Shown here: positions 1 to 64,000 of the stretch, piece by piece
Layout of the letters: the number at the start of each line of letters is the position of its first letter
Position numbering within the stretch: position 1 is the stretch's first letter
NCBI GenBank assembly: GCA_021732785.1
Contig: JAKFUG010000055.1
Coordinates: 1-64,000 of the forward strand
Reading direction: 5' to 3'
DNA: 64,000 nt
DNA from: Planctomycetaceae bacterium
GTDB lineage: Bacteria; Planctomycetota; Planctomycetia; Planctomycetales; Planctomycetaceae
Made by a program: the position numbers and the translations under genes
Notes under the pieces: generated by a model
Database searches by the model: none
What the model saw: only the letters and a program-made list of their open reading frames with translations
Told to the model about the DNA's origin: nothing

Positions 1-320
1 GGGCGTTGCGTCACCCGCTTGTTGACGTCGATCTCAATCGGCCCGAACGTCTTCTCATGACGATCCAGCGCCATGCCCAGCGCGGCCCACATGCGTTTGG
101 CAGTGTACAGGTTCACAACGAGACGCTGCGAGATTTTGATCGCGTGGGGAGACTGTTCAAACGGACGCGGATTCAGGCCGAAGTCGAGCACCAGTTCTTC
201 TGGCGTGTGCGAGACCTGACAGAAGTTCGCGTACAGCGGCTGCAAGCTTTCCGGTTCGGTAATGGCTTGCGGCTGTTGTTGCGGACGAGGTTCTGCTTGA
301 TTGCCGTTACCGTCTGCCAT
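1..320 (-). CDS. DUF3467 family protein, cut by window edge
   Basis: Read on the minus strand from an ATG at 318-320, the frame is open to the edge of the window (106 codons, no stop). The product starts with a Gln-rich segment (residues 8-20). It continues into a core with LYANFCQVSHTPEELVLDF and NPRPFEQSPHAIKISQRLV, which matches the DUF3467 family of small bacterial and archaeal proteins of about 100 residues, so only the last few residues should be missing. Family function is unknown. It is followed upstream by two small membrane proteins on the same strand, which may form a loose operon. Confidence 0.8.
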   Translation of the reverse strand, partial: MADGNGNQAEPRPQQQPQAITEPESLQPLYANFCQVSHTPEELVLDFGLNPRPFEQSPHAIKISQRLVVNLYTAKRMWAALGMALDRHEKTFGPIEIDVNKRVTQR

Positions 321-392
321 GATGGAATTCCACAAAGTGAAGAAACGGGCAAAATAAAATGGACCGGGAGTCACTCACTCCGGTGCGGGCGA

Positions 393-866
393 TTAATGAG
401 CGTGAGCCACCGCGTGGGTGTCGTGACCATGATGATCATCGTGACCGTGGCCGTGTCCATCGCCGTGATGGTCATCCGCCGGGGCCTCTTCCGGGAACTG
501 TGCCCAAGTCCCGCATAATCCGGACAATTGCACCGAACCGCAGAGGAACATCATCACAGTCAACGCCGCCACGTAGAGAAACTTCCCCACAAAGTTGGAA
601 AGATGCAGCCCGAGAATGTTGTGATAGTCACCCGTCGGCGGGGCAACCAATCCCCAAACCAGCGTAGACATGAACACCATCAGCAGGATGCCAATCCAGC
701 CGCCACGGATAATGACGAGCCGGAACTTCACCCAATCGACGGCGAACAACCAGAAGGCGAGATAGCCGACCAGAGGTGCCCACGGCGTAATCACAAACAA
801 CAACGCCACCAGCAACTGCCACGCGGCGGTGACTAACTGGAGCAAACTCGAAAAGACAGCATCCAT
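393..866 (-). CDS. Small integral membrane protein with His-rich tail
   Basis: A 157-residue protein. Hydrophobic segments at about residues 8-30, 32-50, 53-75 and 88-110 suggest four membrane spans. The last 30 residues are almost entirely His, Asp and Gly (for example HHGDGHGHGHDDHHGHD), a typical metal-binding low-complexity tail. I do not recognise a named family. Small proteins of this type occur in planctomycete genomes near respiratory or metal genes, but nothing here proves that role. It lies between the DUF3467 gene and another small membrane protein, all on the minus strand. Confidence 0.7.
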   Translation of the reverse strand: MDAVFSSLLQLVTAAWQLLVALLFVITPWAPLVGYLAFWLFAVDWVKFRLVIIRGGWIGILLMVFMSTLVWGLVAPPTGDYHNILGLHLSNFVGKFLYVAALTVMMFLCGSVQLSGLCGTWAQFPEEAPADDHHGDGHGHGHDDHHGHDTHAVAHAH

Positions 867-987
867 CGGTCATTCCTAGAATGAACGCCACGGAGACAAC
901 CCCCGCCGCACATGAACACTGTTTCTATCAAACGCCCCCGGTGAACGCCAGCGATGCCCAAAAGCGAGGACAAAGTCCCAGGGGGTG

Positions 988-1368
988 TCATTTTTTGCGA
1001 GCCTTGAGCATGTACCGAAATCCAGAACCAAGCAGTGCCCCGATCAGGGGCTGAATCGTTCCGAAGAGTGCGACGGCAATCGGGGCGGGGATGATGCCAC
1101 CCTGCGGGTTCGCCATCGACAAGAACGCGGCTTGCCCGATGTAAATTCCGATTGGCCCCCAATAAAAGCCGCTCCTCCCCAGGAGTGACGACAGCAATCC
1201 GACAATAAAGAGCGATCCGGAATAGTAGGGAGTCATTGAATCCCAAGGTTCGGCTTCGCCCGTCACGCTCGGTGACAGGGCCCAAATGGCCCAGCCGAGC
1301 GCAACCCCAAAAATAACCCTCGCAACTGCGAAGACCGGACTGGCAATGGTGGCAGGAGATTCTTCCAT
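988..1368 (-). CDS. Small hypothetical membrane protein
   Basis: The frame is open from a GTG at 1473, but the product most likely starts at the ATG at 1368 (MEESPATIAS), giving 126 residues; the upstream part is poor in hydrophobic residues and looks non-coding. Three to four hydrophobic segments are visible (about residues 12-32, 50-65, 68-85, 92-116), ending in a basic tail (RYMLKARKK). It may be co-transcribed with the His-rich membrane protein 120 bases downstream. No family recognised. Confidence 0.6.
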   Translation of the reverse strand: MEESPATIASPVFAVARVIFGVALGWAIWALSPSVTGEAEPWDSMTPYYSGSLFIVGLLSSLLGRSGFYWGPIGIYIGQAAFLSMANPQGGIIPAPIAVALFGTIQPLIGALLGSGFRYMLKARKK

Positions 1369-1597
1369 GCCCCCGATACTACCAATCAAAACGCCCCAGC
1401 GGTGAGCCGCAGCGGCCAACAAACATCCATCACCTGATAATTGTCCGCAGGCGAACAGGTGACATGTTGTCACTGTGCGGGTTTGGCAGCATCAGAACGG
1501 ACTGATACGATTAGGGTCGGATTTTCGCGCGGCCCGAGATGGCCGGGCGATTCGAGAGCGTGTCGCCATGACGCGGAACTTCAGGAGAGACCTCGCG

Positions 1598-3673
1598 ATG
1601 CCATTTTGGAATTGGACCGCCGTGGACGGGAAGCGTTCCCTGCGATGGTTGCTGTTATGCGGAGCCCTCTCGGGATTGTTGCCGCTGTCGACGCTTGCCG
1701 CCGATCCTCCCGCGGACATCCCGCCGAATCCGTTTCCCAACCGTGTCCCCGCCAGCGATCTCGAAGGGGGCGTGGAATGGTTGAACGCGGGTGGCCCGAT
1801 CAGCATCAAAGATCTGCGCGGCAAAATCGTGCTTCTCGATTTCTGGACGTTCTGCTGCATCAACTGCATGCACGTCCTGCCGGATCTCGACTACCTCGAG
1901 AAAAAATTCCCGAAGGATATCGTCGTCATCGGCGTTCACTCGGCGAAGTTCGACAACGAGAAAGACACCGGCAACATCCGCAAAGCGATCCTGCGGTACG
2001 AGATTCAACACCCGGTGGTGAATGACGCCAACATGACCATCTGGCGGAAGTTCGGCGTCCGCGCCTGGCCCTCGCTGGTGCTCATCGATCCGGAAGGCTT
2101 TTATTGCGGTTACGTTTCCGGCGAAGGGAACCGCGAGCTGTTGGAAGCGGTGATCACGAAGCTGATCGACCATCATCGCGCCAAGAAAACGCTCGATGAA
2201 ACCCCCGTGCAATTTGCTCTCGAAAAATTCAAGCAGCCGGCCACACCGCTGCGGTTTCCGGGCAAACTCGTCGCCGATGCCGCAAGCGACCGCTTGTTCA
2301 TCTCTGATAGCAACCACAACCGAATTGTCGTGACCACGCTCGACGGGAAGCTGGTCGACATCATCGGTTCCGGGGCCATCGGGGAGAAGGACGGATCGTA
2401 CGCCGAAGCGGAGTTTGACCGCCCGCAGGGCATGGCGCTGGTCGGGAACACGCTGTACGTGGCCGACACGGAGAATCATTTGCTGAGGGCGGTGGACCTC
2501 GCCAAAAAGACCGTTAAGACTTTCGCCGGGGTTGGCGAAATGGGTCACCAGCGCGTGGGTTCTTCGAAGCTGCTCCAGGCCGGACTCAACAGCCCGTGGG
2601 ATCTGCTGGTCATTGACGATGTGCTCTACATTGCGATGGCCGGCCCGCATCAGATCTGGTCGCACAAACTCGGTACGGACACAATCCAGCCGTATGCCGG
2701 TTCGGGGAGAGAGGACATCAAGAATGGTTCGCTGGAAGAGTCCGCGCTGGCGCAACCGTCCGGATTGGCGACGGATGGAACGAATCTGTATGTCGTCGAC
2801 AGCGAAGGTTCCGCCGTTCGGAAAATCACCACCAAAGCGAAGAACGATCTCAGCGCTCCCACCGGCGATGTCACCACGGTGGTCGGCACTTCCAATCTGC
2901 CCGGCGGACGCTCGCTGTTCGAGTTTGGCGATGTGGACGGCGCCGGCGGTGAAGCGCGGCTGCAGCATCCGCTCGGTCTGGCGTACCACAACGGCGGGTT
3001 GCTCGTCGCCGACAGCTACAACCACAAGATCAAGCATGTGGATTTGAAAACCAAAAAAGCGACCACATGGCTCGGGACCGGCAAAGCAGGCGACGGCACG
3101 GTGCCCCCGCAACTAGCGGAACCCGCGGGATTGTGCATCGCCGGCAATCGGTTGTTCATCGCCGACACGAACAATCATCGGGTCACGGTGGTGGATCTCG
3201 AATCGAAGGCGATGCGTATTCTCACCATCGACGGCTTGAACCCGCCGCCGGTGCCGAAGCAGGAAGACGTCGCGAGCACGGAGAAGCCGACCGAAGTTCC
3301 CGCGCAAATGATTTCCGCCGGTGATGCTGTGGAATTCTCGGTTTCGCTGCTTGTTCCGGAAGATTACAAGCTCAATCCCGACGTGCCGGTAACCTACCGA
3401 TTAACGTCTCATGGAGAACAGTCGCTGATTGCTGCGGACGAACTCAACGTGCGCGAGGAAGCTGCGGTGGCTAAGGGGATCGCGTCGTTCCGCATTCCGC
3501 TTGCCGCGAAGTCGGGCAAGGGGATGTACCAATTGAGTGTGACCTACGGCTACTGCCGCGATGGAGCGAACGGACTCTGCAAACTGGGCGTTGCCACCTG
3601 GCAGATTCCCATCGAAGTCCAGGCGAACGGCGAAAGCAACCGCATCACCCTCGCTACGCCAGTGTCGAAGTAA
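1598..3673 (+). CDS. Secreted thioredoxin-like and NHL-repeat protein (NHLRC2 type)
   Basis: A 691-residue protein. The ATG at 1598 is preceded by AGGAGAG about 9 bases upstream; an in-frame ATG at 1568 lacks such a site. Residues 1-35 form a signal peptide ending near LSTLAA. A thioredoxin-like domain follows (about 55-200) with a CINC redox motif at 87-90 in the context FWTFCCINCMH, the hallmark of the NHLRC2 group. Residues about 210-560 are NHL/beta-propeller blades (repeated LFISDSNHNRI, LYVADTENHL, LLVADSYNHKI, LFIADTNNHRV). The C-terminus resembles an all-beta domain. It should act outside the cytoplasmic membrane; the substrate is unknown. Confidence 0.85.
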   Translation: MPFWNWTAVDGKRSLRWLLLCGALSGLLPLSTLAADPPADIPPNPFPNRVPASDLEGGVEWLNAGGPISIKDLRGKIVLLDFWTFCCINCMHVLPDLDYLEKKFPKDIVVIGVHSAKFDNEKDTGNIRKAILRYEIQHPVVNDANMTIWRKFGVRAWPSLVLIDPEGFYCGYVSGEGNRELLEAVITKLIDHHRAKKTLDETPVQFALEKFKQPATPLRFPGKLVADAASDRLFISDSNHNRIVVTTLDGKLVDIIGSGAIGEKDGSYAEAEFDRPQGMALVGNTLYVADTENHLLRAVDLAKKTVKTFAGVGEMGHQRVGSSKLLQAGLNSPWDLLVIDDVLYIAMAGPHQIWSHKLGTDTIQPYAGSGREDIKNGSLEESALAQPSGLATDGTNLYVVDSEGSAVRKITTKAKNDLSAPTGDVTTVVGTSNLPGGRSLFEFGDVDGAGGEARLQHPLGLAYHNGGLLVADSYNHKIKHVDLKTKKATTWLGTGKAGDGTVPPQLAEPAGLCIAGNRLFIADTNNHRVTVVDLESKAMRILTIDGLNPPPVPKQEDVASTEKPTEVPAQMISAGDAVEFSVSLLVPEDYKLNPDVPVTYRLTSHGEQSLIAADELNVREEAAVAKGIASFRIPLAAKSGKGMYQLSVTYGYCRDGANGLCKLGVATWQIPIEVQANGESNRITLATPVSK

Positions 3674-3727
3674 GAAGATACCTGGAGATCGTTGTCGCTT
3701 TGTCACCTTTTCGAAACAACCCGTCCG

Positions 3728-4762
<1,035 letters not shown>

Positions 4763-4946
4763 CCAATTTTCGCTTGCGGTTTCACGCCTGGCGCTGATTG
4801 ACTGCGTGCTCCTCATCGCGAACGGCGATTCTCCTCAACGTCGCCGCCCCGCATGGTCGATCTCATCGTTAAAGTCGGAAGATTCCCGACAGCGACCGGC
4901 AGGATTTGCCGATGGACGATGCCCCCGGCGACGGAACGCCAGCCCC

Positions 4947-5768
4947 ATGTATTGCGACTATTGGCAACTGACACGCGATCCCTTTCGGACGAACAGCCCC
5001 GACCGCCCGTGGTTTCCCGCGGGCGACCAGGACGAAGCGATCTCGCGGATGTTGTACGTCATCGAACGCGGATACCCATGCGGTCTGATCTGGGGTGGCA
5101 GCGGCCTCGGGAAATCGCGAATACTCCATGAGATTCGCCGGCAGGTCCCTCAATCGTCGAGGACCGTCTTTTCGCTCGATGTAACCGGTCTGAGTCGATC
5201 TGACTTCGCCGTGGCTCTGGCCAATGCCGGTGGTGCGGGACTCCCTGCGAATGCGTCGGCTTCAATCGCCTGGAATCACTTGGAAGATTGGTTGCTCGGT
5301 CGTGCGGCCATGAATGTGAAGACCGTCTGGCTGCTGGATGCCCTCGATGCCGCGGGTGAATCCGTGGAACTCGATGTCTTGCGGCTCGCCCGTTCCGCGG
5401 CACGGGCCCATGCAGCGCATACGATCATTCTCACGCTGCAACGCCCCGGTCTGGCCGAGCGGCTGCAAACGTTTGCCGATTTCACGGTGGAATTGACGCC
5501 GTGGACGGCGGAGGAAAGTCGCGAGTTTGTGCTGCAAACGCTGCTCTCGGCCGGCGGTTCCGACGAGATGATCGCCACAGACGTCTGGGATCTGCTGCTG
5601 GATGCCGGGCAGGGGAACCCGCAGCGTTTGCTGCGAATGCTGGAAGTCGCCCTCATTGCCGGCAGTGTGATGGAAGTGCCACAAATCGATGCGGATTTGT
5701 TAGCCGCAGTGGTCCATCAACTCGGCTGGTCGGAAATTGAACCGGCCCGCCTGCGGTCGATGGACTGA
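4947..5768 (+). CDS. ExeA/GspA-like AAA ATPase
   Basis: A 273-residue protein starting at MYCDYWQLTRDPF, which matches the usual MY-x-x-YW-x-L-x-x-x-PF opening of ExeA-type ATPases; the in-frame extension upstream to 4806 is Arg/Pro-rich and probably not translated. Walker A is GGSGLGKS (about 50-57) and Walker B is VWLLDALD (about 128-135). It lacks the C-terminal peptidoglycan-binding domain of true ExeA and resembles the stand-alone form common in planctomycetes. It ends 5 bases from the stop of the convergent gene at 5774. Confidence 0.8.
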   Translation: MYCDYWQLTRDPFRTNSPDRPWFPAGDQDEAISRMLYVIERGYPCGLIWGGSGLGKSRILHEIRRQVPQSSRTVFSLDVTGLSRSDFAVALANAGGAGLPANASASIAWNHLEDWLLGRAAMNVKTVWLLDALDAAGESVELDVLRLARSAARAHAAHTIILTLQRPGLAERLQTFADFTVELTPWTAEESREFVLQTLLSAGGSDEMIATDVWDLLLDAGQGNPQRLLRMLEVALIAGSVMEVPQIDADLLAAVVHQLGWSEIEPARLRSMD

Positions 5769-5773
5769 CGCGG

Positions 5774-6745
5774 TTATTCGTCCTCGTCGTCTTCATCCTC
5801 TTCGTCGTCATCGTCATCATGGTCGGGATGCAGCGGGTCATCGGGGTCGAAGAAGAAATCGCCGAGCCCCATGGGTGTGGACTGCCCGCCGAGCGATTGC
5901 CGCTTGCGATCTGCGAGGCGTTGCAAATCGGCGGCTTCGTCGCCCAGACAGGCGAGCAGCGCCTCCGCCCACACACGATCTTTGCCCGCCGGATGGTTTC
6001 CATCCTGAAAGAGTCGTTTCATGGCATACCGCAGGACATTGAGCCCATCGCGTGTGGAAAAATCGAGTTGCAGTTCGTGCGCCTGCTGCAGGAAACCCAC
6101 CGTGAGGTTGAGCATGTCCGCTTCGGCGAACGGCAAATGATAGCGCAGGATCGCGAGTTCATCCTCCTTCGCGGGATGCCCTAACGCCAACGTGGGTTGC
6201 AGCCGGCTGAGAATGTAATCGGGAATTTCAAACGTCGATTCATCATCGTTCATCGTTACGGCGCATCGGAAATCGGCGTGAGCATGAATCGTAATCCCGG
6301 CGACAATCGATTCCACATACCGCCGATGATCGAGCAGCGGAGCAAGGCTTGCCCAGCTCTTCTCGTTCATCCGATTCCCTTCGTCGAGAATGCAGATCGC
6401 CCCGCGCACCATCGCCGTCACCAGCGGGGAGGCGTGATACTTGATCTTGCCATCCTCAGCGAGTACTGGCGTCACCAGCAAGTCTTCGGGGCGGGTGTCC
6501 GAGGTGCATTGATAGATGTAAACGCTCTGCTGCCGGGTCCGCCCTGCGGCGATGGCCAACGTCGTCTTGCCGATGCCGGGCACACCCACGATGCGCGGCG
6601 ACAACGGCCGGTCGCGGGCATCGACCGTCAACCAGCAGGCCAGCAATTGTTTGAGGACTTCACGCTGGCCGATCCATTCTCCCGGCGAATCGTCCGGCTG
6701 GCTGAGATGCAAATTCACTCCGCCAATCTCGACGTGATCGACCAT
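5774..6745 (-). CDS. AAA_5 (MoxR-like) ATPase with acidic tail
   Basis: A 323-residue protein. Walker A is GVPGIGKT (about 54-61), Walker [12 protein letters not shown] (about 116-126), and sensor 1 lies in CAVTMNDDE. It resembles the dynein-related AAA_5 group rather than the MoxR protein upstream. The last 25 residues are nearly all Asp and Glu (for example [15 protein letters not shown]), an unusual acidic tail that could bind a basic partner. It is convergent with the ExeA-like gene. No VWA partner gene adjoins it. Confidence 0.85.
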
Positions 6746-6868
6746 ATCGCTCCGTTCCTCACCGCAGATAAAAACCTTCGATTTTAAGAGTCCGCATCAT
6801 AACCGCGCGGTCGACCCGACTGCGACCGTGGGGCCAAATCGGACAGGGCCAACGCTTTAATCAAGTTG

Positions 6869-6960
6869 GGGTGGCCGGGGCTGGACCGAAGGGAAGCCCC
6901 GGAACAGATAGCGCGGTCCTTTTCCGGGGCTTCGCGAGGACGCTCCAGCCCCGGCCACCC
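6869..6960. repeat. 92-bp interrupted inverted repeat (long hairpin)
   Basis: Outer arms GGGTGGCCGGGGCTGGA (6869-6885) and its exact reverse complement (6944-6960) enclose a second exact 12-bp pair, GAAGCCCCGGAA (6893-6904) and TTCCGGGGCTTC (6922-6933). Together they can fold into one long stem-loop. The element lies in the divergent intergenic region between 6745 and 7029, so it is not a simple transcription terminator. Within this window I see no second copy. Confidence 0.9.
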
Positions 6961-7028
6961 ACCGGTGTGCGAATTCTCGGCAAGAAATGATGCTGCATCG
7001 CGTGACCATGTCGTTGTACGATCTCTCC

Positions 7029-7397
7029 ATGAGCGCACTCTTCACTTTGGCGATAATCTTCGGGACGCTCGCCCTGTTCGTTGCCGGGGCGTGGTTGATA
7101 CGGCGTGAAGTCCGACGGCATCATCGGGAACTGGCTGTTCGAAACCGTTTGCTCGAACTGGCGCGGCCGATTTTGCAATCCGCAACATGTGCAAGCTGCG
7201 GCGGTGCTCTATCGACCTGGGATGGAGGGTTGCGGCCGCTTCCCGAGGGCAAACACGTCGCGCCGGCACACATCCCCCGGCAGGGGGTGGCTGAGTATGA
7301 AGCCCGCCGCGAATGTCTCGGCTGCCGACATCAATTCGTGCTGTGGCTGTGGTCCGACGGCACCAACTGGGGATTTACCGAAGCGGAAAAAGAGTAA
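7029..7397 (+). CDS. Membrane-anchored protein with CxxC pairs
   Basis: About 122 residues from the ATG at 7029 (in-frame ATGs at 6987 and 7008 are alternatives). A single membrane segment (about residues 2-25) is followed by a basic stretch, then CASCGG and CLGCRH, two CxxC pairs about 45 residues apart that probably form a zinc-ribbon-like site, with a Trp-rich C-terminus (WLWSDGTNWGF). No family recognised. The gene ends 18 bases before the convergent stop of the DUF1501 gene. Confidence 0.6.
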   Translation: MSALFTLAIIFGTLALFVAGAWLIRREVRRHHRELAVRNRLLELARPILQSATCASCGGALSTWDGGLRPLPEGKHVAPAHIPRQGVAEYEARRECLGCRHQFVLWLWSDGTNWGFTEAEKE

Positions 7398-7414
7398 TCC
7401 CAAAACAATTCGTC

Positions 7415-8842
7415 TTATGCCACCACGCCGTGAATGACTTCGCCGTGAACATCGGTCAGGCGCATGTTTCGGCCACCAAAACGGTAGGTGAGCCGTTCGT
7501 GATCGAGGCCGAGCAGATGCAGAATGGTGGCGTGCAGATCGTAGAAGGATGTCACGTTTTCCACGGCTTGCATGCCGAGTTCGTCGGTCGCCCCGTAGAT
7601 CATACCGCGTTTGGCTCCGCCGCCCGCCAGCCACACGGTGAAGCCTTCGGGATGATGATCGCGGCCATCGCGACCCGCAGAATGGGGCGTTCGTCCGAAT
7701 TCGCCCGCCCAGACAACGAGTGTTTCTTCGAGGATGCCGCGCTGCTTCAGATCGCACAGCAGCCCCGCGATCGCCTGGTCGGTGTCGAGTGCGTTCTTTT
7801 CGTGACCGGCTTTCAGATTGCCGTGCTGATCCCATGTCCCATTGGACGCGCCGGGCGGGCAGGTGATCTCCACGAAGCGGACACCCGCTTCAATCAACCG
7901 CCGGGCCCGCAAGCATTGGGTGCCATACAATCGCTGCGAAGGAACTTTCGAATCGATGCCGTACATCGCTTGCGTCGCCGCGGTTTCCTGCCGGAGATCG
8001 AGCACATCCGGGACCAGCGACTGCATGCGATACGCCATTTCATAATTGCGAATGGCCGATTCGATGCCGTCGTCGTTGCCCAGCGATTGTGAGAAGCCGG
8101 TATCCAGTCCGCGCAGTAAACCGAGCTTTGCGAGTTGCAGCCGGGCATCTTTGTCGGCCGGTTGAATGTTGTCGATGGGCGTCCCATCGGCCTGAAACTG
8201 CGAAGCCTGATGACTCGCGGGCAAGAAACCGTTCGAGAAATTCTCCAGCCCGCCACAGGGTACAACGCCAAAACTCAGCACCACAAAACCGGGAAGATTA
8301 CGGTTTTCGCTGCCGAGACCGTAATTCACCCACGAGCCGAGACTCGGTCGCCCGGCGTTATTGGACCCGGTGTGCAATCGCAGCACACCGGTGGAATGAA
8401 TCGGCAGGTCGGCCTTCATCGAACGGATAATCGCCAGCTCATCGACGCACTGTGCCATGTGCGGGAACAAGCTGCTGACCGGAATACCGGCTTCGCCATG
8501 CTTCTGAAATGGCCACGGACTTTTCAACCACAACCGATTACCGTTCGCGGTCGGGTTTTTTGACTCGTTAAACGGCTTGCCATCGAGTTCGTCGAGTTTG
8601 GGCTTCGGGTCGAAAGAATCGGTATGGGCGACCCCTCCGTCCATAAAGCAGAAAATGACGTTCCTGGCCCGCGCCGGAAAATGCGGGGCAGAGAACACCG
8701 CCTCGGCAGTTGTTTCCGCGCGGGATTCGTCGGCAAGCATCGCCGACAGCGCCAATATGCCGAAGCCGTTCGCCGAAGCCGCGAGCAACTCGCGCCGTGA
8801 AAAAACTCCGCCGGTTCGACCGGGACAGCGGTGCGTCATCAT
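7415..8842 (-). CDS. DUF1501 protein, Tat-exported
   Basis: About 475 residues from the ATG at 8842. The N-terminus has a twin-arginine signal (FSRRELLAASANGFGILALSAM) followed by the DUF1501 start NVIFCFMDGGVAHTDSFDPKP, a sulfatase/alkaline-phosphatase-like fold. Conserved blocks include SWVNYGLGSENRNLPGFVVL, VWAGEFGRTPHSAGRDGRDHHP and the C-terminal HATILHLLGLDHERLTYRFGGR. It begins 16 bases after the stop of the cytochrome/DUF1549/DUF1553 gene, the usual planctomycete partner. The pair is the third and second gene of a GntR-led operon. Biochemical role is unproven; a periplasmic hydrolase is a reasonable guess. Confidence 0.92.
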   Translation of the reverse strand: MMTHRCPGRTGGVFSRRELLAASANGFGILALSAMLADESRAETTAEAVFSAPHFPARARNVIFCFMDGGVAHTDSFDPKPKLDELDGKPFNESKNPTANGNRLWLKSPWPFQKHGEAGIPVSSLFPHMAQCVDELAIIRSMKADLPIHSTGVLRLHTGSNNAGRPSLGSWVNYGLGSENRNLPGFVVLSFGVVPCGGLENFSNGFLPASHQASQFQADGTPIDNIQPADKDARLQLAKLGLLRGLDTGFSQSLGNDDGIESAIRNYEMAYRMQSLVPDVLDLRQETAATQAMYGIDSKVPSQRLYGTQCLRARRLIEAGVRFVEITCPPGASNGTWDQHGNLKAGHEKNALDTDQAIAGLLCDLKQRGILEETLVVWAGEFGRTPHSAGRDGRDHHPEGFTVWLAGGGAKRGMIYGATDELGMQAVENVTSFYDLHATILHLLGLDHERLTYRFGGRNMRLTDVHGEVIHGVVA

Positions 8843-8858
8843 GTCGTCTCGTCTTCGC

Positions 8859-11800
8859 TCACGGGATGTACACAAACTCTTGCAGGTTGAACAGAATATG
8901 GGCCAAATCCTGCCAGACTAGCGACGACTTCAACACGTCCTCGCTCGCCACGCCGCGCAATTGTGCGACTTCATTCAGCGCGAACACGAACCGGGCTTCT
9001 TCATCACTGCGGGGAGTACGTCCCAACGCCGTACGAAACATGGATCGCACACGCTCAATGGGGGCTATCTCGGCACTCGGCACCAGTTTTGTCGACCAGA
9101 CTTCCGCCTGTTGGATCACGAACGGGTCGTTGAGCAACGCGAGCGCCTGTGCCGGAACATTGGTGGCATCGCGACGCCCTTGCGTCACCTTGCCGCCGGG
9201 AAAATTAAACGCGCTCAGGAACCGCGGCGCTTCCATGAGATTGTTCTTGATGTACACGCTCCGGCGACCGTTGCCATCCAGGGGCCCGGGAAATAATCTC
9301 CGATCGGCGTTGGGAGTCTCGCGGAATGGTTGTACGCTGGGACCATACAATGTGCGATCCAACCGCCCGGACGTTGCCAGAATCGCATCGCGGATGGCTT
9401 CGGCTTCCATCCGCCGCGCGGGATAATGCCACAACAGACGGTTCTCGGGATCGATCTTCGCGCCCTCCGCAGAACGATGATCGGCGGACTGTTGAAACGT
9501 CCGCGTCAGCACCATCGCGCGAATCAATTTTTTGACGGACCAGCCGTCTTCCACGAACTGCGTCGCCAGGTAATCCAGCAACTCGGGATGCGACGGCAAA
9601 TCGCCCACGTGTCCAAAATCGTCCACGGATCGAACGATGCCCGCCCCAAACAAATGATGCCACACGCGGTTGACCATCACCCGCGCCGTGAGCGGATTAC
9701 GCGGGTCGGCTATGCGCTCCGCGAGTTCCAACCGACCGCTGCCCGGTGTGGCGAATGGTTCGCGCGATTGAGCCAACACTTCCAGATACCGCCGCGCGGT
9801 CGCCACTCCGGGGCGATGACAATCGCCGCGAACAAAAATGGGTTGATCGTAGCCGCTGCCACCGTCCGCAAGGCCGGGAGTCACACGTGGCCGAGGCAGG
9901 GATTGTTCGACTTTGCGGTATTCCTCGACGAGCGCAGCAAGCTTCGGCGATGCCGATGTCTGGTTGCGGAGAAAGCCATCTCGCAGGAACGTTTCCAGCC
10001 AGCGGACATCATCATCCGTCGCCCGGTGTTGAGCCCAGGCGCGGATGGCCTGCTCCATAATCTGCTGGTATCGGTTGGCGGCTTCCGCCATCGACGTGGG
10101 TACCGGCTCGGCAAAGAATCGCCGCAAATCGCTCAAATTGGCTTGCGGTGGTGCGGACGAATCATGAAAGACGGCTTGCGTGATACCCCACCACGACCGG
10201 GGATTTTCCGCAGCCTGATCCCACGGCAATTTGTAGTTCCCCGCGTCGCCACCCAATGCCGACAGTTGATCGGGAAACTTGGGGTTATCGAACATCGTCA
10301 TCAGCTCGGCATAGGTCCGCAGGCTCTCCGCGTCTTCCGGCGGCGAGAACGTGATCCATTGCAGCGACGACGATGTCAGCGCCCGATAGTTTTTGTAATT
10401 CAACTGGCAGTGATTCGACACCAGACGCAGCGCGCTGCTTCGTTCTCCCGCCACTTGAAAACTGACGTACTTTTTTCCGGCGGGTAACACCGGTGACCGT
10501 AACGTGCCGTTCAACCGCTCTGAAACCGATGAGGTAAAACAGCCCGCGGGAAAGACCGTTTTAATGACGGCGTCACCTGTATCATGCACCGCGAATTCAC
10601 CGCTCGGCGACGGTGCCGAGACCCCGAGTCCGCCAGCTTGCCAATCCGCGGGAATGGACGTGCGAAAGTCGGCCCATGTGGAGTAGTGCTCGGCTTGTGT
10701 CGTGCGCTCCCGATCCTGATCGGCATAGGTCGTCGCGGTTGCCGCCCACGTTTTCGCAAACTCGGCGGGGTTGGCCGCAACCAGCTTTCGCCACGGTTCC
10801 AGCGAGTCTTCGAGGGGGGCCTTCTCGACATTCAACGCGGCAAGCCACTTCTCCAACCGTGCTCCGTCCAAACCAGTCGCGAGGTCCTTCGCATCTGCGG
10901 CATTCGCTTTTTTCGCTGTAGCCGCGAGAACATACGCCGGGATGGTGCGAAGATCGTCCTGCCAGACCTCCGCGAATTCGTGGCGAATCGCGTCTTTTAA
11001 TTCGGCCAAGCGTTGCGCGGCGGCAGCAATCACATCGGGGGAATCGAGCGTGTGACTGACCAACCGCGAGCTGCGGAGAATACCGAGCAGACTGTAGTAA
11101 TCGGCCATCGAGACCGCGTCGAGTTTGTGATCATGACACCGCGCACACGCGATTGTGGTGGCCTGAAAAGCCTTGCTCAAGGTATCGATCTGGTTGTCGA
11201 GCAGATCGTATCCCAACTCCCGCAAGCTGATGCAGTCGTCATGATTCACTTCGCCGAAACGATAAAATGCCGTGCCAATGGGGGATTCACGAAATGGCGA
11301 TTGCTCGTTCCAGCGTTGTTTGGGCAAGAGATCGCCCGCGATATGCTCGCGCACAAACTGGTTGTACGGCAGATCGCCATTGAAGGCCCGGATGAGATAA
11401 TCACGATACTGCCAGGCATGGTGGACCTCGTAATTCCACTCATTACCGTGCGTTTCCGTAAAGCGGACTACGTCCATCCAGTGCCTCGCCCAGCGTTCAC
11501 CAAAATGCGGGGAGGCCAGCAACTCGTCGACATACTCCGCCACCGCGGCTTCGGGGAGTCGTTCACCGGGTGCTCCCATCCCGCATTTGTTGACGAGACG
11601 ATCCACCTGATCCACGGTCGGCGGTAAGCCCGTCAGGACCAGACTCAAACGGCGAGCCAGTGTTGACGCGCTCGCGGGCAATCCCGGCGGCAACCCTTGC
11701 GATTCTTGTTGAGCCTGGATGAATCGATCAATCGGCTCTTTCGACCAGGAAGTTTTTGCATCGGGAACCGCGATCGATTGAACCGGTTGCAAACTCCACC

Positions 11801-12278
11801 AGTCGCGTCGTTCCCGCAGGATCTCTTCCCAGTTCGACGACTTGTGTGACGGCGGTGCCACCTCGCGCGGATCAGGGGCCCCCATCTTCACCCACGCTTC
11901 CAGATCGGCAATCAGCGCGTCCGGCAGCTTCCCCTTGGGCGGCATATGTACGGAAGCCGGATCGAATTTCACCGCTGAAATAAGCAGGCTGGCTTCCGGT
12001 TTTCCCAGAGCGATTGACGGTCCGGAATCACCGCCCGTGCGAATTCCCTGCCTACTATCGAGCCGGAGATTCCCACCGATTTTTTTCGATTGCGGACCGT
12101 GGCATTCCAGGCAATGCTGTACGAGAATCGGCCGAATCCGCTTTTCAAAGAACTCGTTCCCCTCATCCTCAGCGCGAACGGAGAGCACGCTTCCCATGAC
12201 AGCCAGGCTGCTGATGATCACGCATCGCCATACTGATCGATCACGCTGATTCGTCGTGGGAACAATGTGGTGTTTCAT
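8859..12278 (-). CDS. PSCyt1-DUF1549-DUF1553 protein
   Basis: A 1139-residue exported protein. A hydrophobic signal (about residues 16-36, ending VRAED) precedes a planctomycete cytochrome c domain with the haem motif CLECH (56-60) and HMPPKGKL. DUF1549 follows (about 175-390) and contains a second motif, CARCHDHK. A long variable centre leads to DUF1553 (about 850-1100) with NPLTARVMVNRVWHHLFG and LPSHPELLDYLA. The start codon overlaps the GntR stop (ATGA at 12275-12278), so translation is coupled to the regulator. It is probably a periplasmic redox protein acting with the DUF1501 protein; its substrate is unknown. Confidence 0.93.
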   Translation of the reverse strand: MKHHIVPTTNQRDRSVWRCVIISSLAVMGSVLSVRAEDEGNEFFEKRIRPILVQHCLECHGPQSKKIGGNLRLDSRQGIRTGGDSGPSIALGKPEASLLISAVKFDPASVHMPPKGKLPDALIADLEAWVKMGAPDPREVAPPSHKSSNWEEILRERRDWWSLQPVQSIAVPDAKTSWSKEPIDRFIQAQQESQGLPPGLPASASTLARRLSLVLTGLPPTVDQVDRLVNKCGMGAPGERLPEAAVAEYVDELLASPHFGERWARHWMDVVRFTETHGNEWNYEVHHAWQYRDYLIRAFNGDLPYNQFVREHIAGDLLPKQRWNEQSPFRESPIGTAFYRFGEVNHDDCISLRELGYDLLDNQIDTLSKAFQATTIACARCHDHKLDAVSMADYYSLLGILRSSRLVSHTLDSPDVIAAAAQRLAELKDAIRHEFAEVWQDDLRTIPAYVLAATAKKANAADAKDLATGLDGARLEKWLAALNVEKAPLEDSLEPWRKLVAANPAEFAKTWAATATTYADQDRERTTQAEHYSTWADFRTSIPADWQAGGLGVSAPSPSGEFAVHDTGDAVIKTVFPAGCFTSSVSERLNGTLRSPVLPAGKKYVSFQVAGERSSALRLVSNHCQLNYKNYRALTSSSLQWITFSPPEDAESLRTYAELMTMFDNPKFPDQLSALGGDAGNYKLPWDQAAENPRSWWGITQAVFHDSSAPPQANLSDLRRFFAEPVPTSMAEAANRYQQIMEQAIRAWAQHRATDDDVRWLETFLRDGFLRNQTSASPKLAALVEEYRKVEQSLPRPRVTPGLADGGSGYDQPIFVRGDCHRPGVATARRYLEVLAQSREPFATPGSGRLELAERIADPRNPLTARVMVNRVWHHLFGAGIVRSVDDFGHVGDLPSHPELLDYLATQFVEDGWSVKKLIRAMVLTRTFQQSADHRSAEGAKIDPENRLLWHYPARRMEAEAIRDAILATSGRLDRTLYGPSVQPFRETPNADRRLFPGPLDGNGRRSVYIKNNLMEAPRFLSAFNFPGGKVTQGRRDATNVPAQALALLNDPFVIQQAEVWSTKLVPSAEIAPIERVRSMFRTALGRTPRSDEEARFVFALNEVAQLRGVASEDVLKSSLVWQDLAHILFNLQEFVYIP

Positions 12279-13075
12279 GACACGACTCCGCGGCGCGATT
12301 TCTCGGTACTGGCATTCCGGACCAGGGGTGATCGCAGACGGACACCTTTCGGTGGTTCTTGAAGATCCTGCAACAGGCTGTCGTAGGCGAGGCTGAGATG
12401 CTTCCGCATCGCCGTTCGCGCGCGGTCAGCATCGCCCTGAACCAGGGCCGCGTAGATTTGGCGGTGCGATCGATCGGTCACTGCCTGCCGCGCTGTGTCG
12501 CGCGGCACTTCAATCAAGTGCGGCCGCAACAATTCCATCAGCGACTGCTGTAGAGTAAACAGCGTGGTGTTGCCTGCGAGGCGGGCAATCTCCACGTGAA
12601 ATTGAATGTCGAGCTGCACATACTCGGACGCCTCACGCCTGGGATTCCATGCGAGCATTCCTTCCAGTGATTTACGCACCGGAAACAAATCTTCCAAACG
12701 CCGTCGCTCGGCCGCACGGCCCGCCAGTTCAATTTCAATCAACCGCCGGGCATCCAGCAGGTGAAACAAATTGTGCTCGTCGCGATGCAGCGCCGTGACC
12801 AGTGAATCGCTTGTGTTTGGGGTAACCACAGGTGAAGAGATTCGCAAGAAGGCACCCATCCGCGGACGGATGGTGACGAGTCCCGTCGTCTCGGCACGTA
12901 ACAGGGCATCCCGAATGACGGAGTGCTTGACCTGAATCAAATCCGCCAATTCGCGAATCGATGGCAATTGGTCGCCGTCGTGCAGATCGCGTTGCTGAAT
13001 GATTTTCCAGATCGCTTCCCACACTGTGCTGGTGTGGCGATCGCTTTCCACCGGCATTCCGAGTCCTGTCGACAT
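12275..13075 (-). CDS. GntR/FadR-family (FCD) transcriptional regulator
   Basis: About 266 residues from the ATG at 13075, which has AAGG 8 bases upstream; an in-frame start at 13141 would overlap the putative operator. The N-terminal winged helix (about 20-85) has the typical DGDQLPSIRELADLIQVKHSVIRDAL. The C-terminal FCD ligand domain shows D-x-x-FHVEIARLAGN and DRSHRQIYAALVQGD, the Asp/His residues that usually hold a metal and an acidic ligand. It heads the leftward operon and lies opposite the aldolase operon, so it probably regulates both and itself in response to an organic acid. Confidence 0.92.
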   Translation of the reverse strand: MSTGLGMPVESDRHTSTVWEAIWKIIQQRDLHDGDQLPSIRELADLIQVKHSVIRDALLRAETTGLVTIRPRMGAFLRISSPVVTPNTSDSLVTALHRDEHNLFHLLDARRLIEIELAGRAAERRRLEDLFPVRKSLEGMLAWNPRREASEYVQLDIQFHVEIARLAGNTTLFTLQQSLMELLRPHLIEVPRDTARQAVTDRSHRQIYAALVQGDADRARTAMRKHLSLAYDSLLQDLQEPPKGVRLRSPLVRNASTEKSRRGVVS

Positions 13076-13141
13076 CAACGGCACCTTCCGCAAGTTCGAT
13101 CGCCGCGGGCTTGCATCGCCGCGGCACATCGGTACCATCAT

Positions 13142-13164
13142 CTGATCATCACTTTGATAATCAG
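13142..13164. promoter_or_regulatory. Putative GntR operator (23-bp near-palindrome)
   Basis: Half-sites CTGATCATCA and TTGATAATCAG are separated by two bases and form an inverted repeat with one mismatch. It sits in the 158-bp gap between the divergent GntR gene (start 13075) and aldolase gene (start 13234), about 70 bases from each start. FadR-type GntR regulators bind short palindromes in such places. Assignment is by position and symmetry only. Confidence 0.6.
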
Positions 13165-13233
13165 TTGGCCACTACCCGTCAAGGCCCGGCGTCCCATCAC
13201 TCCACCCCTGATTAAAATGAAACCGCAGCGCCT

Positions 13234-14889
13234 ATGAAAATCGCGGCCGTACAACGACTGCGTCGCAAGCTGGCTGCCGACCTTCCTGTCTGGGGGATGT
13301 GGGTGACGTTGGAGTCGCCCAGCATCACCGAAATGGCGGTGGCCCTCGACCTCGATTGGGTCGTCATCGATGCCGAGCACGGACATCTCGACTGGAAAGA
13401 GATTGTCGATCATCTCCGGGCGACGGTCCGCAGTGAAACCGTCGCGCTCGTACGTATCGCCGAACTCAACGGAGCGTTGATCAAGCGGGCGCTCGATATC
13501 GGTGCGGATGGAATCGTCATTCCCTGGGTTGAATCGGCGGAACAACTTCGACAAGCGGTCGCGTTTGCCCGCTATCCAGCAGAAGGAATTCGCGGGATTG
13601 GTGCCGAACGTGCAACAGCATGGGGGCAAGCGTTCGTTGAGCACACGGCGGAAGCCAACGAACATGTTCTCGTCGTGCCGATCATCGAAACGGTCCGCAC
13701 GATGCGGCAAGTCCCGCTGATGTGCAAAGTCGAAGGCGTGGAATTGTTCTTCTTCGGACCGGCAGATTATTCGTCGACGGCGGGGTATCGCGGCCAGTGG
13801 GAGGGGCCGGGGGTTGCCGAGCAGATTCTGCAAATGAAAGACACCATTCGTGCCGCTGGCAAACATTGTGGAGTGATTGCCACCAGCCCTGATAATCAGT
13901 GCGAACGCCAATTGCAGGGATTCCGCGCGATTGGGCTGGGCATGGATAGCGGCCTGTTGCTGCGATCGTTAAAAGGGGCGCTCGCGGCTGTCGGGAATGA
14001 TCGGCCGATTCGCGCTTCATTGATTCCGGATACGAAGCCCAGCGTGCCGCCGCCGTTAGCCCGCCCGACGGAATCCTTCCGCCCGGATCGCCCGGAAGTG
14101 ATGAACGCGGTGGGTGCCGGCCTGCGAACAGAACTGGCTCGCGGGGTCCAGTTTGAATGCCTCGTCGGCAGCCATAACCGGGCAAAACAACTGACAACCG
14201 GTTTCGTCACATTCGCGCCGGGAGCGATTCTTCCCCAGCATACGCACACGTTCACGGAATCCATCACGCTGCTCAGCGGCTCCATCACGGTCGAAGTTCA
14301 GGGCCGCAGTTACAACCTGAAAAAACTGGACAATCTCGTGATTCCCGCGGGACTTGCCCACTTGGCCAGGAACCCTTCGGCCAGCAGTCCCGCGGTTTTG
14401 CATGTCGCTTTGCCGACGGAGACACCGACACGAACTCTAACCGACACCTTCTTTCCGCGGCGGAAAATGCCCGATGATTCCACGGGCGTTCCGGGAAGTG
14501 AGCGGTGCAATCGCATCGCCACGGCTCGCCGATTCGCCGCCGGTCCCAATACGGAGTTCATCGATTGCTTCAACGAGACGTTGATGCCGGGAATCGAAAT
14601 GAGCGGCGGGTACGGTCTCTTCCAACCTGGGGGGCGGCTCCCCGCCCACTTTCATGATTTCGACGAATCGATCTGCATCATCACGGGTACGGCAACCTGC
14701 GTGGTGGAAGGCCGGCGGTACTCGATGAGCGACGGCGCTACCGCATTGCAACCGCGCGGGCGTGTGCATTATTTCATTAACGAATCGAACGGACCGATGG
14801 AGATGCTGTGGGTTTACGCCGGCCCAAAGCCCGAGCGGATCGTGGTCGATGAGCGATGTGCCACGGTGGAAGGAAATCCCTGGAAATGA
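13234..14889 (+). CDS. HpcH/HpaI-type aldolase fused to two cupin domains
   Basis: A 551-residue protein. Residues 1-255 are a class II HpcH/HpaI aldolase with expected catalytic and metal residues visible: D46, E48 and H49 (VVIDAEHG), R74 (ALVRI), E152 (PIIETVR) and D178 (FFGPADYS). Two cupin domains follow: about 300-395 with QHTHTFTESITLLSG and a later His, and about 435-540 with AHFHDFDESICIITG and a later His. Stand-alone aldolases are about 255 residues, so the bicupin tail is an extra. The next gene overlaps its stop by 4 bases. Likely a retro-aldol cleavage of a 2-keto-3-deoxy acid; the cupins may bind or isomerise a related sugar acid. Confidence 0.9.
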   Translation: MKIAAVQRLRRKLAADLPVWGMWVTLESPSITEMAVALDLDWVVIDAEHGHLDWKEIVDHLRATVRSETVALVRIAELNGALIKRALDIGADGIVIPWVESAEQLRQAVAFARYPAEGIRGIGAERATAWGQAFVEHTAEANEHVLVVPIIETVRTMRQVPLMCKVEGVELFFFGPADYSSTAGYRGQWEGPGVAEQILQMKDTIRAAGKHCGVIATSPDNQCERQLQGFRAIGLGMDSGLLLRSLKGALAAVGNDRPIRASLIPDTKPSVPPPLARPTESFRPDRPEVMNAVGAGLRTELARGVQFECLVGSHNRAKQLTTGFVTFAPGAILPQHTHTFTESITLLSGSITVEVQGRSYNLKKLDNLVIPAGLAHLARNPSASSPAVLHVALPTETPTRTLTDTFFPRRKMPDDSTGVPGSERCNRIATARRFAAGPNTEFIDCFNETLMPGIEMSGGYGLFQPGGRLPAHFHDFDESICIITGTATCVVEGRRYSMSDGATALQPRGRVHYFINESNGPMEMLWVYAGPKPERIVVDERCATVEGNPWK

Positions 14890-15923
14890 GCTTGTTCCGC
14901 GTGGTTTTGACGGCTGACTTTTACGATGACCGCGGGCAGACGAAGTACCGCGATATCGGGCTGAATGTTTTTGATTCCGTTTCGGATCGCTGTGAAGTCA
15001 CACGCTTCGCGGAACACCACCCCGAGATTGCCGCCGAGCAACTCGCGGATGCGCACGGAGTGATTGTCCTCACACCAAAGGTCACGGCGGCAAGTCTCCA
15101 GAACGGCGACAATTTACTGGCCATCGGCCGGTTCGGCGTGGGTTACGATAGCGTTGATGTCGCGGCATGCACTGCGGCGGATGTCGTCCTCTTCATTACT
15201 TCCGGAGCGGTGGACCGGCCGGTGGCGGAAGCGACAGTCGCCTGGTTGCTGGCGCTCACGCATCATGTTCGGGTGAAAGACCGCCTCGTACGCGAAGCTC
15301 GCTGGAATGATCGCAGCGGGTACATGGGATCGGAACTGCGCGAGCGGACGTTGGGCCTGATTGGGTTTGGCGGCATCGGTCGCGCCGTTGCGAAATTGCT
15401 CGCCGGATTCGGGATGAATCCCCCGCTCGTGTTTGATCCGTTCACACCGTCCGACATCATTGTCGAGCACGGTTGCCTTCCCGCGACACTCGAAACGCTG
15501 CTGACAGAAGCCGACTTCGTTTCACTCCATTGCCCACTGACCGATCAGACGCGAAATCTGATCGATCAGAGGCAATTGGAGTTGATGAAACCGACGGCAT
15601 ACCTCATCAACACGGCCCGCGGGGGGATTGTGAATGAGGATGCGCTATATGAAGCGCTGAAGACGAAACGGATCGCGGGAGCAGCGCTCGATTGCTTCGA
15701 CGGTGAACCCCTCACTTCACCGCCGCGGTTCGCCGAGTTTGACAACGTGCTGCTGGCGCCGCACTGTATCGCGTGGACGGACGAACTTTTCCGCGATATC
15801 GGCCGCACGGCGTGTCAGGGAATGATGGACCTGATGCACGGTCGAAGGCCGCGCGGCGTGGTGAATCCGGAAGTGTTCGATCGGCCGGGGTTTCAGCAAA
15901 AGTGGGCGAGATTGGTGCAGTAA
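14886..15923 (+). CDS. D-isomer-specific 2-hydroxyacid dehydrogenase
   Basis: About 345 residues from the ATG at 14886, which overlaps the aldolase stop as ATGA, so the two are translationally coupled. The Rossmann motif is LGLIGFGGIGRAVAKLL. Catalytic-type residues of the family are visible: Arg in NTARGGIVNE, Glu in DCFDGEP and His in LAPHCIAWT. The nearest named relatives are phosphoglycerate dehydrogenase and glyoxylate/hydroxypyruvate reductase; there is no ACT domain. In context it may oxidise or reduce a 2-hydroxy acid made or used by the aldolase. Confidence 0.9.
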   Translation: MSLFRVVLTADFYDDRGQTKYRDIGLNVFDSVSDRCEVTRFAEHHPEIAAEQLADAHGVIVLTPKVTAASLQNGDNLLAIGRFGVGYDSVDVAACTAADVVLFITSGAVDRPVAEATVAWLLALTHHVRVKDRLVREARWNDRSGYMGSELRERTLGLIGFGGIGRAVAKLLAGFGMNPPLVFDPFTPSDIIVEHGCLPATLETLLTEADFVSLHCPLTDQTRNLIDQRQLELMKPTAYLINTARGGIVNEDALYEALKTKRIAGAALDCFDGEPLTSPPRFAEFDNVLLAPHCIAWTDELFRDIGRTACQGMMDLMHGRRPRGVVNPEVFDRPGFQQKWARLVQ

Positions 15924-16027
15924 TTCTCTTTGACGAAGCCCGGTGATGTTGGTCTCTCATCCCTCTCGGGATCAAATTCAAAATGTTGGCTGAACGACGA
16001 CTTCTACAGCTTGAAAGGCCATCTCTC

Positions 16028-17080
16028 ATGCGGCAGCGCTCTCTGCTTTTGATGTTCGCGGCAACCACGCTTCTTACCCACGCGACCTACGCACAAACGC
16101 CGATTATCCCGGCGGATGCGAAGCTCGAAAAACTGTTCGAGGGACAAGTCCTCACGGAAGGGGTCAGTGTCGCGCCGGACGGAATGGTCTATTTCAGTGA
16201 GATCACGTTTTCCCACAAGGCGGTGGATGACAAAGGGGCGATTGAAGCCGGGCATATCTGGAAGTTCGACCCGGCAACGGGCAAGACCGCCATCTTTCGT
16301 TCGCCGAGCGGGATGTCGAACGGCATCAAGTTCGATGCCGCGGGGAACATGCTCGTTGCGGAAGGAGCCGATTATGGCGGACGGCGTGTGACGCGCACCG
16401 ACATGAAGACCGGCAAGAGCTACATCATCGCCGCGATGTATGAAGGCCGACCGTTCAATGCCCCGAACGATATTACCATCGACGAGAAAGGCCGCATCTA
16501 TTTCAGCGACCCGCGGTATTTGGGCTGGGAAACGCTCGATCAACCGGTGATGGGCGTCTATCGCATCGACACCGACGGCAAGATTGCCCGCGTTGTCACC
16601 GATGCAGGCAAACCGAACGGCGTGGCGGTCTCGCCGGACCAGAAGACGTTGTATGTCGTCAGCAACGAAAACGGGGCGACCGGTTTCGAACGCCTCAGTG
16701 CCAAAGGGGCGACGCAAGCCGACAAGGTCGACACGCCCTTGCGGAAGGGTCACATGGCGTTGATGGCGTACGACCTGTCACCGGAAGGGACGGCGAAGTT
16801 CCGCAAGACACTGGTGGATTATGCCCCGCAAGATGGTCCGGATGGATTGGTAGTCGATGCGGAAGGAAACTTGTGGGTCGCCGTGCGGGCGGAAAATCGA
16901 CCGGGGATTTGTGTCTATTCGCCCGAAGGAAAAGAGCTGGCTTACATTCCCACCGAGGTCCCGACTAACGTCGGTTTCGGCCGCGGTAAGGATGCGAAAA
17001 CGTTATACATCACCGCGGGATCGAGTTTGTATCGGATCAAGGTGAACCGCGAGGGATATCAGTTGCCCGCGGTGAAATAG
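16028..17080 (+). CDS. Secreted SMP-30/gluconolactonase-family protein
   Basis: About 350 residues from the ATG at 16028. A signal peptide (about residues 1-22, ending THATYAQ) is followed by a six-bladed propeller typical of SMP-30/gluconolactonase: LTEGVSVAPDGMVYFSEI, GMSNGIKFDAAGNMLVAEG, FNAPNDITIDEKGRIYFSDPRY and PNGVAVSPDQKTLYV, holding the Glu/Asn/Asp residues that usually bind divalent metal. Probably a periplasmic lactonase. It follows the dehydrogenase by 104 bases on the same strand and fits a sugar-acid pathway. Confidence 0.9.
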   Translation: MRQRSLLLMFAATTLLTHATYAQTPIIPADAKLEKLFEGQVLTEGVSVAPDGMVYFSEITFSHKAVDDKGAIEAGHIWKFDPATGKTAIFRSPSGMSNGIKFDAAGNMLVAEGADYGGRRVTRTDMKTGKSYIIAAMYEGRPFNAPNDITIDEKGRIYFSDPRYLGWETLDQPVMGVYRIDTDGKIARVVTDAGKPNGVAVSPDQKTLYVVSNENGATGFERLSAKGATQADKVDTPLRKGHMALMAYDLSPEGTAKFRKTLVDYAPQDGPDGLVVDAEGNLWVAVRAENRPGICVYSPEGKELAYIPTEVPTNVGFGRGKDAKTLYITAGSSLYRIKVNREGYQLPAVK

Positions 17081-17117
17081 CGATTGGGTTCAGTCGGCAA
17101 GCACTGGCAACCGGGTT

Positions 17118-17178
17118 GTACGGGGCGCGAAACCGCCAAGCGATGATCCACGCTTTGCGGTTTCGCACCCCGTGTGGG
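17118..17178. repeat. Hairpin downstream of the SMP-30 gene
   Basis: ACGGGGCGCGAAACCGC and, about 20 bases later, GCGGTTTCGCACCCCGT form a 17-bp stem with one wobble pair. It lies between the SMP-30 stop (17080) and the VWA gene (17219). It belongs to a loose family of GCTTGCGGTTTCGC-like sequences found in other intergenic gaps here. It could slow transcription between the genes, but no T-tract follows. Confidence 0.7.
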
Positions 17179-17218
17179 ATGATCTCCGTGTCCGAGATTC
17201 CAGAGGAGCATTCTCCCG

Positions 17219-19651
17219 GTGACCGACGGGATCGCACCGCAGTTTGTGTTCAATGGCGCTGATTCTTCGGCGACGTTCGCGGTGATTGTCTTTGCAGTGT
17301 TGATCGCGATCGGCCTCGCGTGGCGGTCCATGCGTGCCGAGCAGGAAAGTGCTTCCCGAAACGTCGTGCGCGGCTGTTTTGCACTTCGTTGCGCGTCGTT
17401 GATGGTGCTCGGACTCCTGTTGTTGCAGCCCGCCTGGGCGTGGACGGTCACGTCGCGGCAACTCGGGCGGATTGTGATCGCAGTCGATGTTTCCGACAGC
17501 ATGCAATCAGCCGATCCGACTGCCGATGGGCGTGAATTGTTGCAATGGGGCCTCGGACTGGGCTGGCTCGATCGCCAAACCGTTGAACCCCAATTGGCAG
17601 CACCAGAAATCCCGCGCGATGCAGCTTTGGCAGCACGATTCAAGACATTACGCCGCACGGAAGTGGCAGCGCGGTTAGTGACCGATCCACAACACGGGGT
17701 GCATGCTTCCCTGTCAAAACTCGGTGAACTCGATGGTCAGATTTTTGCCGGGGAAGCGGCCGCCATCCCGTTTGCGGATCTCGCGGTCACCACAACCACG
17801 CCGCCGGCGTTGATTCAGCCCGCCACAACGCAGCTTTCCTCCGTCTTGCGGTCGGCACTCGCGGAAAATGATCGCAAGACGCTCGGCGTCGTGCTTTTCA
17901 CCGATGGCCGCGATGCTTCCCCAACCACGGCACTGGCGATGGCAAAAAATCTTGGAACCGGCGGCATACCGATCTACCCGGTGTTGATCGGTTCCACGCA
18001 TCGTCCGCGCGATCTTGCCATCCTCAGTGTCGATGCCCCCCTGGCGGCCTATCGCGGCGACCGACCGCAGATTGTGGTGACGTTTTCCGCCCACGGTTTC
18101 GAAGAGACACCCCTGATAATCACGCTCGTTGAGCAAGGGGTCGAGAGTTCGACGCAATCCCAAACCGTCGATGTGACCGGCAATGCACAAGCCGTCACCT
18201 TCACCGTCGCCCCGGACGAATTGGGACGGCATCGCTATCGGATCGCGATTGCTCCGCGACCGGATGAAACCCGCGCCGATAACAATGAACGCGAAGTGAC
18301 GTTGCAAGTGGTGGACGATCGGACGCATGTCCTGCTGGCCGACAGCGAACCACGCTGGGAGTTTCGTTATCTTGAAACGGCCTTGTCGCGCGATGAACAT
18401 GTCGATCTGCAAACGGTGCTGTTTTCGCAGCCATTTACAAAACGTCTCGAAGCGCCGTTCTTTCCGCAGCAGTGGCCCGCAGTCGAAGGCGACGCCGACG
18501 CGGGCCGATTTCCCTCGCGGGATCTCTTGATCCTGGGAGATCTCGATGCCCAGCAGATGCCGGTGGCGTTGTGGACCGATGTGGAAAAATTCGTCTCCGA
18601 ACAGGGGGGAACGCTGGTTCTGATTGCGGGGCGCGATCAAATTCGATGGTTGGCGACCAATCCGGTCCTAGGCAAGCTGCTGCCATTCACGAAGCCGCAG
18701 ATGATGTCTCCGAAGACTACCGGAACGGAAGCCGCGGGCTTGCAGGGGTGGACATGGCAACTGACTCCCGATGGCGAACGGCAAACTTTTCTGCAATTCG
18801 CCGCGGATGTGGAAACCAATCGGGCGGTCTGGTCGGTGTTGCCGGGGGCGACCTGGGCCTTGTCGGGGGAGCCCAAACCGGGGGCCACCGTCTGGGCGTG
18901 GGGACAATCGCCGAAAGTGGAAAATGGCCCGAACAGTCCCGCCGTGCCCTTGCTGCTCCATCAACATTTCGGGTTGGGGCAAGTTGTGTGGCTGGCGACG
19001 GACAGCACGTGGCGGTGGCGATTGCGGGCGGGCGATCAATTTCACCATCGCTTCTGGGGACAACTCGCGCGGTGGGCGGCGACGACGAAACTCGCCGCGG
19101 GAAATGAATTCGTCCAGTTTGGAGCGTTGCGGGCGAGTTACGCCGTCGGCGAACCGGTGATGTTACAGGCGCGTTGGTCGGCCGGATTCGCGCGACAGCA
19201 TCCCGAACGCCAGGCCAGGATCGAATTGCGTCGCGGCGATGTGGCTGTCAGTGAAGCCAAACTGACCGCCGAACCGCAGCGACTGTTGGTCTCGTCGGTG
19301 GAACTCGGGGCCTTGACACCGGGAGACTACAAGGCGCGATTGACCATCGAGGGTGTTTCCCCCGCGCCGAATCCCGTGGATGCCGAATTCACCGTCACCG
19401 CACCGCAAGGGAGCGAAACCGCCGATGTCACCGCCGATGCCGCATTTCTGGAGAGTTTGGCGCAAGCGTCCGGTGGGCGTCTGTTTCGGCTGGATGAGTT
19501 GGATGAACTTCCTCAGGTTTTCCCAGCGTTTGCGGCTATGTCTTCCCTGCCGAAAGAACGCCCCTTATGGGATCGCTGGCCCATGCTCGTCTTGCTGGTC
19601 GCGTTGCTGTCAGGCGAATGGTGGTTACGCCGCGCCGGCGGGTTGGTGTGA
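17219..19651 (+). CDS. VWA-like membrane protein
   Basis: An 810-residue protein starting at a GTG with AGAGGAG upstream. Two N-terminal membrane spans (about 18-35 and 56-75) precede a von Willebrand A-like domain with a MIDAS-type DVSDSMQSA (about 88-96) and later VVLFTDGRDASP. The centre contains segments resembling class I glutamine-amidotransferase-like domains seen in this family (LLADSEPRWEFRYLETAL, DLLILGDLDAQQMP). A C-terminal span (about 788-800) ends the protein. Such proteins are common in planctomycetes next to MoxR genes, although the MoxR genes here lie 11 kb away. Function unknown; probably an envelope-anchored assembly or sensing protein. Confidence 0.8.
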   Translation: MTDGIAPQFVFNGADSSATFAVIVFAVLIAIGLAWRSMRAEQESASRNVVRGCFALRCASLMVLGLLLLQPAWAWTVTSRQLGRIVIAVDVSDSMQSADPTADGRELLQWGLGLGWLDRQTVEPQLAAPEIPRDAALAARFKTLRRTEVAARLVTDPQHGVHASLSKLGELDGQIFAGEAAAIPFADLAVTTTTPPALIQPATTQLSSVLRSALAENDRKTLGVVLFTDGRDASPTTALAMAKNLGTGGIPIYPVLIGSTHRPRDLAILSVDAPLAAYRGDRPQIVVTFSAHGFEETPLIITLVEQGVESSTQSQTVDVTGNAQAVTFTVAPDELGRHRYRIAIAPRPDETRADNNEREVTLQVVDDRTHVLLADSEPRWEFRYLETALSRDEHVDLQTVLFSQPFTKRLEAPFFPQQWPAVEGDADAGRFPSRDLLILGDLDAQQMPVALWTDVEKFVSEQGGTLVLIAGRDQIRWLATNPVLGKLLPFTKPQMMSPKTTGTEAAGLQGWTWQLTPDGERQTFLQFAADVETNRAVWSVLPGATWALSGEPKPGATVWAWGQSPKVENGPNSPAVPLLLHQHFGLGQVVWLATDSTWRWRLRAGDQFHHRFWGQLARWAATTKLAAGNEFVQFGALRASYAVGEPVMLQARWSAGFARQHPERQARIELRRGDVAVSEAKLTAEPQRLLVSSVELGALTPGDYKARLTIEGVSPAPNPVDAEFTVTAPQGSETADVTADAAFLESLAQASGGRLFRLDELDELPQVFPAFAAMSSLPKERPLWDRWPMLVLLVALLSGEWWLRRAGGLV

Positions 19652-19730
19652 GAAATCCGAAGTGGCGTACTGGATCGTTTTCGTTGGTAGAATCGGGGGC
19701 ATGCTAGAACCGCAAGATGATCCTCCGGAG

Positions 19731-19987
19731 CCCCAACGGGGTGACATTCGATAGCCCAGCCCGCAGGTCTTCCGCAGGGCTGGGTTCGTAATCGCCATGC
19801 ACTTGCAGCCCCACCGGGGCGTGACTTTTTCCGGACAATACCGTCGCGCCCCGTTGGGGCTTGGTAATGTCTTTTGATCCGTTGACCCAGGGCTGCGCGA
19901 AGACGCTTCGCCGCTGGGCTATCGAATCGCGACTCCTTCGGGGCTGAAGGCCAACCTTTCCGCAAGCACCAGTCACCGGATGCACCC
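19731..19987. repeat. MITE-like dispersed element, copy 1
   Basis: The left end GCCCCAACGGGGTGACATTC plus GATAGCCCAG is the imperfect inverse of a right-hand segment near 19913-19945 (CTGGGCTATCGAATC then CTTCGGGGC). Inside lies another pair, GCCCCACCGGGGCG (19808-19821) against CGCCCCGTTGGGGC (19847-19860). The segment from GTGACT-TTTTCCGGACAA through CCAGGGCTGCGCGAAGACG to TTCGGGGCTGA is repeated at 59821-59965. The far end CACCGGATGCACCC (19974-19987) is the inverse of the other copy's left flank. No coding capacity; looks like a non-autonomous, palindromic repeat. Confidence 0.85.
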
Positions 19988-20112
19988 CACCCAGTCCTCA
20001 AAATCGAAATCCGCTTGAGTTCAATGGGGGGTTGGGCGTCTAATGGTGTCTTCCTGTACGGTGAAGTCACAAACCGTGCGAGGAAACCAGCGCGCTTTGG
20101 AAAGAACTCACC

Positions 20113-20823
20113 ATGTCCCGCCGTAATCTCGTTGCTTTTTTCGGTCCCGTCTGCATCCTCAGCGTGGTGCTGGGGAACTTTGTGATGGCCCAAACCGGCA
20201 GCTCGAAAGCGAAATCGAAAACAAAACCGGCAACCGGGACCGGCGTCCGGGCGCTCGATGCCCGCGTGCAGGAATTGCAGGAAGGGCTGCTGCGCGATGC
20301 CTCGGACATCGCGAAAGGTTACGAGGACGTCGGGGAATTTGACCGCGCGAAATTTCTGCTGGAAGTGCTGCAAAAACTGGATCCGAAGTTACCGGGACTC
20401 AAAGACAAGATTGATAAACTGACAGAAAAATCGCTCGATTCTTCCGAGTTCGAGATCGACATGGACGTCAGCAAAGGTTGGACGCCCGCCATCGCAATGT
20501 TGCAGAAAGATCGCCTGGTCCGCATCGAAGCGACCGGCGATTACAAATTCATTGCCACGCTTCCGGTGACCGCCGACGGGTTGGCAACCAGCGATAACGG
20601 GATCGATCTGTATCCCGGCGCTCCCGTGGGATCGTTGATCGGCATCATCGTGAACGCCGAAACCAACAAGCCCGGCAAGCCCTTCGAAATCCGGGCCAAG
20701 AAAGATTGGACGCCTCAGCAAGCCGGTTATCTTCAATTGAAAGTCAACGTGCCCACGGGTCACAAATGCACGGGGAAATTGAAGATCAAGATCAGCGGTG
20801 CCGGCAAAGTCGCCGGGACATAG
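20113..20823 (+). CDS. Secreted protein with possible carbohydrate-binding C-terminal domain
   Basis: A 236-residue protein with GGAAAG upstream of the ATG. Signal peptide (about residues 1-26, ending NFVMAQ), a Lys/Ser/Thr linker, then a helical segment (about 45-105) reminiscent of a TPR unit (DIAKGYEDVGEFDRAKFLLEVL). The C-terminal half is all-beta, ending with GSLIGIIV, FEIRAKKDWTPQQAGYLQLKVNV and CTGKLKIKISG, a layout that recalls PA-IL (LecA)-like galactose-binding domains. I would not assign a ligand. The gene follows the dispersed element; the next gene is an oxidoreductase on the same strand. Confidence 0.6.
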   Translation: MSRRNLVAFFGPVCILSVVLGNFVMAQTGSSKAKSKTKPATGTGVRALDARVQELQEGLLRDASDIAKGYEDVGEFDRAKFLLEVLQKLDPKLPGLKDKIDKLTEKSLDSSEFEIDMDVSKGWTPAIAMLQKDRLVRIEATGDYKFIATLPVTADGLATSDNGIDLYPGAPVGSLIGIIVNAETNKPGKPFEIRAKKDWTPQQAGYLQLKVNVPTGHKCTGKLKIKISGAGKVAGT

Positions 20824-20884
20824 CGGCCTCGCGACGAAGGGTTGAAGTTGGTCGTTCCCGGTTGTTCGCCGGGAAGGCAACGAG

Positions 20885-21868
20885 ATGGATTTCAAGGCCG
20901 GCGAACTCATGGGGACTGTGCAACAGAGTTGGCGACTGGCTATCGCCGGTTTGGGTCCCCGCGGACAGTTCTTCCGGGAGCGCTGGCGGCTTCTGAATCC
21001 GGAGCGGGTTGTCGCACTGGCAGATGACAATTCGCAACAGCGGCAGGCGATCGGTGCGACGACAATCCCCATGGTCCCGCTGGCGGAATTGAGTCATCAT
21101 CCGGGCGACTGCACCGCCGTCCTCGTGACGGTCCCTTTGTCGGATCGCGGTCCTCTCATCGCGGACTGCTTGTCATCGGGGTTATCGGTTCTGGTCGAAC
21201 CGCCGCTCGCGACCACGCTGGCGGAAGCCCGCCGTCTGTTGGAACTCGCGCATTCCCACGGTGTGGCTTTGCGCGTGATGGGATTGCGTCGTTCTGAGCC
21301 CGATTTTCTCGCGGCAACCGCAGCCCTTGGCACCGGCCGAATCGGTTCTCTTGGGGCGTTGCGCTGGTACACGGCGGAGTATGCCGTGTGGGCGGGAGAC
21401 GCCGCGGCGGAGTATCGTCGTGGTGAAACGCTGACGGTGGCCGGTCCACCGATTTTCGATCAACTCGCCGGTCTCACGAATGCCGTCCCGCGAACGGTTT
21501 GGGCCCGCGCATTTCTCGAAGAAGACTGCTTCGCAACCGATATCACGTTCGAAGACGGCAGCACAGCTCGGATTGAACTCCGGCGGATGTCGCGGGTGTC
21601 AATGCGGACCGGCTGGGTGATCGAAGGCGATACCGGAACGTATCATCAACGCCGGATCATCACCACGACCGCGGATGGCGAATTGGTTGACGAAGCGGTG
21701 CCGTTGTCGGGCGAGAATCCTGATCCGCTGACCGAGTTGGAAGCAATGCACGTGCTTGCCCCCCTGTCTGGGGAAGAGCAACGCCGCAGCCTCGTCGCGG
21801 CCGGGTTGATCGAAGCCACCCAGCGATCCATTCACACCGGTCTGCCGGTCTCATGGGACATGCTGTGA
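20885..21868 (+). CDS. Gfo/Idh/MocA-family oxidoreductase
   Basis: 327 residues from ATG 20885, or 319 from the in-frame ATG at 20909. The NAD(P)-binding start is LAIAGLGPRGQFF, followed by VLVTVPLSDRGPLIADCLSSG and VLVEPPLATTLAEARRLLELA (the EKP-type motif reads EPP). The C-terminal half is the usual alpha/beta dimerisation region. The EPP in place of EKP removes the Lys expected in the catalytic loop, so the activity may differ. It overlaps the queG start by 4-16 bases. Confidence 0.8.
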   Translation: MDFKAGELMGTVQQSWRLAIAGLGPRGQFFRERWRLLNPERVVALADDNSQQRQAIGATTIPMVPLAELSHHPGDCTAVLVTVPLSDRGPLIADCLSSGLSVLVEPPLATTLAEARRLLELAHSHGVALRVMGLRRSEPDFLAATAALGTGRIGSLGALRWYTAEYAVWAGDAAAEYRRGETLTVAGPPIFDQLAGLTNAVPRTVWARAFLEEDCFATDITFEDGSTARIELRRMSRVSMRTGWVIEGDTGTYHQRRIITTTADGELVDEAVPLSGENPDPLTELEAMHVLAPLSGEEQRRSLVAAGLIEATQRSIHTGLPVSWDML

Positions 21869-22992
21869 GTGCCACGACGGAATCGCTGGCCGCGCGATTG
21901 AAGTCCGAAGCGGTCCGCTTGGGGTTCGATCTGGTGGGGATCGCTCCCGCCGTTACGCCGCCGGGTTATCCGCAGTTGTTGTCGTGGCTCGAGCGCGGAT
22001 TCGCCGGTGAGATGCATTATCTGCCGCGCCGTGCGGCCGCTTACAAACACCCCGAACATGTTCTGCGGGGGGTCCGCAGTGTGGTGATGGTGGCGCTCAA
22101 TTACAAAGCGGAGTCCCAAGCGACTTCCACCGCAAAGGTCCCCGCGCGGGTCGCCCGGTATGCCCAGTCCGGGACCGATTATCACGACTTCCTGCGCGAC
22201 CGTCTGAAGAAACTCGGTGACTGGCTGCATGACCAAGTCCCGCAGTGCCGCACGCGGGTGGTTGTCGACACCGCGCCGCTGCTGGAACGCGATTTTGCCC
22301 GCCTGTCGGGGCTCGGTTGGTTCGGCAAGAACACGCTGCTGATTCACAAGCGGGCCGGCAGTTTCCTGTTCCTCGGCGGACTGCTCACCGACGTGGCTTT
22401 GGAACCGGACGAGCCGCACGCCACATCGCACTGCGGCACCTGCACGCGTTGTCTCGATGTTTGCCCCACGCAGGCGTTTCCGGAACCGTATGTTCTCGAT
22501 GCGACAAAATGCCTGGCGTATTTCAACATCGAACTCGAAGGACCGATCCCGCGCGAACACCGGGCCGATGTGGGCGACTGGCTGTTTGGATGCGATCTCT
22601 GCCAGGACGTCTGCCCGTGGAATCGGAAGTCCCCGGCGTCAACCGATCCCCTTGTGCAACCGCGGGCCGAACTCAGTCCGGCGGATGCCCTTTCGATCTT
22701 TACGATGTCGGAGAACGAGTTTCACGCGCAGTTCGCGAAGACGCCGTTGGATCGTCCCGGATGGAATGGCATACGCCGCACCGCGGCCATTGTGCTCGCC
22801 AACGGGCAATGTCGCGAGGCCATCCCGGTCCTGATCGCGGCGCTGGATGATGCGGATCCTGTGGTCCGCGGTGCCGTCGTGTGGGCGTTGCAGCAGTTCG
22901 ATGATGAAGCGGCGCGTATGGCGCTGCGGGAACGATTGTTGATGGAAGTGGATCCGAATGTCATTTCTGAATTGAAGGCGACCCAGCAATAA
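21853..22992 (+). CDS. queG: tRNA epoxyqueuosine(34) reductase QueG
   Basis: A 379-residue protein (a GTG at 21865 is an alternative start that would overlap the previous stop). It reduces epoxyqueuosine to queuosine in tRNA with a cobalamin cofactor and two 4Fe-4S clusters. The N-terminal domain (DUF1730) has VVVDTAPLLERDFARLSGLGWFGKN; ferredoxin-type clusters show CGTCTRCLDVCP (about 196-207) and CDLCQDVCPWN (about 249-259). The C-terminus carries HEAT/PBS repeats (IPVLIAALDDADPVVRGAVVWALQQF), as in full-length QueG. Complete. Its stop lies in a terminator-like hairpin. Confidence 0.96.
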   Translation: MGHAVSATTESLAARLKSEAVRLGFDLVGIAPAVTPPGYPQLLSWLERGFAGEMHYLPRRAAAYKHPEHVLRGVRSVVMVALNYKAESQATSTAKVPARVARYAQSGTDYHDFLRDRLKKLGDWLHDQVPQCRTRVVVDTAPLLERDFARLSGLGWFGKNTLLIHKRAGSFLFLGGLLTDVALEPDEPHATSHCGTCTRCLDVCPTQAFPEPYVLDATKCLAYFNIELEGPIPREHRADVGDWLFGCDLCQDVCPWNRKSPASTDPLVQPRAELSPADALSIFTMSENEFHAQFAKTPLDRPGWNGIRRTAAIVLANGQCREAIPVLIAALDDADPVVRGAVVWALQQFDDEAARMALRERLLMEVDPNVISELKATQQ

Positions 22993-23003
22993 GAATTGCT
23001 GGG
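22982..23003. terminator. Terminator-like hairpin, family copy 1
   Basis: CCCAGCAAT and ATTGCTGGG (9-bp perfect stem, 4-base loop) followed by CTTC. It covers the queG stop codon and lies 3 bases from the stop of the convergent gene at 23006. The same ACCCAG...CTGGGCTTC frame recurs at 25597-25618 and 30922-30943 with paired changes inside the stem. No long T-tract, so the mode of termination is uncertain. Confidence 0.7.
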
Positions 23004-23005
23004 CT

Positions 23006-23866
23006 TCAGGGGTTCGACGGATTGAGATCATCGTCCGGGAATTGCGGCGTGGGGATGTAGAACTGGCTGAGATCGAGCTTGCCTTGCGCTTCGCTCTCCG
23101 CCAGTTGAATCCGCTTCTCGATCCGCTGCAGTCGGATTTCCAATTGCGGCGGCAGCTTCATCTGCGAATCGGCCGGTTGCGCCCGCGGGACCGACGGATA
23201 ACCTAACTGCCGTTGCAGGGCGGCGAAGAGATACAACGGGTCTTTGCCACGGTTCGCCTTGGCGATGCGGCCTTCGGACTTGCCGAACAGAATGGGGGCC
23301 GGGGGAACGTAATCCGGCTGTCCGGCCCGGCGTTTTTCGTCGAGATACCATTCCGATCGGGCGTAGATCAGATCCGAGAACTCGTGCTCACCGAGCCGCT
23401 GGCGGATCTTGCGAACCCATTCGCGCCACAGCGTGTCATACAACGGATCGGTGGCCATGGCATCGAGACCGCGGTCGTAACCTAACCGATTCCGTGCAAG
23501 GCATTCGAACTGATAGACGAACAATCCCGCGGGGGACGCATTCTCACTGCGATACCTGGCTTCCCGTTCCAGAATGTGCAATGCCGTCCGTTGATCGAAC
23601 TTGGTTTTGTCTTCTTCCGATTTCTGCATCACGAACGTCTGGAAGGGGGCGAAGTAATGCGGCAGATGGACCATGCCGTCGCTCAAGCGGCCCTGGTGCA
23701 TCAACTCGCCGCGCATGACATCGATAGCCATCGGCAGCTTCGTGTTCGCCAGGACTTCTTCGCGCAGGCTTTCGAGGATCTCCTGCGCAGGCAGATTCTC
23801 ATCCAGCCGCTCGCCGAACGTGCGAAAGAAATACGCCTGCTCGATGTATTCCTCACGATCGAGCAT
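23006..23866 (-). CDS. Conserved hypothetical protein
   Basis: A 286-residue soluble protein with GGAGG 8 bases upstream of the ATG. It begins MLDREEYIEQAYFFRTFGERL, is rich in charged and aromatic residues (HYFAPFQTFVMQKSEED, EREARYRSENASPAGLFVYQFE) and ends in a short coiled coil plus Pro-rich tail. No cofactor motif, signal peptide or membrane span. I recall similar proteins only in planctomycetes and cannot name a function. It is convergent with queG and upstream of ruvX on the same strand. Confidence 0.75.
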   Translation of the reverse strand: MLDREEYIEQAYFFRTFGERLDENLPAQEILESLREEVLANTKLPMAIDVMRGELMHQGRLSDGMVHLPHYFAPFQTFVMQKSEEDKTKFDQRTALHILEREARYRSENASPAGLFVYQFECLARNRLGYDRGLDAMATDPLYDTLWREWVRKIRQRLGEHEFSDLIYARSEWYLDEKRRAGQPDYVPPAPILFGKSEGRIAKANRGKDPLYLFAALQRQLGYPSVPRAQPADSQMKLPPQLEIRLQRIEKRIQLAESEAQGKLDLSQFYIPTPQFPDDDLNPSNP

Positions 23867-23948
23867 TTTTTAGTGCCTCCGGCAGGTGGGGTCGGATTCA
23901 GAGAGATTGGCAATTCCTAATTTCTGATTGCCAATCGGTTCTTTCTTG

Positions 23949-24413
23949 TCACGATCGCTGATCGAGATATGCCTGTAGAATGATCTGCGCGGCGAGCCCA
24001 TCCACTCGGCCTTTATCGCGGCCGGGGCTTTCGCCCAGCATCGCGAGTTTCGCTTCGGCGGCGTGGGATGTCAGCCGCTCATCCCAGTAGATGACCGGTC
24101 TTCCGAGTGTCTTTTCCAGCCAGCGACCGAAAGTGCGGACAATCGCCGATTGCGGGCTTTCATCGCCACTTTTGAACAACGGCAGACCGATCACCCAGCC
24201 GACAATCGCATAATCATCGCGAAACCGTTTCAGATGGGCTTCATCATGGATGCGCGATTTGGAATCGAGCGTGCTGACCGGCATGGCCATCGTCTGGTCG
24301 GCATTCGAAACCGCCAGGCCGATGCGCTTGCGACCGTGGTCCACTCCGGCCAGCGCCCCGCGATCGGGAAACGGCTTCTGTTCCGTCGAAATGACCGCAG
24401 GGTTTTCTTCCAT
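23949..24413 (-). CDS. ruvX: Putative pre-16S rRNA nuclease / Holliday junction resolvase (YqgF/RuvX)
   Basis: About 154 residues from the ATG at 24413; upstream sequence in frame is not conserved. The RNase H-like fold shows the family motifs: AGVDHGRKRIGLAVS with the first catalytic Asp, WVIGLPLFKSGDESPQ, VIYWDERLTSHAAEAKL and the final GRVDGLAAQIILQAYLD with the last acidic residue. Length matches the family (about 140-150). The protein processes the 5' end of 16S rRNA in E. coli. It runs toward the conserved hypothetical gene. Confidence 0.93.
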   Translation of the reverse strand: MEENPAVISTEQKPFPDRGALAGVDHGRKRIGLAVSNADQTMAMPVSTLDSKSRIHDEAHLKRFRDDYAIVGWVIGLPLFKSGDESPQSAIVRTFGRWLEKTLGRPVIYWDERLTSHAAEAKLAMLGESPGRDKGRVDGLAAQIILQAYLDQRS

Positions 24414-24468
24414 CAAACCTACGATACCGAATCCGCGGAGTCTTTTGGAGGCGTGCAGTGACAAAGCC

Positions 24469-24502
24469 AGCACCCCGGCTGCTCAGAAGCAGCCGGGGTG
24501 CT
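24469..24502. repeat. 15-bp perfect hairpin
   Basis: AGCACCCCGGCTGCT (24469-24483) and its exact reverse complement (24488-24502) with a 4-base loop. It lies upstream of ruvX and is not followed by a T-tract on either strand. The gene-free stretch 24414-24806 holds this hairpin and the AAGTGCAAA inverted repeat; otherwise I see nothing coding in it. Confidence 0.8.
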
Positions 24503-24615
24503 TTCCGCGCGGACCAGCGCTTGACGCCTCCGGGCGGCGGCGCGTACGGTAAGGACTGGCGAAGAGTTGACGAGCGGGGCGACTTGAATCCCCGGTGATT
24601 CCGTGCTGTGAAAGA

Positions 24616-24732
24616 CAGTGCAAAGTGGTCAATGCAAAATGAAAAGTGCAAAGTAAAGAAGGTGGCGATGTTCCGGCGTCTTTCGCCTTTCTCATTTTGC
24701 ACTTTGCATTTTTCACTCTTCACTTTGCACTG
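24616..24732. repeat. AAGTGCAAA-type long inverted repeat, copy 1
   Basis: The left arm (24616-24654) is built of CAGTGCAAAGTG, CAATGCAAAATG and AAAAGTGCAAAG units. The right arm (24692-24732) is its approximate reverse complement, ending TTCACTTTGCACTG. The centre is GC-rich. The arms are much richer in A and T than neighbouring DNA. Related sequences lie at 27397-27506 and 56698-56738. Non-coding. Confidence 0.8.
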
Positions 24733-24806
24733 TTTTCATCCGAAATCGAATCACCGGCGGGACTCACATCCCCCGCTCGCCTGGTAGAGATTGATAGGTC
24801 ATCGAA

Positions 24807-25592
24807 ATGCTGGCGAAGCGGATTATCCCGTGTCTGGATGTGCATGCCGGGCGGGTGGTGAAGGGTGTGAACTTCCTGGAATTGCGGGACGCGGGAGACC
24901 CCGTGGAAATCGCGGCTCGGTATGAAGAACAGGGAGCCGATGAACTCGTCTTCCTCGATATCACCGCCAGCCACGAACAGCGCGGAATCATTCTCGATGT
25001 CGTGCGGCGGACATCGGAAGTCGTTTTTATGCCGCTGACCGTCGGCGGGGGCATCCGCACACTCGATGACATCCGGCAGTTGCTGAATGCCGGTTGCGAC
25101 AAGGTGTCCATCAATTCGACTGCGGTGAAGGACCCCGATCTCATCCGCCAAGCGGCGTTGAAATTCGGCAGCCAGTGCATCGTCGTCAATATCGACCCGA
25201 AGCGCGTGCAGAAAGACGGCCGCGAATTCTGGGAAGTTCACGTCAACGGCGGCCGCGTCCCCACCGGATTAGAAGCCGTGGCGTGGGCGAAGGAAGTCGA
25301 ACGGCTGGGTGCAGGCGAAATCGTGCTGACATCGATGGACGCCGACGGGACGAAGAACGGTTATGACCTGCCGATGACCCGCGCGGTGGCCGATGCCGTG
25401 AACATCCCCGTTGTGGCCAGCGGCGGAGCGGGACATCCGCAACATCTGTATGAAATCCTCACGGAAGGCCACGCGCACGCGGCCCTCGCGGCCAGCATCT
25501 TTCACTATGGCACGCACCCCATCGGCGAGACGAAGCAGTATCTCGCCGAGCGCGGCGTGCCGATGCGGTTTAATACGTTGACGCCGGTGTAA
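24807..25592 (+). CDS. hisF: Imidazole glycerol phosphate synthase cyclase subunit
   Basis: A 261-residue TIM barrel that makes imidazole glycerol phosphate and AICAR in histidine synthesis. Key motifs are [16 protein letters not shown] (catalytic Asp 11), [33 protein letters not shown] (second catalytic Asp), [17 protein letters not shown] and PVVASGGAG. Full length. No other his gene is nearby, so hisF stands alone with its own terminator-like hairpin. The HisH partner must lie elsewhere. Confidence 0.97.
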
Positions 25593-25596
25593 GAGA

Positions 25597-25618
25597 CCCA
25601 GGGATCAGAATCCCTGGG
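25597..25618. terminator. Terminator-like hairpin, family copy 2
   Basis: CCCAGGGAT and ATCCCTGGG (9-bp perfect stem, 4-base loop) then CTTCCTT, directly after the hisF stop. Same family as the hairpins at 22982 and 30922. Confidence 0.75.
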
Positions 25619-25709
25619 CTTCCTTCGGTGGAGATGTTTTCGCGGGGTCGCTACGATCACGCTGCGTCACCGTCACCTCTTCTGGTCACTCCTGTCGCGG
25701 GATCATTTC

Positions 25710-26306
25710 ATGGCCTTGCTGGATCTGAACACGTATCTGATTAAAGAACACGCCGGGATTTTCAAGCTCTGCGACAAGTACGATATTTACGATCCGGAAA
25801 CGAACGAAAAGATCGGCCTCGCAGAAGAAAAGCCCGGTGGCCTGGTGACGTTTCTGCGACTGCTGGTCAACAAGCAATTGATGCCCACGAAGATCGTGAT
25901 TACCGAAGGCGACACCGATGAAGTCGTTTTCACGATTCGTCGCGGGGTCGGCTTTCTCCGGACGAAAGTGACCGTCAATAACGCCGACGGCGAACAGATG
26001 GGTTACTTCAAGAGCAAGATTCTTTCACTCGGCGGCGGCTTCCTTCTGTTCGACAACAACGACAAGCAAGTCGGCGAAGTGAAGGGGGACTGGAAGGGGT
26101 GGAACTTTAAGCTGATCAGCACTTCCGGCAAGGAATGGGGCACGGTGACCAAGAAATGGGCGGGGCTGGCCAAGGAATTCTTTACTTCGGCGGACAACTA
26201 TGTCGTAGCGCTGGCCCCAGAAGTGAGCGGCAATGTGGGACTGGTGACACTGTTACTCGCCGCCGGATTGGCGATTGATACCGTGTTCAAAGAGGGTAAG
26301 AACTGA
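25710..26306 (+). CDS. Phospholipid scramblase-related protein (LURP-one/Tubby-like fold)
   Basis: A 198-residue protein. The start LLDLNTYLIKEHAGIFKLCDKYDIYDPETNEKIG and the later VGFLRTKVTVNNADGEQMGYFKSK, SLGGGFLLFDNNDKQVGEVKGDW and SGKEWGTVTKKW match the bacterial scramblase/LURP-one-related family, a 12-stranded barrel around a C-terminal hydrophobic helix (GLVTLLLAAGLAIDTVF here). The role in bacteria is not established; membrane association is likely through the last helix. It stands 37 bases before the methyltransferase gene and may share its transcript. Confidence 0.8.
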   Translation: MALLDLNTYLIKEHAGIFKLCDKYDIYDPETNEKIGLAEEKPGGLVTFLRLLVNKQLMPTKIVITEGDTDEVVFTIRRGVGFLRTKVTVNNADGEQMGYFKSKILSLGGGFLLFDNNDKQVGEVKGDWKGWNFKLISTSGKEWGTVTKKWAGLAKEFFTSADNYVVALAPEVSGNVGLVTLLLAAGLAIDTVFKEGKN

Positions 26307-26343
26307 GTCCAACTTTGAACACTACGACGGACGAGACAAGCCG

Positions 26344-27381
26344 ATGACCGATCCCGATCCCGTTGCCGATCCCGATCCCGCGGTGGTGCTGGAACTTCTC
26401 GCCGCGTTCCGACGTTCCAAAGTGATGTTCGCGGCCCTGAAGCTGGGCGTGTTCGACTTGCTGGTGAGTGGCGGGCAAACGGCGGGATTGATCGCCGAAG
26501 GCCTCGGCATCCATACCGAAGCGGCGCGGCGGTTGCTCGATGCCTGCGTGGGGCTCGGCCTGTTGCGATGGGAAAACGAACGCTATCACAACACGCCCGC
26601 GGCAACGGCGTACCTCACCAAGACGAGTCCGCAACGGCTGACGGGGTATCTCAATTTCTCGAACGACGTGATGTGGGGGCTGTGGGCGCATCTGGATGAC
26701 GCCGTGCGCGAAGGGACGCATCGCTGGAAGCAGGTTTATGGCTGGGACGCACCCATTTTTTCGCACTTCTTCCAGACGCCCGAGCGGAAACGCGAATTCC
26801 TGATGGGAATGCACGGCTTCGGGGTAATCAGTTCGCCGCATGTGGTCCGTGCGGTGAATCTCGCTCCGTTCCAACATCTGGTTGATCTCGGTGGCGCGAC
26901 CGGACATCTTGCCGTGGCGGCGTGTCGACAATATCCCCACCTGCAAGCGACGGTATTCGATCTGCCGGATGCGGTTTCACTCGCTGAAGAGATGGTGGCC
27001 ACAACCGAAGTCGCCAACCGCGTCCGTGTCATCGGCGGCGATTTTTTCACCGACCCCTTGCCCCCGGCCGATCTCTACGCGCTGGGTCGCATCCTGCACG
27101 ACTGGGACGAGCCGAAGATTCATCAACTGTTGGAGCGTATTCATGCCGGATTGCCAACCGGTGGTGGTGTACTCATCGCGGAGAAACTCCTCCGCGACGA
27201 TAAGACTGGTCCGTCGTGGGCGCAGATGCAGGACCTCAACATGCTGACCTGCACGGAAGGCCGCGAGCGGACGCTGGCCGAGTACGCTGCGCTGCTGGAA
27301 CAGCACGGCTTCACGCAAGTGCAAGGCGTGGTCACCGCTTCGCCATTGGATGCCGTGCTGGCGATGAAGAGGTCGACTTAA
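26344..27381 (+). CDS. Class I SAM-dependent O-methyltransferase (ASMT/HIOMT-like)
   Basis: About 345 residues from the ATG at 26344. After an Asp/Pro-rich start, a dimerisation winged-helix domain (about 15-100; FRRSKVMFAALKLGVFDLL, GIHTEAARRLLDACVGLGLL) leads to the catalytic domain with SAM motif LVDLGGATGHLAVAAC (about 178-193), FDLPDAV and RILHDWDEPKIHQLLERI, whose His is the catalytic base in plant and animal relatives. Such enzymes methylate hydroxyls of aromatic or polyketide compounds. No biosynthetic neighbours point to a substrate. Confidence 0.88.
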   Translation: MTDPDPVADPDPAVVLELLAAFRRSKVMFAALKLGVFDLLVSGGQTAGLIAEGLGIHTEAARRLLDACVGLGLLRWENERYHNTPAATAYLTKTSPQRLTGYLNFSNDVMWGLWAHLDDAVREGTHRWKQVYGWDAPIFSHFFQTPERKREFLMGMHGFGVISSPHVVRAVNLAPFQHLVDLGGATGHLAVAACRQYPHLQATVFDLPDAVSLAEEMVATTEVANRVRVIGGDFFTDPLPPADLYALGRILHDWDEPKIHQLLERIHAGLPTGGGVLIAEKLLRDDKTGPSWAQMQDLNMLTCTEGRERTLAEYAALLEQHGFTQVQGVVTASPLDAVLAMKRST

Positions 27382-27396
27382 GATCAGCAAAGCGAT

Positions 27397-27506
27397 GCAG
27401 TGCAAAGTGACCAATGCAAAGTGAAAAGTGCAAAATGAAAAATACGCCCCCTGTGTGATGAATTTCATTTTGCACTTTGCATTGGTCACTTTTCACTTTG
27501 CACTGC
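27397..27506. repeat. AAGTGCAAA-type long inverted repeat, copy 2
   Basis: The left arm (about 27397-27440) reads GCAGTGCAAAGTGACCAATG then CAAAGTGAAAAGTGCAAAAT; the right arm (about 27463-27506) is its near reverse complement ending TTCACTTTGCACTGC, with a short GC-rich centre. It directly follows the methyltransferase stop (27381) and precedes the SGNH-like gene. Non-coding. Confidence 0.8.
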
Positions 27507-27660
27507 ATTTTGCACCAACATCGATGCGGTTCCGGTTCATTGCAAACCGCGCATTCTTCGCATTTCCGCACCAAAAACGTCTCTTGCCCTGTTCGCCGGT
27601 CTTCGCCTACATTTCGGGGTCGCGCGGGAGAAGGGAATCGTCAGCGCAGAAGTCGTGGTT

Positions 27661-28812
27661 ATGGTCCGCTGGGTATTCCGCTGTGGAAAAACGTGCCTGG
27701 GAGCCGTCGTCGGCCTTGCCGCGCTGATCGCCTTGGCCGAAGTCGGCCTGCGCATTACGACGATTTCCAGTCCGCGGCCGCCCGTTCAAAACCGGGCTCC
27801 CCTCCCGACCGCGGTTCCTTCGTGGGTCACCGGTTGGGAACTCCGCCCTCTGCAACGCACCACGATTCGTTCCACGGAGGACGAACCCTTCGTATTCCGT
27901 ACGAATCGGTGGGGCCTGCGTGGTGGTGACGTCGTGGTTCCGAAACCGGCAAACATATTTCGGATTGTCTGTGTGGGCGATGCCAACCTCGTTGCCGCGG
28001 ACTGTCCCGAACCGCAAACGTTTTGCGCCGAATTGCAATCCGCGTTGCAAAATGGTGTCAACTACCCGATTGAAGTTGTGAATGCGGGATTACCCCTCGG
28101 CGGGCCAAGCATCGCCCTCATCCAATTCGAGCGGACGATTGCCTTGATGCAACCGGACGCCATCCTCGTGATGATCGATGCGCAGGATCTCGTGCAGGAC
28201 GTGGCACTCCGCAAATGGGTGACGCGCGACCGTCAGGGATTGCCGGTCAGTTGTGCCCCGCTGGATGATCCGATGCCGAAGTCTCCGAACATGGTGATGC
28301 AACTGCGGGATGAATTCCGGTTGATCGATTGGGGCTGCCAGCGGCTCGTCCAGGAATTGTCGAACGATCATTCCCCGCCGACTTCTCGAACGGGCACGGA
28401 GTTGCCCCGCGAACAGATTGCTCGGGCATTAACGCCGTTACGAGAACTACACCAGCGCTGTGAAGCCCGGCAGGCGCGGATGTTGATCGTCGCGACACCA
28501 TCGCGCGGCACCGTTGTGGGCGACTCAGCGAATGAGCCTTCGGCTGCGTTGGGGGATGCGTCGTTCTTTTCCGTATTGGGTGAACTGCTGAAACAAACCG
28601 GCATCACCGGGATTGATGCGACTTCTGCTTTCCGCAAGTCGGCAGGCGGAAATGAAGACGGCTGGAATCTCGACGAGCAGCACGATCTGGCGGAACTGGT
28701 CGCACAAGGTCTCCGCGAGCGGCTGCCGGGACCGTGGTCCAGCCCGTACTTCCAGCAAGCCCCCGTAACGCCGGCAAGCCATCGTGCCCCCGCCGCACCA
28801 TTGCCGCGGTAG
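27661..28812 (+). CDS. SGNH-hydrolase-like membrane-anchored protein lacking the catalytic Ser
   Basis: About 383 residues from ATG 27661 (a GTG at 27655 is possible). A membrane anchor (about residues 10-32) precedes an SGNH-like domain: FRTNRWGLRG and FRIVCVGDANLVAADCPEPQTFCAELQSAL. Where active members have GDS, this protein has GDA (Ala 108). The block III GxND is also replaced (VMIDAQDL). The C-terminal His region survives as DGWNLDEQHDLAELVAQGL. It therefore looks like a pseudoenzyme. The C-terminus is Pro/Ala-rich. It lies upstream of an HD phosphohydrolase on the same strand. Confidence 0.7.
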   Translation: MVRWVFRCGKTCLGAVVGLAALIALAEVGLRITTISSPRPPVQNRAPLPTAVPSWVTGWELRPLQRTTIRSTEDEPFVFRTNRWGLRGGDVVVPKPANIFRIVCVGDANLVAADCPEPQTFCAELQSALQNGVNYPIEVVNAGLPLGGPSIALIQFERTIALMQPDAILVMIDAQDLVQDVALRKWVTRDRQGLPVSCAPLDDPMPKSPNMVMQLRDEFRLIDWGCQRLVQELSNDHSPPTSRTGTELPREQIARALTPLRELHQRCEARQARMLIVATPSRGTVVGDSANEPSAALGDASFFSVLGELLKQTGITGIDATSAFRKSAGGNEDGWNLDEQHDLAELVAQGLRERLPGPWSSPYFQQAPVTPASHRAPAAPLPR

Positions 28813-28931
28813 ACGGAAGAGTTCCGCATCCAACCGATATGGCTCGTCTCGTTCGCGAAAGGTCGCCTCAACAGAATGCGGCCATCTCGTTACGATGGCA
28901 GTGGCCGATTCTTTCTTTAGGGCAGGTCCGG

Positions 28932-30338
28932 ATGGTTCGCGATTTCGTTAATGAGAGTTTGTCCCACGATCCCATTCACGGGTACATCCCGTTTATCGCG
29001 AAGGCCGGATTGCCGAGCGGGGAAGTCGCCGAACAGGAGATCATTGATCATCCGTGGGTGCAACGGATGCGGCAGATTCATCAATTGCAAACCGCATGGT
29101 GGGTCTTTCCGTCGGCGGAACACATGCGGTTCCAGCACATTCTTGGGGCGATGCACCTGAGTTCGCTGGCCATCGAACATTGGTACGATTCGCTCGCCGA
29201 TGCGTGTCCGAATGTGCCGTCCCGGGCGTATGTGGAAAGCCTCGTCCGCATGGCCGCCTTGCTGCACGACGTCGGGCATGGACCGTTCGGTCATTTCTTT
29301 GACGACCACTATCTCGACCAGTTCGGACTCACGCACGAAGTCATCGGCGGCGTGATTATCGAGCAGGAGTTGGGGGAATTGCTTCGCCGCATCCGCCGCA
29401 ATCCACGTGGATCGTTGCAGCCGCTGGAAGAACTCGAACCCAGCCAGATCGCGTGGTTGATTCGTCGTCCCAAGCGAGGTGCCAAGGATGAAGATGGTCA
29501 TCCCGACTGGTTGCGAAAACTGCGCTCGCTCTTCAGCGGTATCTACACCGTCGACAACATGGACTTTGTCCTGCGCGATGCCTACATGACCGGCTACAAC
29601 ACGCGGGCGTTCGATCTGCACCGCATTCTGCACTACACATTTTTCACGCCGGCCGGGCTGACGATTCATGCGCGCGGATTGCCGACGCTGATCAACTTCA
29701 TCGAAACCCGCGCGAATCTTTTCCGCACAGTGTACTTCCATCGCACGGTGCGGGCGCTCGATCTCGCCCTGGAGGATTTGTTCGCCGAGACGATGCAGCA
29801 TCTGTTTCAGGGCAACCCGGTCGACAATCTGGAGACCTATCGCGCTTTGACGGAATCGTCGTTTCTCGTCGACGTGCAGCGCTGGGCAACGTCGCCGCAA
29901 GCGGAATTGCGCGAACTGGGGCACCGCTGGCGACAGATTCTGTCACGGGAAGTGCAATGGAAAATGGCGTCGGAAAAGACGCTCAACTTTCATTCCGGCA
30001 TGGCCGAACGAACCTCGATTTTCTCCGCACCCGATCTGATCCTTCAACGAGTCCGCGATCGATTGCCCATTTCCTTGCAGAAGATTCCGCTCAAGATTGA
30101 TGTCGCCCGCCATTATCATCGCCCGAGCGGTCGCCTCCCCGCCGGCGGTCAGAATTTTCTGCTGGATCCCGCCGTCGGCACGCCCCAGGAGTTGAGTGAC
30201 GACGATCTCTTCCGGGCGCTGCCGATGAGTTTCTGCATTTTTCGTCTCTATTCACAAGATCACGGCCACGACGCGATTGTGAACGCAGCGCTGAATACCG
30301 TTCTCGGTGACGTCGTGGACGCGAAGACAAACATGTAA
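28932..30338 (+). CDS. HD-domain phosphohydrolase (dGTPase-like, COG1078 type)
   Basis: About 468 residues from the ATG at 28932; the frame upstream to 28734 overlaps the previous gene and is not convincing. The start DPIHGYIPF and IIDHPWVQRMRQIHQLQTAWWVFPSAEHMRFQHILG match YdhJ-like HD proteins. Metal ligands are His 69 (RFQH), His 112-Asp 113 (LLHDVGHGPFGHFFDD) and the LTHEVIG motif (about 133-139). Relatives hydrolyse nucleoside triphosphates or related phosphate esters. The second half is less conserved. Confidence 0.87.
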   Translation: MVRDFVNESLSHDPIHGYIPFIAKAGLPSGEVAEQEIIDHPWVQRMRQIHQLQTAWWVFPSAEHMRFQHILGAMHLSSLAIEHWYDSLADACPNVPSRAYVESLVRMAALLHDVGHGPFGHFFDDHYLDQFGLTHEVIGGVIIEQELGELLRRIRRNPRGSLQPLEELEPSQIAWLIRRPKRGAKDEDGHPDWLRKLRSLFSGIYTVDNMDFVLRDAYMTGYNTRAFDLHRILHYTFFTPAGLTIHARGLPTLINFIETRANLFRTVYFHRTVRALDLALEDLFAETMQHLFQGNPVDNLETYRALTESSFLVDVQRWATSPQAELRELGHRWRQILSREVQWKMASEKTLNFHSGMAERTSIFSAPDLILQRVRDRLPISLQKIPLKIDVARHYHRPSGRLPAGGQNFLLDPAVGTPQELSDDDLFRALPMSFCIFRLYSQDHGHDAIVNAALNTVLGDVVDAKTNM

Positions 30339-30572
30339 CTCTGCGGGCATCAATCTTCCAGTCCGGAAGCCGCATCTATCACGCTTGCGGTTCGCGCCCC
30401 GCGTGGACCCATCACCGGCGTCCAAACTTGAGTACCGTTTCATCCAGAATCGGTTTCCCGACCATTCCCCGTCGTAGGCGTAGACTGGTCGGAGCGCGCA
30501 ACTTGTACCGATGGCACCGGGGGCGGATCACGGATTGTGAACGCGGGGGAACGGGGTCCGATACTCGAAGGC

Positions 30573-30896
30573 ATGAACGACTTCGAACTGGACCAACTGC
30601 GCCGCAATCCCGCCTGGAAGGCCGCACTGCGGCATTATTGGGATGCTCAAACCTCGGCACGGGCGTTACAGTCGGAATTCGACGGCTGGGTTCCCCGGGC
30701 TGCCCAAGTTGCCCAGGTGGATCCGGCAACGTTGTCCGTCGTTCATGGCCGCCTGATTGCCTTCGGCTTTCTCAAGTTCGACCTCTCGAACCGCGAACTG
30801 GGTATGCGGTATCAGTTGACGCCGCTCGGCAAACAGGCCATCGGCGAAGCGGATGTCGTGACGGAAACCGCGGGCGAACTGGCGGAATCGGCGTAA
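30573..30896 (+). CDS. Small hypothetical protein, possible winged-helix
   Basis: About 107 residues from the ATG at 30573 (a GTG at 30537 is in frame). The sequence ARALQSEFDGWVPRAAQVAQVDPATLSVVHGRLIAFGFLKFDLSNRELGM-RYQLTPLGKQAI suggests a small helix-turn-helix with a wing (YQLTPLGKQ is a common end of such folds). No membrane span or metal motif. Regulatory function is a guess. It ends 26 bases before a terminator-like hairpin and is convergent with the OmpA-type gene. Confidence 0.55.
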   Translation: MNDFELDQLRRNPAWKAALRHYWDAQTSARALQSEFDGWVPRAAQVAQVDPATLSVVHGRLIAFGFLKFDLSNRELGMRYQLTPLGKQAIGEADVVTETAGELAESA

Positions 30897-30921
30897 AATC
30901 TTCGATCCGCGCAGGAAGAAA

Positions 30922-30943
30922 CCCAGGGATGGTGATCCCTGGG
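30922..30943. terminator. Terminator-like hairpin, family copy 3
   Basis: CCCAGGGAT and ATCCCTGGG (9-bp perfect stem) followed by CTTCC. It lies between the convergent stops at 30896 and 30975, so it could serve either gene. Same family as 22982 and 25597. Confidence 0.75.
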
Positions 30944-30974
30944 CTTCCAGGTTTCGAATGGGTTGATCGCCGTT

Positions 30975-31802
30975 TTAGCGCTGCATGGTGCCGTCGTCGA
31001 TCCCGGCGATGGAAGCGTCCGGCGCGAGTACGAAAATCTCGACGCGGCGGTTCATCTGGCGGGCGGCATCGTTCGCGTTCGGGGCGATCGGCTGATACAT
31101 GCTGTAACCGGCGGCCCCCATCCGCCCTTCGGCAATTCCCGCCTTCTTCAGCGTCAAGACCACGGCATCGGCCCGATTGGTTGACAGATGCCAGTTGGTC
31201 GGATGCTTGTTGGCGGTCGGCTGTTTCGAGATCGGTTTGTCGTCCGTGTGACCGACAACCAGAATCTTCAGATGCTTGGCATCCGGCGCGTTGATGATTT
31301 GCGCGAACTCGTGCAGAAGTTGCTGATACTTCTGCGTCACCTGATCGCTGCCTGACGCAAAGAGCAGGTCGGAGTTGAACTTGCTGACACCCGTTTCCGG
31401 GTCGAACTCGAACTCCGGATACTTCTGCCGCAGTCCTTCAAACTTCTTGATCTGATCGTTCGACAAAGGGTTGTCGCGCGATGAGGCCAGAATATTTTTG
31501 TACTTCTGCTCGAGTTGTTCGTTACTCGATGCCAGATTGTTCAAGCGCTGGTTGGCCAGATCGAGATTGGCCTTGAGCGCCTGATTCTGTTGATCGAGCC
31601 GCGTTTTCTCATCGGCCAGCGCGTTGAGCGACATGCTGTAGCCGTCCCGCTGCGATGCGAGTTGACGGTTCTGCAGATACATCTGCTGCGTCCGCATTTG
31701 TGCTTGGCTGAGATAATTGTTGGGGGCACAGTGGCACGCTGGCAGGACGCCGCAAATGGCGAACGCCAACCAAACCTGGCCCTTGCGAAGACGAAAACTC
31801 AT
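30975..31802 (-). CDS. OmpA-family peptidoglycan-binding lipoprotein
   Basis: About 275 residues from the ATG at 31802, with AGGAG 6 bases upstream. A signal peptide ends in a lipobox (VLPAC, Cys near residue 23). A coiled coil follows (about 35-105; MYLQNRQLASQRDG, KANLDLANQRLNNLASSNEQLEQKYKNIL). The C-terminal OmpA/MotB domain (about 150-265) shows LLFASGSDQVT, ILVVGHTDDKPI, HLSTNRADAVVLTLKKAGI and NRRVEIFV, which bind peptidoglycan in relatives. Probably an envelope-spanning lipoprotein. The 668 bases upstream hold no gene I can support. Confidence 0.9.
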   Translation of the reverse strand: MSFRLRKGQVWLAFAICGVLPACHCAPNNYLSQAQMRTQQMYLQNRQLASQRDGYSMSLNALADEKTRLDQQNQALKANLDLANQRLNNLASSNEQLEQKYKNILASSRDNPLSNDQIKKFEGLRQKYPEFEFDPETGVSKFNSDLLFASGSDQVTQKYQQLLHEFAQIINAPDAKHLKILVVGHTDDKPISKQPTANKHPTNWHLSTNRADAVVLTLKKAGIAEGRMGAAGYSMYQPIAPNANDAARQMNRRVEIFVLAPDASIAGIDDGTMQR

Positions 31803-32470
31803 CGGCGACTCCTGACCGTTGACTCCCGAGCGCACGCCGACGATGACCGCCGCGTGATCGAGGAGAGACCGATTGTTCGAGGAAAGACCCCGATCAACGG
31901 ATCCCAGCCAACTGGCAACCGCAACTCAATGGAATGCTTGTGAACGAAAATCAGAGAGGCAATTTGACAGGCCTGATGGCGATCATCGTGGTGGGGTGTT
32001 TGTTCCCGCAGACACCCCACCGACCGTTATCAGTCGCGCGGTTTATAATTTCCCCATGCAAGTCTGCCAAGGGAAACTTCAACAATTCTTCGTCCGCGGG
32101 AAATTCGGCCGCTGGAATCGCCGGGGCGGTCCAAAGACCGGCAGAATCTGCCGATGTCTTTACAGCGTCAACACGATTGCCTTGCATCGCGACATCGGTC
32201 ACCATGCGTAGAAACATCCGTCTTCAAGGTCGCCCGGTTCAAGGTCGCCCGGTCGCGGCGCAGCAGGGCTTCTCATGAACATGTCCATGATGAATTCCGG
32301 CCCAACGGGCCAACCCTTCGCGAAAACGAACGGCCGGCCCGTTGGGCCTCTGGAACACATTTTGAAAATCCCATCCCAGGGCCGTTGGCCTTGGCTATTT
32401 GAACGGATGGCCCGTTGGGCCGAAAGACCGAGGGACGGAGCAGCGATCTTCTCTTTTCCGGGGATCATTT
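31803..32470. other. 668-bp gene-free stretch with short palindromes
   Basis: No convincing gene; open frames here have no family features. Near 32222-32252 the unit TTCAAGGTCGCCCGG occurs twice in tandem. Three near-palindromes follow: GGCCCAACGGGCC (32299-32311), GGCCCGTTGGGCC (32336-32348) and GGCCCGTTGGGCC (32409-32421). A similar CCCAACGGGCCGGAATTCC lies at 46195-46213. The promoter of the OmpA-type gene must be in the first part. Confidence 0.7.
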
Positions 32471-34081
32471 GTGTCGCTCGCGGCTGAAGAACCGGTTCCG
32501 TTGTGGGTCAGTCGCGCCGGGGTCGTGGGCGCATTGGTGACATTTTGCGTCGTCTGGTTCAGCCCCACGCCGACGGGGATGGACCCCGCCGGTCAACGTC
32601 TGGCCGCTGTCGCCGCGGTGATGGCCATCTGCTGGATGACGCAGGCGATCGCCATCGAAGTCACCAGCCTGTTGCCGCTCGCGCTCTTTCCCGTGCTGGG
32701 GATTCAATCCGCGAAGACCGTCGCGGGGTTGTACTTCAGCGACAGTTCCTTCTTATATCTCGGGGGCTTCATTCTCGCCCTCGGCATTGAACGCTGGGGG
32801 CTCCACAAGCGGATCGCGCTGGCGATTGTTTCTGCCCTGGGTGTCGGAACCCGGCGGATCGTGCTGGGGATGATGCTCGCCACATTTTTCATTTCGATGT
32901 GGATCAGCAACACCGCCGCGACATTGCTCATGCTGCCCATCGGTCTCGCGTTGTTAACCGCCCTGGAAGAATGGCATGCGGGAGAAGCCCGGAAAGACCC
33001 GGCTTATCAACACCTGGCGATGGCCACGACGTTGGGGATCGGTTATGCCGCGACGATCGGCGGGATGGCGACACTGGTCGGCACCCCCACCAATCTCGTG
33101 TTCGGCGACGTCTTCCGGCGGTTATATCCCGATGGTCCCGCGATTTCGGCCGGTCAATGGATGACGGTGTGGACGCCGTTTTCGTTGTTGTTCCTGTTGG
33201 TGACGTGGGCGCTGCTCACGTGGCGCGGTCGCGTCCCGCAATGGATCGTGCCGTTAGAACGGTCGCTGTTTCGTCGTCAACAAGGCGAACTCGGACCGAT
33301 GCGGACGGGGGAACGCTGGATGGCGGGCATCTTCGGTTTCAGCGTGTGTGCGTGGTTGTTCCGCACCGATTTCATGATTGGTGAAGCCGTCCTGTTTCCG
33401 GGATGGGGTCGCCTGGCAACCGCGTGGTTGACGCATCTCGGCGTCACGGGGAAGGGCGTATCGGAATCGATTAACGATTCGACGGTTGCCATGGTCGTGG
33501 CGTCGGTGATGTTCGTTATTCCGATCTCTCGCAAAGAGGATGGACAAACGCAGCACCTCATGGATTGGGACACCGCATCAAAATTACCCTGGGGCGTACT
33601 CTTGCTGTTTGGTGGCGGATTCGCCTTAGCCGATGCGTGTCGAGTGACGGGGTTAGCCGAATGGTGCGGGCAAGCGCTGGCAACGGTGATTGCCGGGCAG
33701 CCGCTGTGGGTGATTCTGTTCGCGGTGTGTTTGCTGGTGACGTTCTTATCGGAACTGACGTCGAATGTTGCAACGGCGAACGCCTTGTTACCGATGATCG
33801 CCGGGACCGCGGTGGCGCTGGGGCTCGACCCGCGCGTGCTCATGATTCCGGCAACGATGGCCGCAAGCTGCGGGTTCATGCTCCCCGTCAGTACGCCGCC
33901 GCATGCCATCGTCTTCGGTACGGGACGGATTCGACTCTCGCAGATGATGCGTTATGGTCTCGTTCTCAACTTGATGGGGTCGGCACTCATCGTTCTCGCT
34001 ACGTATTGGCTGCTGATGCCGCAACTCGGCATCCGCAGTGGAACGGTCCCCGAGTGGGCCGTGCCGTTGAATCGTCCATAA
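32471..34081 (+). CDS. DASS/SLC13-family anion:sodium symporter
   Basis: About 536 residues from a GTG at 32471 (GGGG upstream); an upstream in-frame TTG at 32399 would read through repeats. About 11-12 membrane spans. Family signatures are present: two SNT-type substrate/sodium loops (ISNTAATLLMLPI, about 145-157, and LTSNVATANALLPM, about 420-433), GGFILALGIERWGLHKRIAL, and the C-terminal GFMLPVSTPPHAIVFGTG. Relatives import C4-dicarboxylates, citrate or sulfate with sodium; the substrate cannot be told. A single-gene unit. Confidence 0.9.
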   Translation: MSLAAEEPVPLWVSRAGVVGALVTFCVVWFSPTPTGMDPAGQRLAAVAAVMAICWMTQAIAIEVTSLLPLALFPVLGIQSAKTVAGLYFSDSSFLYLGGFILALGIERWGLHKRIALAIVSALGVGTRRIVLGMMLATFFISMWISNTAATLLMLPIGLALLTALEEWHAGEARKDPAYQHLAMATTLGIGYAATIGGMATLVGTPTNLVFGDVFRRLYPDGPAISAGQWMTVWTPFSLLFLLVTWALLTWRGRVPQWIVPLERSLFRRQQGELGPMRTGERWMAGIFGFSVCAWLFRTDFMIGEAVLFPGWGRLATAWLTHLGVTGKGVSESINDSTVAMVVASVMFVIPISRKEDGQTQHLMDWDTASKLPWGVLLLFGGGFALADACRVTGLAEWCGQALATVIAGQPLWVILFAVCLLVTFLSELTSNVATANALLPMIAGTAVALGLDPRVLMIPATMAASCGFMLPVSTPPHAIVFGTGRIRLSQMMRYGLVLNLMGSALIVLATYWLLMPQLGIRSGTVPEWAVPLNRP

Positions 34082-34245
34082 CATCTGCCGCAAAAACGTC
34101 TGTCAATATGAATTCCCTTATCGATTCCGAGAACGCGGCATATTCTCAACATGGTACGCTTGACCTCATCGGCAATGAGGGGTAACGTTCTCCCCGTGCC
34201 ACGGAGGGACACCTCAATCACACGAGGGTTGCCAGGGAGGGCTGC

Positions 34246-35580
34246 ATGAATTTATCCCGGAGTCTCGGCAAGTTGTTCGTGCTCGACACGAACGTAATTT
34301 TGCACGATGCCGGTTGTCTCCGTAAGTTTCACGAGCACGACGTCGCGATTCCGATCACGGTCCTCGAAGAGTTGGATCGGTTCAAAAAAGGAAACGACGA
34401 CGTCAACTTCCAGGCCCGCGCTTTTCTGCGGGAGCTGGATGAGCTCACCGGCGATCTCCTTTCTGCTGAGGGAGCGCCGCTCGGCGATGAGCTGGGCTGT
34501 ATTCGCGTGGTGATGGCCCGCGAGTTCTCCAAACGTCTGCAAGAGACGTTCGTGCAGGACAGCCCCGACCACCGCATTCTCGATGTCGCGCTCACGCTGC
34601 AAGCCCACGAAGCGCAGCGGGGCGTGTTCCTCGTCAGCAAAGACACTAATCTGCGCATGAAGGCCAAAGCGCTGGGCCTGCCCGCGCAGGACTACAAGAA
34701 CGACAAGGTCGCCGGGTTCGAAAAACTCTACACCGGCAAGCGCTTCGTCACCGGCGTCCCCAGCGAATTCGTCGACGCTTTCTACCGCGACAACGGCCGC
34801 GTGCCGATCTCCGCGGCCGAGTTCATCGATGCTCCACGGCCCAACGAAAACTTCGTACTGAAGAACGGCTCGAAGTCCGTGCTCGCCACATATCGTGCGA
34901 CCGATCAAACTTTTGGTCGTGTGGAAAAGGTTTCGGCCTACGGCATTACGCCGCGGAATGCCGAGCAATCGTTTGCGCTGCGGGCCCTTCTCGATGACGA
35001 CATCAAACTGGTGACGCTCGTGGGCAAGGCGGGGTCGGGGAAGACGCTCCTCGCGCTCGCCGCCGCTTTGGAATGCAAGAGTCGTTATCGACAGATTCTG
35101 CTCGCGCGGCCCGTCGTGCCCCTCAGCAACCGCGATCTCGGTTTTCTGCCGGGCGACATCTCCGCCAAGCTCGACCCGTACATGCAGCCGCTGTACGACA
35201 ACCTCGGCGTCATCAAGCATCAACACGGCGACGGCGAACCGGCCACGCGGATTCAGGACTGGCTGGAACATCACAAGCTCGAAGTCGCCCCGCTGCCCTA
35301 CATCCGCGGCCGCAGTCTGCAACGGACATATTTCATCGTCGATGAAGCCCAGAACCTCACGCCGCATGAGATCAAGACGATTATCACCCGCGCCGGCGAA
35401 GGAACGAAAGTCGTCTTCACCGGCGACATCCAGCAGATCGATCACCCCTATCTCGATTCGCTGTCCAACGGGTTGACATACCTCATCAACCGCATGGTGG
35501 GCCAACCGATCTATGCCCACATCACGCTGGAAAAAGGTGAACGCAGCGCGCTTGCGGAACTCGCGAGCGATCTGCTGTAG
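34246..35580 (+). CDS. PIN-PhoH family ATPase/RNase (PhoH2, YlaK-like)
   Basis: A 444-residue protein with GGGAGGG before the ATG. The N-terminal PIN nuclease domain (about 8-140) starts [11 protein letters not shown] (Asp 14) and continues [15 protein letters not shown] and [12 protein letters not shown], with acidic residues typical of RNase activity. The PhoH ATPase (about 245-440) has Walker [29 protein letters not shown], Walker [22 protein letters not shown] and [14 protein letters not shown]. PhoH2 proteins are thought to be RNA helicase/RNases with toxin-antitoxin-like biology. No small antitoxin precedes it. Confidence 0.95.
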
Positions 35581-35592
35581 TGACTTCGGGAA

Positions 35593-37443
35593 TCACCGGC
35601 GTTGCTGCAGCCGGGCTTCCAACGCCGTCAGCGACACCTGCGGGATCGCGGCGATGAGGCGTTTGGTGTAATCGTTCTGCGGATGGGCATAGATCCGATC
35701 CGACGGGCCGAACTCGACGATTTTCCCCGCATTCATCACCGCCATCATGTCCGCCATGAATTTCACCACGCTCAAATCGTGGCTGATGAAGACATACGTC
35801 AACCCGCGGCGTTCCTGCAAGTCTTTCAACAGATTCAGCACCTGGGCCTGCACGGAGACATCGAGCGCCGACACCGATTCATCGCAGATGATGAACTCCG
35901 GCTCGACCGCCAACGCGCGGGCAATGCCGAGGCGTTGACGTTGCCCACCGGAGAACTCGTGGGGATAACGTCGCATGTGTTCGGGAACGAGACCGACTTC
36001 TTCGAGCAGCGCCGCGGCCCGATCGCGCCGGTCGGCCGCGCCGGTTCCCAACTGATGGACAGACATCGCTTCTGTGAGCATCTCTTCCACGGTGAGCCGC
36101 GGGTTGAGCGAACTGTACGGATCCTGGAAGACGATCTGCATCTTGCGCCGTTCGCGCCGAAGTTCAGCCCCGTGCAATGTCGACCAGTTCGTGCCGGAGA
36201 ATTCGACGTCGCCCGCAGTGATGGGCAACAACCGCAGAATCGCTCGCCCGGCCGTGGTCTTGCCGCAGCCCGATTCTCCTACAAGGCCCAGCGTTTGCCC
36301 GCGATACACTGAAAAACTGATGCCATCGACGGCTTTCACATTCCCGGTGATGCGGCGTAGCAGACCAGTCTTGATCGGATAGTAAACCTTGAGATTCTCG
36401 ACCCGCAGCAACGGGACTTCGTTCTCGGCGACGAGTTCCGTCCCCGGGGCATGCTCCGAAGCCACGAACGGACAACCGAGGCCTTTGAGCACCGATGCCG
36501 GATGTAGCCGCCGTCCCCGCCCGCGGCCTTCGATTTCTTTCAGGCGTTCCGGGCTGAGGGGCTTCTCGATGATCGTGACACCGCCATCGGCGTCCGTGGT
36601 CGTCTGCATGTAATCGGCGACCGTCGGCAATCGTCGCCGCGTAGAATCGAGCCGCGGCCGACACGCCAGCAAGCCCTTGGTATAGGGATGCTTCGGTGCC
36701 CGAAAGATCTCGGTGACGGGAGCACGCTCGACAAGTTTCCCGCGGTACATCACGGCGACATCATCCGCGATTTCAGCGATCACGCCGAGATCATGCGTGA
36801 TGAAGAGGACCGCCATCTGCCGTTCATCGCGCAGCTTGCGGATGAGGTCGAGAATCTGTTTCTGAATCGTGACATCGAGCGCCGTGGTCGGTTCGTCCGC
36901 GATGAGGAGTTTCGGATTGCAGCTCAGCGCCATGGCAATCATCACGCGCTGCTTCTGCCCGCCCGACATCTCGTGCGGATAACTGTCCACCCGGCGTTCC
37001 GGATCGGGGATGCCCACCTCGCGAAAAAGCTGAATCGTTCGCTCGCGAGCTTCGGCTTTCGCGATTTTCTGATGAAGCAGCATCGCTTCCATCACCTGCG
37101 CCCCGACGCGATACACCGGGTTGAGCGACGTCCCCGGTTCCTGAAAGATCATGCTGATGTCACGGCCACGAATCTTCCGCATGTCGGCGATCGGCAACGA
37201 CACCAGATCGCGTCCGAGAAACGAGATTGTGCCCCCGGCGATGTTCGACCCGACATCCGGCAACAACCGCAGAATCGACAGCGACGTCACCGATTTGCCC
37301 GATCCCGATTCGCCCACCAGCCCGAGCGTGCGCCCCGGTTGCAGCGTGAAGGAGAGATCGTCGACGGCTTTGACGGTCCCCTCTTCCGTCCGGAAGTAGG
37401 TTTTCAGTCCGCGAACATCGAGCAGGGCGGCATCCGTGGCCAT
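35593..37443 (-). CDS. Fused dipeptide/oligopeptide ABC transporter ATPase (DppD-DppF type)
   Basis: About 616 residues from the ATG at 37443. It contains two complete ABC ATPase domains joined in one chain. First domain (about 8-260): Walker A GESGSGKS, signature MSGGQKQR, Walker [10 protein letters not shown]-loop FITHD. Second (about 335-590): [33 protein letters not shown]. Each is followed by the oligopeptide C-terminal region ([27 protein letters not shown]). Peptide importers usually have two separate subunits. No permease or binding protein is adjacent, so the partners lie elsewhere. Confidence 0.95.
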
Positions 37444-37676
37444 GGAAATCCCGAGGATCAAGTGTCCAGAGTCGAGTGTCAAGAGCCAGACAGTGTTGAG
37501 AATCGCTTGCCGCTTCGCAGACGTCAAGGCGGGCGACGTTTTATGGGTTTTCAAGCGATTTTTGGCAGAGAAAAAGAAGATGGCACGCGCCGAGGGGTTT
37601 GACGTATACTCTCCTTACCGCGGGGCGGGCGCGTTCGGGGTCGGAACGCCGCCGCAGGTGCGATTGGGATGGCGAC

Positions 37677-37868
37677 ATGGCGGCGAATCAAAGTAAAAAT
37701 CTGATTTTCGTATCGTTCGGCGCGGCGGGAATCGTCGGGGCTCTTTGCCTGCTGGATATGGCAACGGGCATTCCGTTCGCCCGCCAGATGCTGTTCGACA
37801 TTCTCTTCCTGCTCAGCAGCGCCATCGTCGGCTACCTCGCATGGGATGCCTACAAAGACCTGGCTTAA
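37677..37868 (+). CDS. Small two-span membrane protein
   Basis: A 63-residue product from the ATG at 37677. After MAANQSKN it has two hydrophobic segments (about 9-28 and 35-55) and ends AWDAYKDLA. The predicted topology fits a small hairpin membrane protein. No family recognised. It stands alone between the divergent ABC ATPase gene and the convergent slipin gene. Confidence 0.55.
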   Translation: MAANQSKNLIFVSFGAAGIVGALCLLDMATGIPFARQMLFDILFLLSSAIVGYLAWDAYKDLA

Positions 37869-38018
37869 GTCGACGCAAGTCTGCGTCGAGGCGCGAAAGC
37901 GGATGATCGACCACTCCCGCGGAGCATTGATCGGCTTGGCCATCGGTCGTAACACACGGCGGCGGCGATGGAGTTCAAACCCCCAGGCAGCTTCAAGCCC
38001 GGCACTGGTGATCGAAAC

Positions 38019-38060
38019 GTAAAAACGTCCCCGATTCGATCACTCGAACCGGGGACGTTC
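38019..38060 (-). terminator. Rho-independent terminator of the slipin gene
   Basis: AACGTCCCCGATTCGA (38024-38039) and TCGAACCGGGGACGTT (38044-38059) form a stem of about 15 pairs with a 4-base loop. On the minus strand it is followed by TTTTT (38021-38025 complement) and lies 4 bases after the slipin stop. The best classical terminator in the window. Confidence 0.88.
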
Positions 38061-38062
38061 GC

Positions 38063-39166
38063 TTACAAGAGATTGACCACCTTGTCGGCCAAGCCTTTGT
38101 CGCCGAGGACGATATTGAGCTTGCCGGCCGAGGCGATCTTTTCCAGGACTTCCAGTTCCCGCAGTCGCATGAGGGTCGGGCTTTCGGCCAGCAGCTTGGC
38201 CGTGTTGGCCTGGCTGCGGATGGCCGCCGTTTCCTCACGCCGCGCGATCAGGTTCGCCTCGGCGGCCTTCCTGGCTTCCGTGACCTTGTTCATCAGGTCT
38301 TTCATGTCGCCCGGAAGGATCACATCGCGGATCCCCACCGAGGCAATTTCGAGACCCAGTTCACCGGCCCGTCGCCGCACATTGTCCTCGATCTCCTTCG
38401 CCACGGCATCCTTGTCCGCCAGGAAGACATCGAGTTCCCGCGCACCGACCACTCCGCGCAGCACAAGCTGCGTGTCACGGTACAGTGCTTGCCGCACGTC
38501 GTCCGTCTGGCTGACCGCCTTTCGAGCGTCGACAATTTTGTAGGTCACGACAGCGTTCAAGCGCAGTGTCACTTTGTCGGCCGTCATGATTTCCTGACCG
38601 CCGACATCGACCATCGTTTCCCGCAGGTCGATTTCCACGACCTTGGCATCCGCCGGGCCTTTCCAGAAGGCGTACTCCCCCGGCGACAGCGTCTCGACAT
38701 AACGACCGTCGATGAACAGCACGCCCACACGATCGCGCTGAACCGAACAGACATCGAGCACGCGGCTGGCCTGCGGCGAGCGGACAATCACCTTGAACTG
38801 GTCATGCTCGAAGCGAACCGGCCGAATGTCGATGACCTCGACACGCACCTGCTTCTGACCCGTCCAGTAGGCGTACTGACCCGCCGGCAGCACATGGCTG
38901 AACCGGTTCTCGATCCAGACCAGCGCCCGTTCGGTATCCTTCAAATCCAGCACGACGGCGCGGTCCACGAGCGCTCCCGACTTGATAATCAAGTCCAGCT
39001 TTTCATGAACCAGCCACGGATCGCGCTGCGACACGACATCGATCTTCACTTTGCCCAACGGGTCGAAGAACCAGTGCTTACCTTCGCCGACCAAACCGCG
39101 GAATTCGCCATCGCGGAACAGCAGGCCCATTTCGTAGGTGCGAATCTTGTAACGCTTGAAGATCAT
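38063..39166 (-). CDS. Slipin/SPFH-domain (band 7) protein
   Basis: About 367 residues from the ATG at 39166 (AGGA 11 bases upstream; an in-frame start at 39202 is possible). The SPFH/PHB domain covers about 120-320 with AGQYAYWTGQKQVRVEVIDIR, KVTLRLNAVVTYKIVDARKAV, YRDTQLVLRGVVGAREL and ASVGIRDVILPGDMKDLMNKVTEARKAAEANLI, as in bacterial slipins. Unlike many slipins it has no obvious N-terminal membrane span, so membrane contact may be peripheral. A coiled coil (EARKAAEANLIARREETAAIRSQA) ends the protein. No NfeD gene adjoins. Confidence 0.88.
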   Translation of the reverse strand: MIFKRYKIRTYEMGLLFRDGEFRGLVGEGKHWFFDPLGKVKIDVVSQRDPWLVHEKLDLIIKSGALVDRAVVLDLKDTERALVWIENRFSHVLPAGQYAYWTGQKQVRVEVIDIRPVRFEHDQFKVIVRSPQASRVLDVCSVQRDRVGVLFIDGRYVETLSPGEYAFWKGPADAKVVEIDLRETMVDVGGQEIMTADKVTLRLNAVVTYKIVDARKAVSQTDDVRQALYRDTQLVLRGVVGARELDVFLADKDAVAKEIEDNVRRRAGELGLEIASVGIRDVILPGDMKDLMNKVTEARKAAEANLIARREETAAIRSQANTAKLLAESPTLMRLRELEVLEKIASAGKLNIVLGDKGLADKVVNLL

Positions 39167-39261
39167 GTTCTGTCCGATCCTGATAGAATTGACGTAGAGC
39201 ATAGACGCGACTTCTCACGAATGGGTTCGGAAAAAGCCGTTGGAACAAAGGTGTGCAGTTC

Positions 39262-40119
39262 ATGGACTTCGATCTGGTGGTTTCAGAGCTGACTGAAAGA
39301 GCCCACCAGAATGTTGCGCAACGGTTGGAATTCCTGCGAAACCGGTGTCCCGCGATCGTTGCGCAAATCCATCGGGATCGGGAGCCGGATGGACCGTTTG
39401 CGTACTGGGGACAATCGCTCAACACGGACGAAATTGCGGATCACACGATTGTCGAACGCCCGATTTTAGAAACGCTGGCAAAGGCCGCGAACCTGAAGAT
39501 GTCCCTGACCTATCCGCATGCCGGCGTGCAGCATACTTATGGGTATCTCTTCAGCAGCATTCAAACACCGTACGGAAAAAAGCGCGAGCGGTGGATCGAT
39601 GGAAGTCTTGAACGAGCTTTTCGTCAGCCGGCGGAAACATTCGGTCCCTTCCCTCAAGAGGGAACCCTATTAGCGAATGCGACATGGCTGGCGGGACATT
39701 TTGCGTTCAGGAAGGACACCTTCATAACACGGTTGCATGTTCGGCTGCGGGCACGGATTGCCGAGTCACTGCTTGAAATTCAATGGGATCGTTACCGATC
39801 TCAACGATTCACGGAGTCCACCCAGTTCTTGGATGGAGCCACTCTGGTTACGATTGTTCTGCAATCGGACATTATTTTTATTGGCCACCAGGGAAACCAA
39901 GGGCCGAACCCGTATTTGCTGGTCTATTCCACTCAGGATTCGCGAAAGAGCCATCCGGAACTCATAACGCTGTTCACCGTATCGGAATCATTTGTCGAAG
40001 CGATTCACACCCGCGCCAAGCAACGGAAGATCGCGGATGTCCGTCCGCGTTACAACACGTATATTCCCGGCTTTCCCGCAACGCCTCAGTTCGGCACTTG
40101 CCAACTCGAAGAACCATGA
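39262..40119 (+). CDS. Unrecognised 285-residue protein
   Basis: About 285 residues from the ATG at 39262 (a GTG at 39253 is in frame). No membrane span, signal peptide or familiar nucleotide-binding motif. Visible features are a helical N-terminus (SELTERAHQNVAQRLEFLRNRCPAIV), a Tyr/His-rich segment (SLTYPHAGVQHTYGYLFSSIQTPYGKKRERW) and an alternating hydrophobic region (LVTIVLQSDIIFIGHQ). Its base composition is somewhat richer in A+T than the flanking housekeeping genes. It is convergent with the Pycsar-effector-like gene (15 bases between stops), so it is not an obvious operon partner. Confidence 0.6.
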   Translation: MDFDLVVSELTERAHQNVAQRLEFLRNRCPAIVAQIHRDREPDGPFAYWGQSLNTDEIADHTIVERPILETLAKAANLKMSLTYPHAGVQHTYGYLFSSIQTPYGKKRERWIDGSLERAFRQPAETFGPFPQEGTLLANATWLAGHFAFRKDTFITRLHVRLRARIAESLLEIQWDRYRSQRFTESTQFLDGATLVTIVLQSDIIFIGHQGNQGPNPYLLVYSTQDSRKSHPELITLFTVSESFVEAIHTRAKQRKIADVRPRYNTYIPGFPATPQFGTCQLEEP

Positions 40120-40134
40120 ACAGCAATGCATCGA

Positions 40135-40803
40135 TCAGAATTGGATTGCGATCAAGTAGGCTAATGCCGCCAGGCCACTGAGCCCCATTAGAAAAATCGA
40201 ACGACTGACATGCGTGTACTTTGCCCCGGATATATGCGAGTCGATCAGGAGGCACGCCGCGACTTCCTTTCGCAGACCATGATCTCCCATTCGTTCGCAT
40301 TCATCGATAAATTTTTCAGAGTCATCCAATTTGAAAGCCGCACAGATCGCGGCAGGATGAAAATGTGATGCGTTACCGAGTGCCGGATGCCGACCCTTGC
40401 GTCGGTAGGGTGAAATACAACGAAAGGCAAAAATTCCCGATAGCAATGTGAGAGTGACCCAAATCGAAAACAACAAGATGACCATCGTCGTCCACCATGT
40501 GGTCGGATGCGGCGTTTTCTCTCCCAGATATATTTTGAGTGTCGGAATCACGAGTCCCGCGATGGCCCCGCCCACCGTCAAGATTACCGCCGCTTTCGCA
40601 TCCGCGAAACGGATCCATTCGGCAATCACATGGTATCCGTCGATCAGGTTTGCCGTTTCCAGATTCGACGCCACGACTCCAGTCGAAGTCTCTTGCACGA
40701 CTTTCTCAACTGTCAAAGCTTCAGTGCTGTTTGACATGAATCGCCCATAAAAATAGCTGTCTGAGTCTTTTTGACCGATGTCGGGAGTACTCTTTTCCGT
40801 CAT
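40135..40803 (-). CDS. Pycsar-type membrane effector (DUF5706), orphan
   Basis: About 222 residues from the ATG at 40803; the in-frame ATG at 40737 is an alternative, and the frame further upstream is not conserved. It matches the DUF5706 (PycTM) layout: NLIDGYHVIAEWIRFADAKAAVILTVGGAIAGLV (the family's AD-x-KA motif entering span 1), span 2 WTTMVILLFSIWVTLTLLSGIFAF, a loop with HPAAICAAFKLDDSEKFIDEC, then SHISGAKYTHVSRSIFLMGLSGL and span 3. In known Pycsar defence the effector disrupts the membrane on binding cCMP or cUMP made by a neighbouring cyclase. No cyclase is visible here. Confidence 0.78.
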   Translation of the reverse strand: MTEKSTPDIGQKDSDSYFYGRFMSNSTEALTVEKVVQETSTGVVASNLETANLIDGYHVIAEWIRFADAKAAVILTVGGAIAGLVIPTLKIYLGEKTPHPTTWWTTMVILLFSIWVTLTLLSGIFAFRCISPYRRKGRHPALGNASHFHPAAICAAFKLDDSEKFIDECERMGDHGLRKEVAACLLIDSHISGAKYTHVSRSIFLMGLSGLAALAYLIAIQF

Positions 40804-41315
40804 GGGATTCAGGGGGATTCTACACGCAATACTTTTGGGAGTCGATGAAGCCAGACCATCGATGTGGGTACGTAGCGCATCATCCTGGTTTGCAACGTGC
40901 CGAACAGGCGATTTTAAGAAGAATTCTGCGTGCGACCGGAAGACGATTAGGTGAAACTCGAATTCAAGTCGATCCGCCGCTCGTTGACTTTCGAAAGACA
41001 CCCGCGGAAGGCGGAACGTTCGCGAATCACACGAGGAAACACGGAGTGACGCTTGAGCCGTGGTCTCGCTGGGCGTCAACGCGGGTTGGAATGAGTCTTC
41101 GATCGAAAGCGCACTCTCGATCCCGTCAACTCCTTCGTTCCCGCGCCGTTGCCGAGCGAGCGCCGCGGCGGAATCCGCGTCCTGCAGAGTGTTTTCACAT
41201 GCTGCTGCCACCGCGGCGAACCGCAGTGACAGCCGATTTCACGATCGTCCGTCTCCCTTGGGCTGCATGGTGGACCTGTCCATAAGACAGGCCCGGTCAA
41301 GTCGGTGAAAGCCGA
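40804..41315. other. 512-bp stretch without a supported gene
   Basis: Between the Pycsar-effector-like gene and the tRNA cluster. A 146-codon frame on the plus strand (40845-41285) and the upstream extension of the effector frame both lack protein-like composition. I see no repeat or recognisable regulatory element. Confidence 0.6.
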
Positions 41316-41387
41316 CGTGTGGTACGGGAATCGAACCCGCGACAGCCAGAGTGTGAATCTGGTGCTCTACCGTTGAGCTAACCCGCT
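41316..41387 (-). tRNA. tRNA-Val(CAC)-like gene with unpaired acceptor stem
   Basis: Read on the minus strand: D stem GCTC/GAGC with loop AACGGTA, anticodon stem CCAGA/TCTGG with loop TTCACAC (anticodon CAC, valine), variable CTGTC, T stem GCGGG/CCCGT with loop TTCGATT. All core arms are sound. The acceptor stem is not: AGCGGGT at the 5' end against ACCACAC at the 3' end pairs in only the inner 3 of 7 positions. No CCA is encoded. It may be a degraded or recombined tRNA gene, or one edited after transcription. Confidence 0.6.
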
Positions 41388-41493
41388 CCCTTGAGTTCCG
41401 GTCAGAACCCATGTCCGGAACAGACGCAACCCAACCCTGCCGGGGGACGCGGCTGCCGCTGGACGGAGACATCAATGGAGCATTCCTTCAAAG

Positions 41494-41565
41494 AGACGCC
41501 GGTGGGAGTCGAACCCACGGAATGCGGCTTTGCAGGCCGCCGCCACGCCGTGTGACTTCAGCGTC
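41494..41565 (-). tRNA. tRNA-Cys(GCA)
   Basis: 72-nt gene on the minus strand. Acceptor GACGCTG/CGGCGTC pairs fully (one wobble), D stem GTCA/TGGC, anticodon arm GCGGC-CTGCAAA-GCCGC (anticodon GCA), T arm GTGGG-TTCGACT-CCCAC, discriminator U. CCA is not encoded. It lies between the tRNA-Arg and tRNA-Val-like genes on the same strand. Confidence 0.93.
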
Positions 41566-41716
41566 GAAAGAGTCGAGAGCTAAGAGTCCAGAGCCGAGAG
41601 CCAGAAAAAAGGTTCGCGGGATTGGCATTCTCTGGTTCTTGCCTCTCAACTCACCGCTTAAACTGCCGACGAGAGGGCGCACCGTGCATTCGTGGGTGTT
41701 TAAGCCATAAAACAAA

Positions 41717-41790
<74 letters not shown>

Positions 41791-42217
41791 AAAGACAAAA
41801 CGGGCGGTCATCAGCCTCACCGACGACAGGCATCGACAGGCTACCGCGAGTAACGGTTCGTTCACGCCCGTCGTAATTTACTCATGGCACCCGTTTGGCA
41901 CCAGCGTGAGTGGCTTGTGTCGAACCGGAGAAGCCGTTGAGTCAAAATGCGCAGCGGGTACACGTATGAAGAGGACGACCGGCATGTTCAAACTGTCCCC
42001 ATACCAAGACGCAGATGCCAGTGAAACTACCGATATCGCGGTCATTCTTGGCGACCAAGACGGTTCACGATGTCCACGTCCAGTGACGCTATTCTCGTCT
42101 GTGAAAGAGGTTAGGACACTTCATCAAAAGCCCGCAGTCTCTTCGGCATGTCGATTGCGTTAGGGCTTCCCCTGTTACTGAACGCGCTCGGAGCACGCGT
42201 CGCCTTGAGGAAGTCTG
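41791..42217. other. 427-bp stretch without a supported gene
   Basis: Divergent region between the tRNA cluster (leftward) and the HAD gene (rightward). Short frames here show no family or composition signal. It should carry the promoters of both units, but I cannot point to convincing -35/-10 pairs. Confidence 0.6.
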
Positions 42218-43021
42218 ATGGCAATTGGTTTTTTGATCGACATGGATGGAGTGATTTATCGCGGGCATCAAGTGATTCCCGGCGCGGATAAATTTGTGGC
42301 CACCCTGCGGGAACGCGGGATCCCGTTCCTGTTTCTGACCAACAACAGTCAGCGCACTCGCCGCGATGTGGCGACCAAACTGACACGCATCGGCATCGAC
42401 GCCGAAGAAGGGGATATCTACACCTGCGCGATGGCGACCGCCAGCTATCTGGCGCAACAAAAGCCCAACGGCACCGCGTACGTGATCGGCGAAGGGGGCT
42501 TGCTGCAGGCCCTGCATGAAGTCGGTTACAGCATTGTCGACCACGATCCCGATTATGTGGTCGTCGGTGAAGGCCGCACGCTGACATTGGAAATGATGGA
42601 GGTCGCCGGTCGACATGTGCTCGGCGGCGCGAAGCTCATTGCGACGAATCTCGACCCGAATTGCCCCACGCAATACGGCGTGCGTCCCGGCTGCGGAGCT
42701 TTCGTGGCGATGTTGGAATCAGCCACGGGTGTGAAAGCCTTCAGCGTGGGCAAACCCAGTCCCGTGATGATGCGGGCCGCCCGCAAGGCGCTCGGATTGT
42801 CGACCGACGAGGTCGTGATGGTCGGTGACACGATGGAGACTGACATTCTCGGCGGTGTCCAGATGGGTTACCGCACGGTGCTGGTCCTGACCGGCAGCAC
42901 ACAGCGCGCGGAACTCCACCGCTATGCTTATGGTCCGCATTACATTGTCAATTCGATTGACGACCTGTGCGGGTTGGACCTCTTTGAAGATGAATCGTTG
43001 CTGGCCTTGCAGGCGAGTTGA
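42218..43021 (+). CDS. HAD-IIA family phosphatase (NagD-like)
   Basis: A 267-residue protein. HAD motif I is FLIDMDGVIYRG (nucleophile Asp 8, general acid Asp 10), motif II FLFLTNNSQRTR, motif III SVGKPSPVMM (Lys) and motif IV VVMVGDTMETDILGG. The C2-type cap between motifs II and III is present (VIGEGGLLQALHEVGY, PDYVVVGEGRTLTLEMM). Relatives dephosphorylate sugar phosphates, glycerol phosphates or nucleotides. Full length; single-gene unit closed by a bidirectional terminator. Confidence 0.94.
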   Translation: MAIGFLIDMDGVIYRGHQVIPGADKFVATLRERGIPFLFLTNNSQRTRRDVATKLTRIGIDAEEGDIYTCAMATASYLAQQKPNGTAYVIGEGGLLQALHEVGYSIVDHDPDYVVVGEGRTLTLEMMEVAGRHVLGGAKLIATNLDPNCPTQYGVRPGCGAFVAMLESATGVKAFSVGKPSPVMMRAARKALGLSTDEVVMVGDTMETDILGGVQMGYRTVLVLTGSTQRAELHRYAYGPHYIVNSIDDLCGLDLFEDESLLALQAS

Positions 43022-43056
43022 AGCTGCGACGCTCGTAGGAAATGCCATCCCCTCCG

Positions 43057-43107
43057 AAAAAAGAAGTTCCGGCGAGCGAGCATGGCTCGGCCGGAACTGT
43101 CTTTTTT
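43057..43107. terminator. Bidirectional terminator
   Basis: The stem GTTCCGGC (43066-43073) with GCCGGAAC (43089-43096 region) and inner pairs GAGCGAGCATGGCTCG is flanked by AAAAAAGAA on the left and CTTTTTT on the right. It can end transcription on both strands and lies between the convergent HAD gene (stop 43021) and the gene at 43129. Confidence 0.85.
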
Positions 43108-43128
43108 AATCGGACGCAGACATCGCGA

Positions 43129-43452
43129 TTATGGCGCGTAGTTGCCATGGGCCTTGTATGCAGGTCGCAGATACGGCGGCACGTAGTGCGGAGTGACCGG
43201 GGCGTAATAAACGGTGGTCGTAGGGGCGACCGTCGTTGCCGGGGCGGCGGTACCGGGTTCGTACGAGAAGCTCTGATATTGGCCGTTGTTCGCGACGGCT
43301 TGCGGCACGGCGGGTTGAGCCATCGTCATCTGCGGAGTCGCCACGGCGGCGACCTGACACGGACATCCATGCCGACGGTGCGAACGGGCTTCGGCCATCG
43401 ACGGCACAACGACGAGAACTGCCAGAATCACAGCGAGCGAGAAACGATTCAT
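43129..43452 (-). CDS. Small secreted protein, Pro/Ala/Tyr-rich
   Basis: A 107-residue product with a strong GGAGGTGAT ribosome-binding site just upstream of the ATG at 43452. A signal peptide (about residues 1-22, ending SMAEA) is followed by a short CPC motif (residues 30-32 region) and a low-complexity Ala, Pro, Thr, Val and Tyr-rich region (TTTVYYAPVTPHYVPPYLRPAY). Probably exported and envelope-associated. No family. The strong ribosome-binding site suggests high expression. Confidence 0.72.
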   Translation of the reverse strand: MNRFSLAVILAVLVVVPSMAEARSHRRHGCPCQVAAVATPQMTMAQPAVPQAVANNGQYQSFSYEPGTAAPATTVAPTTTVYYAPVTPHYVPPYLRPAYKAHGNYAP

Positions 43453-43960
43453 GGATCACCTCCCCACAGGTAGGGAGCGAAGCCGTCACGAACGCCGCGA
43501 CGAAACCGCGCTCCTGAAGCAACAAAATTAGGAAACAGAGACCGTTGTCTCACTGACAACGTCTCCGTTTCACTTTTTAAGTGTGGGTCATTGCGCCCCC
43601 TCCGTCAATCGGTTCTGTTGATCATTTAAGCAAGGCTGTCGTGTTTGTTAGCGTCTCAACAAGCGAGGAGCGACCGCGGAGCCACTGAACTCACATCCCG
43701 TGGTCGTGGCTGACGGCCTCGTTCGGCCCAGTGATTTTGTTGTCTGTTTTCTGTGCATGATATCCCGGAAATCGCGCATTCTGATGTGGCATGACGGCGG
43801 GAGAGGGGATTCGTTCGGAGTTCGCTTGCTGTAACTCATTTCTACAAAGTAGCTTGCAAAAATCCTGTCGAGTTTGTCGGGTTGGCACGCCGTTCCCTTG
43901 GTTTGCCGTTCCGTGTCGCGCGATTAACCGCCGATTCGGATCATCGTGGCAGGGACGGAA
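43453..43960. other. 508-bp divergent intergenic region with hairpin
   Basis: Gene-free stretch between two divergent genes. At 43532-43571 GAAACAGAGACCGTTGTC faces GACAACGTCTCCGTTTC across a short loop, an imperfect hairpin followed by ACTTTTTAAG on the plus strand. It could be a leader or small-RNA terminator of the gene at 43129, or a separate short transcript. The rest shows nothing I can name. Confidence 0.5.
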
Positions 43961-44860
43961 ATGAACGCTGGGACTCGCCGAACGGTTCGACTCGCGCTGA
44001 CAATCGCTTTCGCAGGCATGGCCGGTTTGGTGCGGGGTGGCGACGAATCAGCCAATCCAACTGTCCAATTCTCCCGCGCGGGTGCGTGGACCGTTGGCGA
44101 AACCGCCAATTTCACATGCCGCATGCAGGGAACCGAAAAGCCAGTCCGGGAATTGGCAATCGGTTGCGAACGACTGCGCAATCACCTCATCACCTTATGG
44201 AGCAGTGACGCATCGCAACCCACCTGGGGGCCGCGCTGCGAGATCGTCGTCCATCCGACCCAGGCAGCGTATAACCTGTGTCTCGGTCGACCGAACGATG
44301 CTTCCGTCGGCTCGACGCGATTAAAGTTCGATGAGGGTCGCGTGACGGTTCGGCGGATCGACCTCCGAGCCGATGCCGCCGACTGGATTGATGGCGCCCT
44401 GCCTCACGAACTGACGCACGTCATCATCGCGGAGCAGTTTCAGGGCCGGTCTTTGCCGCGGTGGGCGGATGAAGGGATCGCGATGCTTAGCGAGTCGCGC
44501 GCGAAGCATCGGTTGCGGCTGCACGATCTGCGGACGACGCTGCGCGAACGGCCCACCTATCGGATGCACGACCTGATGTCGCTGCGCACCATGCCGCCGG
44601 CTCACCTGCGTGATGCGTTCTACGGCCAGAGTCTCGCCCTGACCTCGCAATTGATCGAACGGTCCAGCCCGGCCAAGTTTCTGGCGTTCTTGAAGCACAG
44701 TGAGCAAGCCGGTCTCGACAAGGCTCTCCAGCACCATTTTCAAATGAATGGCCCACACGACCTGCAAGCCGAATGGGATCGCTGGGTTCAACAGCCGGAA
44801 AAGGTCGGCATCATCGATCTCCGGTTTCCAACCATGCTGCTGGCCTCGGATGCCGAATAG
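43961..44860 (+). CDS. Secreted peptidase MA-like metalloprotease
   Basis: About 299 residues from the ATG at 43961 (a GTG at 43946 is in frame). A signal peptide (about residues 1-27) precedes a gluzincin-type site: LPHELTHVIIAEQF (HExxH) with the third ligand in RWADEGIAML about 20 residues later, as in peptidase family MA (DUF2268/peptidase_MA_2 type). The N-terminal part resembles a beta domain. Substrate unknown. The gene is separate from its neighbours. Confidence 0.8.
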   Translation: MNAGTRRTVRLALTIAFAGMAGLVRGGDESANPTVQFSRAGAWTVGETANFTCRMQGTEKPVRELAIGCERLRNHLITLWSSDASQPTWGPRCEIVVHPTQAAYNLCLGRPNDASVGSTRLKFDEGRVTVRRIDLRADAADWIDGALPHELTHVIIAEQFQGRSLPRWADEGIAMLSESRAKHRLRLHDLRTTLRERPTYRMHDLMSLRTMPPAHLRDAFYGQSLALTSQLIERSSPAKFLAFLKHSEQAGLDKALQHHFQMNGPHDLQAEWDRWVQQPEKVGIIDLRFPTMLLASDAE

Positions 44861-45064
44861 ATGCGAAAGCCGGCGTTTCGGAAAATGTCGGGCTTCGCGT
44901 GTCTTTTCGTGATCCGCAGATTCCCCAGATTCGTTTTGACGTTTGAAATCGGAACGGGCATAATCGAAATCGATCCGGGTGGCATTCGTCCTGCGTTCTG
45001 CAAGCGACGGTGCATTGCGGGGCAGTCCCCTCCGTCACGATCACTCTCAGGAAGGCACGTCATC

Positions 45065-46117
45065 ATGTTGCAGATGGCTCAGCGGCCGCGTGTGAGGAAC
45101 GAACGTCAAGAGATGCCGGCGCTGGTCGCCGACTTCGGCCTCGAAGAAGAAGCATCACCCTTCGGCTTACAAGGGTTGAAACGCGAAACGATGCAACTCC
45201 TCAAGCCGGAGTGCATCAATCGCCTCGCGGTGACATTGGCACTCCGGGGGACGCCGCAACAGATTCGTGACCCCCAGTTCGTTCAGACGATTCTCGACCG
45301 CAATGAAAGCTGGGTCGACGAGTACCGCGTGGTCCATCTGATCGAAAAATCACTTTGGATCAACGGCCGCAGCGATCTCGTGATGACGCTGCTCAAGAAC
45401 CCGAGCCAGATTCCGGACAACCCGCCGCGCGAGATTCATGAGGCATTGTCCCGCGCGAACACACTCCATCCCCAGGCCACCATCTGGTACGGCGTGCCCT
45501 TGTTTGGCGATGAAGTCAACGAAGAGGGCTTGCCGATCCCACTCACGTCGGCGGAAGTCCACGCCGAAGCGCAGAACCGCATTGTCGCCGCTCAGAAACA
45601 GGCATTGCGCTGGCGATGGTTGTATCGCGGAATGATGGGAGCCACGCGCGTGCCGGGGATGATTGGCCACGCATGTTACACGCTGGGGATGCGGTTCTAT
45701 CGTGCCGGTCAACGGATGTCGGAGTTCTATCGACAAGCCCGGCGTGACGCCAAGAAACGTGCCATCGCCGCAATGCACGCGGAAAACGAACGGCAACGCT
45801 TCGGCTGTTCATTCACGCAGATGCCCGAACACAGCACGTGGCTCGGCCGATGGGCCGCCTTCGGTGTCGAACTGGGCTACATGTTCCAGGAAATGCTCAA
45901 CTACGCCGCCCCGATTGCGGGCGTCGCCGGCATGGCGTCCGTTCCGCTGACCATTGCCAAGATCATCCCGCTGTTCATCGTGCCGATGACTATCGTTGCC
46001 GCCGACCCGTTCCTGTTCGTCGAACTCCCGGAAGAACCCGGCAAACTCCGCCACCTCGGCCACTGGTACTGGCAAGTCGGTGCGGATGGAAAGCAGAAAC
46101 TGCATTTGCACGCGTGA
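45065..46117 (+). CDS. Conserved hypothetical protein with C-terminal membrane segments
   Basis: About 350 residues from the ATG at 45065, which has AGGAAGG upstream; the longer frame from 44861 is not supported. The N-terminal 130 residues are helical (LKRETMQLLKPECINRLAVTLALRG, HLIEKSLWINGRSDLVMTLLKNP), the centre is Arg/Lys-rich with a coiled coil (FYRQARRDAKKRAIAAMHAENERQR), and two hydrophobic segments follow (about 268-290 and 296-318). No family name. Possibly a membrane-bound planctomycete-specific protein. Confidence 0.65.
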   Translation: MLQMAQRPRVRNERQEMPALVADFGLEEEASPFGLQGLKRETMQLLKPECINRLAVTLALRGTPQQIRDPQFVQTILDRNESWVDEYRVVHLIEKSLWINGRSDLVMTLLKNPSQIPDNPPREIHEALSRANTLHPQATIWYGVPLFGDEVNEEGLPIPLTSAEVHAEAQNRIVAAQKQALRWRWLYRGMMGATRVPGMIGHACYTLGMRFYRAGQRMSEFYRQARRDAKKRAIAAMHAENERQRFGCSFTQMPEHSTWLGRWAAFGVELGYMFQEMLNYAAPIAGVAGMASVPLTIAKIIPLFIVPMTIVAADPFLFVELPEEPGKLRHLGHWYWQVGADGKQKLHLHA

Positions 46118-46334
46118 GTTCGGTGGGTTGTGTCTCGATTCTGAGGGATTTTTGGAGTCCTCACTCAATCAAAACAGTGGCCCTGCTTTCAGACCCAACG
46201 GGCCGGAATTCCGAAACCCGACCCGCTGTTCCAGCTCAACGAATGTCCCTCCGGGGGACGAGCGTGAAGAACAGATTGTCACTGATGAAACCCCCGGTTA
46301 TTCTGATTGAAGGTCACTTCAATACGGAAAGCCT

Positions 46335-46565
46335 ATGTCCACATCATCGCCGACACTTCTGGAAAGCTTCCACGAGTTTGTAGGCAGGCAACTCGCTTCC
46401 TCGACGAATGAGCAGATGTCACCCGAGGAAGCTCTCGTACAGTGGCGTGAGCAAGAAGAGACGATCGCCGCGATCCGTGAAGGACTTGCGGATGTGGAGG
46501 TTGGCCGAGTGCGGCCTGCTGAAGATGTGATCCGCGAACTGCGCGCCGCGACCAAACCGAGTTGA
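46335..46565 (+). CDS. Probable antitoxin of a ParE-type module
   Basis: A 76-residue acidic protein (MSTSSPTLLESFHEFVGRQL, EEALVQWREQEETIAAIREGLADVEVGRVRPAEDVIREL). The C-terminal segment with GLADVEVGRVRPAEDVIREL matches the tail of ParD/RHH-type antitoxins that wraps the toxin. Its stop lies 2 bases before the toxin ATG, the usual arrangement. The antitoxin is intact although the toxin frame is broken. Confidence 0.75.
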   Translation: MSTSSPTLLESFHEFVGRQLASSTNEQMSPEEALVQWREQEETIAAIREGLADVEVGRVRPAEDVIRELRAATKPS

Positions 46566-46567
46566 TC

Positions 46568-46895
46568 ATGCGGGTTCATCTCTCGCGCCGCGCAGAACGT
46601 GACCTCCGCACGATTCATGAATGGATTCGAGCTCGGTCTCCCATTGGCGCGGAACGGTGGTTGTCAGTGTTTGAAGCTGCCATTTTGCGCCTGTCGCAGT
46701 CCGCAGCGGAGTGCCAGTGTGCTGATGAGTCTGAGAGGGTCGGCATCGAACTTGCAACAACAGTCATTCAAGACCCGGCACGGATTACCTTATCGGCTCG
46801 TCTTCACGATCCATGAAGACATCGTGGAGGTTGTTGCAATCCGCGGATCGGGCCAGGATTGGTTGCGACCCGATGAAATCGACATCGCGGAATGA
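46568..46895 (+). pseudogene. ParE-type toxin, frameshifted
   Basis: The first frame from ATG 46568 reads a ParE/RelE-type toxin start: MRVHLSRRAERDLRTIHEWI, ARSPIGAERWLSVFEAAILRL, ADESERVGIEL. The family continuation (QQQSFKTRHGLPYRLVFTI, EDIVEVVAIRGSGQDWLRPDEI) appears in another frame ending at 46895. Removing one base at about 46750-46752 (GAACTTGCAA to GAATTGCAA) restores a single 108-residue toxin. Either the toxin was inactivated recently or the base is a sequence error. A programmed shift is possible but no slippery run is present. Confidence 0.8.
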
Positions 46896-46904
46896 TCGAA
46901 TTCT

Positions 46905-47921
46905 TTATGGGTGCTCCAAGAACCATTGCACCGTTTGCGGCATCGCTTCGGCGAAGTCGAACTTGGGGGTATAGCCCAGTAAGCGGCGGGCGCGGTCGAT
47001 GCTGTAGTCGAGGTTGAGGCCGAGAAATTTGATGCGGGCGCTGCTGAGGAGCGGGGCTTCCTTTTTGCCGAGCACGCGATAGAGACCTTCCAGCATCTTC
47101 GCGAGAAATTTCGCGACACCGAGAGGCACGGTGGCCGTCGGCAGCGGATAGCCGGCGGTTTTGGCGATCGTTTCGATGAACTCTTTCTTCGTCACCAGTC
47201 GCGGGTCGGTGATGTTGAAGACCTGGCCCAGGACGGTGTCTTTTTCGATGGCTAGAAAGATCGCATCGACGAGATTGCCGACGTAGGTGTTGTTCATCAG
47301 CTTGTCGGGCGCGCCGAGGTACGCAAATTTGTGCGTCTTCAGCCGCGTCATCAGTTGAGGCAGAATGGTGCGGTCGCGCGGGCCGTAGATAAACCCGGGC
47401 CGGACCGCCACCGCGGGGAGACGACGTTCCTTCACGTGCCGCAGAACGAGTTGCTCGGCTTCGACCTTGGTGCCGGTGTAGCCGTCGATTCCCCCCACAT
47501 TCGGCGGCTCGTCTTCATCGGTCCCATAGTGATCGCGGGCTTCATAGACGCCGAGCGAACTGACGTGGACAAAGCGTTTTAGTTTGCCCGTTTTTTCCGC
47601 CGCATCGAGCAAGGCTTCCAGTCCGTGGACATTGATCTGCCGGTAGCCTTCGACCGGCCCCCAATCGCCGACTTTCGCCGCACAGTGAACGATCACGGTA
47701 GCGTCAACCGCGGCTTTGGCGACGGAAGAGTTATCGGAAAAATCGCCGATGAGCAGTTCGGCCCCCATGTCCTTCAGGTAACCGGCAGACGATGGCGACC
47801 GCACGAGCGCCTGCACCCGCCAACCTTCATGGCGAGCCCGTTCGATGACCTGGCTCCCCACGAGTCCCGTCGCACCGGTCACCAGCATCACATCGTTGTC
47901 AGTTCGTTGCACCGCAAACAT
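46905..47921 (-). CDS. NAD-dependent epimerase/dehydratase (extended SDR)
   Basis: About 338 residues from the ATG at 47921 (an in-frame ATG at 47942 adds 7 residues). The Rossmann motif is MLVTGATGLVGSQVIERA, followed by TVIVHCAAKVGDWG, SSLGVYEARDHYG and the active-site YTGTKVEAEQLVL (YxxxK). The tail LGLNLDYSIDRARRLLGYTPKFDFAEA is typical of 3-beta-hydroxysteroid dehydrogenase/dihydroflavonol reductase-like SDRs. The substrate cannot be told. It lies 30 bases downstream of murG on the same strand and may be co-transcribed. Confidence 0.88.
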   Translation of the reverse strand: MFAVQRTDNDVMLVTGATGLVGSQVIERARHEGWRVQALVRSPSSAGYLKDMGAELLIGDFSDNSSVAKAAVDATVIVHCAAKVGDWGPVEGYRQINVHGLEALLDAAEKTGKLKRFVHVSSLGVYEARDHYGTDEDEPPNVGGIDGYTGTKVEAEQLVLRHVKERRLPAVAVRPGFIYGPRDRTILPQLMTRLKTHKFAYLGAPDKLMNNTYVGNLVDAIFLAIEKDTVLGQVFNITDPRLVTKKEFIETIAKTAGYPLPTATVPLGVAKFLAKMLEGLYRVLGKKEAPLLSSARIKFLGLNLDYSIDRARRLLGYTPKFDFAEAMPQTVQWFLEHP

Positions 47922-47950
47922 CCTTGGGTATGGGGAAATCAATTCGGCGA

Positions 47951-49036
47951 TTATGCCGTAACACGGTCCGCAAGGTCGAGAATGACGCGGGCCACATCAT
48001 CGGCGGCATGAGGGCGACTGCGTTGCTGCATGGCGGCGGACATGGTGGCCAGCCGCGCGGAATCACCGGTGATGACATTCCATTCCCGTGCCAACACGGC
48101 AGCGGTCTCCGCAGGATTCGCTTGTTGCTCGACGCATACCGCGGCACCGGCCTCGACAAAACTCGCGGCGTTGCGACGTTGATGATCATCCGCGGCCTGC
48201 GGGAACGGCATCAGAATCGCCGGCAGTCCGGCACACGCCAGTTCCGATAACGTGGTAGCTCCCGCACGGGAAATCACCAGCCTCGCCGCGCGGTATTCAG
48301 CGGTCAATTCTGTGATGAATTCTTCGACGCGCGCGTTGATGCTGGCCGCGGCATAGGCTTCGGTCAACTCGGCGACAGCGTGCGGTCCGGTTTGGTGGAC
48401 GATGTGCCAATCCTGAAAGTCACCTTTTCGATACCGCACCCATTCAATCATCGCCTGATTCAAACCGCTCGCCCCCTGACTGCCCCCAAGAATGAGCAAG
48501 CGTTGTTCGTGAGTCTGTTGTTCTGCGCCAAACAACGCGACGATGTCATCCCGCACGGGATTGCCGGTGGCCACGGTCGTGACCCCTGCGGGCAACTCCG
48601 ACGCGGCTTCTGCGAAACCGAGACACACTGTGTCCGCGTGTTTTGCAAACCACCGCGTTGCCCGACCGGGGATGGCATTCTGTTCCAGCAGCAGAATTGA
48701 TGTCTGTCGGCTGGAGGCCATCCACAGCGCGGGCACGCTCGCAAACCCGCCGAGTCCCACCACGACTTTGGGTGCGCACGTTGCCCAGAACTGTCGAACC
48801 GTTTGCCATGCCCGCCAGTTGGATGTTGCGAATAAAAACGGTCCCCGTAGAAAGTGGGCGGGCGACATCACCGGCAACGGCGTGTGCGGCCACGGTTGTG
48901 ATTGCATGATCTGCCGTTCAATGGGACGGTCACTGCCGATGAAATGCAGTCGCCACGCAGGACGCAGTTTTGTTAATGCCGCTGCGACCGCCAGACCGGG
49001 GAACAGATGCCCGCCGGAACCGCCACCGGCGAACAA
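47951..49036 (-). CDS. murG: UDP-GlcNAc:lipid I transferase MurG
   Basis: The final cytoplasmic step of peptidoglycan precursor synthesis (lipid I to lipid II). The GT-B fold is complete: GGGSGGHLFPGLAVAAAL at the very N-terminus, KVVVGLGGFASVPALW, LLLEQNAIPGRATRW, ILGGSQGASGLNQ and SRAGATTLSELACAGLPAILMPFP. The TTG at 49036 gives 361 residues and starts directly at the glycine loop. The frame opens 10 codons further up (stop at 49070-49072) with no ATG or GTG; an ATT at 49066, 8 bases from AAAAGGA, would give a normal-length N-terminus. ftsW lies upstream. Confidence 0.93.
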   Translation of the reverse strand: MFAGGGSGGHLFPGLAVAAALTKLRPAWRLHFIGSDRPIERQIMQSQPWPHTPLPVMSPAHFLRGPFLFATSNWRAWQTVRQFWATCAPKVVVGLGGFASVPALWMASSRQTSILLLEQNAIPGRATRWFAKHADTVCLGFAEAASELPAGVTTVATGNPVRDDIVALFGAEQQTHEQRLLILGGSQGASGLNQAMIEWVRYRKGDFQDWHIVHQTGPHAVAELTEAYAAASINARVEEFITELTAEYRAARLVISRAGATTLSELACAGLPAILMPFPQAADDHQRRNAASFVEAGAAVCVEQQANPAETAAVLAREWNVITGDSARLATMSAAMQQRSRPHAADDVARVILDLADRVTA

Positions 49037-49103
49037 GACATCGACGGGGGCATCCTCACGATGAATCTTTCACGGTCCTTTTCAATTCGCGCGGGAGCTT
49101 CAT

Positions 49104-49165
49104 CCGCTCATCATGCGGAGCGTGATGGCCACCATCGTAGCCATCACGCTCCGCGTGATGAGCGG
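49104..49165. repeat. 26-bp hairpin between ftsW and murG
   Basis: CCGCTCATCATGCGGAGC and GTGATGGC (49104-49129) face the reverse complement at 49140-49165, with one mismatch and a 10-base loop. It lies in the 137-bp gap within the presumed ftsW-murG transcript, about 40 bases before the likely murG start. No T-tract follows. Could be a transcript-processing site, an attenuator or a repeat. Confidence 0.85.
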
Positions 49166-49202
49166 GGCGCTTCTTGAGCGCCGCTTTCTTCGACAATGAA
49201 AT

Positions 49203-50357
49203 TCATGCCGCGATGCCCGACACGGTTTCCACCGGCGATGATACCGCATCAGTACGTTCACCAGAGCCGGCATTCGATGACGGCGAACGCAACAAACTGC
49301 CGACGATTCCCAGCAGCAACAAACTCCCCACGAGATTGCTGCCGCCAGCGCTGAGCAACGGATGCGAAATCCCCTTCGGCGGCACCATTGCAGTCACCAC
49401 GGCGACATTCATCAGGGCCTGTACCACAAACATCGTCAACAACGTAAAGCCGGTACGAAACGCGAACGAGCGGAAATCGAGCGCCGACAGCAGACGGACA
49501 CCGGAGAGATACAGTCCACTCCATACGGCGAGCAAGCCCAATGTGCCCACGAGGCCGAGTTCCTCCCCCATCACCGCGAAGACAAAATCGGTGTTCGCTT
49601 CGGGAAGAAAGCTGAGTTTCTGAAAGCCTTTTCCCAAGCCTTCACCCCACAGACCGCCGGCTCCCAGTGAGACGAGCGATTGCCGGATTTGATACGGCGC
49701 GGCGTCGAGATCGCTCCATGTTTCTAGGAAACCAACGATGCGGCGTTGTTGATACGGTTTCAGGAAGAGGAAACCGAGCCCCATCGGAAAGACGAGCAGT
49801 AGCCCCGCTGCGAAATGCCGCAGCGGCCAACCGCTCACCCACAGGGCGACAACGGTTCCCAGCACGATAAACGCCGCAGTACCGAGATCGGGTTCGATGA
49901 GCACCAGCGGTGCCGCGATGAACATGGGCGATAACACCCACAGCAATTGACGCCAATTCCGTGGCTCATCGCGCACGGATCGCGAGAGCAGCCAGCACGT
50001 CATCATCGGCACAACAATCTTGGCGATCTCTGAGGGCTGCACCGACACCCCGGCGATGCGAATCCACCGATGCGCCCCTTTCACCTTCGTGCCGAGTCCG
50101 GGAATCAGCACGGCGATCAACAGCAAGACCGTCAGCCCGAACCAGACCGGTGCCGTCATGCGCCAGAATTTTTCCGACCGCGTGAACGCCACGGTCGCCA
50201 GCGCAATTCCCACCGCCGCCGCCGCGAGATGCCGCCGCAGATGCACCCACTCAAACTCCGTGGGCCGCGACGTGATGCTGGAACTGTAGACCATGAGCAG
50301 CCCCAGCCCCAGCAACACCCCCACCAGCGCCAAAAACACCTTCCGCGGCAGGTCCAC
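49203..50357 (-). CDS. ftsW: FtsW/RodA-family lipid II polymerase
   Basis: A 384-residue membrane protein from a GTG at 50357, which has GGAG 8 bases upstream. About 10 spans. SEDS family signatures are present: GAHRWIRIAGVSVQPSEIAKI, LIEPDLGTAAFIVLG, YQIRQSLVSLGAGGLWGEGLGKGFQKLSFLPEANTDFVFAVMGEELGL (with the catalytic-type Asp) and VPPKGISHPLLSAGGSNL. The tail is Ser/Gly/Glu-rich. The position next to murG, as in classical dcw clusters, favours FtsW over RodA. Notable because many planctomycetes lack FtsZ. Confidence 0.93.
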   Translation of the reverse strand: MDLPRKVFLALVGVLLGLGLLMVYSSSITSRPTEFEWVHLRRHLAAAAVGIALATVAFTRSEKFWRMTAPVWFGLTVLLLIAVLIPGLGTKVKGAHRWIRIAGVSVQPSEIAKIVVPMMTCWLLSRSVRDEPRNWRQLLWVLSPMFIAAPLVLIEPDLGTAAFIVLGTVVALWVSGWPLRHFAAGLLLVFPMGLGFLFLKPYQQRRIVGFLETWSDLDAAPYQIRQSLVSLGAGGLWGEGLGKGFQKLSFLPEANTDFVFAVMGEELGLVGTLGLLAVWSGLYLSGVRLLSALDFRSFAFRTGFTLLTMFVVQALMNVAVVTAMVPPKGISHPLLSAGGSNLVGSLLLLGIVGSLLRSPSSNAGSGERTDAVSSPVETVSGIAA

Positions 50358-50527
50358 GGGCAGACGCTCCAGAATCGGTAAATAACGATAACAATTCAGG
50401 TTCGTCGGTGTAACGGGGCGGCGGCTTCAGTCAATTTCAAACTTGAGACGGAATCGAGGCTGAGTAGTGGTGGCCAGATTGTCTATGAGGGTGCTTTGCG
50501 AATTCCGGAAGACTTTAATCCCAGACT

Positions 50528-51217
50528 CTAAAGGTCAAACAGGCGGCGTATCCACCGAATGAACGAGTTGGCAGGTTCCAGTTGAAAATCGAACTTGCCG
50601 GCACTCATGGCCTGACCGTAAGTCATCGCCGGTTCTTCTTGCCACGCCAGCCAGCAGGCCAATTCGGCTTTGGAACGATGTGCTTCGGGAAACTCAGCGG
50701 CATGTTTTGTGCGTGCCTGACTTGTGGCATGGCGAGCGTGAATGAACAACGCATTTGCAGGACTTGTTAGTGAACACAAGAACTCTTCAATGGCCCCAAC
50801 GGCCTGGTTATTTGGCATGATCCAGACGCCGATACGCGGCCCGTTGGATGAAATCTGTCCGACAAATCCATCCGACTTCAATTCCAGTGGATCAACAACG
50901 CCAAGATTCTGAAATCGATAAGAAATGGCTTGCCATGTTGGGGTGCATCCCGGTGGATCGCCCGACAGACTTCCATCATTCTGAAGATAGCCATCGGCAT
51001 CAAGGACATAACCGATGGCAGTCCGCCCGGATTCTTTCCATCGCTCGGGCATGTCATCGAGCAGGCTTTGCTTTCCCTGCAAGGCTTTGATGCTGAGGGG
51101 CGAAGTTTGATCGTCTAAACCAGTAACAAAAACACCACTCTTGAGAAGCAAATGCAGGATGGCATGATAGTCGTTCGGCCCCTCGACAACCAATTGTTTC
51201 GCGGGTGGTGCGGCCAT
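50528..51217 (-). CDS. DUF3226 TOPRIM-like nuclease, partner of the ATPase
   Basis: A 229-residue protein from the ATG at 51217, which shares one base with the ATPase stop (TGATG), so translation is coupled. It matches DUF3226: LVVEGPNDYHAILHLLL (TOPRIM Glu), IGYVLDADGYLQNDGS (DxD), the family block GVWIMPNNQAVGAIEEFL, and SKAELACWLAWQEEP and SFIRWIRRLF. The domain is a TOPRIM nuclease fold related to the C-terminal half of OLD proteins. Here it is a separate chain beside an OLD-type ATPase. Confidence 0.85.
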   Translation of the reverse strand: MAAPPAKQLVVEGPNDYHAILHLLLKSGVFVTGLDDQTSPLSIKALQGKQSLLDDMPERWKESGRTAIGYVLDADGYLQNDGSLSGDPPGCTPTWQAISYRFQNLGVVDPLELKSDGFVGQISSNGPRIGVWIMPNNQAVGAIEEFLCSLTSPANALFIHARHATSQARTKHAAEFPEAHRSKAELACWLAWQEEPAMTYGQAMSAGKFDFQLEPANSFIRWIRRLFDL

Positions 51218-52269
51218 CAACGCACCTCGATTTCGTGATTCACGATCACGGACAGTGCGTCGCCTCCAAAGTGGACAGCCTCTTCGAAACGACGATCAAT
51301 CCGAAAGATCGCCACTTCGTCAGCGAGTGCAGGTTCGTTCTCGACGGCTTCGGCCAACGCCCGGATGCAATCGAGACTATGAGTCGTCGCGAACACCTGC
51401 ACGTCCAGTTCAGCCGCCGTTTTCAAGACCATCCGCCACATGTCTGACAACCGCAAATAGTGGAGGCCAGTGTCGATTTCGTCGATCAACAGGCACCCAT
51501 TTCTGATTGAAGCAATTGCAATTGCGATCGACAGGAGTGACGACGTTCCAGCTCCATACCGCGCTAACGTATCACGCTCACCGTTGATCTCAATCAGGAC
51601 GTCTCGGCGATGCTCGGTTGCTGGAGAAAAAACGATTCCAGTAATGCCTTCGTGCAACACTCGCATGACTTGAATGGCGATGTGTTCCCTGCTTGATTTC
51701 AACAATGCTTGCCAAAGCCCGCTAAGGTCGTAAGAAGTCAAACCCCCTGCCGGGACGAATACGAACATGGGGGTGCTTTCTTGCCCTTGAGGAGTCCATC
51801 GCATTCCACTGATCCAAGGACCAACGAGCCGACCGTGTCCATCCATCCGTATCGAGGACGAAGTTGAGCCATTGAGCGTAAAGACCAGTTCAGCAGGTTC
51901 TGAAGCTGTCGGGGCTTGAACACGGATTTTCAGGTTTCGATGATCGTTACCAGAACTAAAAAAATGGATTGGAGTAAGCTCATCATAATCTTGTGCAACT
52001 TCACCGAAGTGGAATAGTGATCGACCATCATAAACAGTGTGGTATGCTGGTCCACCGGGGATCGGGATCGATTCAATATCCTCACGTAATTCAAGCGTCC
52101 GAAGCAGTGCTCCCATGTCTCCTTCTGAGGCTAACAGTGCCACCGCTTCCAGCACGCTCGTTTTGCCGCAGTTGTTGTCGCCCACGAGAAGATTGACGCG
52201 GGCGAGGTTCGAGAGCTTGTACTTCGCGAAGCTGCGGTAGTTTTCGATGGTCAGATCGTGGAGCAGCAC
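51217..52269 (-). CDS. OLD/RecF-like AAA ATPase of a split ATPase-TOPRIM pair
   Basis: About 350 residues from a GTG at 52269 (AGGA 9 bases upstream); the open frame to 52401 lacks family residues. The start LLHDLTIENYRSFAKYKLSNLARVNLLVGDNNCGKTSVLEAVALL is typical of AAA_15/AAA_21 ATPases (Walker A GDNNCGKT, about 27-34). Later blocks are ARYGAGTSSLLSIAIAIASI (signature-like), Walker B GCLLIDEIDTGLHY and the H-loop ATTHSLDCI. Base composition looks somewhat more A+T-rich than neighbours. The closest described comparisons are OLD, Gabija GajA and PARIS AriA/AriB; a defence role is an inference. Confidence 0.85.
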   Translation of the reverse strand: MLLHDLTIENYRSFAKYKLSNLARVNLLVGDNNCGKTSVLEAVALLASEGDMGALLRTLELREDIESIPIPGGPAYHTVYDGRSLFHFGEVAQDYDELTPIHFFSSGNDHRNLKIRVQAPTASEPAELVFTLNGSTSSSIRMDGHGRLVGPWISGMRWTPQGQESTPMFVFVPAGGLTSYDLSGLWQALLKSSREHIAIQVMRVLHEGITGIVFSPATEHRRDVLIEINGERDTLARYGAGTSSLLSIAIAIASIRNGCLLIDEIDTGLHYLRLSDMWRMVLKTAAELDVQVFATTHSLDCIRALAEAVENEPALADEVAIFRIDRRFEEAVHFGGDALSVIVNHEIEVR

Positions 52270-52465
52270 GGCGGCGGTCCTGCCGGGGGATGCGGATTGT
52301 CTGAGATCAGTATCGACCAGATCGCCGCGGTTGTCTACCGGCAGCGTACGGCGACATCCGATCGATCCCTGCGATGACACCGAACCGGCGGCAAGGTTCA
52401 AGGTGCTGAATTTGCCACGAAGCCACGCCGTGGAGGGACTCGCGGACTCGTTCCACCCTACATGC

Positions 52466-53992
52466 TTACATCACCGAGAAATAATTCTGCACGGCGAAGT
52501 CGAAGGCTTCGGCGGACATGCGTTTGGGGATGATGCGATAGCTGCAGTAGTTGCGGACTTGCAGCAACAGGTCGCGCGGCTGGCACGAGCGGAACGGGCG
52601 ATTGACGGCCTTGTAATGATTTTCGATGAGATGGTCGACCGGGGCTTCTTCGTACTGGAAGCCGAGTCGCGGGGCGATGCGGCGCATCATCTCGCGGAAC
52701 TGTTCTTCCGTGGGATCGGGCACCTGGATTTTGTACGGGATGCGGCGCAGAAAGGCTCCGTCCACCAAGTCACGCGGTTCGAGGTTCGTCGAGAAGATGA
52801 TCAGTTGATCGAACGGTACCTGAATCTTCTTGCCGCTCGGCATGTTCAGGAAGTCGTATCGTTTTTCGAGGGGCACGATCCAGCGATTGAGCAGTTCGGT
52901 CACGGGCATGCGCTGGCGGCCGAAATCGTCGATGACGAGCGTGCCGCAGTTGCTTTTGAGTTGCAGCGGGGCTTCGCAGATGCGGGTTTGGGTGTTGAGC
53001 GTGATTTCGAGCTGCGACATCGTCAGTTCACCGCCGACGATGAGCGTCGGGCGCACGATTTGAATCCAGCGCGGGTCGATGTTGCTGAGATCGAACAATC
53101 CAGATTCCGCCGACACGGCGACTTCTTCATGCAGACCGGGGTCGTACAGACGAATGATTTCGCCGTCGATGCCGAGCGTGCGCGGAATCCAGATCGTTGA
53201 GCCGAAGCAGCGGGTGATTCGTTCGGCGATGCTGGTCTTGCCGTTGCCCGGTTCGCCGAAGAGAAACATCCCGCGGCCGGAGTTGATTGCCGGGCCGAGA
53301 CGATCGAGCATTTCATCGCTGACGAGAATGTCGGCGAAGGCTTCTTCGAGATCGGCCCGTGTGGCCGGGACGCCGCCGATAGTTTGCGCTTCCATCGCTT
53401 TCAGATAATCGCGCAGGCAGACGGGAGCGGCTCCGAAGTAGGTGCATTCCTCGACGTACCGCCGGGCCCGTTCGCGGCCGAGGTCGGTGATGGTATAGAT
53501 ATAGTCGCCCATTTCCGCCGAGCCGACGTATCCCACGAGCTGATCGCGTTTCATCGTTTTCAGCAGCGGATCAATCAGCCCGAACGGCAATTTGATCTGG
53601 GCCGCAATCTGTCGCCCGGCGTTCGAGCCTTTCGACAGGAGATACTTCAGCATCAACCGTTCGACTTCGTCGGCGGTCAATCCGGACGTTTCCAGCGTGG
53701 TCGGGCATTCGGGATAAAAGACATCGTCTTCGACGACCGGCTTTTTGCCGAGCAGCGATTCAACGCGATGAAATAGTTCCGACAGGCGTGACTCGGGCGA
53801 CGACGGCTTCGGCACAACCGCTGAGTGTGCGATGGAAGACGATGCACTTTTTGGCGGTGGCGCATCGTCTTCGATCTCGGCATCGAGATCGGAGAAATCG
53901 AGATCGAAATCCGGCAAGCCTATCGCGGCTGCCGACGAGGACGCGGAAGGCGATCTTCCGTCGTTTCGGCCGGAAGCGGCGTGACCGGGCAT
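52466..53992 (-). CDS. AAA-family ATPase with N-terminal winged-helix-like domain
   Basis: A 508-residue protein. The first 80 residues are acidic and Ser/Pro-rich ([19 protein letters not shown]). A helix-turn-helix-like segment follows (about 108-180; [34 protein letters not shown]). The ATPase core (about 225-440) has Walker [13 protein letters not shown], Walker [15 protein letters not shown] and sensor 1 [14 protein letters not shown], then an arginine-finger-like FLRRIPYKI. The family recurs in planctomycetes with unknown function. It is convergent with no gene and lies 200 bases upstream of the ATPase-TOPRIM pair on the same strand. Confidence 0.85.
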
Positions 53993-54199
53993 CGGGATTC
54001 CTCACAACGGGGATGGTGACTTCCTGGGGTATGGCAACACTAGGTCACGAATGGAACGAAGTCAAAACCCGCTCGCGGTTGGTGTCGGCACTTGCCGGAT
54101 GATCAGCAGAATCGCTACATCTGGGGCAGGTTTCGACTGCGGCGAGAGAACAAAGCGACATCGTCACCCACTGAGTGGACTTCATTAGCGGAGAACAGA

Positions 54200-54973
54200 A
54201 TGACGGGGAGGTTTGCAGGGCGGGTGGCGATCATCACCGGCGGCGGGAAGGGAATCGGCGCGGGGTGTGCAACGGTCTTCTGTCAGGAAGGGGGCCGGGT
54301 GGCGATTCTCGATCGCGATGTTTTGGCCGGAGAACTGACGGCGGAACGGCTGACCGCTGCGGGACCCGGAATGGCGGTCAGTTTCCCGTGCGACATCTGC
54401 GATTCGGAGACGTTTTGCCGGATCATTGACGACGTCGCCGTGCGCTGGGGACGCATTGATTGCCTGATCAACAACGCGGGCATTCACCCCCCGGCGACAA
54501 CAATTGATGACACGAGTCTCGAGATGGTCGAGCAAGTGATGCGAGTCAACTACCTCAGCACGTTCGCCGGGGCGAAGTTCGCAGTGCCGCATCTGCGGAA
54601 GACAAAGGGAACGATCGTCAACATTTCCTCGATGACGGCGGTGTTGGGACAGGACCGGTCGAGTGCCTATGCGTCTTCAAAAGCCGCGCAGGTGGGACTG
54701 ACGAAGTCGCTGGCGATAGAACTGGGACCGCAGGGCATCCGCGTGAATGCGATCCTGCCGAGCAACATCGACACGCCTTTAATGCACGAATGGGCGGCAA
54801 CGCTGGACGATCCGCAATCGGCACTGGCCCGCGTCGCAGCACTCCAAGTCTTCGGTAGGATGGGCACGCCGGAAGAAATCGGCCGGATTGCCTTATTCCT
54901 TGCGACCGAAGATTCCAGCTTCATCACGGGGCAGGCGATTGAAGCCGAAGGGGGCGCAAGTCTCGATTATTGA
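54200..54973 (+). CDS. Short-chain dehydrogenase/reductase
   Basis: About 257 residues from the ATG at 54200 (GGAG 7 bases upstream). Classical SDR motifs are AIITGGGKGIGAGCATVF (TGxxxGxG), CLINNAGIHPPATTI (NNAG), SSMTAVLGQDRSSAYASSKAAQVGL (Ser, Tyr and Lys of the active site) and the C-terminal GRMGTPEEIGRIALFLATEDSSFITGQAIEAEGG. Length is normal. Probably a cytoplasmic NAD(P)-dependent alcohol/ketone oxidoreductase; the substrate is unknown. Confidence 0.94.
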   Translation: MTGRFAGRVAIITGGGKGIGAGCATVFCQEGGRVAILDRDVLAGELTAERLTAAGPGMAVSFPCDICDSETFCRIIDDVAVRWGRIDCLINNAGIHPPATTIDDTSLEMVEQVMRVNYLSTFAGAKFAVPHLRKTKGTIVNISSMTAVLGQDRSSAYASSKAAQVGLTKSLAIELGPQGIRVNAILPSNIDTPLMHEWAATLDDPQSALARVAALQVFGRMGTPEEIGRIALFLATEDSSFITGQAIEAEGGASLDY

Positions 54974-55088
54974 TTTCACGTCGCTTGCGCTTAGCGGGTG
55001 CCCAGATTCGCGTCCTCACAAAAGTCCTTGAATTGCGTACAATGTCAAAGAGATTCCGACACTCGCGGCTTTACGAAGGAGCGCTCCC

Positions 55089-55298
55089 ATGAAACGCCGT
55101 CGTGCGACAAAATCCCTCGAAGAAGGCAGCTACATCTGCGACTCCTGCGGGGAGGAAATCGTCGTCCCGCTCGATCGCACCGAGGGACTTTCACAGGAAT
55201 ACGTCGAAGACTGCCCGATCTGTTGCCACCCGCTGGTGATCCACGTCGAATTCGATGAAGAAGGCAGCGACCCCCGCGTGTGGGCCGAAGCGGAGTGA
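55089..55298 (+). CDS. Cys_rich_CPXG zinc-ribbon-like protein
   Basis: A 69-residue protein. Two cysteine pairs, C17-x-x-C20 and C42-x-x-C45 followed by C46, with EYVEDCPICCHPLVI, match the Cys_rich_CPXG family (about 60-70 residues), thought to bind zinc. Function is unknown. It lies 100 bases after the SDR gene; its stop is 50 bases from the convergent hflX stop. Confidence 0.88.
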   Translation: MKRRRATKSLEEGSYICDSCGEEIVVPLDRTEGLSQEYVEDCPICCHPLVIHVEFDEEGSDPRVWAEAE

Positions 55299-55348
55299 CG
55301 AATCCCGCTTGCGCTTTGCGGACGCCCAAGCCCACGTTCTCTCTTCCA

Positions 55349-56662
55349 TCACTCCCGCGGCGGCACAATCGCTCCGTTCAGCAACCGCACGTTTGTGTCC
55401 GCGCCGTTGAGCCGCCAGACTTGCTTGCGGGGGACGCGGCAGGTGATCGTCACGCGGTTTTCGTGGTATTCGCGGTTCGAGATTTCCGCATGCTCGGCGA
55501 GATAGGCGAAGAGCTTGCCGTTGCCGGCGGAAGTTTCGATTTCCGCTTCCACAAAGCCTTCCGCGAGTTGCTCCGCCACGAGGGCAGACAGGCGATCGAT
55601 CCCCTGTCCCGTCACCGAGCTGACTGAGGCCGCATGGGCATACTTCGCTCGCAGGACGTCAATGACTTCGCGATTTTCAACCTTGTCGACTTTGTTGAGC
55701 ACCAGAATGTAATTGCGGATTTCGACGCCGATTTCCGCCAGCACTTGCTCGACCGTTTCGACCTGTTGTTCCGCTTCGGGGTTGCTCGCGTCCACGACGT
55801 GCAGCAACACATCGGCCTGCCGGGCTTCTTCCAGCGTGGATTTGAACGACGCCACCAGCGAGTGCGGCAGATCGCGCACGAACCCGACGGTATCGCTGAG
55901 CAGCACTTCGCCCCAACTGGGGATCGCCCATTTCCGAGTGCGGGTTTCGAGAGTCGCGAACAACTGATCGGCGATGTAGACGTCGGCTCCGGTCAGGGCC
56001 TTCATCAGTGTGCTCTTGCCGGCATTCGTGTAACCGACGAGCGATACCAGCGCGTGCGACTCGCGCTGGCTCACCATCCGTTCGCGGCGGACTTCCACCT
56101 CGGCGAGACGTTCCTTCAGTTCGGTGATGCGGAGATCGATGAGCCGGCGGTCGGTTTCGATTTGCTTTTCACCCGGACCACGACTGGCACCGATACCGCC
56201 GTCGATGCGCTCGAGGTGGGTCCACATCCGTTTGAGGCGAGTGCGGGTGTATTGCAGTTGCGCGAGTTCGACCTGCAGCTTCGATTCATGCGTCCGAGCA
56301 TGCGTCGCAAAGATGTCGAGAATCAATTCGCTCCGGTCGACGATGATGCGGCCGGTCTGTTGCTCCAGATTTCGCCCCTGCGCCGGCGTGAGATTGTTGT
56401 CGAAGATGACCAGTTCGGCCCCGGTGGCTTCGCACAACTCTTTCAGCTCCGCGAGTTTCCCTTTCCCCAGGCAGGTGCCCGGATGGGGCCGCTCGCGGTT
56501 CTGCACGAGTTCGCCGAGCACCTTGACCCCGGCGGTTTTCACCAGCCCCTTCAATTCATCGAGGGCATGCTCTTTAGTCAGCTTGCGGTCGGGATCGGGA
56601 ACCGACACCAGAATCGCCGTGCGATACTGAACTTTCAGTTCGTCACGAATGGGTTCACCCAA
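55349..56662 (-). CDS. hflX: GTPase HflX
   Basis: About 437 residues. The N-terminal glycine-rich domain (LKGLVKTAGVKVLGELVQNRERPHPGTCLGKGKLAELKELCEATGAELVIFDNNLTPAQGRNLE, given here in parts: GTCLGKGKLAEL and FDNNLTPAQGRNLE) and linker helix precede the G domain: SLVGYTNAGKST (P-loop), DTVGFVRDLP and LNKVDKVEN (NKxD). HflX binds the 50S subunit and rescues stalled ribosomes. The start is uncertain: no ATG or GTG exists before conserved sequence, so a TTG at 56662 is chosen; the frame further upstream to 56854 runs through repeats. Confidence 0.93.
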   Translation of the reverse strand: MGEPIRDELKVQYRTAILVSVPDPDRKLTKEHALDELKGLVKTAGVKVLGELVQNRERPHPGTCLGKGKLAELKELCEATGAELVIFDNNLTPAQGRNLEQQTGRIIVDRSELILDIFATHARTHESKLQVELAQLQYTRTRLKRMWTHLERIDGGIGASRGPGEKQIETDRRLIDLRITELKERLAEVEVRRERMVSQRESHALVSLVGYTNAGKSTLMKALTGADVYIADQLFATLETRTRKWAIPSWGEVLLSDTVGFVRDLPHSLVASFKSTLEEARQADVLLHVVDASNPEAEQQVETVEQVLAEIGVEIRNYILVLNKVDKVENREVIDVLRAKYAHAASVSSVTGQGIDRLSALVAEQLAEGFVEAEIETSAGNGKLFAYLAEHAEISNREYHENRVTITCRVPRKQVWRLNGADTNVRLLNGAIVPPRE

Positions 56663-56697
56663 GGATGGTCTCGCGCTGGAGGACGGATGCGAAAAGG

Positions 56698-56738
56698 CAG
56701 TGCAAAATGATAAGTGAAAAATGCAAAGTGCAAAATGG
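56698..56738. repeat. AAGTGCAAA-type repeat, single arm (copy 3)
   Basis: CAGTGCAAAATGATAAGTG then AAAAATGCAAAGTGCAAAATG resembles one arm of the inverted repeats at 24616 and 27397. The expected second arm is missing; the 31-bp hairpin at 56761 follows instead. Shorter kin (ACAAAATGAAAAATGGGG) occur near 58194. Confidence 0.65.
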
Positions 56739-56760
56739 GAAGACGCGAAAAACATCACAA

Positions 56761-56836
56761 CGAGCCCGAAGCGCGAGCGCCGGGTTCCTTTGCTTCGGCG
56801 CAGGAAAAGGAACCCGGCGCTCGCGCTTCGGGCTCG
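56761..56836. repeat. 31-bp perfect hairpin, CGAGCCCGAAGCGCGAGCGC type
   Basis: The left arm (56761-56791) begins CGAGCCCGAAGCGCGAGCGC and ends GGGTTCCTTT. The right arm (56806-56836) is its exact reverse complement; the loop is 14 bases. A stem of 31 uninterrupted pairs is among the strongest in the window. It lies between the stop of the aldose epimerase gene on the left-going strand and the hflX start. It may be a genome-wide repeat. Confidence 0.95.
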
Positions 56837-56870
56837 TGATAGAGACGTTTTCAATCTTCAGGTTCGCGAA

Positions 56871-58067
56871 CTATTTCCCCACGACCGAAAATCGATGCAC
56901 GGTCGTTTGCTTATAGACTTCACCCGGCTTGAGGACCGTTGTCGGAAACTCGGGTTGATTGGGTGAATCCGGGAAATGTTGCGCTTCGAGGCAGAGTGCC
57001 CCGTGCTTGACGGCGTTGCCGGTTTCGGGCGTCCCGGCCAGAAAGTTGCCGGTGTAGAACTGAATGCCCGGTTCTGTGGTAAGGATTTCCATGACGCGGC
57101 CGGATTGCGGCTCGACCACTTTCGCGGCGGGACGCAACTCGCCGATCTTGCCGTTCACCACCCAGCAGTGATCGTACCCGCCGTTGCCGTTGACGGGTTC
57201 GGTGATCCGCTCGCCGATTTTGTGCGGCGTGATGAAATCCATGGGCGTCCCCGCCACCGCGGCGAGTTCTCCGATGGGAATGCCCGCTTCGTCCACCGGC
57301 AGGTATTTGTCGCACATCAGCGTCAATTCATTGTCGACAATCGTGGCTTGCTCGCCCCCGGCAAGATTCCAGTAACAGTGATTCGTGAGATTCAGAACGG
57401 TCGCCTTGTCGGTCGTCGCTTCGTAATCGATTTTCAATTCGTTGGCATCGTTCAGGGAGTACGTCACATGGACGGTCAATTGGCCGGGATAGTTTTCTTC
57501 GCCATCGGGGCTGACGTAAGTGAACTTCACGCCGACGTGATCGGCAGACTCCACCTTTTCATGTTGCCAAACGCGCTTGTTGAAGCCGACCTTGCCGCCG
57601 TGGAGGTGGCTGGGATCGTTGTTGGTGGCGAGTTGATAGGTTTCGCCGTCGAGCGTGAACTGGCCCTTGGCGATGCGGTTGGAATACCGGCCGCAGGTCC
57701 CGCCGAAGTACGGAGCATTCGCGAGGTAGCCATCGAGGTCATTGAATCCGAGCGTGACATTCGCCACCTTGCCGTTCTTGTCGGGCACGTTCACCGCGGT
57801 GACGGTCGCGCCGAGGTTGATCAGCCCGACGCGGACGCCGTTGCGGTTGGTCAGACTGTAGCTCACGACGTCATCCCCGTCGGGCGTCTTGCCGAAGGGT
57901 TCGGATTGAATGGTCAGCATGGATGTGTCCTCAGTGGCGGTTGCGGGAGCCAAATCGTCCGCGGCGGTTTTCGGAACCGGTTTTGTTGGTGTCGAGCCGC
58001 CGCAACCGGCAGCAAACCCGATCACCGCGACGGTCAGTCCCCAACGAACAGAATCAACAAGCTTCAT
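56871..58067 (-). CDS. galM: Aldose 1-epimerase, predicted lipoprotein
   Basis: A 398-residue protein. The N-terminus has a lipoprotein signal (AVIGFAAGCGG, Cys at about residue 22) and a Thr/Ala/Pro-rich linker, then the galactose-mutarotase fold. Family motifs are GRYSNRIAKGQFTLDG, NNDPSHLHGGKVGFNKRVW, NLTNHCYWNLAGG (catalytic-type His) and ALCLEAQHFPDSPN (catalytic Glu). It interconverts alpha and beta anomers of aldohexoses. The outer-surface or periplasmic anchoring is an interesting departure from the cytoplasmic E. coli enzyme. Confidence 0.92.
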   Translation of the reverse strand: MKLVDSVRWGLTVAVIGFAAGCGGSTPTKPVPKTAADDLAPATATEDTSMLTIQSEPFGKTPDGDDVVSYSLTNRNGVRVGLINLGATVTAVNVPDKNGKVANVTLGFNDLDGYLANAPYFGGTCGRYSNRIAKGQFTLDGETYQLATNNDPSHLHGGKVGFNKRVWQHEKVESADHVGVKFTYVSPDGEENYPGQLTVHVTYSLNDANELKIDYEATTDKATVLNLTNHCYWNLAGGEQATIVDNELTLMCDKYLPVDEAGIPIGELAAVAGTPMDFITPHKIGERITEPVNGNGGYDHCWVVNGKIGELRPAAKVVEPQSGRVMEILTTEPGIQFYTGNFLAGTPETGNAVKHGALCLEAQHFPDSPNQPEFPTTVLKPGEVYKQTTVHRFSVVGK

Positions 58068-58507
58068 GGTGCCTCTTCCCTGCCGAACGCGGCGATCAGA
58101 ATGAAACGACTGGATGGGACGTATCTTGCGGGGCGGGGTTGTCAGCGGTCAAGCGTCGGCGGTTCCGTGTGGTTCGTCGGCAGGAAGAGTACAAAATGAA
58201 AAATGGGGAAGACGACCGATCCACGCTTGCCGCTTAGCGGAAAGAACCGCGTCCGCTTTGTGTCTTCTCTTCTTGATCGAGGTGTCGGCCGCCACGCGGT
58301 GGGATCGGCACGGGGCGCGAAACCGCACAGCGGAGGATGGAGGCGGGATGTCAATCGGGAAATTCAGAAGCGGCGAGGATTGCCGATTGGGACGGGGAAT
58401 GCGGGCAAATCTCTGTTGCGTCTTGCCGCCGGGGTGGGCAAACTGAAATTGGTGAAGTTCATCCAACGTTCATCTCCGCGGGGACGTAAGAACCAGCGGA
58501 GCACTTC
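58068..58507. other. 440-bp gene-free divergent region
   Basis: Between the divergent galM and sigma-factor genes. It contains CCACGCTTGCCGCTTAGCGG (near 58221) and GGCACGGGGCGCGAAACCGC (near 58312), both members of the loose GCTTGCG/GCGAAACCGC family seen near 17130 and 30380. No gene visible. Confidence 0.6.
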
Positions 58508-59179
58508 ATGAAACACGTCATGACCCGTCCGGACATCGAAGTTCAGACGCCCGAGACGCTGGCGGGGGTCGGCAACGAGGCTCTGCTGGTGGAAGAGGCA
58601 CGCCGGGGAAATTCCGCGGCGTTCGGGGAACTTGTACACCGCTATGAACGTCGCGTCATGCGGGTCATCGGCCAGTTCGTGACCGACTCCATTCAGGTGG
58701 AAGATCTCGCGCAGGAAACGTTCATCCGGGCCTTTCAGCGTTTGGACCAGTTCGATCCGTCGCGGCGATTCGGGCCGTGGTTGTTTCGGATTGGCGTCAA
58801 TCTCACGCTCGACTATCTTCGCCGCCGCAAACGACGAGGGTGGTGGGCGTTATTTACCGATTCGACTGGCGACCGTGCCCCCGACCCGGCTTGTGACGAC
58901 CCGCGGGAGACGCTCGATCTCAGTCAGGAAGTGCAACGGGTGCTGGAACAGCTCCCGGAGAACTACCGGACGGTGATCGTGCTTCGTGATCTGGAAAACT
59001 TTTCAACATCCGAAATTGCCGCCATCCTCAACCGGAAGGAAGCGACAATCCGTTGGCGACTGGCGGAAGCACGATCGCGATTTCAGCAATTGTGGACGAA
59101 GCGAATCAATCGCGCCGGTGGCACCACCGGCGTTTCGGATAGCAATGATGCGGCTTCCGATGGCGAAGCCGCGGAGTGA
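58508..59179 (+). CDS. ECF-type RNA polymerase sigma factor
   Basis: A 223-residue protein. Region 2 is RRGNSAAFGELVHRYERRVMRVIG, VEDLAQETFIRAFQRLDQF (about 60-85) and WLFRIGVNLTLDYLRRRKRRG. Region 4 is LEQLPENYRTVIVLRDLENF, STSEIAAILNRKEATIRWRL. There is no region 1.1 or 3, as expected for the ECF group. The next gene encodes an anti-sigma-type protein 19 bases downstream, so the two form a regulatory pair. Confidence 0.95.
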   Translation: MKHVMTRPDIEVQTPETLAGVGNEALLVEEARRGNSAAFGELVHRYERRVMRVIGQFVTDSIQVEDLAQETFIRAFQRLDQFDPSRRFGPWLFRIGVNLTLDYLRRRKRRGWWALFTDSTGDRAPDPACDDPRETLDLSQEVQRVLEQLPENYRTVIVLRDLENFSTSEIAAILNRKEATIRWRLAEARSRFQQLWTKRINRAGGTTGVSDSNDAASDGEAAE

Positions 59180-59198
59180 ATTCAAACGTCGAGTGCTC

Positions 59199-59747
59199 AT
59201 GTCCATTGGTTCTGTGTTTGAATGTGAGTGTGGAATGGATTGTCGGCAAATTCAGCCCTTGTTGGCATTGTCGGTGGGTCAGGACCTGCCGGATTCGACG
59301 TTCGAACGGTCGGTGACATTGCACCTTCAGCAATGCCCCGCATGCCGTGAACGTCGCCAGGCGCTGGTGATGTCGCGGGCGGTGCTGCAAGATGCTCAGC
59401 GGATGGCACGGCCGACGGGCGGGCTTTGGCCGCGGGTGGCGGCTCGGCTCGCGCGGCTGGATCGGCGGCCTCCGTTGGCGCGGTTCAATGTGTGGGTGCC
59501 GACGGCAGTCGCGGCCCTGGCATGCAGTCTTCTCGTCACAGTCGCCGCGGTTGAGGTTCACCGGAAGGTGCATCCCGGTGCCGCGCCACTCGTGCGTTCG
59601 CTCCCGCAGAAAGATCGGGATTTGTTCGTGAGCGAGCCGTCATTCGTGAAGTCGAATGGCCGGTTGATTTCCGAAGAAGATATGGCCCACTGGCGGACGA
59701 CCCAGGGCGAAGTGCCGCAGCCCGCGCGATATCAGCCCGATTTCTAA
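59199..59747 (+). CDS. Anti-sigma factor with zinc-finger (ZAS-like) domain and one membrane span
   Basis: About 182 residues from the ATG at 59199 (an in-frame ATG at 59235 is possible). The N-terminal domain carries H42-x3-C46-x2-C49 (LHLQQCPACRERRQ) plus upstream Cys residues (CECGMDC), the zinc-binding anti-sigma pattern. One membrane span lies at about 112-130 (VAALACSLLVTVAAVEV), so the finger is cytoplasmic and the C-terminal 50 residues are outside. It should sequester the sigma factor encoded just upstream until a signal acts on the outer segment. Confidence 0.85.
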   Translation: MSIGSVFECECGMDCRQIQPLLALSVGQDLPDSTFERSVTLHLQQCPACRERRQALVMSRAVLQDAQRMARPTGGLWPRVAARLARLDRRPPLARFNVWVPTAVAALACSLLVTVAAVEVHRKVHPGAAPLVRSLPQKDRDLFVSEPSFVKSNGRLISEEDMAHWRTTQGEVPQPARYQPDF

Positions 59748-59770
59748 TCGCGGCCGGGCTCCATTGCGAC

Positions 59771-60003
59771 GGGTGCATCCGGTGTTGGATGGGGAAAATC
59801 CATGAACAATTCCGGACTCCGAAACCCCAACGGGGCGTGACTCTTTCCGGACAACACAGTCGCGCCCCGTTGGGGCTTGGCAGCGTCCTCCGATCCGTTG
59901 ACCCAGGGCTGCGCGAAGACGTTTCGCCGCTGGGCTATCGAATTACGCTCCCTTCGGGGCTGATGACCAACCTCTCGGCGATCGCCAGTCACTCACTACA
60001 CCC
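59771..60003. repeat. MITE-like dispersed element, copy 2
   Basis: CCCCAACGGGGCG (about 59825-59837) and CGCCCCGTTGGGG (about 59863-59875) are exact inverses, with the same inner sequence as copy 1. The following block (CCGTTGACCCAGGGCTGCGC, GAAGACGTTTCGCCGCTGGG, CTATCGAATTACG, CCTTCGGGGCTGA) is nearly identical to 19877-19946. The left flank GGGTGCATCCGGTG (59771-59784) is the inverse of copy 1's right end. It fills the gap between the anti-sigma gene and the dehydratase gene. Confidence 0.85.
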
Positions 60004-60065
60004 CATTGCGACTTCCGCTGCGGTGTGCGCTCGACCGTGCTGCGGCGGGCGAGTAAACTCGGGTG

Positions 60066-61052
60066 ATGAAACGCGCGTTGATTACCGGCATCACCGGCCA
60101 GGATGGTTCGTACCTCGCCGAATATCTGCTCGACCTGGGCTACGAAGTCCACGGGCTGGTACGGCACGTCGCTTTGCAAGACGGTCGCGATCGGCTGCAA
60201 CGGTTGACTCCCATTTTGCCGCGGTTGCGACTGCACTCCGGCAGTCTGGAAAACGCGGCGAGTGTCTTTCATGTGGTCCAGCGCGTCCAGCCCGACGAAC
60301 TGTATCACCTCGGCGCACAGACATTCGTCCCGTATTCGTTTGAAGACGCCTTTTCGACGCTGCAAACGAATATCAACGGGACACATTTCGTACTGGAAGC
60401 GGTGAAACAAGCCGCGCCGCATTGTCGGATTTACTTCGCGAGTTCCAGCGAAATGTTTGGCAATGCCGACGAGCAACCGCAGCGCGAAACCACGCGATTT
60501 CACCCGCGATCCCCGTACGGCATCGCCAAGGTGGCCGGATTTCATCTCACCCGCAACTACCGCGAGGCATATCAGTTATTCGCCTGTTCCGGGATCATGT
60601 TCAATCATGAATCGCCCCGCCGCGGGTTTGAGTTTGTGACGCGCAAGATCACGCAGCATGCGGCCCGTATCAAACGGGGCCTGGCCAAAGAATTGCCGCT
60701 GGGCAATCTCGATGCGCAGCGGGATTGGGGCTTTGCGCGCGATTACGTCCGCGCCATGCACGCGATGCTGCAACAATCGACGCCGCAGGATTACGTCGTG
60801 GCGACCGGCGAGACACACAGCGTGCGGGAATTCTGCGAACTCGCTTTCGGCCACGTGGGTCTGAACTGGAAAGACCACGTGGTGACGAAGCCGGAGTTGC
60901 ATCGCCCGGCGGAAGTCTTCACGCTGATCGGCGATGCGACCCGAGCCCGCCAGGAACTGGGATGGTCGCCCTTGATGCCCTTTCGCGAACTCGTGGAATC
61001 GATGGTCGATCACGACCTTGCGCTGATTGATGGATTGAAGCCCACGCCATGA
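60066..61052 (+). CDS. GDP-mannose 4,6-dehydratase-family enzyme
   Basis: About 328 residues from the ATG at 60066 (a GTG at 60063 is also in frame). NAD-binding motif ALITGITGQDGSYLAEYLL, then FASSSEMFGNADEQPQRET, HPRSPYGIAKVAGFHL (active-site Tyr and Lys), FNHESPRRGFEFVTRKIT and LGNLDAQRDWGFARDYVRAM, all typical of GMD. It converts GDP-mannose to GDP-4-keto-6-deoxymannose for deoxy-sugar polymers. The motif after HGLV differs from the usual RRSS (here RHVALQDG), so a close paralogue with another substrate is possible. It overlaps the next gene by 4 bases. Confidence 0.88.
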   Translation: MKRALITGITGQDGSYLAEYLLDLGYEVHGLVRHVALQDGRDRLQRLTPILPRLRLHSGSLENAASVFHVVQRVQPDELYHLGAQTFVPYSFEDAFSTLQTNINGTHFVLEAVKQAAPHCRIYFASSSEMFGNADEQPQRETTRFHPRSPYGIAKVAGFHLTRNYREAYQLFACSGIMFNHESPRRGFEFVTRKITQHAARIKRGLAKELPLGNLDAQRDWGFARDYVRAMHAMLQQSTPQDYVVATGETHSVREFCELAFGHVGLNWKDHVVTKPELHRPAEVFTLIGDATRARQELGWSPLMPFRELVESMVDHDLALIDGLKPTP

Positions 61053-61645
61053 TTTTCGTCCTCGATAACTACGACTCGTTTACCTACAACCTCGTTCAAC
61101 GGTTCGGCGAGATTGATCGGCGACTGGACGTGCGCGTCGCCCGGAACGATCAGGTCTCGGTGAACGAGGTTGCTGCGATGAAGCCGCAGGCGATTGTGGT
61201 TTCACCGGGGCCGTGTACGCCGCACGAAGCGGGGATTTCGATGGAGCTGATCCGACAACTCGGGCCGACTTTGCCGACGCTCGGTGTCTGTCTCGGGCAC
61301 CAGTCGATGGCAGAAGTTTTCGATTCGCCGGTGGTGCGTGCCGAACGGTTGATGCACGGCAAAGTGTCGCCCATTGAACACGACGGGAGAGGGGTCTTCG
61401 CGGGCTTGCCGAATCCGTTTCAGGCGACGCGTTATCACAGTTTATGTGTCCCGGCGGACAAAGTTTCGGCCGATCTGGAAGTCAGCGCGTGGGCCGAATT
61501 CCCCGGTCATCCGCGGGAAGTGATGGGCCTGCGTCACCGTCGGTATCCCATCCACGGCGTGCAGTTTCACCCCGAAAGTTTTCTGACCGAAGCGGGGACG
61601 GAATTGCTCCGCAATTTTTTGCGGTTGGCAGGCGCGTTAACCTGA
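61049..61645 (+). CDS. Anthranilate/aminodeoxychorismate synthase glutamine amidotransferase subunit
   Basis: A 198-residue class I amidotransferase whose ATG overlaps the upstream stop (ATGA). Motifs: FVLDNYDSFTYNLVQ, VVSPGPCTPHEAGIS, catalytic Cys in LGVCLGHQSMAEVF and catalytic His/Glu in GVQFHPESFLTEAG. It supplies ammonia from glutamine for anthranilate (TrpG) or aminodeoxychorismate (PabA); sequence alone does not separate them and no trp or pab partner is nearby. The pairing with a sugar dehydratase gene looks accidental rather than functional. Confidence 0.93.
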   Translation: MIFVLDNYDSFTYNLVQRFGEIDRRLDVRVARNDQVSVNEVAAMKPQAIVVSPGPCTPHEAGISMELIRQLGPTLPTLGVCLGHQSMAEVFDSPVVRAERLMHGKVSPIEHDGRGVFAGLPNPFQATRYHSLCVPADKVSADLEVSAWAEFPGHPREVMGLRHRRYPIHGVQFHPESFLTEAGTELLRNFLRLAGALT

Positions 61646-61655
61646 ACGGGGTGGC

Positions 61656-63791
61656 CTACACGCCGGCGAGATAGTGCTTCAATTCGGTGGAGATCACGAA
61701 CGCGCGGTAGCGGAAAACGTCCGCGTTCCAGATCCAGCCTTGCGGTCGCACCCGAACGTGGAAGTTCGCTTTGGCGGCCACTTTTCGCCCCGACTTGGCT
61801 TGATCGCCCCGGTCATCGAAGCAGATTTCCAATTCCACCGGCTGGTATTTGGGCTGTGATCCCCAAAATCCAAACAGCCCCGTTCGACCGGCTCGCAGCA
61901 GCACGCGCGAGGTGCTGACTTCGACGATCTGTGCGTCATGATCCGTCACGAAGCCACTGAGTTTATAGACGATGAGGTCCTCGGGGACATTCGCCGTAAA
62001 TTTCGTTTCATACTCAAACGTGAGTTCGACCGTCGGTGCTGCGACGGATTCGCTGATCGTCGCGGCCGCCTTGTCGGATATGGTCAGCGAACACGTCCGG
62101 TTGCGGCCGCTGTGTTTCGCCATGTAGAGCGCTTTGTCGGCGCGGCGGAGAACTTTTTCGGCCGTGTCGCCGGGCTCCGACTGCGAAATGCCGAATGAAG
62201 TCGTGACGCGCAGGAGTTTGTTCCCGCCGACGTGGCTCAATTCGATGGCATGTCGAATTCGTTCGGCACGACGGACGCCTTCTTCCAGCGACGTGTCCGG
62301 GCAAAGAATGATGAACTCTTCTCCGCCGTAACGCCCCACCAATTCGCCGGAATAAGTCTCTTGTTCTAGCAGCCGCGCCAAATCGATCAGGACTCGATCG
62401 CCAACGCCGTGTCCGTGGGTATCGTTGATGTTCTTGAAATGGTCCGCGTCGGCGAAAATGACGCAGAAGGGCCGAGTGTGATCGCGCGAGTAATCGATGA
62501 TGAGTTGCGACAACTGCGTTTCCAGTTCACCGCGATTGGCCAGCGAGGTGAGTGCATCGCGCGAGGCGGCGAGTTTCAATTCCGCGATTTCGCCGGTCCG
62601 CCGCCGTCCGCTCCGGGTGAGGTCCCGCAGGATTTGTAAGACTCCCAGCAATCCTCCCTGGTCGTCGTACAGAGGAATGGCCTGGGCCTCGACTTCGAGT
62701 TCGCGGCCATCGGTACGGGTCATCACCATTTGTGACACGACCGGGCGTCCGGTCTGTAACGCCTGTTCCATGAGCGGTGCCGTTTCACTGGACTTGCCCA
62801 GGGGTGCCGTGCCGCCGTCTCCACTCATCAACCGATTGGACCAGGGCTGACCATACATTTCGAGCAGGGGATAACCGAGCATCGTTTCCACGCCGCGGTT
62901 CCAGCACCGCACGCGGTAGTCCGCATCGAGAATGAAGAAGCCGTCGTACAGGCTTTCGAGAATGTAGAGATTGCTGAAGATGTGACACAACTCGTTCACG
63001 TCGTTCAAATCGTCGATCGATTCGGGGCCATGTCGGCGAAGCGTTTCATCGAGTTCGTCGACATGATCTTCAAACGGAAGCCCGTGGAGGGTGATGTACC
63101 GCGAGAGGGCCGTCACGACGTTGCCGTCAAATTTTCGGCCAATCCCTTCCTTCAGAATGGCCATGATTTCGTCGTGATGACGCGCGCCGCGATACGTGCG
63201 GGCTCCGCTGAGGGACTCATAGGCATCCGCGACAGCGAGGATCCGCGCACCGAGATGCGGCGATGAATTCAAACTTTTCAGCGAGTCCGGGCTGCCACAG
63301 GCCACCTGTGACTGGCTGACGATCTGCAGGACTTCCCGATCCACCCGGCACGCCTGGAGCACATCGAGCACAATGCCATAGTGCAGCGACATCAGTTCGA
63401 GTTCGTCGTCGCTGAGCTTGGCGGGTTTATAAAGGACGGTATCGGGAACGCCGATTTTGCCGATGTCGTGCAACAGCGAGGCAACTTCCAGCACCTTAAT
63501 TTGACGGCCTTCCCAACCGAGATGTTCGGCTAAGGCGACCGCGAGAATGGCCACGCGCCGACCGTGACGAATCGTGCCGGGATCGCGGAATTGCAAGGCG
63601 GCCAGCAAGCGTCGCAGCACGTGCCGGGGAATGATGCCATCGAGCGTCTCCGCCGGATCGCGCGGCGTTTCGCCGTTCTCCGTCAGGCCGAGATGCAACA
63701 GGTTCACCAAACCCCGATACGCCCCCACGAACATCCCGCGCGGACGGGCCACTGCCCCGTTAAGGATCGGTTGCGAAGTCAGAACGGACAT
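61656..63791 (-). CDS. HD / PAS / GGDEF signalling protein
   Basis: About 711 residues from the ATG at 63791, with AGGGGA 7 bases upstream (an ATG at 63797 is too close to that site). Residues about 70-240 form an HD-GYP-like domain: LLHDIGKIGVPDTVLYKP and ARILAVADAYESLSGARTYR. The HHExxDGxGYP segment is absent, so cyclic-di-GMP hydrolysis is doubtful. A PAS domain (about 275-390; DGFFILDADYRVRCWNRGVETMLGYP) leads to a GGDEF domain (about 405-570) with intact GRYGGEEF; an RxxD inhibitory site is not apparent. The C-terminal 120 residues are beta-rich and may be PilZ-like. Confidence 0.87.
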   Translation of the reverse strand: MSVLTSQPILNGAVARPRGMFVGAYRGLVNLLHLGLTENGETPRDPAETLDGIIPRHVLRRLLAALQFRDPGTIRHGRRVAILAVALAEHLGWEGRQIKVLEVASLLHDIGKIGVPDTVLYKPAKLSDDELELMSLHYGIVLDVLQACRVDREVLQIVSQSQVACGSPDSLKSLNSSPHLGARILAVADAYESLSGARTYRGARHHDEIMAILKEGIGRKFDGNVVTALSRYITLHGLPFEDHVDELDETLRRHGPESIDDLNDVNELCHIFSNLYILESLYDGFFILDADYRVRCWNRGVETMLGYPLLEMYGQPWSNRLMSGDGGTAPLGKSSETAPLMEQALQTGRPVVSQMVMTRTDGRELEVEAQAIPLYDDQGGLLGVLQILRDLTRSGRRRTGEIAELKLAASRDALTSLANRGELETQLSQLIIDYSRDHTRPFCVIFADADHFKNINDTHGHGVGDRVLIDLARLLEQETYSGELVGRYGGEEFIILCPDTSLEEGVRRAERIRHAIELSHVGGNKLLRVTTSFGISQSEPGDTAEKVLRRADKALYMAKHSGRNRTCSLTISDKAAATISESVAAPTVELTFEYETKFTANVPEDLIVYKLSGFVTDHDAQIVEVSTSRVLLRAGRTGLFGFWGSQPKYQPVELEICFDDRGDQAKSGRKVAAKANFHVRVRPQGWIWNADVFRYRAFVISTELKHYLAGV

Positions 63792-63797
63792 GAACAT

Positions 63798-64000
63798 TCC
63801 CCTGCAGAGACAGCCGATCGGCCCGATGCGGTCTGTCTGTGACTAGGAAAACCTATGTCGATGTGGTGACGATGCAACATCGCCGAAAGATTGGCAGAGG
63901 AATTGCGGTTCCGATGGTAGCGATTCTGCGGATTCACCCGGGCTAGGGGTTCTCCCTGCACTTCAACCGGCGGAAAGTTCGCGGGCGCGCTCCGTGGCCG
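63798..64000. other. Upstream region of the signalling gene to window edge
   Basis: The last 203 bases hold no gene that can be supported; short frames on both strands lack family or composition signals. It presumably contains the promoter of the leftward signalling gene. No repeat seen. Confidence 0.5.

Follow-up and report, generated by a model that had tools for sequence, protein, structure and literature searches.

The window analyzed here is a 64,000-nucleotide stretch of planctomycete DNA (positions 1 to 64,000 of contig JAKFUG010000055.1). It contains an aldolase-bicupin fusion gene (13234..14889, + strand), which is a single open frame of 551 codons running from ATG to TGA without any internal stop. 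The N-terminal part of the encoded protein is a class II aldolase domain of the HpcH/HpaI family (residues 21-243; 13294..13962, +), and it is followed by a linker (about residues 256-284; 13999..14085, +), cupin 1 (about residues 297-400; 14122..14433, +), and cupin 2 (about residues 440-530; 14551..14823, +). The end of the fusion gene overlaps through ATGA with a gene for a D-2-hydroxyacid dehydrogenase of 345 aa (14886..15923, +), and a gene for an SMP-30/gluconolactonase-like lactonase lies further downstream (15983..17080, +). Upstream, a divergent gene encodes a GntR/FCD regulator (12275..13141, - strand).

Domains and conserved sites of the fusion protein

The aldolase half was matched by the Pfam model PF03328 (HpcH_HpaI; E 5.5e-31, 108 bits against a curated cut-off of 25), and its best PDB match was AbHpaI (7et8; E 1.6e-38 over residues 6-260). 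In the other half, Cupin_2 (PF07883) matched two stretches (E 1.5e-27, 95.5 bits against a cut-off of 27.2), with cupin 1 hit by Cupin_1, Cupin_7, and Cupin_2, and cupin 2 hit by Cupin_2 over residues 463-528. These domains and the single frame bear out the claim, made earlier in a sequence-only reading, that an aldolase and two metal-type cupins are encoded in one chain. The full length of the gene is kept in relatives, with full-length identities to the window protein as low as 56% among the fused loci, and chance is no concern for a 551-codon frame with recognized domains conserved over such distance. An assembly or frameshift artifact that joins two genes would find some encouragement in the stop and new ATG seen at the same linker in four loci, but an uninterrupted frame spans the fusion in 39 fetched loci, which come from many assemblies (three fused contigs were counted twice in this number, namely, L036/L069, L050/L149, and L053/L060). 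The fusion is therefore not a frameshift product; the artifact explanation is ruled out with a negligible residual probability, and the reality of the fusion is practically certain.

The metal ligands of AbHpaI are Glu151 and Asp177, with Glu46, His47, and Arg72 also being used, as described in PMC8560999. We mapped the window residues to AbHpaI through its PDB 7et8 alignment and took the residue roles from that paper. The counterparts are E48-H49 (E46-H47 in AbHpaI; 13375..13380, +), R74 (R72; 13453..13455, +), and the metal ligands E152 (E151; 13687..13689, +) and D178 (D177; 13765..13767, +), and all five were kept in 60/60 distinct aldolase domains. Their conservation points to a working metal aldolase, and we consider it very probable that the aldolase half is active. 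The domain scored far below the equivalog cut-offs for HpaI (TIGR02311, 165.4 against 368.8 bits), GarL (TIGR03239, 144.7 against 406.75), and YfaU (NF007521, 121.2 against 441), and by these scores it is a separate subfamily.

Each barrel of the window bicupin has a full 3His-1Glu set (H-x-H-x3-E...H). The two motifs quoted in the sequence-only reading, QHTHTFTE and AHFHDFDE, were located as H336-T-H338-TFT-E342 (14239..14259, +) in cupin 1 and H472-F-H474-DFD-E478 (14647..14667, +) in cupin 2. The fourth ligands, which that reading did not mention, are H376 (14359..14361, +) and H512 (14767..14769, +), and these complete both sites. Among the 53 distinct bicupins compared, the cupin 1 ligands H336, H338, E342, and H376 were conserved in 52, 50, 52, and 51, respectively, whereas all four ligands of cupin 2, together with W526 and Y528, were invariant (53/53). 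A damaged first site was found in only three of the 53, namely, L145, which is split, and the stand-alone proteins L157 and L158. A distant protein (L070) has lost its second cupin site; its match covered fewer than 200 residues, and it was therefore excluded from the tree and the ligand counts. Degenerate cupins without metal ligands are thus ruled out for the fusion family. The invariance of the second site, set against the damaged first sites, suggests that the C-terminal cupin may be the main catalytic one.

The structure model of the bicupin, built with 16 sequences, has a two-barrel fold (mean pLDDT 86.9, pTM 0.87). The whole-chain model is weak (mean pLDDT 77.9, pTM 0.49), with poor modeling of the barrel plus linker and low pLDDT over residues 237-282, and for this reason it supports no conclusion on domain packing or on whether the active sites face each other.

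Gene neighborhood

The gene context suggests a sugar-acid catabolic operon. The dehydrogenase matches Pfam 2-Hacid_dh_C (E 4.3e-57), and its best NCBIfam match is PGDH (237 bits against a cut-off of 454). The lactonase matches Pfam SGL (E 4.1e-37) and has an N-terminus that reads like a signal peptide, and the regulator matches Pfam FCD and GntR. The following counts are restricted to loci whose sequence extends 1.5 kb or more downstream. A D-2-hydroxyacid dehydrogenase gene follows on the same strand, no more than 4 kb away, in 23/37 fused loci (21/34 without duplicates), and in 22 of these 23 it lies within about 320 bp. The remaining 14/37 have no such gene downstream; they mostly belong to one closely related Schlesneria-like group with unrelated neighbors. 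The corresponding counts are 4/4 for split loci, 2/12 for bicupin-only loci (L146 has the gene but is uncounted since its contig ends too soon), and 8/18 for aldolase-only loci (a class in which L163 is listed, although there the aldolase and the dehydrogenase form one fused protein). Because the whole 6.69-Mb genome has only seven strong matches to this dehydrogenase family, we estimate, informally rather than by a statistical test, that this nearness is far beyond chance.

Other genes recur around loci of this family as well, including those for lactonases, NHL propellers, zinc-type alcohol dehydrogenases, SDR proteins, and GntR regulators. Within 6.5 kb, the SMP-30 lactonase was found in 12/39 and the GntR/FCD regulator in 8/39 fused loci. 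One aldolase-only locus (L164) adjoins a gene for a D-galactonate-type transporter (TIGR00893, 237 bits against a cut-off of 395) and an SMP-30 gene, and another locus (L165) has a weak 2-oxo-tetronate/hydroxypyruvate isomerase-like barrel nearby. The stand-alone bicupins of one genus lie beside a 2-hydroxycarboxylate dehydrogenase gene (PRK10098, 354 bits against a cut-off of 336) and have an SMP-30 gene nearby that is 41-42% identical to that of the window. The neighbors of bicupins thus include 2-hydroxyacid dehydrogenases of two unrelated families. Since lactonases, dehydrogenases (D-2-hydroxyacid, zinc-type, SDR, and Ldh_2), a galactonate-type transporter, and an isomerase-like barrel adjoin these genes, sugar acids are indicated, and a sugar-acid pathway is the moderately favored setting for the fusion. 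No sugar-acid dehydratase was identified among the recurring neighbors typed, such that a 2-keto-3-deoxy-acid route would be locally incomplete.

Genes for DUF1501 and PSCyt/PSD1 proteins also recur beside the fusion; in the window, one such pair (7415-12278) is located just upstream of the regulator. We set these aside as pathway parts because about 107 DUF1501 matches in this 6.7-Mb genome make nearness weak evidence. Two other genes, L050:9888-11354 and L084:6144-7616, are membrane-protein-like and are located near a lactonase or a stand-alone bicupin; they have no Pfam match at E <= 0.001, and by eye they resemble Nramp-type transporters.

Distribution and evolutionary history

The fusion was found across several planctomycete families. 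In a search of 59 relatives, full-length matches were present in ten genomes including that of the window, two of which have one internal stop (split). A scan of a genome collection found 21 loci, of which 20 cover residues 1-551 and one (L054) covers only residues 1-267. The latter lies in a 568-codon frame, and we considered an N-terminal fusion; however, its aldolase starts at an internal ATG aligned with those of relatives, and the extra part has no counterpart in relatives and was taken as a chance upstream frame. At the family level, 78/170 genomes gave a match, either full-length or aldolase-only, with the threshold set at E <= 1e-60. An even draw at the class level found bicupin matches in 78/397 genomes at E <= 1e-20, and by our count 52 of these 78 have the bicupin in an open frame of at least 540 codons. 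A draw across the phylum found matches in 8/392 genomes at E <= 1e-10, four in frames of 556-594 codons and four stand-alone. Two contigs titled Candidatus Kuenenia stuttgartiensis (L037 and L045) carry the Schlesneria-type fusion and group with Schlesneria-type genomes in the trees; these are probably mislabeled bins.

We sorted 77 loci by script into 39 fused, four split, 14 bicupin-only, and 20 aldolase-only, a non-random sample with loci picked for variety. The four split loci belong to one genus and have a stop in the linker with a new ATG two codons on in the same frame; the P-P-E-S-M-R-P-D-R stretch that follows this ATG is also found in many fused proteins. Either half may occur with the dehydrogenase alone: L144, L146, and L147 have the bicupin and the dehydrogenase without the aldolase, whereas L164-L166, L168, and L175-L177 have the aldolase and the dehydrogenase without the bicupin. 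A second and different fusion was observed at L163:6306-8240, in which the aldolase is joined straight to a D-2-hydroxyacid dehydrogenase in 645 codons, in an operon without a bicupin. Among 23 aldolase-only genomes, 22 have no bicupin anywhere at E <= 1e-15, the exception being G033. Among 16 genomes picked for a stand-alone bicupin, eight have an aldolase at E <= 1e-40, and in three of these eight it is only a 51-54% identical one.

In the bicupin tree, which was midpoint-rooted for drawing only, one clade of 44 rows (support 100/96) contains every fused, split, and recently separated bicupin, and the stand-alone families fall outside. The fused L063 and L153 branch outside the split group, and in the aldolase tree, the aldolase-only rows are scattered among the fused rows. 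Given the positions of L063 and L153, the simplest reading is one fusion followed by splitting and aldolase loss, with readings of both trees depending on the root and many inner forks being open.

Predicted function and comparison with known systems

The window protein is likely a two-step enzyme acting on keto or hydroxy sugar acids. In the first step, which is well supported by residues, the HpaI-type metal aldolase would cleave a 4-hydroxy-2-oxo acid to give an aldehyde along with either pyruvate or hydroxypyruvate, or would catalyze the reverse. The second step would be carried out by the bicupin, whose C-terminal cupin would bind a divalent metal at the main catalytic site and whose N-terminal cupin would bind another metal. 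Its substrate would be an intermediate, either a 2-oxo acid or a hydroxy-aldehyde, and the conversion would most likely proceed through metal-assisted enolization (isomerization or epimerization). The product could then be handed to the D-2-hydroxyacid dehydrogenase encoded next door, the SMP-30 lactonase may supply the aldonate, and the covalent link would hold two pathway enzymes together in equal amounts. This overall scheme, with a two-step enzyme encoded in a planctomycete operon for sugar-acid catabolism, is our best explanation, and we give it a little less than even confidence.

Whether the bicupin half is catalytic at all deserves consideration. Cupin_2 domains in regulators often bind ligands, and the AraC_binding and PuuR models weakly matched the bicupin here. 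The bicupin could be a domain that binds a ligand or a metal without catalyzing a reaction and serves to regulate or stabilize the aldolase; this would also fit the many lineages in which the aldolase does without a bicupin. However, some bicupins have no close aldolase and are encoded in operons alongside dehydrogenases and lactonases, such that a role as an aldolase appendage cannot be general, and the second cupin strictly conserves its four ligands as well as W526 and Y528. We therefore regard such a binding role as rather unlikely, and a metalloenzyme rather than a binding domain as the probable nature of the bicupin.

As for the reaction, 3His-1Glu sites suit Mn or Fe. The best fold matches were oxalate decarboxylase OxdC (VIA Z 26.4, rmsd 3.5, 253 residues, 15% identity) and quercetinase YxaG (VIA Z 26.1, rmsd 2.6, 250 residues, 17% identity), and the latter also ranked first in phmmer and profile searches. 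These matches would agree with an oxalate decarboxylase- or quercetinase-like lyase, decarboxylase, or oxygenase whose substrate would be the 2-oxo acid released or consumed by the aldolase. Nevertheless, the identities are low, the neighbors are dehydrogenases and lactonases rather than ring-cleavage or oxalate genes, and seed storage globulins, which lack such activity, score about as high (about Z 24.5), such that the reaction is not readable from the fold. The bicupin fell below every NCBIfam equivalog cut-off that it encountered, and no oxalate decarboxylase or quercetinase equivalog model was among the NCBIfam matches listed for it, the fold being shared with both enzymes. The superposition on YlbA (1rc6) gave Z 24.0 with 12% identity, whereas no family model for (S)-ureidoglycine aminohydrolase (YlbA/AllE) was matched in Pfam or NCBIfam. 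In the PDB profile search, KdgF, a uronate ring-opening cupin, was matched only at E 0.031. We did not adopt a direct assignment to KdgF, YlbA, oxalate decarboxylase, or quercetinase, for which there were only fold similarities or weak sequence matches. Lyase, decarboxylase, or oxygenase chemistry of this kind appears to us a minority possibility.

Returning to isomerization, the recurrence of bicupins beside 2-hydroxyacid dehydrogenases of two unrelated families places their substrate near a 2-oxo or 2-hydroxy acid; the isomerization itself is a guess, and an isomerase or epimerase specifically is a tentative assignment that we would sooner doubt than accept. Hydroxypyruvate is a substrate that SwHKA, which belongs to the same aldolase family, can accept (PMC10099721), and therefore a route through hydroxypyruvate is possible. 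More speculatively still, the bicupin may be a new keto-acid isomerase/epimerase that acts with the aldolase and the D-2-hydroxyacid dehydrogenase in a dehydratase-free planctomycete sugar-acid route, in which an aldonate is oxidized at C2, isomerized, and cleaved to hydroxypyruvate and an aldehyde, with the genes fused in different pairings.

The sequence-only reading had proposed that the fusion channels the aldol product to a metal-dependent step. A second metal-dependent step is plausible given the full ligand sets and the dehydrogenase and lactonase neighbors. The part that did not hold is the need of the fusion for channeling, since the two genes are separate and adjacent in the four split loci and each half occurs alone elsewhere. 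The retention of the fusion in several planctomycete families speaks for a direct transfer from the aldolase barrel to the cupin, but this dispersal of the halves and the low-confidence linker of the model, which says nothing on facing sites, make true channeling improbable. Because lineages have split the fusion or kept one half only, the covalent link is not required, and obligatory channeling is not supported. Since its parts are also encoded by separate genes, the protein appears to be a modular enzyme for degrading sugar acids and not a novel type of machine.

Each domain comes from a known family, and no published description of this aldolase-bicupin fusion was found in the open-license PMC literature. 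The fusion alters no general principle. Nonetheless, the domain pairing connects a class II aldolase and a 2-hydroxyacid dehydrogenase with a bicupin family that is still an orphan, which provides a testable functional lead in planctomycetes, a group with many little-understood genes for lactonases, DUF1501 proteins, and cytochromes. Moreover, fusion, splitting, and loss within one operon represent a natural experiment on whether enzyme fusion matters.

Compared with known systems, the aldolase half belongs to the same TIM-barrel family as HpaI/4-hydroxy-2-oxoheptanedioate aldolases (AbHpaI 7et8, EcHpaI 2v5j, and SwHKA 6r62) and has the metal, base, and arginine residues in common with them. 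Those enzymes are about 250-290 aa and lack cupins, whereas the window protein has two. Also, the 2v5j motif V-Q-I-E-T has Gln at a position that is hydrophobic in all 22 sequences aligned (I150 in the window protein) and is I, L, M, or V in 60/60 aldolase domains.

Single cupins encoded on proteobacterial and actinobacterial plasmids (for example, WP_180727258.1 and WP_065493405.1) are 30-38% identical to either window cupin and have in common with them an ending of the type M-x-I-x-W-x-Y-A. Unlike the window bicupin, these have one cupin per protein and are unfused. Several of them (H1, H2, and H7) adjoin Ldh-family and succinate-semialdehyde dehydrogenase genes, and a recurring set of such a cupin with genes for an Ldh-family oxidoreductase, a succinate-semialdehyde dehydrogenase, and small monooxygenase-like proteins was observed at L079, L080, and L082. 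An R. opacus plasmid operon (cupin, lactonase, aldolase/citrate lyase, and GntR) was rejected as a counterpart, the resemblance being by name only; its lactonase and "aldolase/citrate lyase family" neighbor have no match to the proteins of the window.

The closest structural likeness of the bicupin half is to OxdC, YxaG, and YlbA, which also have two cupin barrels per chain and 3His-1Glu sites and superpose over the full length at Z 24-26. At identities of 15-17% to OxdC and YxaG and 12% to YlbA, the window bicupin differs from these proteins by its fusion to an aldolase.

What the first reader, a model, noticed from the sequence alone, without database searches (positions are those of the whole stretch)
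50528..52269. Split OLD-like ATPase plus DUF3226 TOPRIM nuclease: candidate defence pair
Seen: an ATPase with GDNNCGKT, DEIDTGLH and an ATTHSLD H-loop is followed, sharing one base (TGATG), by a 229-residue protein with TOPRIM motifs VEGPND and DAD and the DUF3226 block GVWIMPNN. Known: OLD and GajA carry ATPase and TOPRIM nuclease in one chain; PARIS splits them, with a DUF4435-type second subunit. Inference: this is a two-subunit relative that swaps in DUF3226. Flanking genes are ordinary chromosomal genes, so the pair looks inserted as a cassette. To my knowledge DUF3226 pairs have no settled function.
Basis: partly seen in the sequence, partly recalled or inferred. Interest (0 to 1): 0.8.

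Follow-up and report, generated by a model that had tools for sequence, protein, structure and literature searches.

The report
Two-gene ATPase–TOPRIM phage-defence candidate
This is a mobile two-gene cassette, already catalogued as a candidate bacterial immune system (PDC-M38), in which an ATPase probably restrains a nuclease that is released to shut the cell down when a virus attacks; nobody appears to have tested it, so its value is as a well-defined target for experiment.

Summary
On the minus strand an OLD/RecF-type ABC ATPase (51217–52269) overlaps by one base (TGATG) a 229-aa DUF3226 protein (50528–51217). Both halves hit the PADLOC candidate system PDC-M38 (M38A E 2e-55, M38B E 4e-37), so the pair is a catalogued, apparently untested, candidate rather than a new discovery. 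A confident AlphaFold model (pLDDT 90.8) shows that DUF3226 has the OLD-type TOPRIM nuclease fold. Catalytic-type residues E12, D16, D73 and K183 are invariant in 64 family members. The ATPase gene lies directly upstream of the nuclease gene in 87 of 88 loci with both genes whole; the family spans at least 15 phyla. The pair rides on small mobilizable plasmids, beside prophage tail genes and next to integrases. It is patchy among relatives (27/297 genomes of the class). Known defence genes are not clearly enriched near chromosomal copies. Best reading: a split OLD-like abortive-infection module, AbiL/PARIS-like in mechanism but neither system by membership, in which the ATPase holds a TOPRIM nuclease (likely an RNase) until infection. 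The window's ATPase has a degenerate ABC signature (GAG..S instead of G[D/E]G..R), so this copy may be altered or decaying.

The parts
51217..52269 (-). M38A: OLD/AbiLi-type ABC ATPase, 350 aa (GTG start). Walker A GDNNCGKT (K36), Walker B/D-loop LLIDEIDTGLH (D263, E264), H-loop ATTHS (H297), C-terminal EIEVR; atypical ABC signature GAGTSS
   Evidence: translation; Pfam AAA_15 E 9.7e-22; PDC-M38A E 2.4e-55, AbiLi E 1.4e-44; motif counts over 87 pairs
50528..51217 (-). M38B: DUF3226 protein, 229 aa, OLD-type TOPRIM nuclease; E12, D16 (VEGPND), D73 and D75 (DAD), GVWIMPNN block, K183
   Evidence: Pfam DUF3226 E 2.6e-44; PDC-M38B E 3.7e-37; AF2 model pLDDT 90.8; fold matches to OLD TOPRIM; residue counts
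51215..51219 (-). stop/start overlap TGATG, suggesting translational coupling of the two genes
   Evidence: sequence; overlap or a few bases' gap in most homologous loci
50371..52463 (.). stretch without homology to the nearest species at either flank (limits of the acquired/variable segment); GC about 52-53% against 59%
   Evidence: blastn against same-genus G002 stops at 50370 and 52464; composition

Best explanation
A two-gene, mobile anti-phage (abortive-infection) module of the split OLD kind, catalogued as PDC-M38. The ABC ATPase (A) assembles with and restrains the DUF3226 protein (B), a two-metal OLD-type TOPRIM nuclease. A phage cue acting on the ATPase frees or activates the nuclease, which cuts a nucleic acid needed by the cell (most likely RNA such as tRNA, possibly DNA) and halts growth before the phage can spread. 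Shown here: the gene pair, its constant order and co-divergence, the TOPRIM fold (predicted model), conserved active-site residues, patchy mobile distribution. Inferred: complex formation, ATPase as sensor/inhibitor, substrate, and defence itself.
For: Both proteins match the paired models PDC-M38A/B. B's model matches OLD TOPRIM domains (6nk8 Z 10.6, rmsd 4.6, 171 residues; 6p74 Z 9.4, rmsd 4.8, 140 residues), retron Eco2 TOPRIM (Z 8.3, rmsd 4.5, 172 residues) and AriB (Z 6.7, rmsd 4.7, 163 residues), with unrelated rows at about 5-6; Foldseek probability is 0.92 for Xcc OLD. E12 and D16 keep the +4 spacing of OLD E400/E404 and Eco2 E374/D378, followed by DxD and a C-terminal Lys like K562; E12, D16, D73 and K183 are invariant in 64/64. 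A is immediately upstream of B in 87/88 loci where both are whole; distance correlation 0.80 against a permutation maximum of 0.12. 15 phyla, scattered on the tree; 27/297 genomes in the class, absent from a complete congener. Carriage on a 6.4-kb mobilizable plasmid with only replication/mobilization genes and one annotated 'tRNA modification GTPase' besides, beside BrnTA, at the end of prophage tail modules (L144 and L145) and next to integrases, once with an Mrr-like nuclease. Precedent: AAA ATPase/TOPRIM pairs AbiL and AriAB defend; AAA proteins neutralise TOPRIM_OLD toxins in E. coli (PMC10440598); AriB cuts tRNA (PMC12409363); the Eco2 TOPRIM is an RNase (PMC12405507).
Against: Genes within 2.5 kb of chromosomal copies are not clearly richer in defence families than genes more than 6.5 kb away, and in the window the neighbours are cell-wall and housekeeping genes. 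No copy among 50,697 phage records and none in E. coli genomes with one enterobacterial query. No experimental test found in the held literature. The window ATPase has lost two near-invariant signature residues, so this particular copy may not cycle ATP normally.
Confidence: 0.64

Rival explanations
1. A toxin-antitoxin (addiction) module: B is a toxic nuclease and A its neutraliser, kept for plasmid or prophage stability, with phage defence incidental.
For: Presence on tiny plasmids carrying little else; AAA antitoxins neutralise TOPRIM_OLD toxins in E. coli (PMC10440598); F. nucleatum AbiLii alone is toxic (PMC3985639).
Against: For PARIS, deletion of either gene was non-toxic, excluding a simple TA (PMC9122126); an ABC ATPase with conserved catalytic motifs in most homologues suggests a sensor/machine rather than a passive antitoxin; AbiLi did not neutralise AbiLii.
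Confidence: 0.2
2. A housekeeping DNA-repair or RNA-processing pair, RecF/RecR- or RNase M5-like, unrelated to phage.
For: A scores with RecF/SMC N-termini; the archaeal OLD protein Cran1 acts in the cell cycle, not defence (PMC12796447); neighbours in the window are housekeeping genes.
Against: Patchy presence (27/297), absence from a complete congener, mobile carriage, broken copies, atypical composition.
Confidence: 0.08
3. The window copy itself is a decaying remnant of such a module: both frames are open but the ATPase signature is already lost. (Compatible with the best explanation for the family.)
For: A240 and S244 (P0002 numbering) where 84/87 have D/E and 81/87 have R; B has a 13-residue low-confidence insert after DAD and the longest end branch of the tree.
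Against: Both frames are full length with all Walker, H-loop and TOPRIM residues and the translational overlap kept.
Confidence: 0.15

Closest known systems
PADLOC candidate PDC-M38 (M38A + M38B)
   Same: Both subunits hit the paired models; all 64 aligned B proteins hit M38B
   Different: Nothing that separates it; the window copy is a divergent member (B at most about 40% identical to others) with an odd ABC signature
AbiL (AbiLi ATPase + AbiLii, RloB/TOPRIM_OLD) of Lactococcus
   Same: Closest validated ATPase by profile (AbiLi 151 bits); two-gene ATPase/TOPRIM architecture
   Different: Second protein is DUF3226, not AbiLii/RloB by profile (no match for P0001 at E 1; one of 64 homologues at 0.033)
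PARIS (AriA + AriB, Class 4 OLD)
   Same: Split ABC ATPase and stand-alone TOPRIM nuclease; weak fold similarity of B to AriB (Z 6.7)
   Different: No DUF4435; AriA scores 78 bits against 187 for M38A; AriB does not match P0001
OLD Class 1 / Gabija GajA (Class 2)
   Same: TOPRIM fold and active-site pattern, ATPase domain type
   Different: Those are single-chain ATPase-TOPRIM proteins, GajA with a UvrD-like helicase partner; here two chains and no helicase gene
Retron Eco2 (RT-TOPRIM)
   Same: TOPRIM effector of the same fold (Z 8.3) and E/D(+4)/DxD/K pattern
   Different: Effector fused to a reverse transcriptase, no ATPase partner

Membership tests
PDC-M38 (PADLOC candidate) | ATPase subunit matches an M38A model | tested here: met
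   E 2.4e-55, 186.6 bits, best of 125 families
PDC-M38 (PADLOC candidate) | Second subunit matches an M38B model | tested here: met
   E 3.7e-37, only M38B models match
PDC-M38 (PADLOC candidate) | The two genes adjacent | tested here: met
   One-base overlap in the window; 87/88 loci adjacent
PDC-M38 (PADLOC candidate) | Antiviral activity | not testable with these tools
   No experiment found in the held papers
PARIS (AriA/AriB) | Second gene contains DUF4435 (PF14491) | tested here: not met
   P0001 matches only DUF3226 in Pfam at E<=1; no AriB match in PADLOC. The defining rule is quoted from PMC9122126
PARIS (AriA/AriB) | ATPase and TOPRIM on separate adjacent genes | tested here: met
AbiL | ATPase of the AbiLi family | tested here: inconclusive
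   AbiLi 151 bits, but M38A fits better at 187 bits
AbiL | Second protein AbiLii (RloB-type) | tested here: not met
   No AbiLii match to P0001 at E<=1; weak in 1 of 64 homologues
OLD family Class 1/2 (incl. Gabija) | ATPase and TOPRIM fused in one chain | tested here: not met
   Two separate ORFs
Gabija | UvrD-like helicase gene next door | tested here: not met
   Neighbours are FtsW (288 bits) and an AAA/MoxR-like protein
OLD-type TOPRIM nuclease (fold level) | OLD TOPRIM fold | tested here: met
   Predicted model: Z 10.6 over 171 residues to BpOLD, 9.4 over 140 to TsOLD; unrelated rows at 5-6
OLD-type TOPRIM nuclease (fold level) | Metal A residues E + DxD, metal B acid at E+4, catalytic Lys/Arg | tested here: met
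   E12, D16, D73, K183 in 64/64; D75 is D in 52, N in 11, E in 1; reference residues from PMC7049728. Equivalence of K183 to K562 is by position, not by superposition
OLD-type TOPRIM nuclease (fold level) | Metal B S/T-x-E | tested here: inconclusive
   The MP[D/N]N block sits at a comparable spacing, but no residue-level superposition was available
OLD-type TOPRIM nuclease (fold level) | Nuclease activity | not testable with these tools
   Needs biochemistry

The most novel reading that the evidence does not exclude
DUF3226 proteins are the effectors of a distinct, widespread class of split OLD immunity (ATPase sensor of AbiLi type, effector with its own 'MP[D/N]N' active-site variant and a target unlike AriB's), spread across at least 15 phyla by plasmids and prophages.
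Probability: 0.4. Interest if true: 0.62.

Novelty: new member of a known kind. Interest (0 to 1): 0.45.

Why it matters
DUF3226 has no described function in the held literature. Placing it as an OLD-type TOPRIM nuclease with a fixed ATPase partner turns a 'domain of unknown function' into a testable immune effector and adds a third split ATPase/TOPRIM lineage beside AbiL and PARIS. Intact pairs on small plasmids of ordinary laboratory-tractable genera make the test easy.

Tried and rejected
Single-sequence AlphaFold of B gave no usable model (pLDDT 31.6); the 64-sequence alignment solved this. Sequence searches against the PDB found no significant relative of B (with a profile only weak TOPRIM hits, 1t6t E 0.24 and AriB E 1.3). 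Viral structure library: no convincing match. Defence-island association tested by comparing PADLOC hits among 135 near and 140 far neighbour genes: no clear enrichment, so I do not claim it. Clean occupied/empty site: not obtainable, because in the nearest species the two flanks are 154 kb apart and most other relatives examined keep mraY-ftsW together. Search for flanking repeats, tRNAs or RNA families at the site: nothing notable. Promoter and terminator scans not clearly above shuffles. AbiLii in 294 genomes of the phylum: nothing rang, uninformative. E. coli genomes searched with one enterobacterial DNA copy: none.

Full report
What is there. On the minus strand of the window a 350-aa ABC ATPase gene (52269 to 51217) is followed by a 229-aa gene (51217 to 50528); stop and start share one base. 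Pfam gives DUF3226 at E 2.6e-44 and AAA_15 at 9.7e-22. PADLOC, a library of known and candidate defence proteins, gives PDC-M38A (E 2.4e-55) and PDC-M38B (E 3.7e-37) as best hits of the two proteins. The pair is therefore an instance of a catalogued candidate system. PDCs come from a 'guilt-by-embedding' survey and most are untested (PMC12988326). No held paper mentions DUF3226, PF11536 or PDC-M38.

What DUF3226 is. Using 63 homologues from other genomes, AlphaFold2 gave a confident model (mean pLDDT 90.8). Foldseek's most probable matches are OLD C-terminal domains (6njw, probability 0.92; 6nk8 0.87; 6p74 0.82). VIA-align gives PH0156 (2p62, uncharacterised) Z 12.3, BpOLD Z 10.6, TsOLD 9.4, retron Eco2 TOPRIM 8.3 and AriB 6.7, with unrelated rows at 5-6. 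The conserved residues fit: E12, G13, D16, D73 and K183 are invariant in 64 sequences, and D75 is D in 52, N in 11, E in 1. In BpOLD metal A is held by E400/D455/D457, metal B by E404/T506/E508, and K562 is catalytic (PMC7049728); in Eco2 the set is E374/D460/D462, D378/S513/E515, K562 (PMC12405507). The E and +4 acid, the DxD and a C-terminal lysine are all found here. The third metal-B position, perhaps in the family-specific MP[D/N]N block, is inferred only.

What the ATPase is. It carries Walker A, Walker B/D-loop and H-loop residues conserved across 87 sequences. By profile it is nearest to M38A (187 bits), then AbiLi (151), and far from AriA (78) and GajA (61). The A-subunit profile barely matches ATPases beside AriB-like genes of the phylum. 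One oddity: the ABC signature G[D/E]G..R, kept as D/E in 84/87 and R in 81/87, reads GAG..S in the window. The window's B is also the longest branch of the B tree. This copy is either specialised or starting to decay.

A fixed partnership. In all intact loci of related genomes A is directly upstream of B. Across 99 loci from genomes, plasmids and viral contigs, 87 of the 88 in which both genes were recovered nearly whole are adjacent in the order A-B; the other locus (L082) has the same order but an over-extended ORF call. The remainder are mostly contig edges, truncated genes, broken copies or mis-called ORFs. Pairwise distances of A and B correlate at r=0.80 against a permutation maximum of 0.12. 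They move and evolve as one unit.

A mobile partnership. The family lies in at least 15 phyla with labels scattered over the tree (26 changes, minimum 14). In the window's class only 27 of 297 genomes have DUF3226, and a complete member of the same genus has none. Plasmid copies include a 6.4-kb mobilizable Citrobacter plasmid whose only other annotated genes are replication and mobilization genes and one 'tRNA modification GTPase', and Acinetobacter plasmids where the pair adjoins BrnT/BrnA. In a Plesiomonas prophage and in two IMG/VR contigs (L144, L145) it lies at the end of the phage tail module. In two others it follows an integrase, once next to an Mrr-like nuclease and a Schlafen-domain protein. 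P2-type prophages and their satellites are known to carry defence cargo at fixed places (PMC9122126). Broken copies occur (L078, L098, L101, L107).

The window site. GC (52.5% against 59.4 +/- 2.0) and GC3 (0.53-0.55 against 0.69 +/- 0.06) are atypical. Alignment to the nearest species (G002) stops at 50370 and resumes at 52464. There, FtsW is preceded by a fumarase gene and the AAA gene is 154 kb away. In five of seven other relatives examined FtsW is preceded by MraY (identified by eye from the ORFs), so the pair sits at a rearranged junction of the cell-wall cluster. The cassette idea is supported, but no clean empty site was found.

What argues for caution. Genes within 2.5 kb of chromosomal copies were not clearly richer in defence families than genes over 6.5 kb away. 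The case for defence therefore rests on mobility, patchiness, architecture and homology, not on island membership. No activity has been shown.

Mechanism. By analogy to PARIS, where an AriA hexamer holds AriB until a phage trigger releases it to cut tRNA (PMC12409363), and to AAA/TOPRIM_OLD pairs in which the AAA protein neutralises the toxic TOPRIM protein in E. coli (PMC10440598), I infer that M38A senses infection and restrains M38B, a two-metal nuclease that halts growth. An RNA target is somewhat more likely than DNA, because the stand-alone and RT-fused TOPRIM immune effectors whose targets are described here (AriB, Eco2) cut RNA, whereas the single-chain OLD and Gabija proteins cut DNA. 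Probabilities: immune function about 0.7; ATPase-restrained nuclease about 0.65; RNA target about 0.45.

Membership. It meets the sequence features of PDC-M38. It fails PARIS (no DUF4435), AbiL (no AbiLii) and single-chain OLD/Gabija (separate genes, no helicase). It probably works like a split OLD module without belonging to a validated one.

Noticed in passing
window 46335-46816 (+): Small overlapping gene pair (76 aa + 84 aa); the second resembles ParE toxin (E 4e-4, just under Pfam's cut-off), so a likely ParDE-type toxin-antitoxin module 4 kb from the defence pair.
   Followed up: partly
window 49203-50357 and upstream: FtsW-MurG are detached from MraY here: in most relatives examined MraY precedes FtsW, in the closest species a fumarase does, here the M38 pair does. 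The cell-wall cluster is broken at this junction.
   Followed up: partly
window 39253-41791: Two ORFs of low GC (0.53) with no Pfam match next to tRNA-Cys and tRNA-Arg genes: a possible small insertion at a tRNA site.
   Followed up: no
window 51538-51558 (-): The ABC signature of the window's ATPase is GAGTSS where 84/87 sequences have G[D/E]G and 81/87 have R four residues on.
   Followed up: partly
L009 1111-3066 (-): A 651-aa single-chain OLD-like protein in a family relative picked up weakly by the DUF3226 model (E 5.8e-5): a sequence-level hint that DUF3226 and single-chain OLD TOPRIM domains are related.
   Followed up: no
L050 10591-11841: A second, weakly M38A-like ATPase frame directly downstream of an intact M38 pair.
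   Followed up: no
L143 5034-7654: Mrr-like restriction endonuclease and a Schlafen/AlbA_2 protein beside an M38 pair behind a phage-type integrase: perhaps a small mobile defence island.
   Followed up: no
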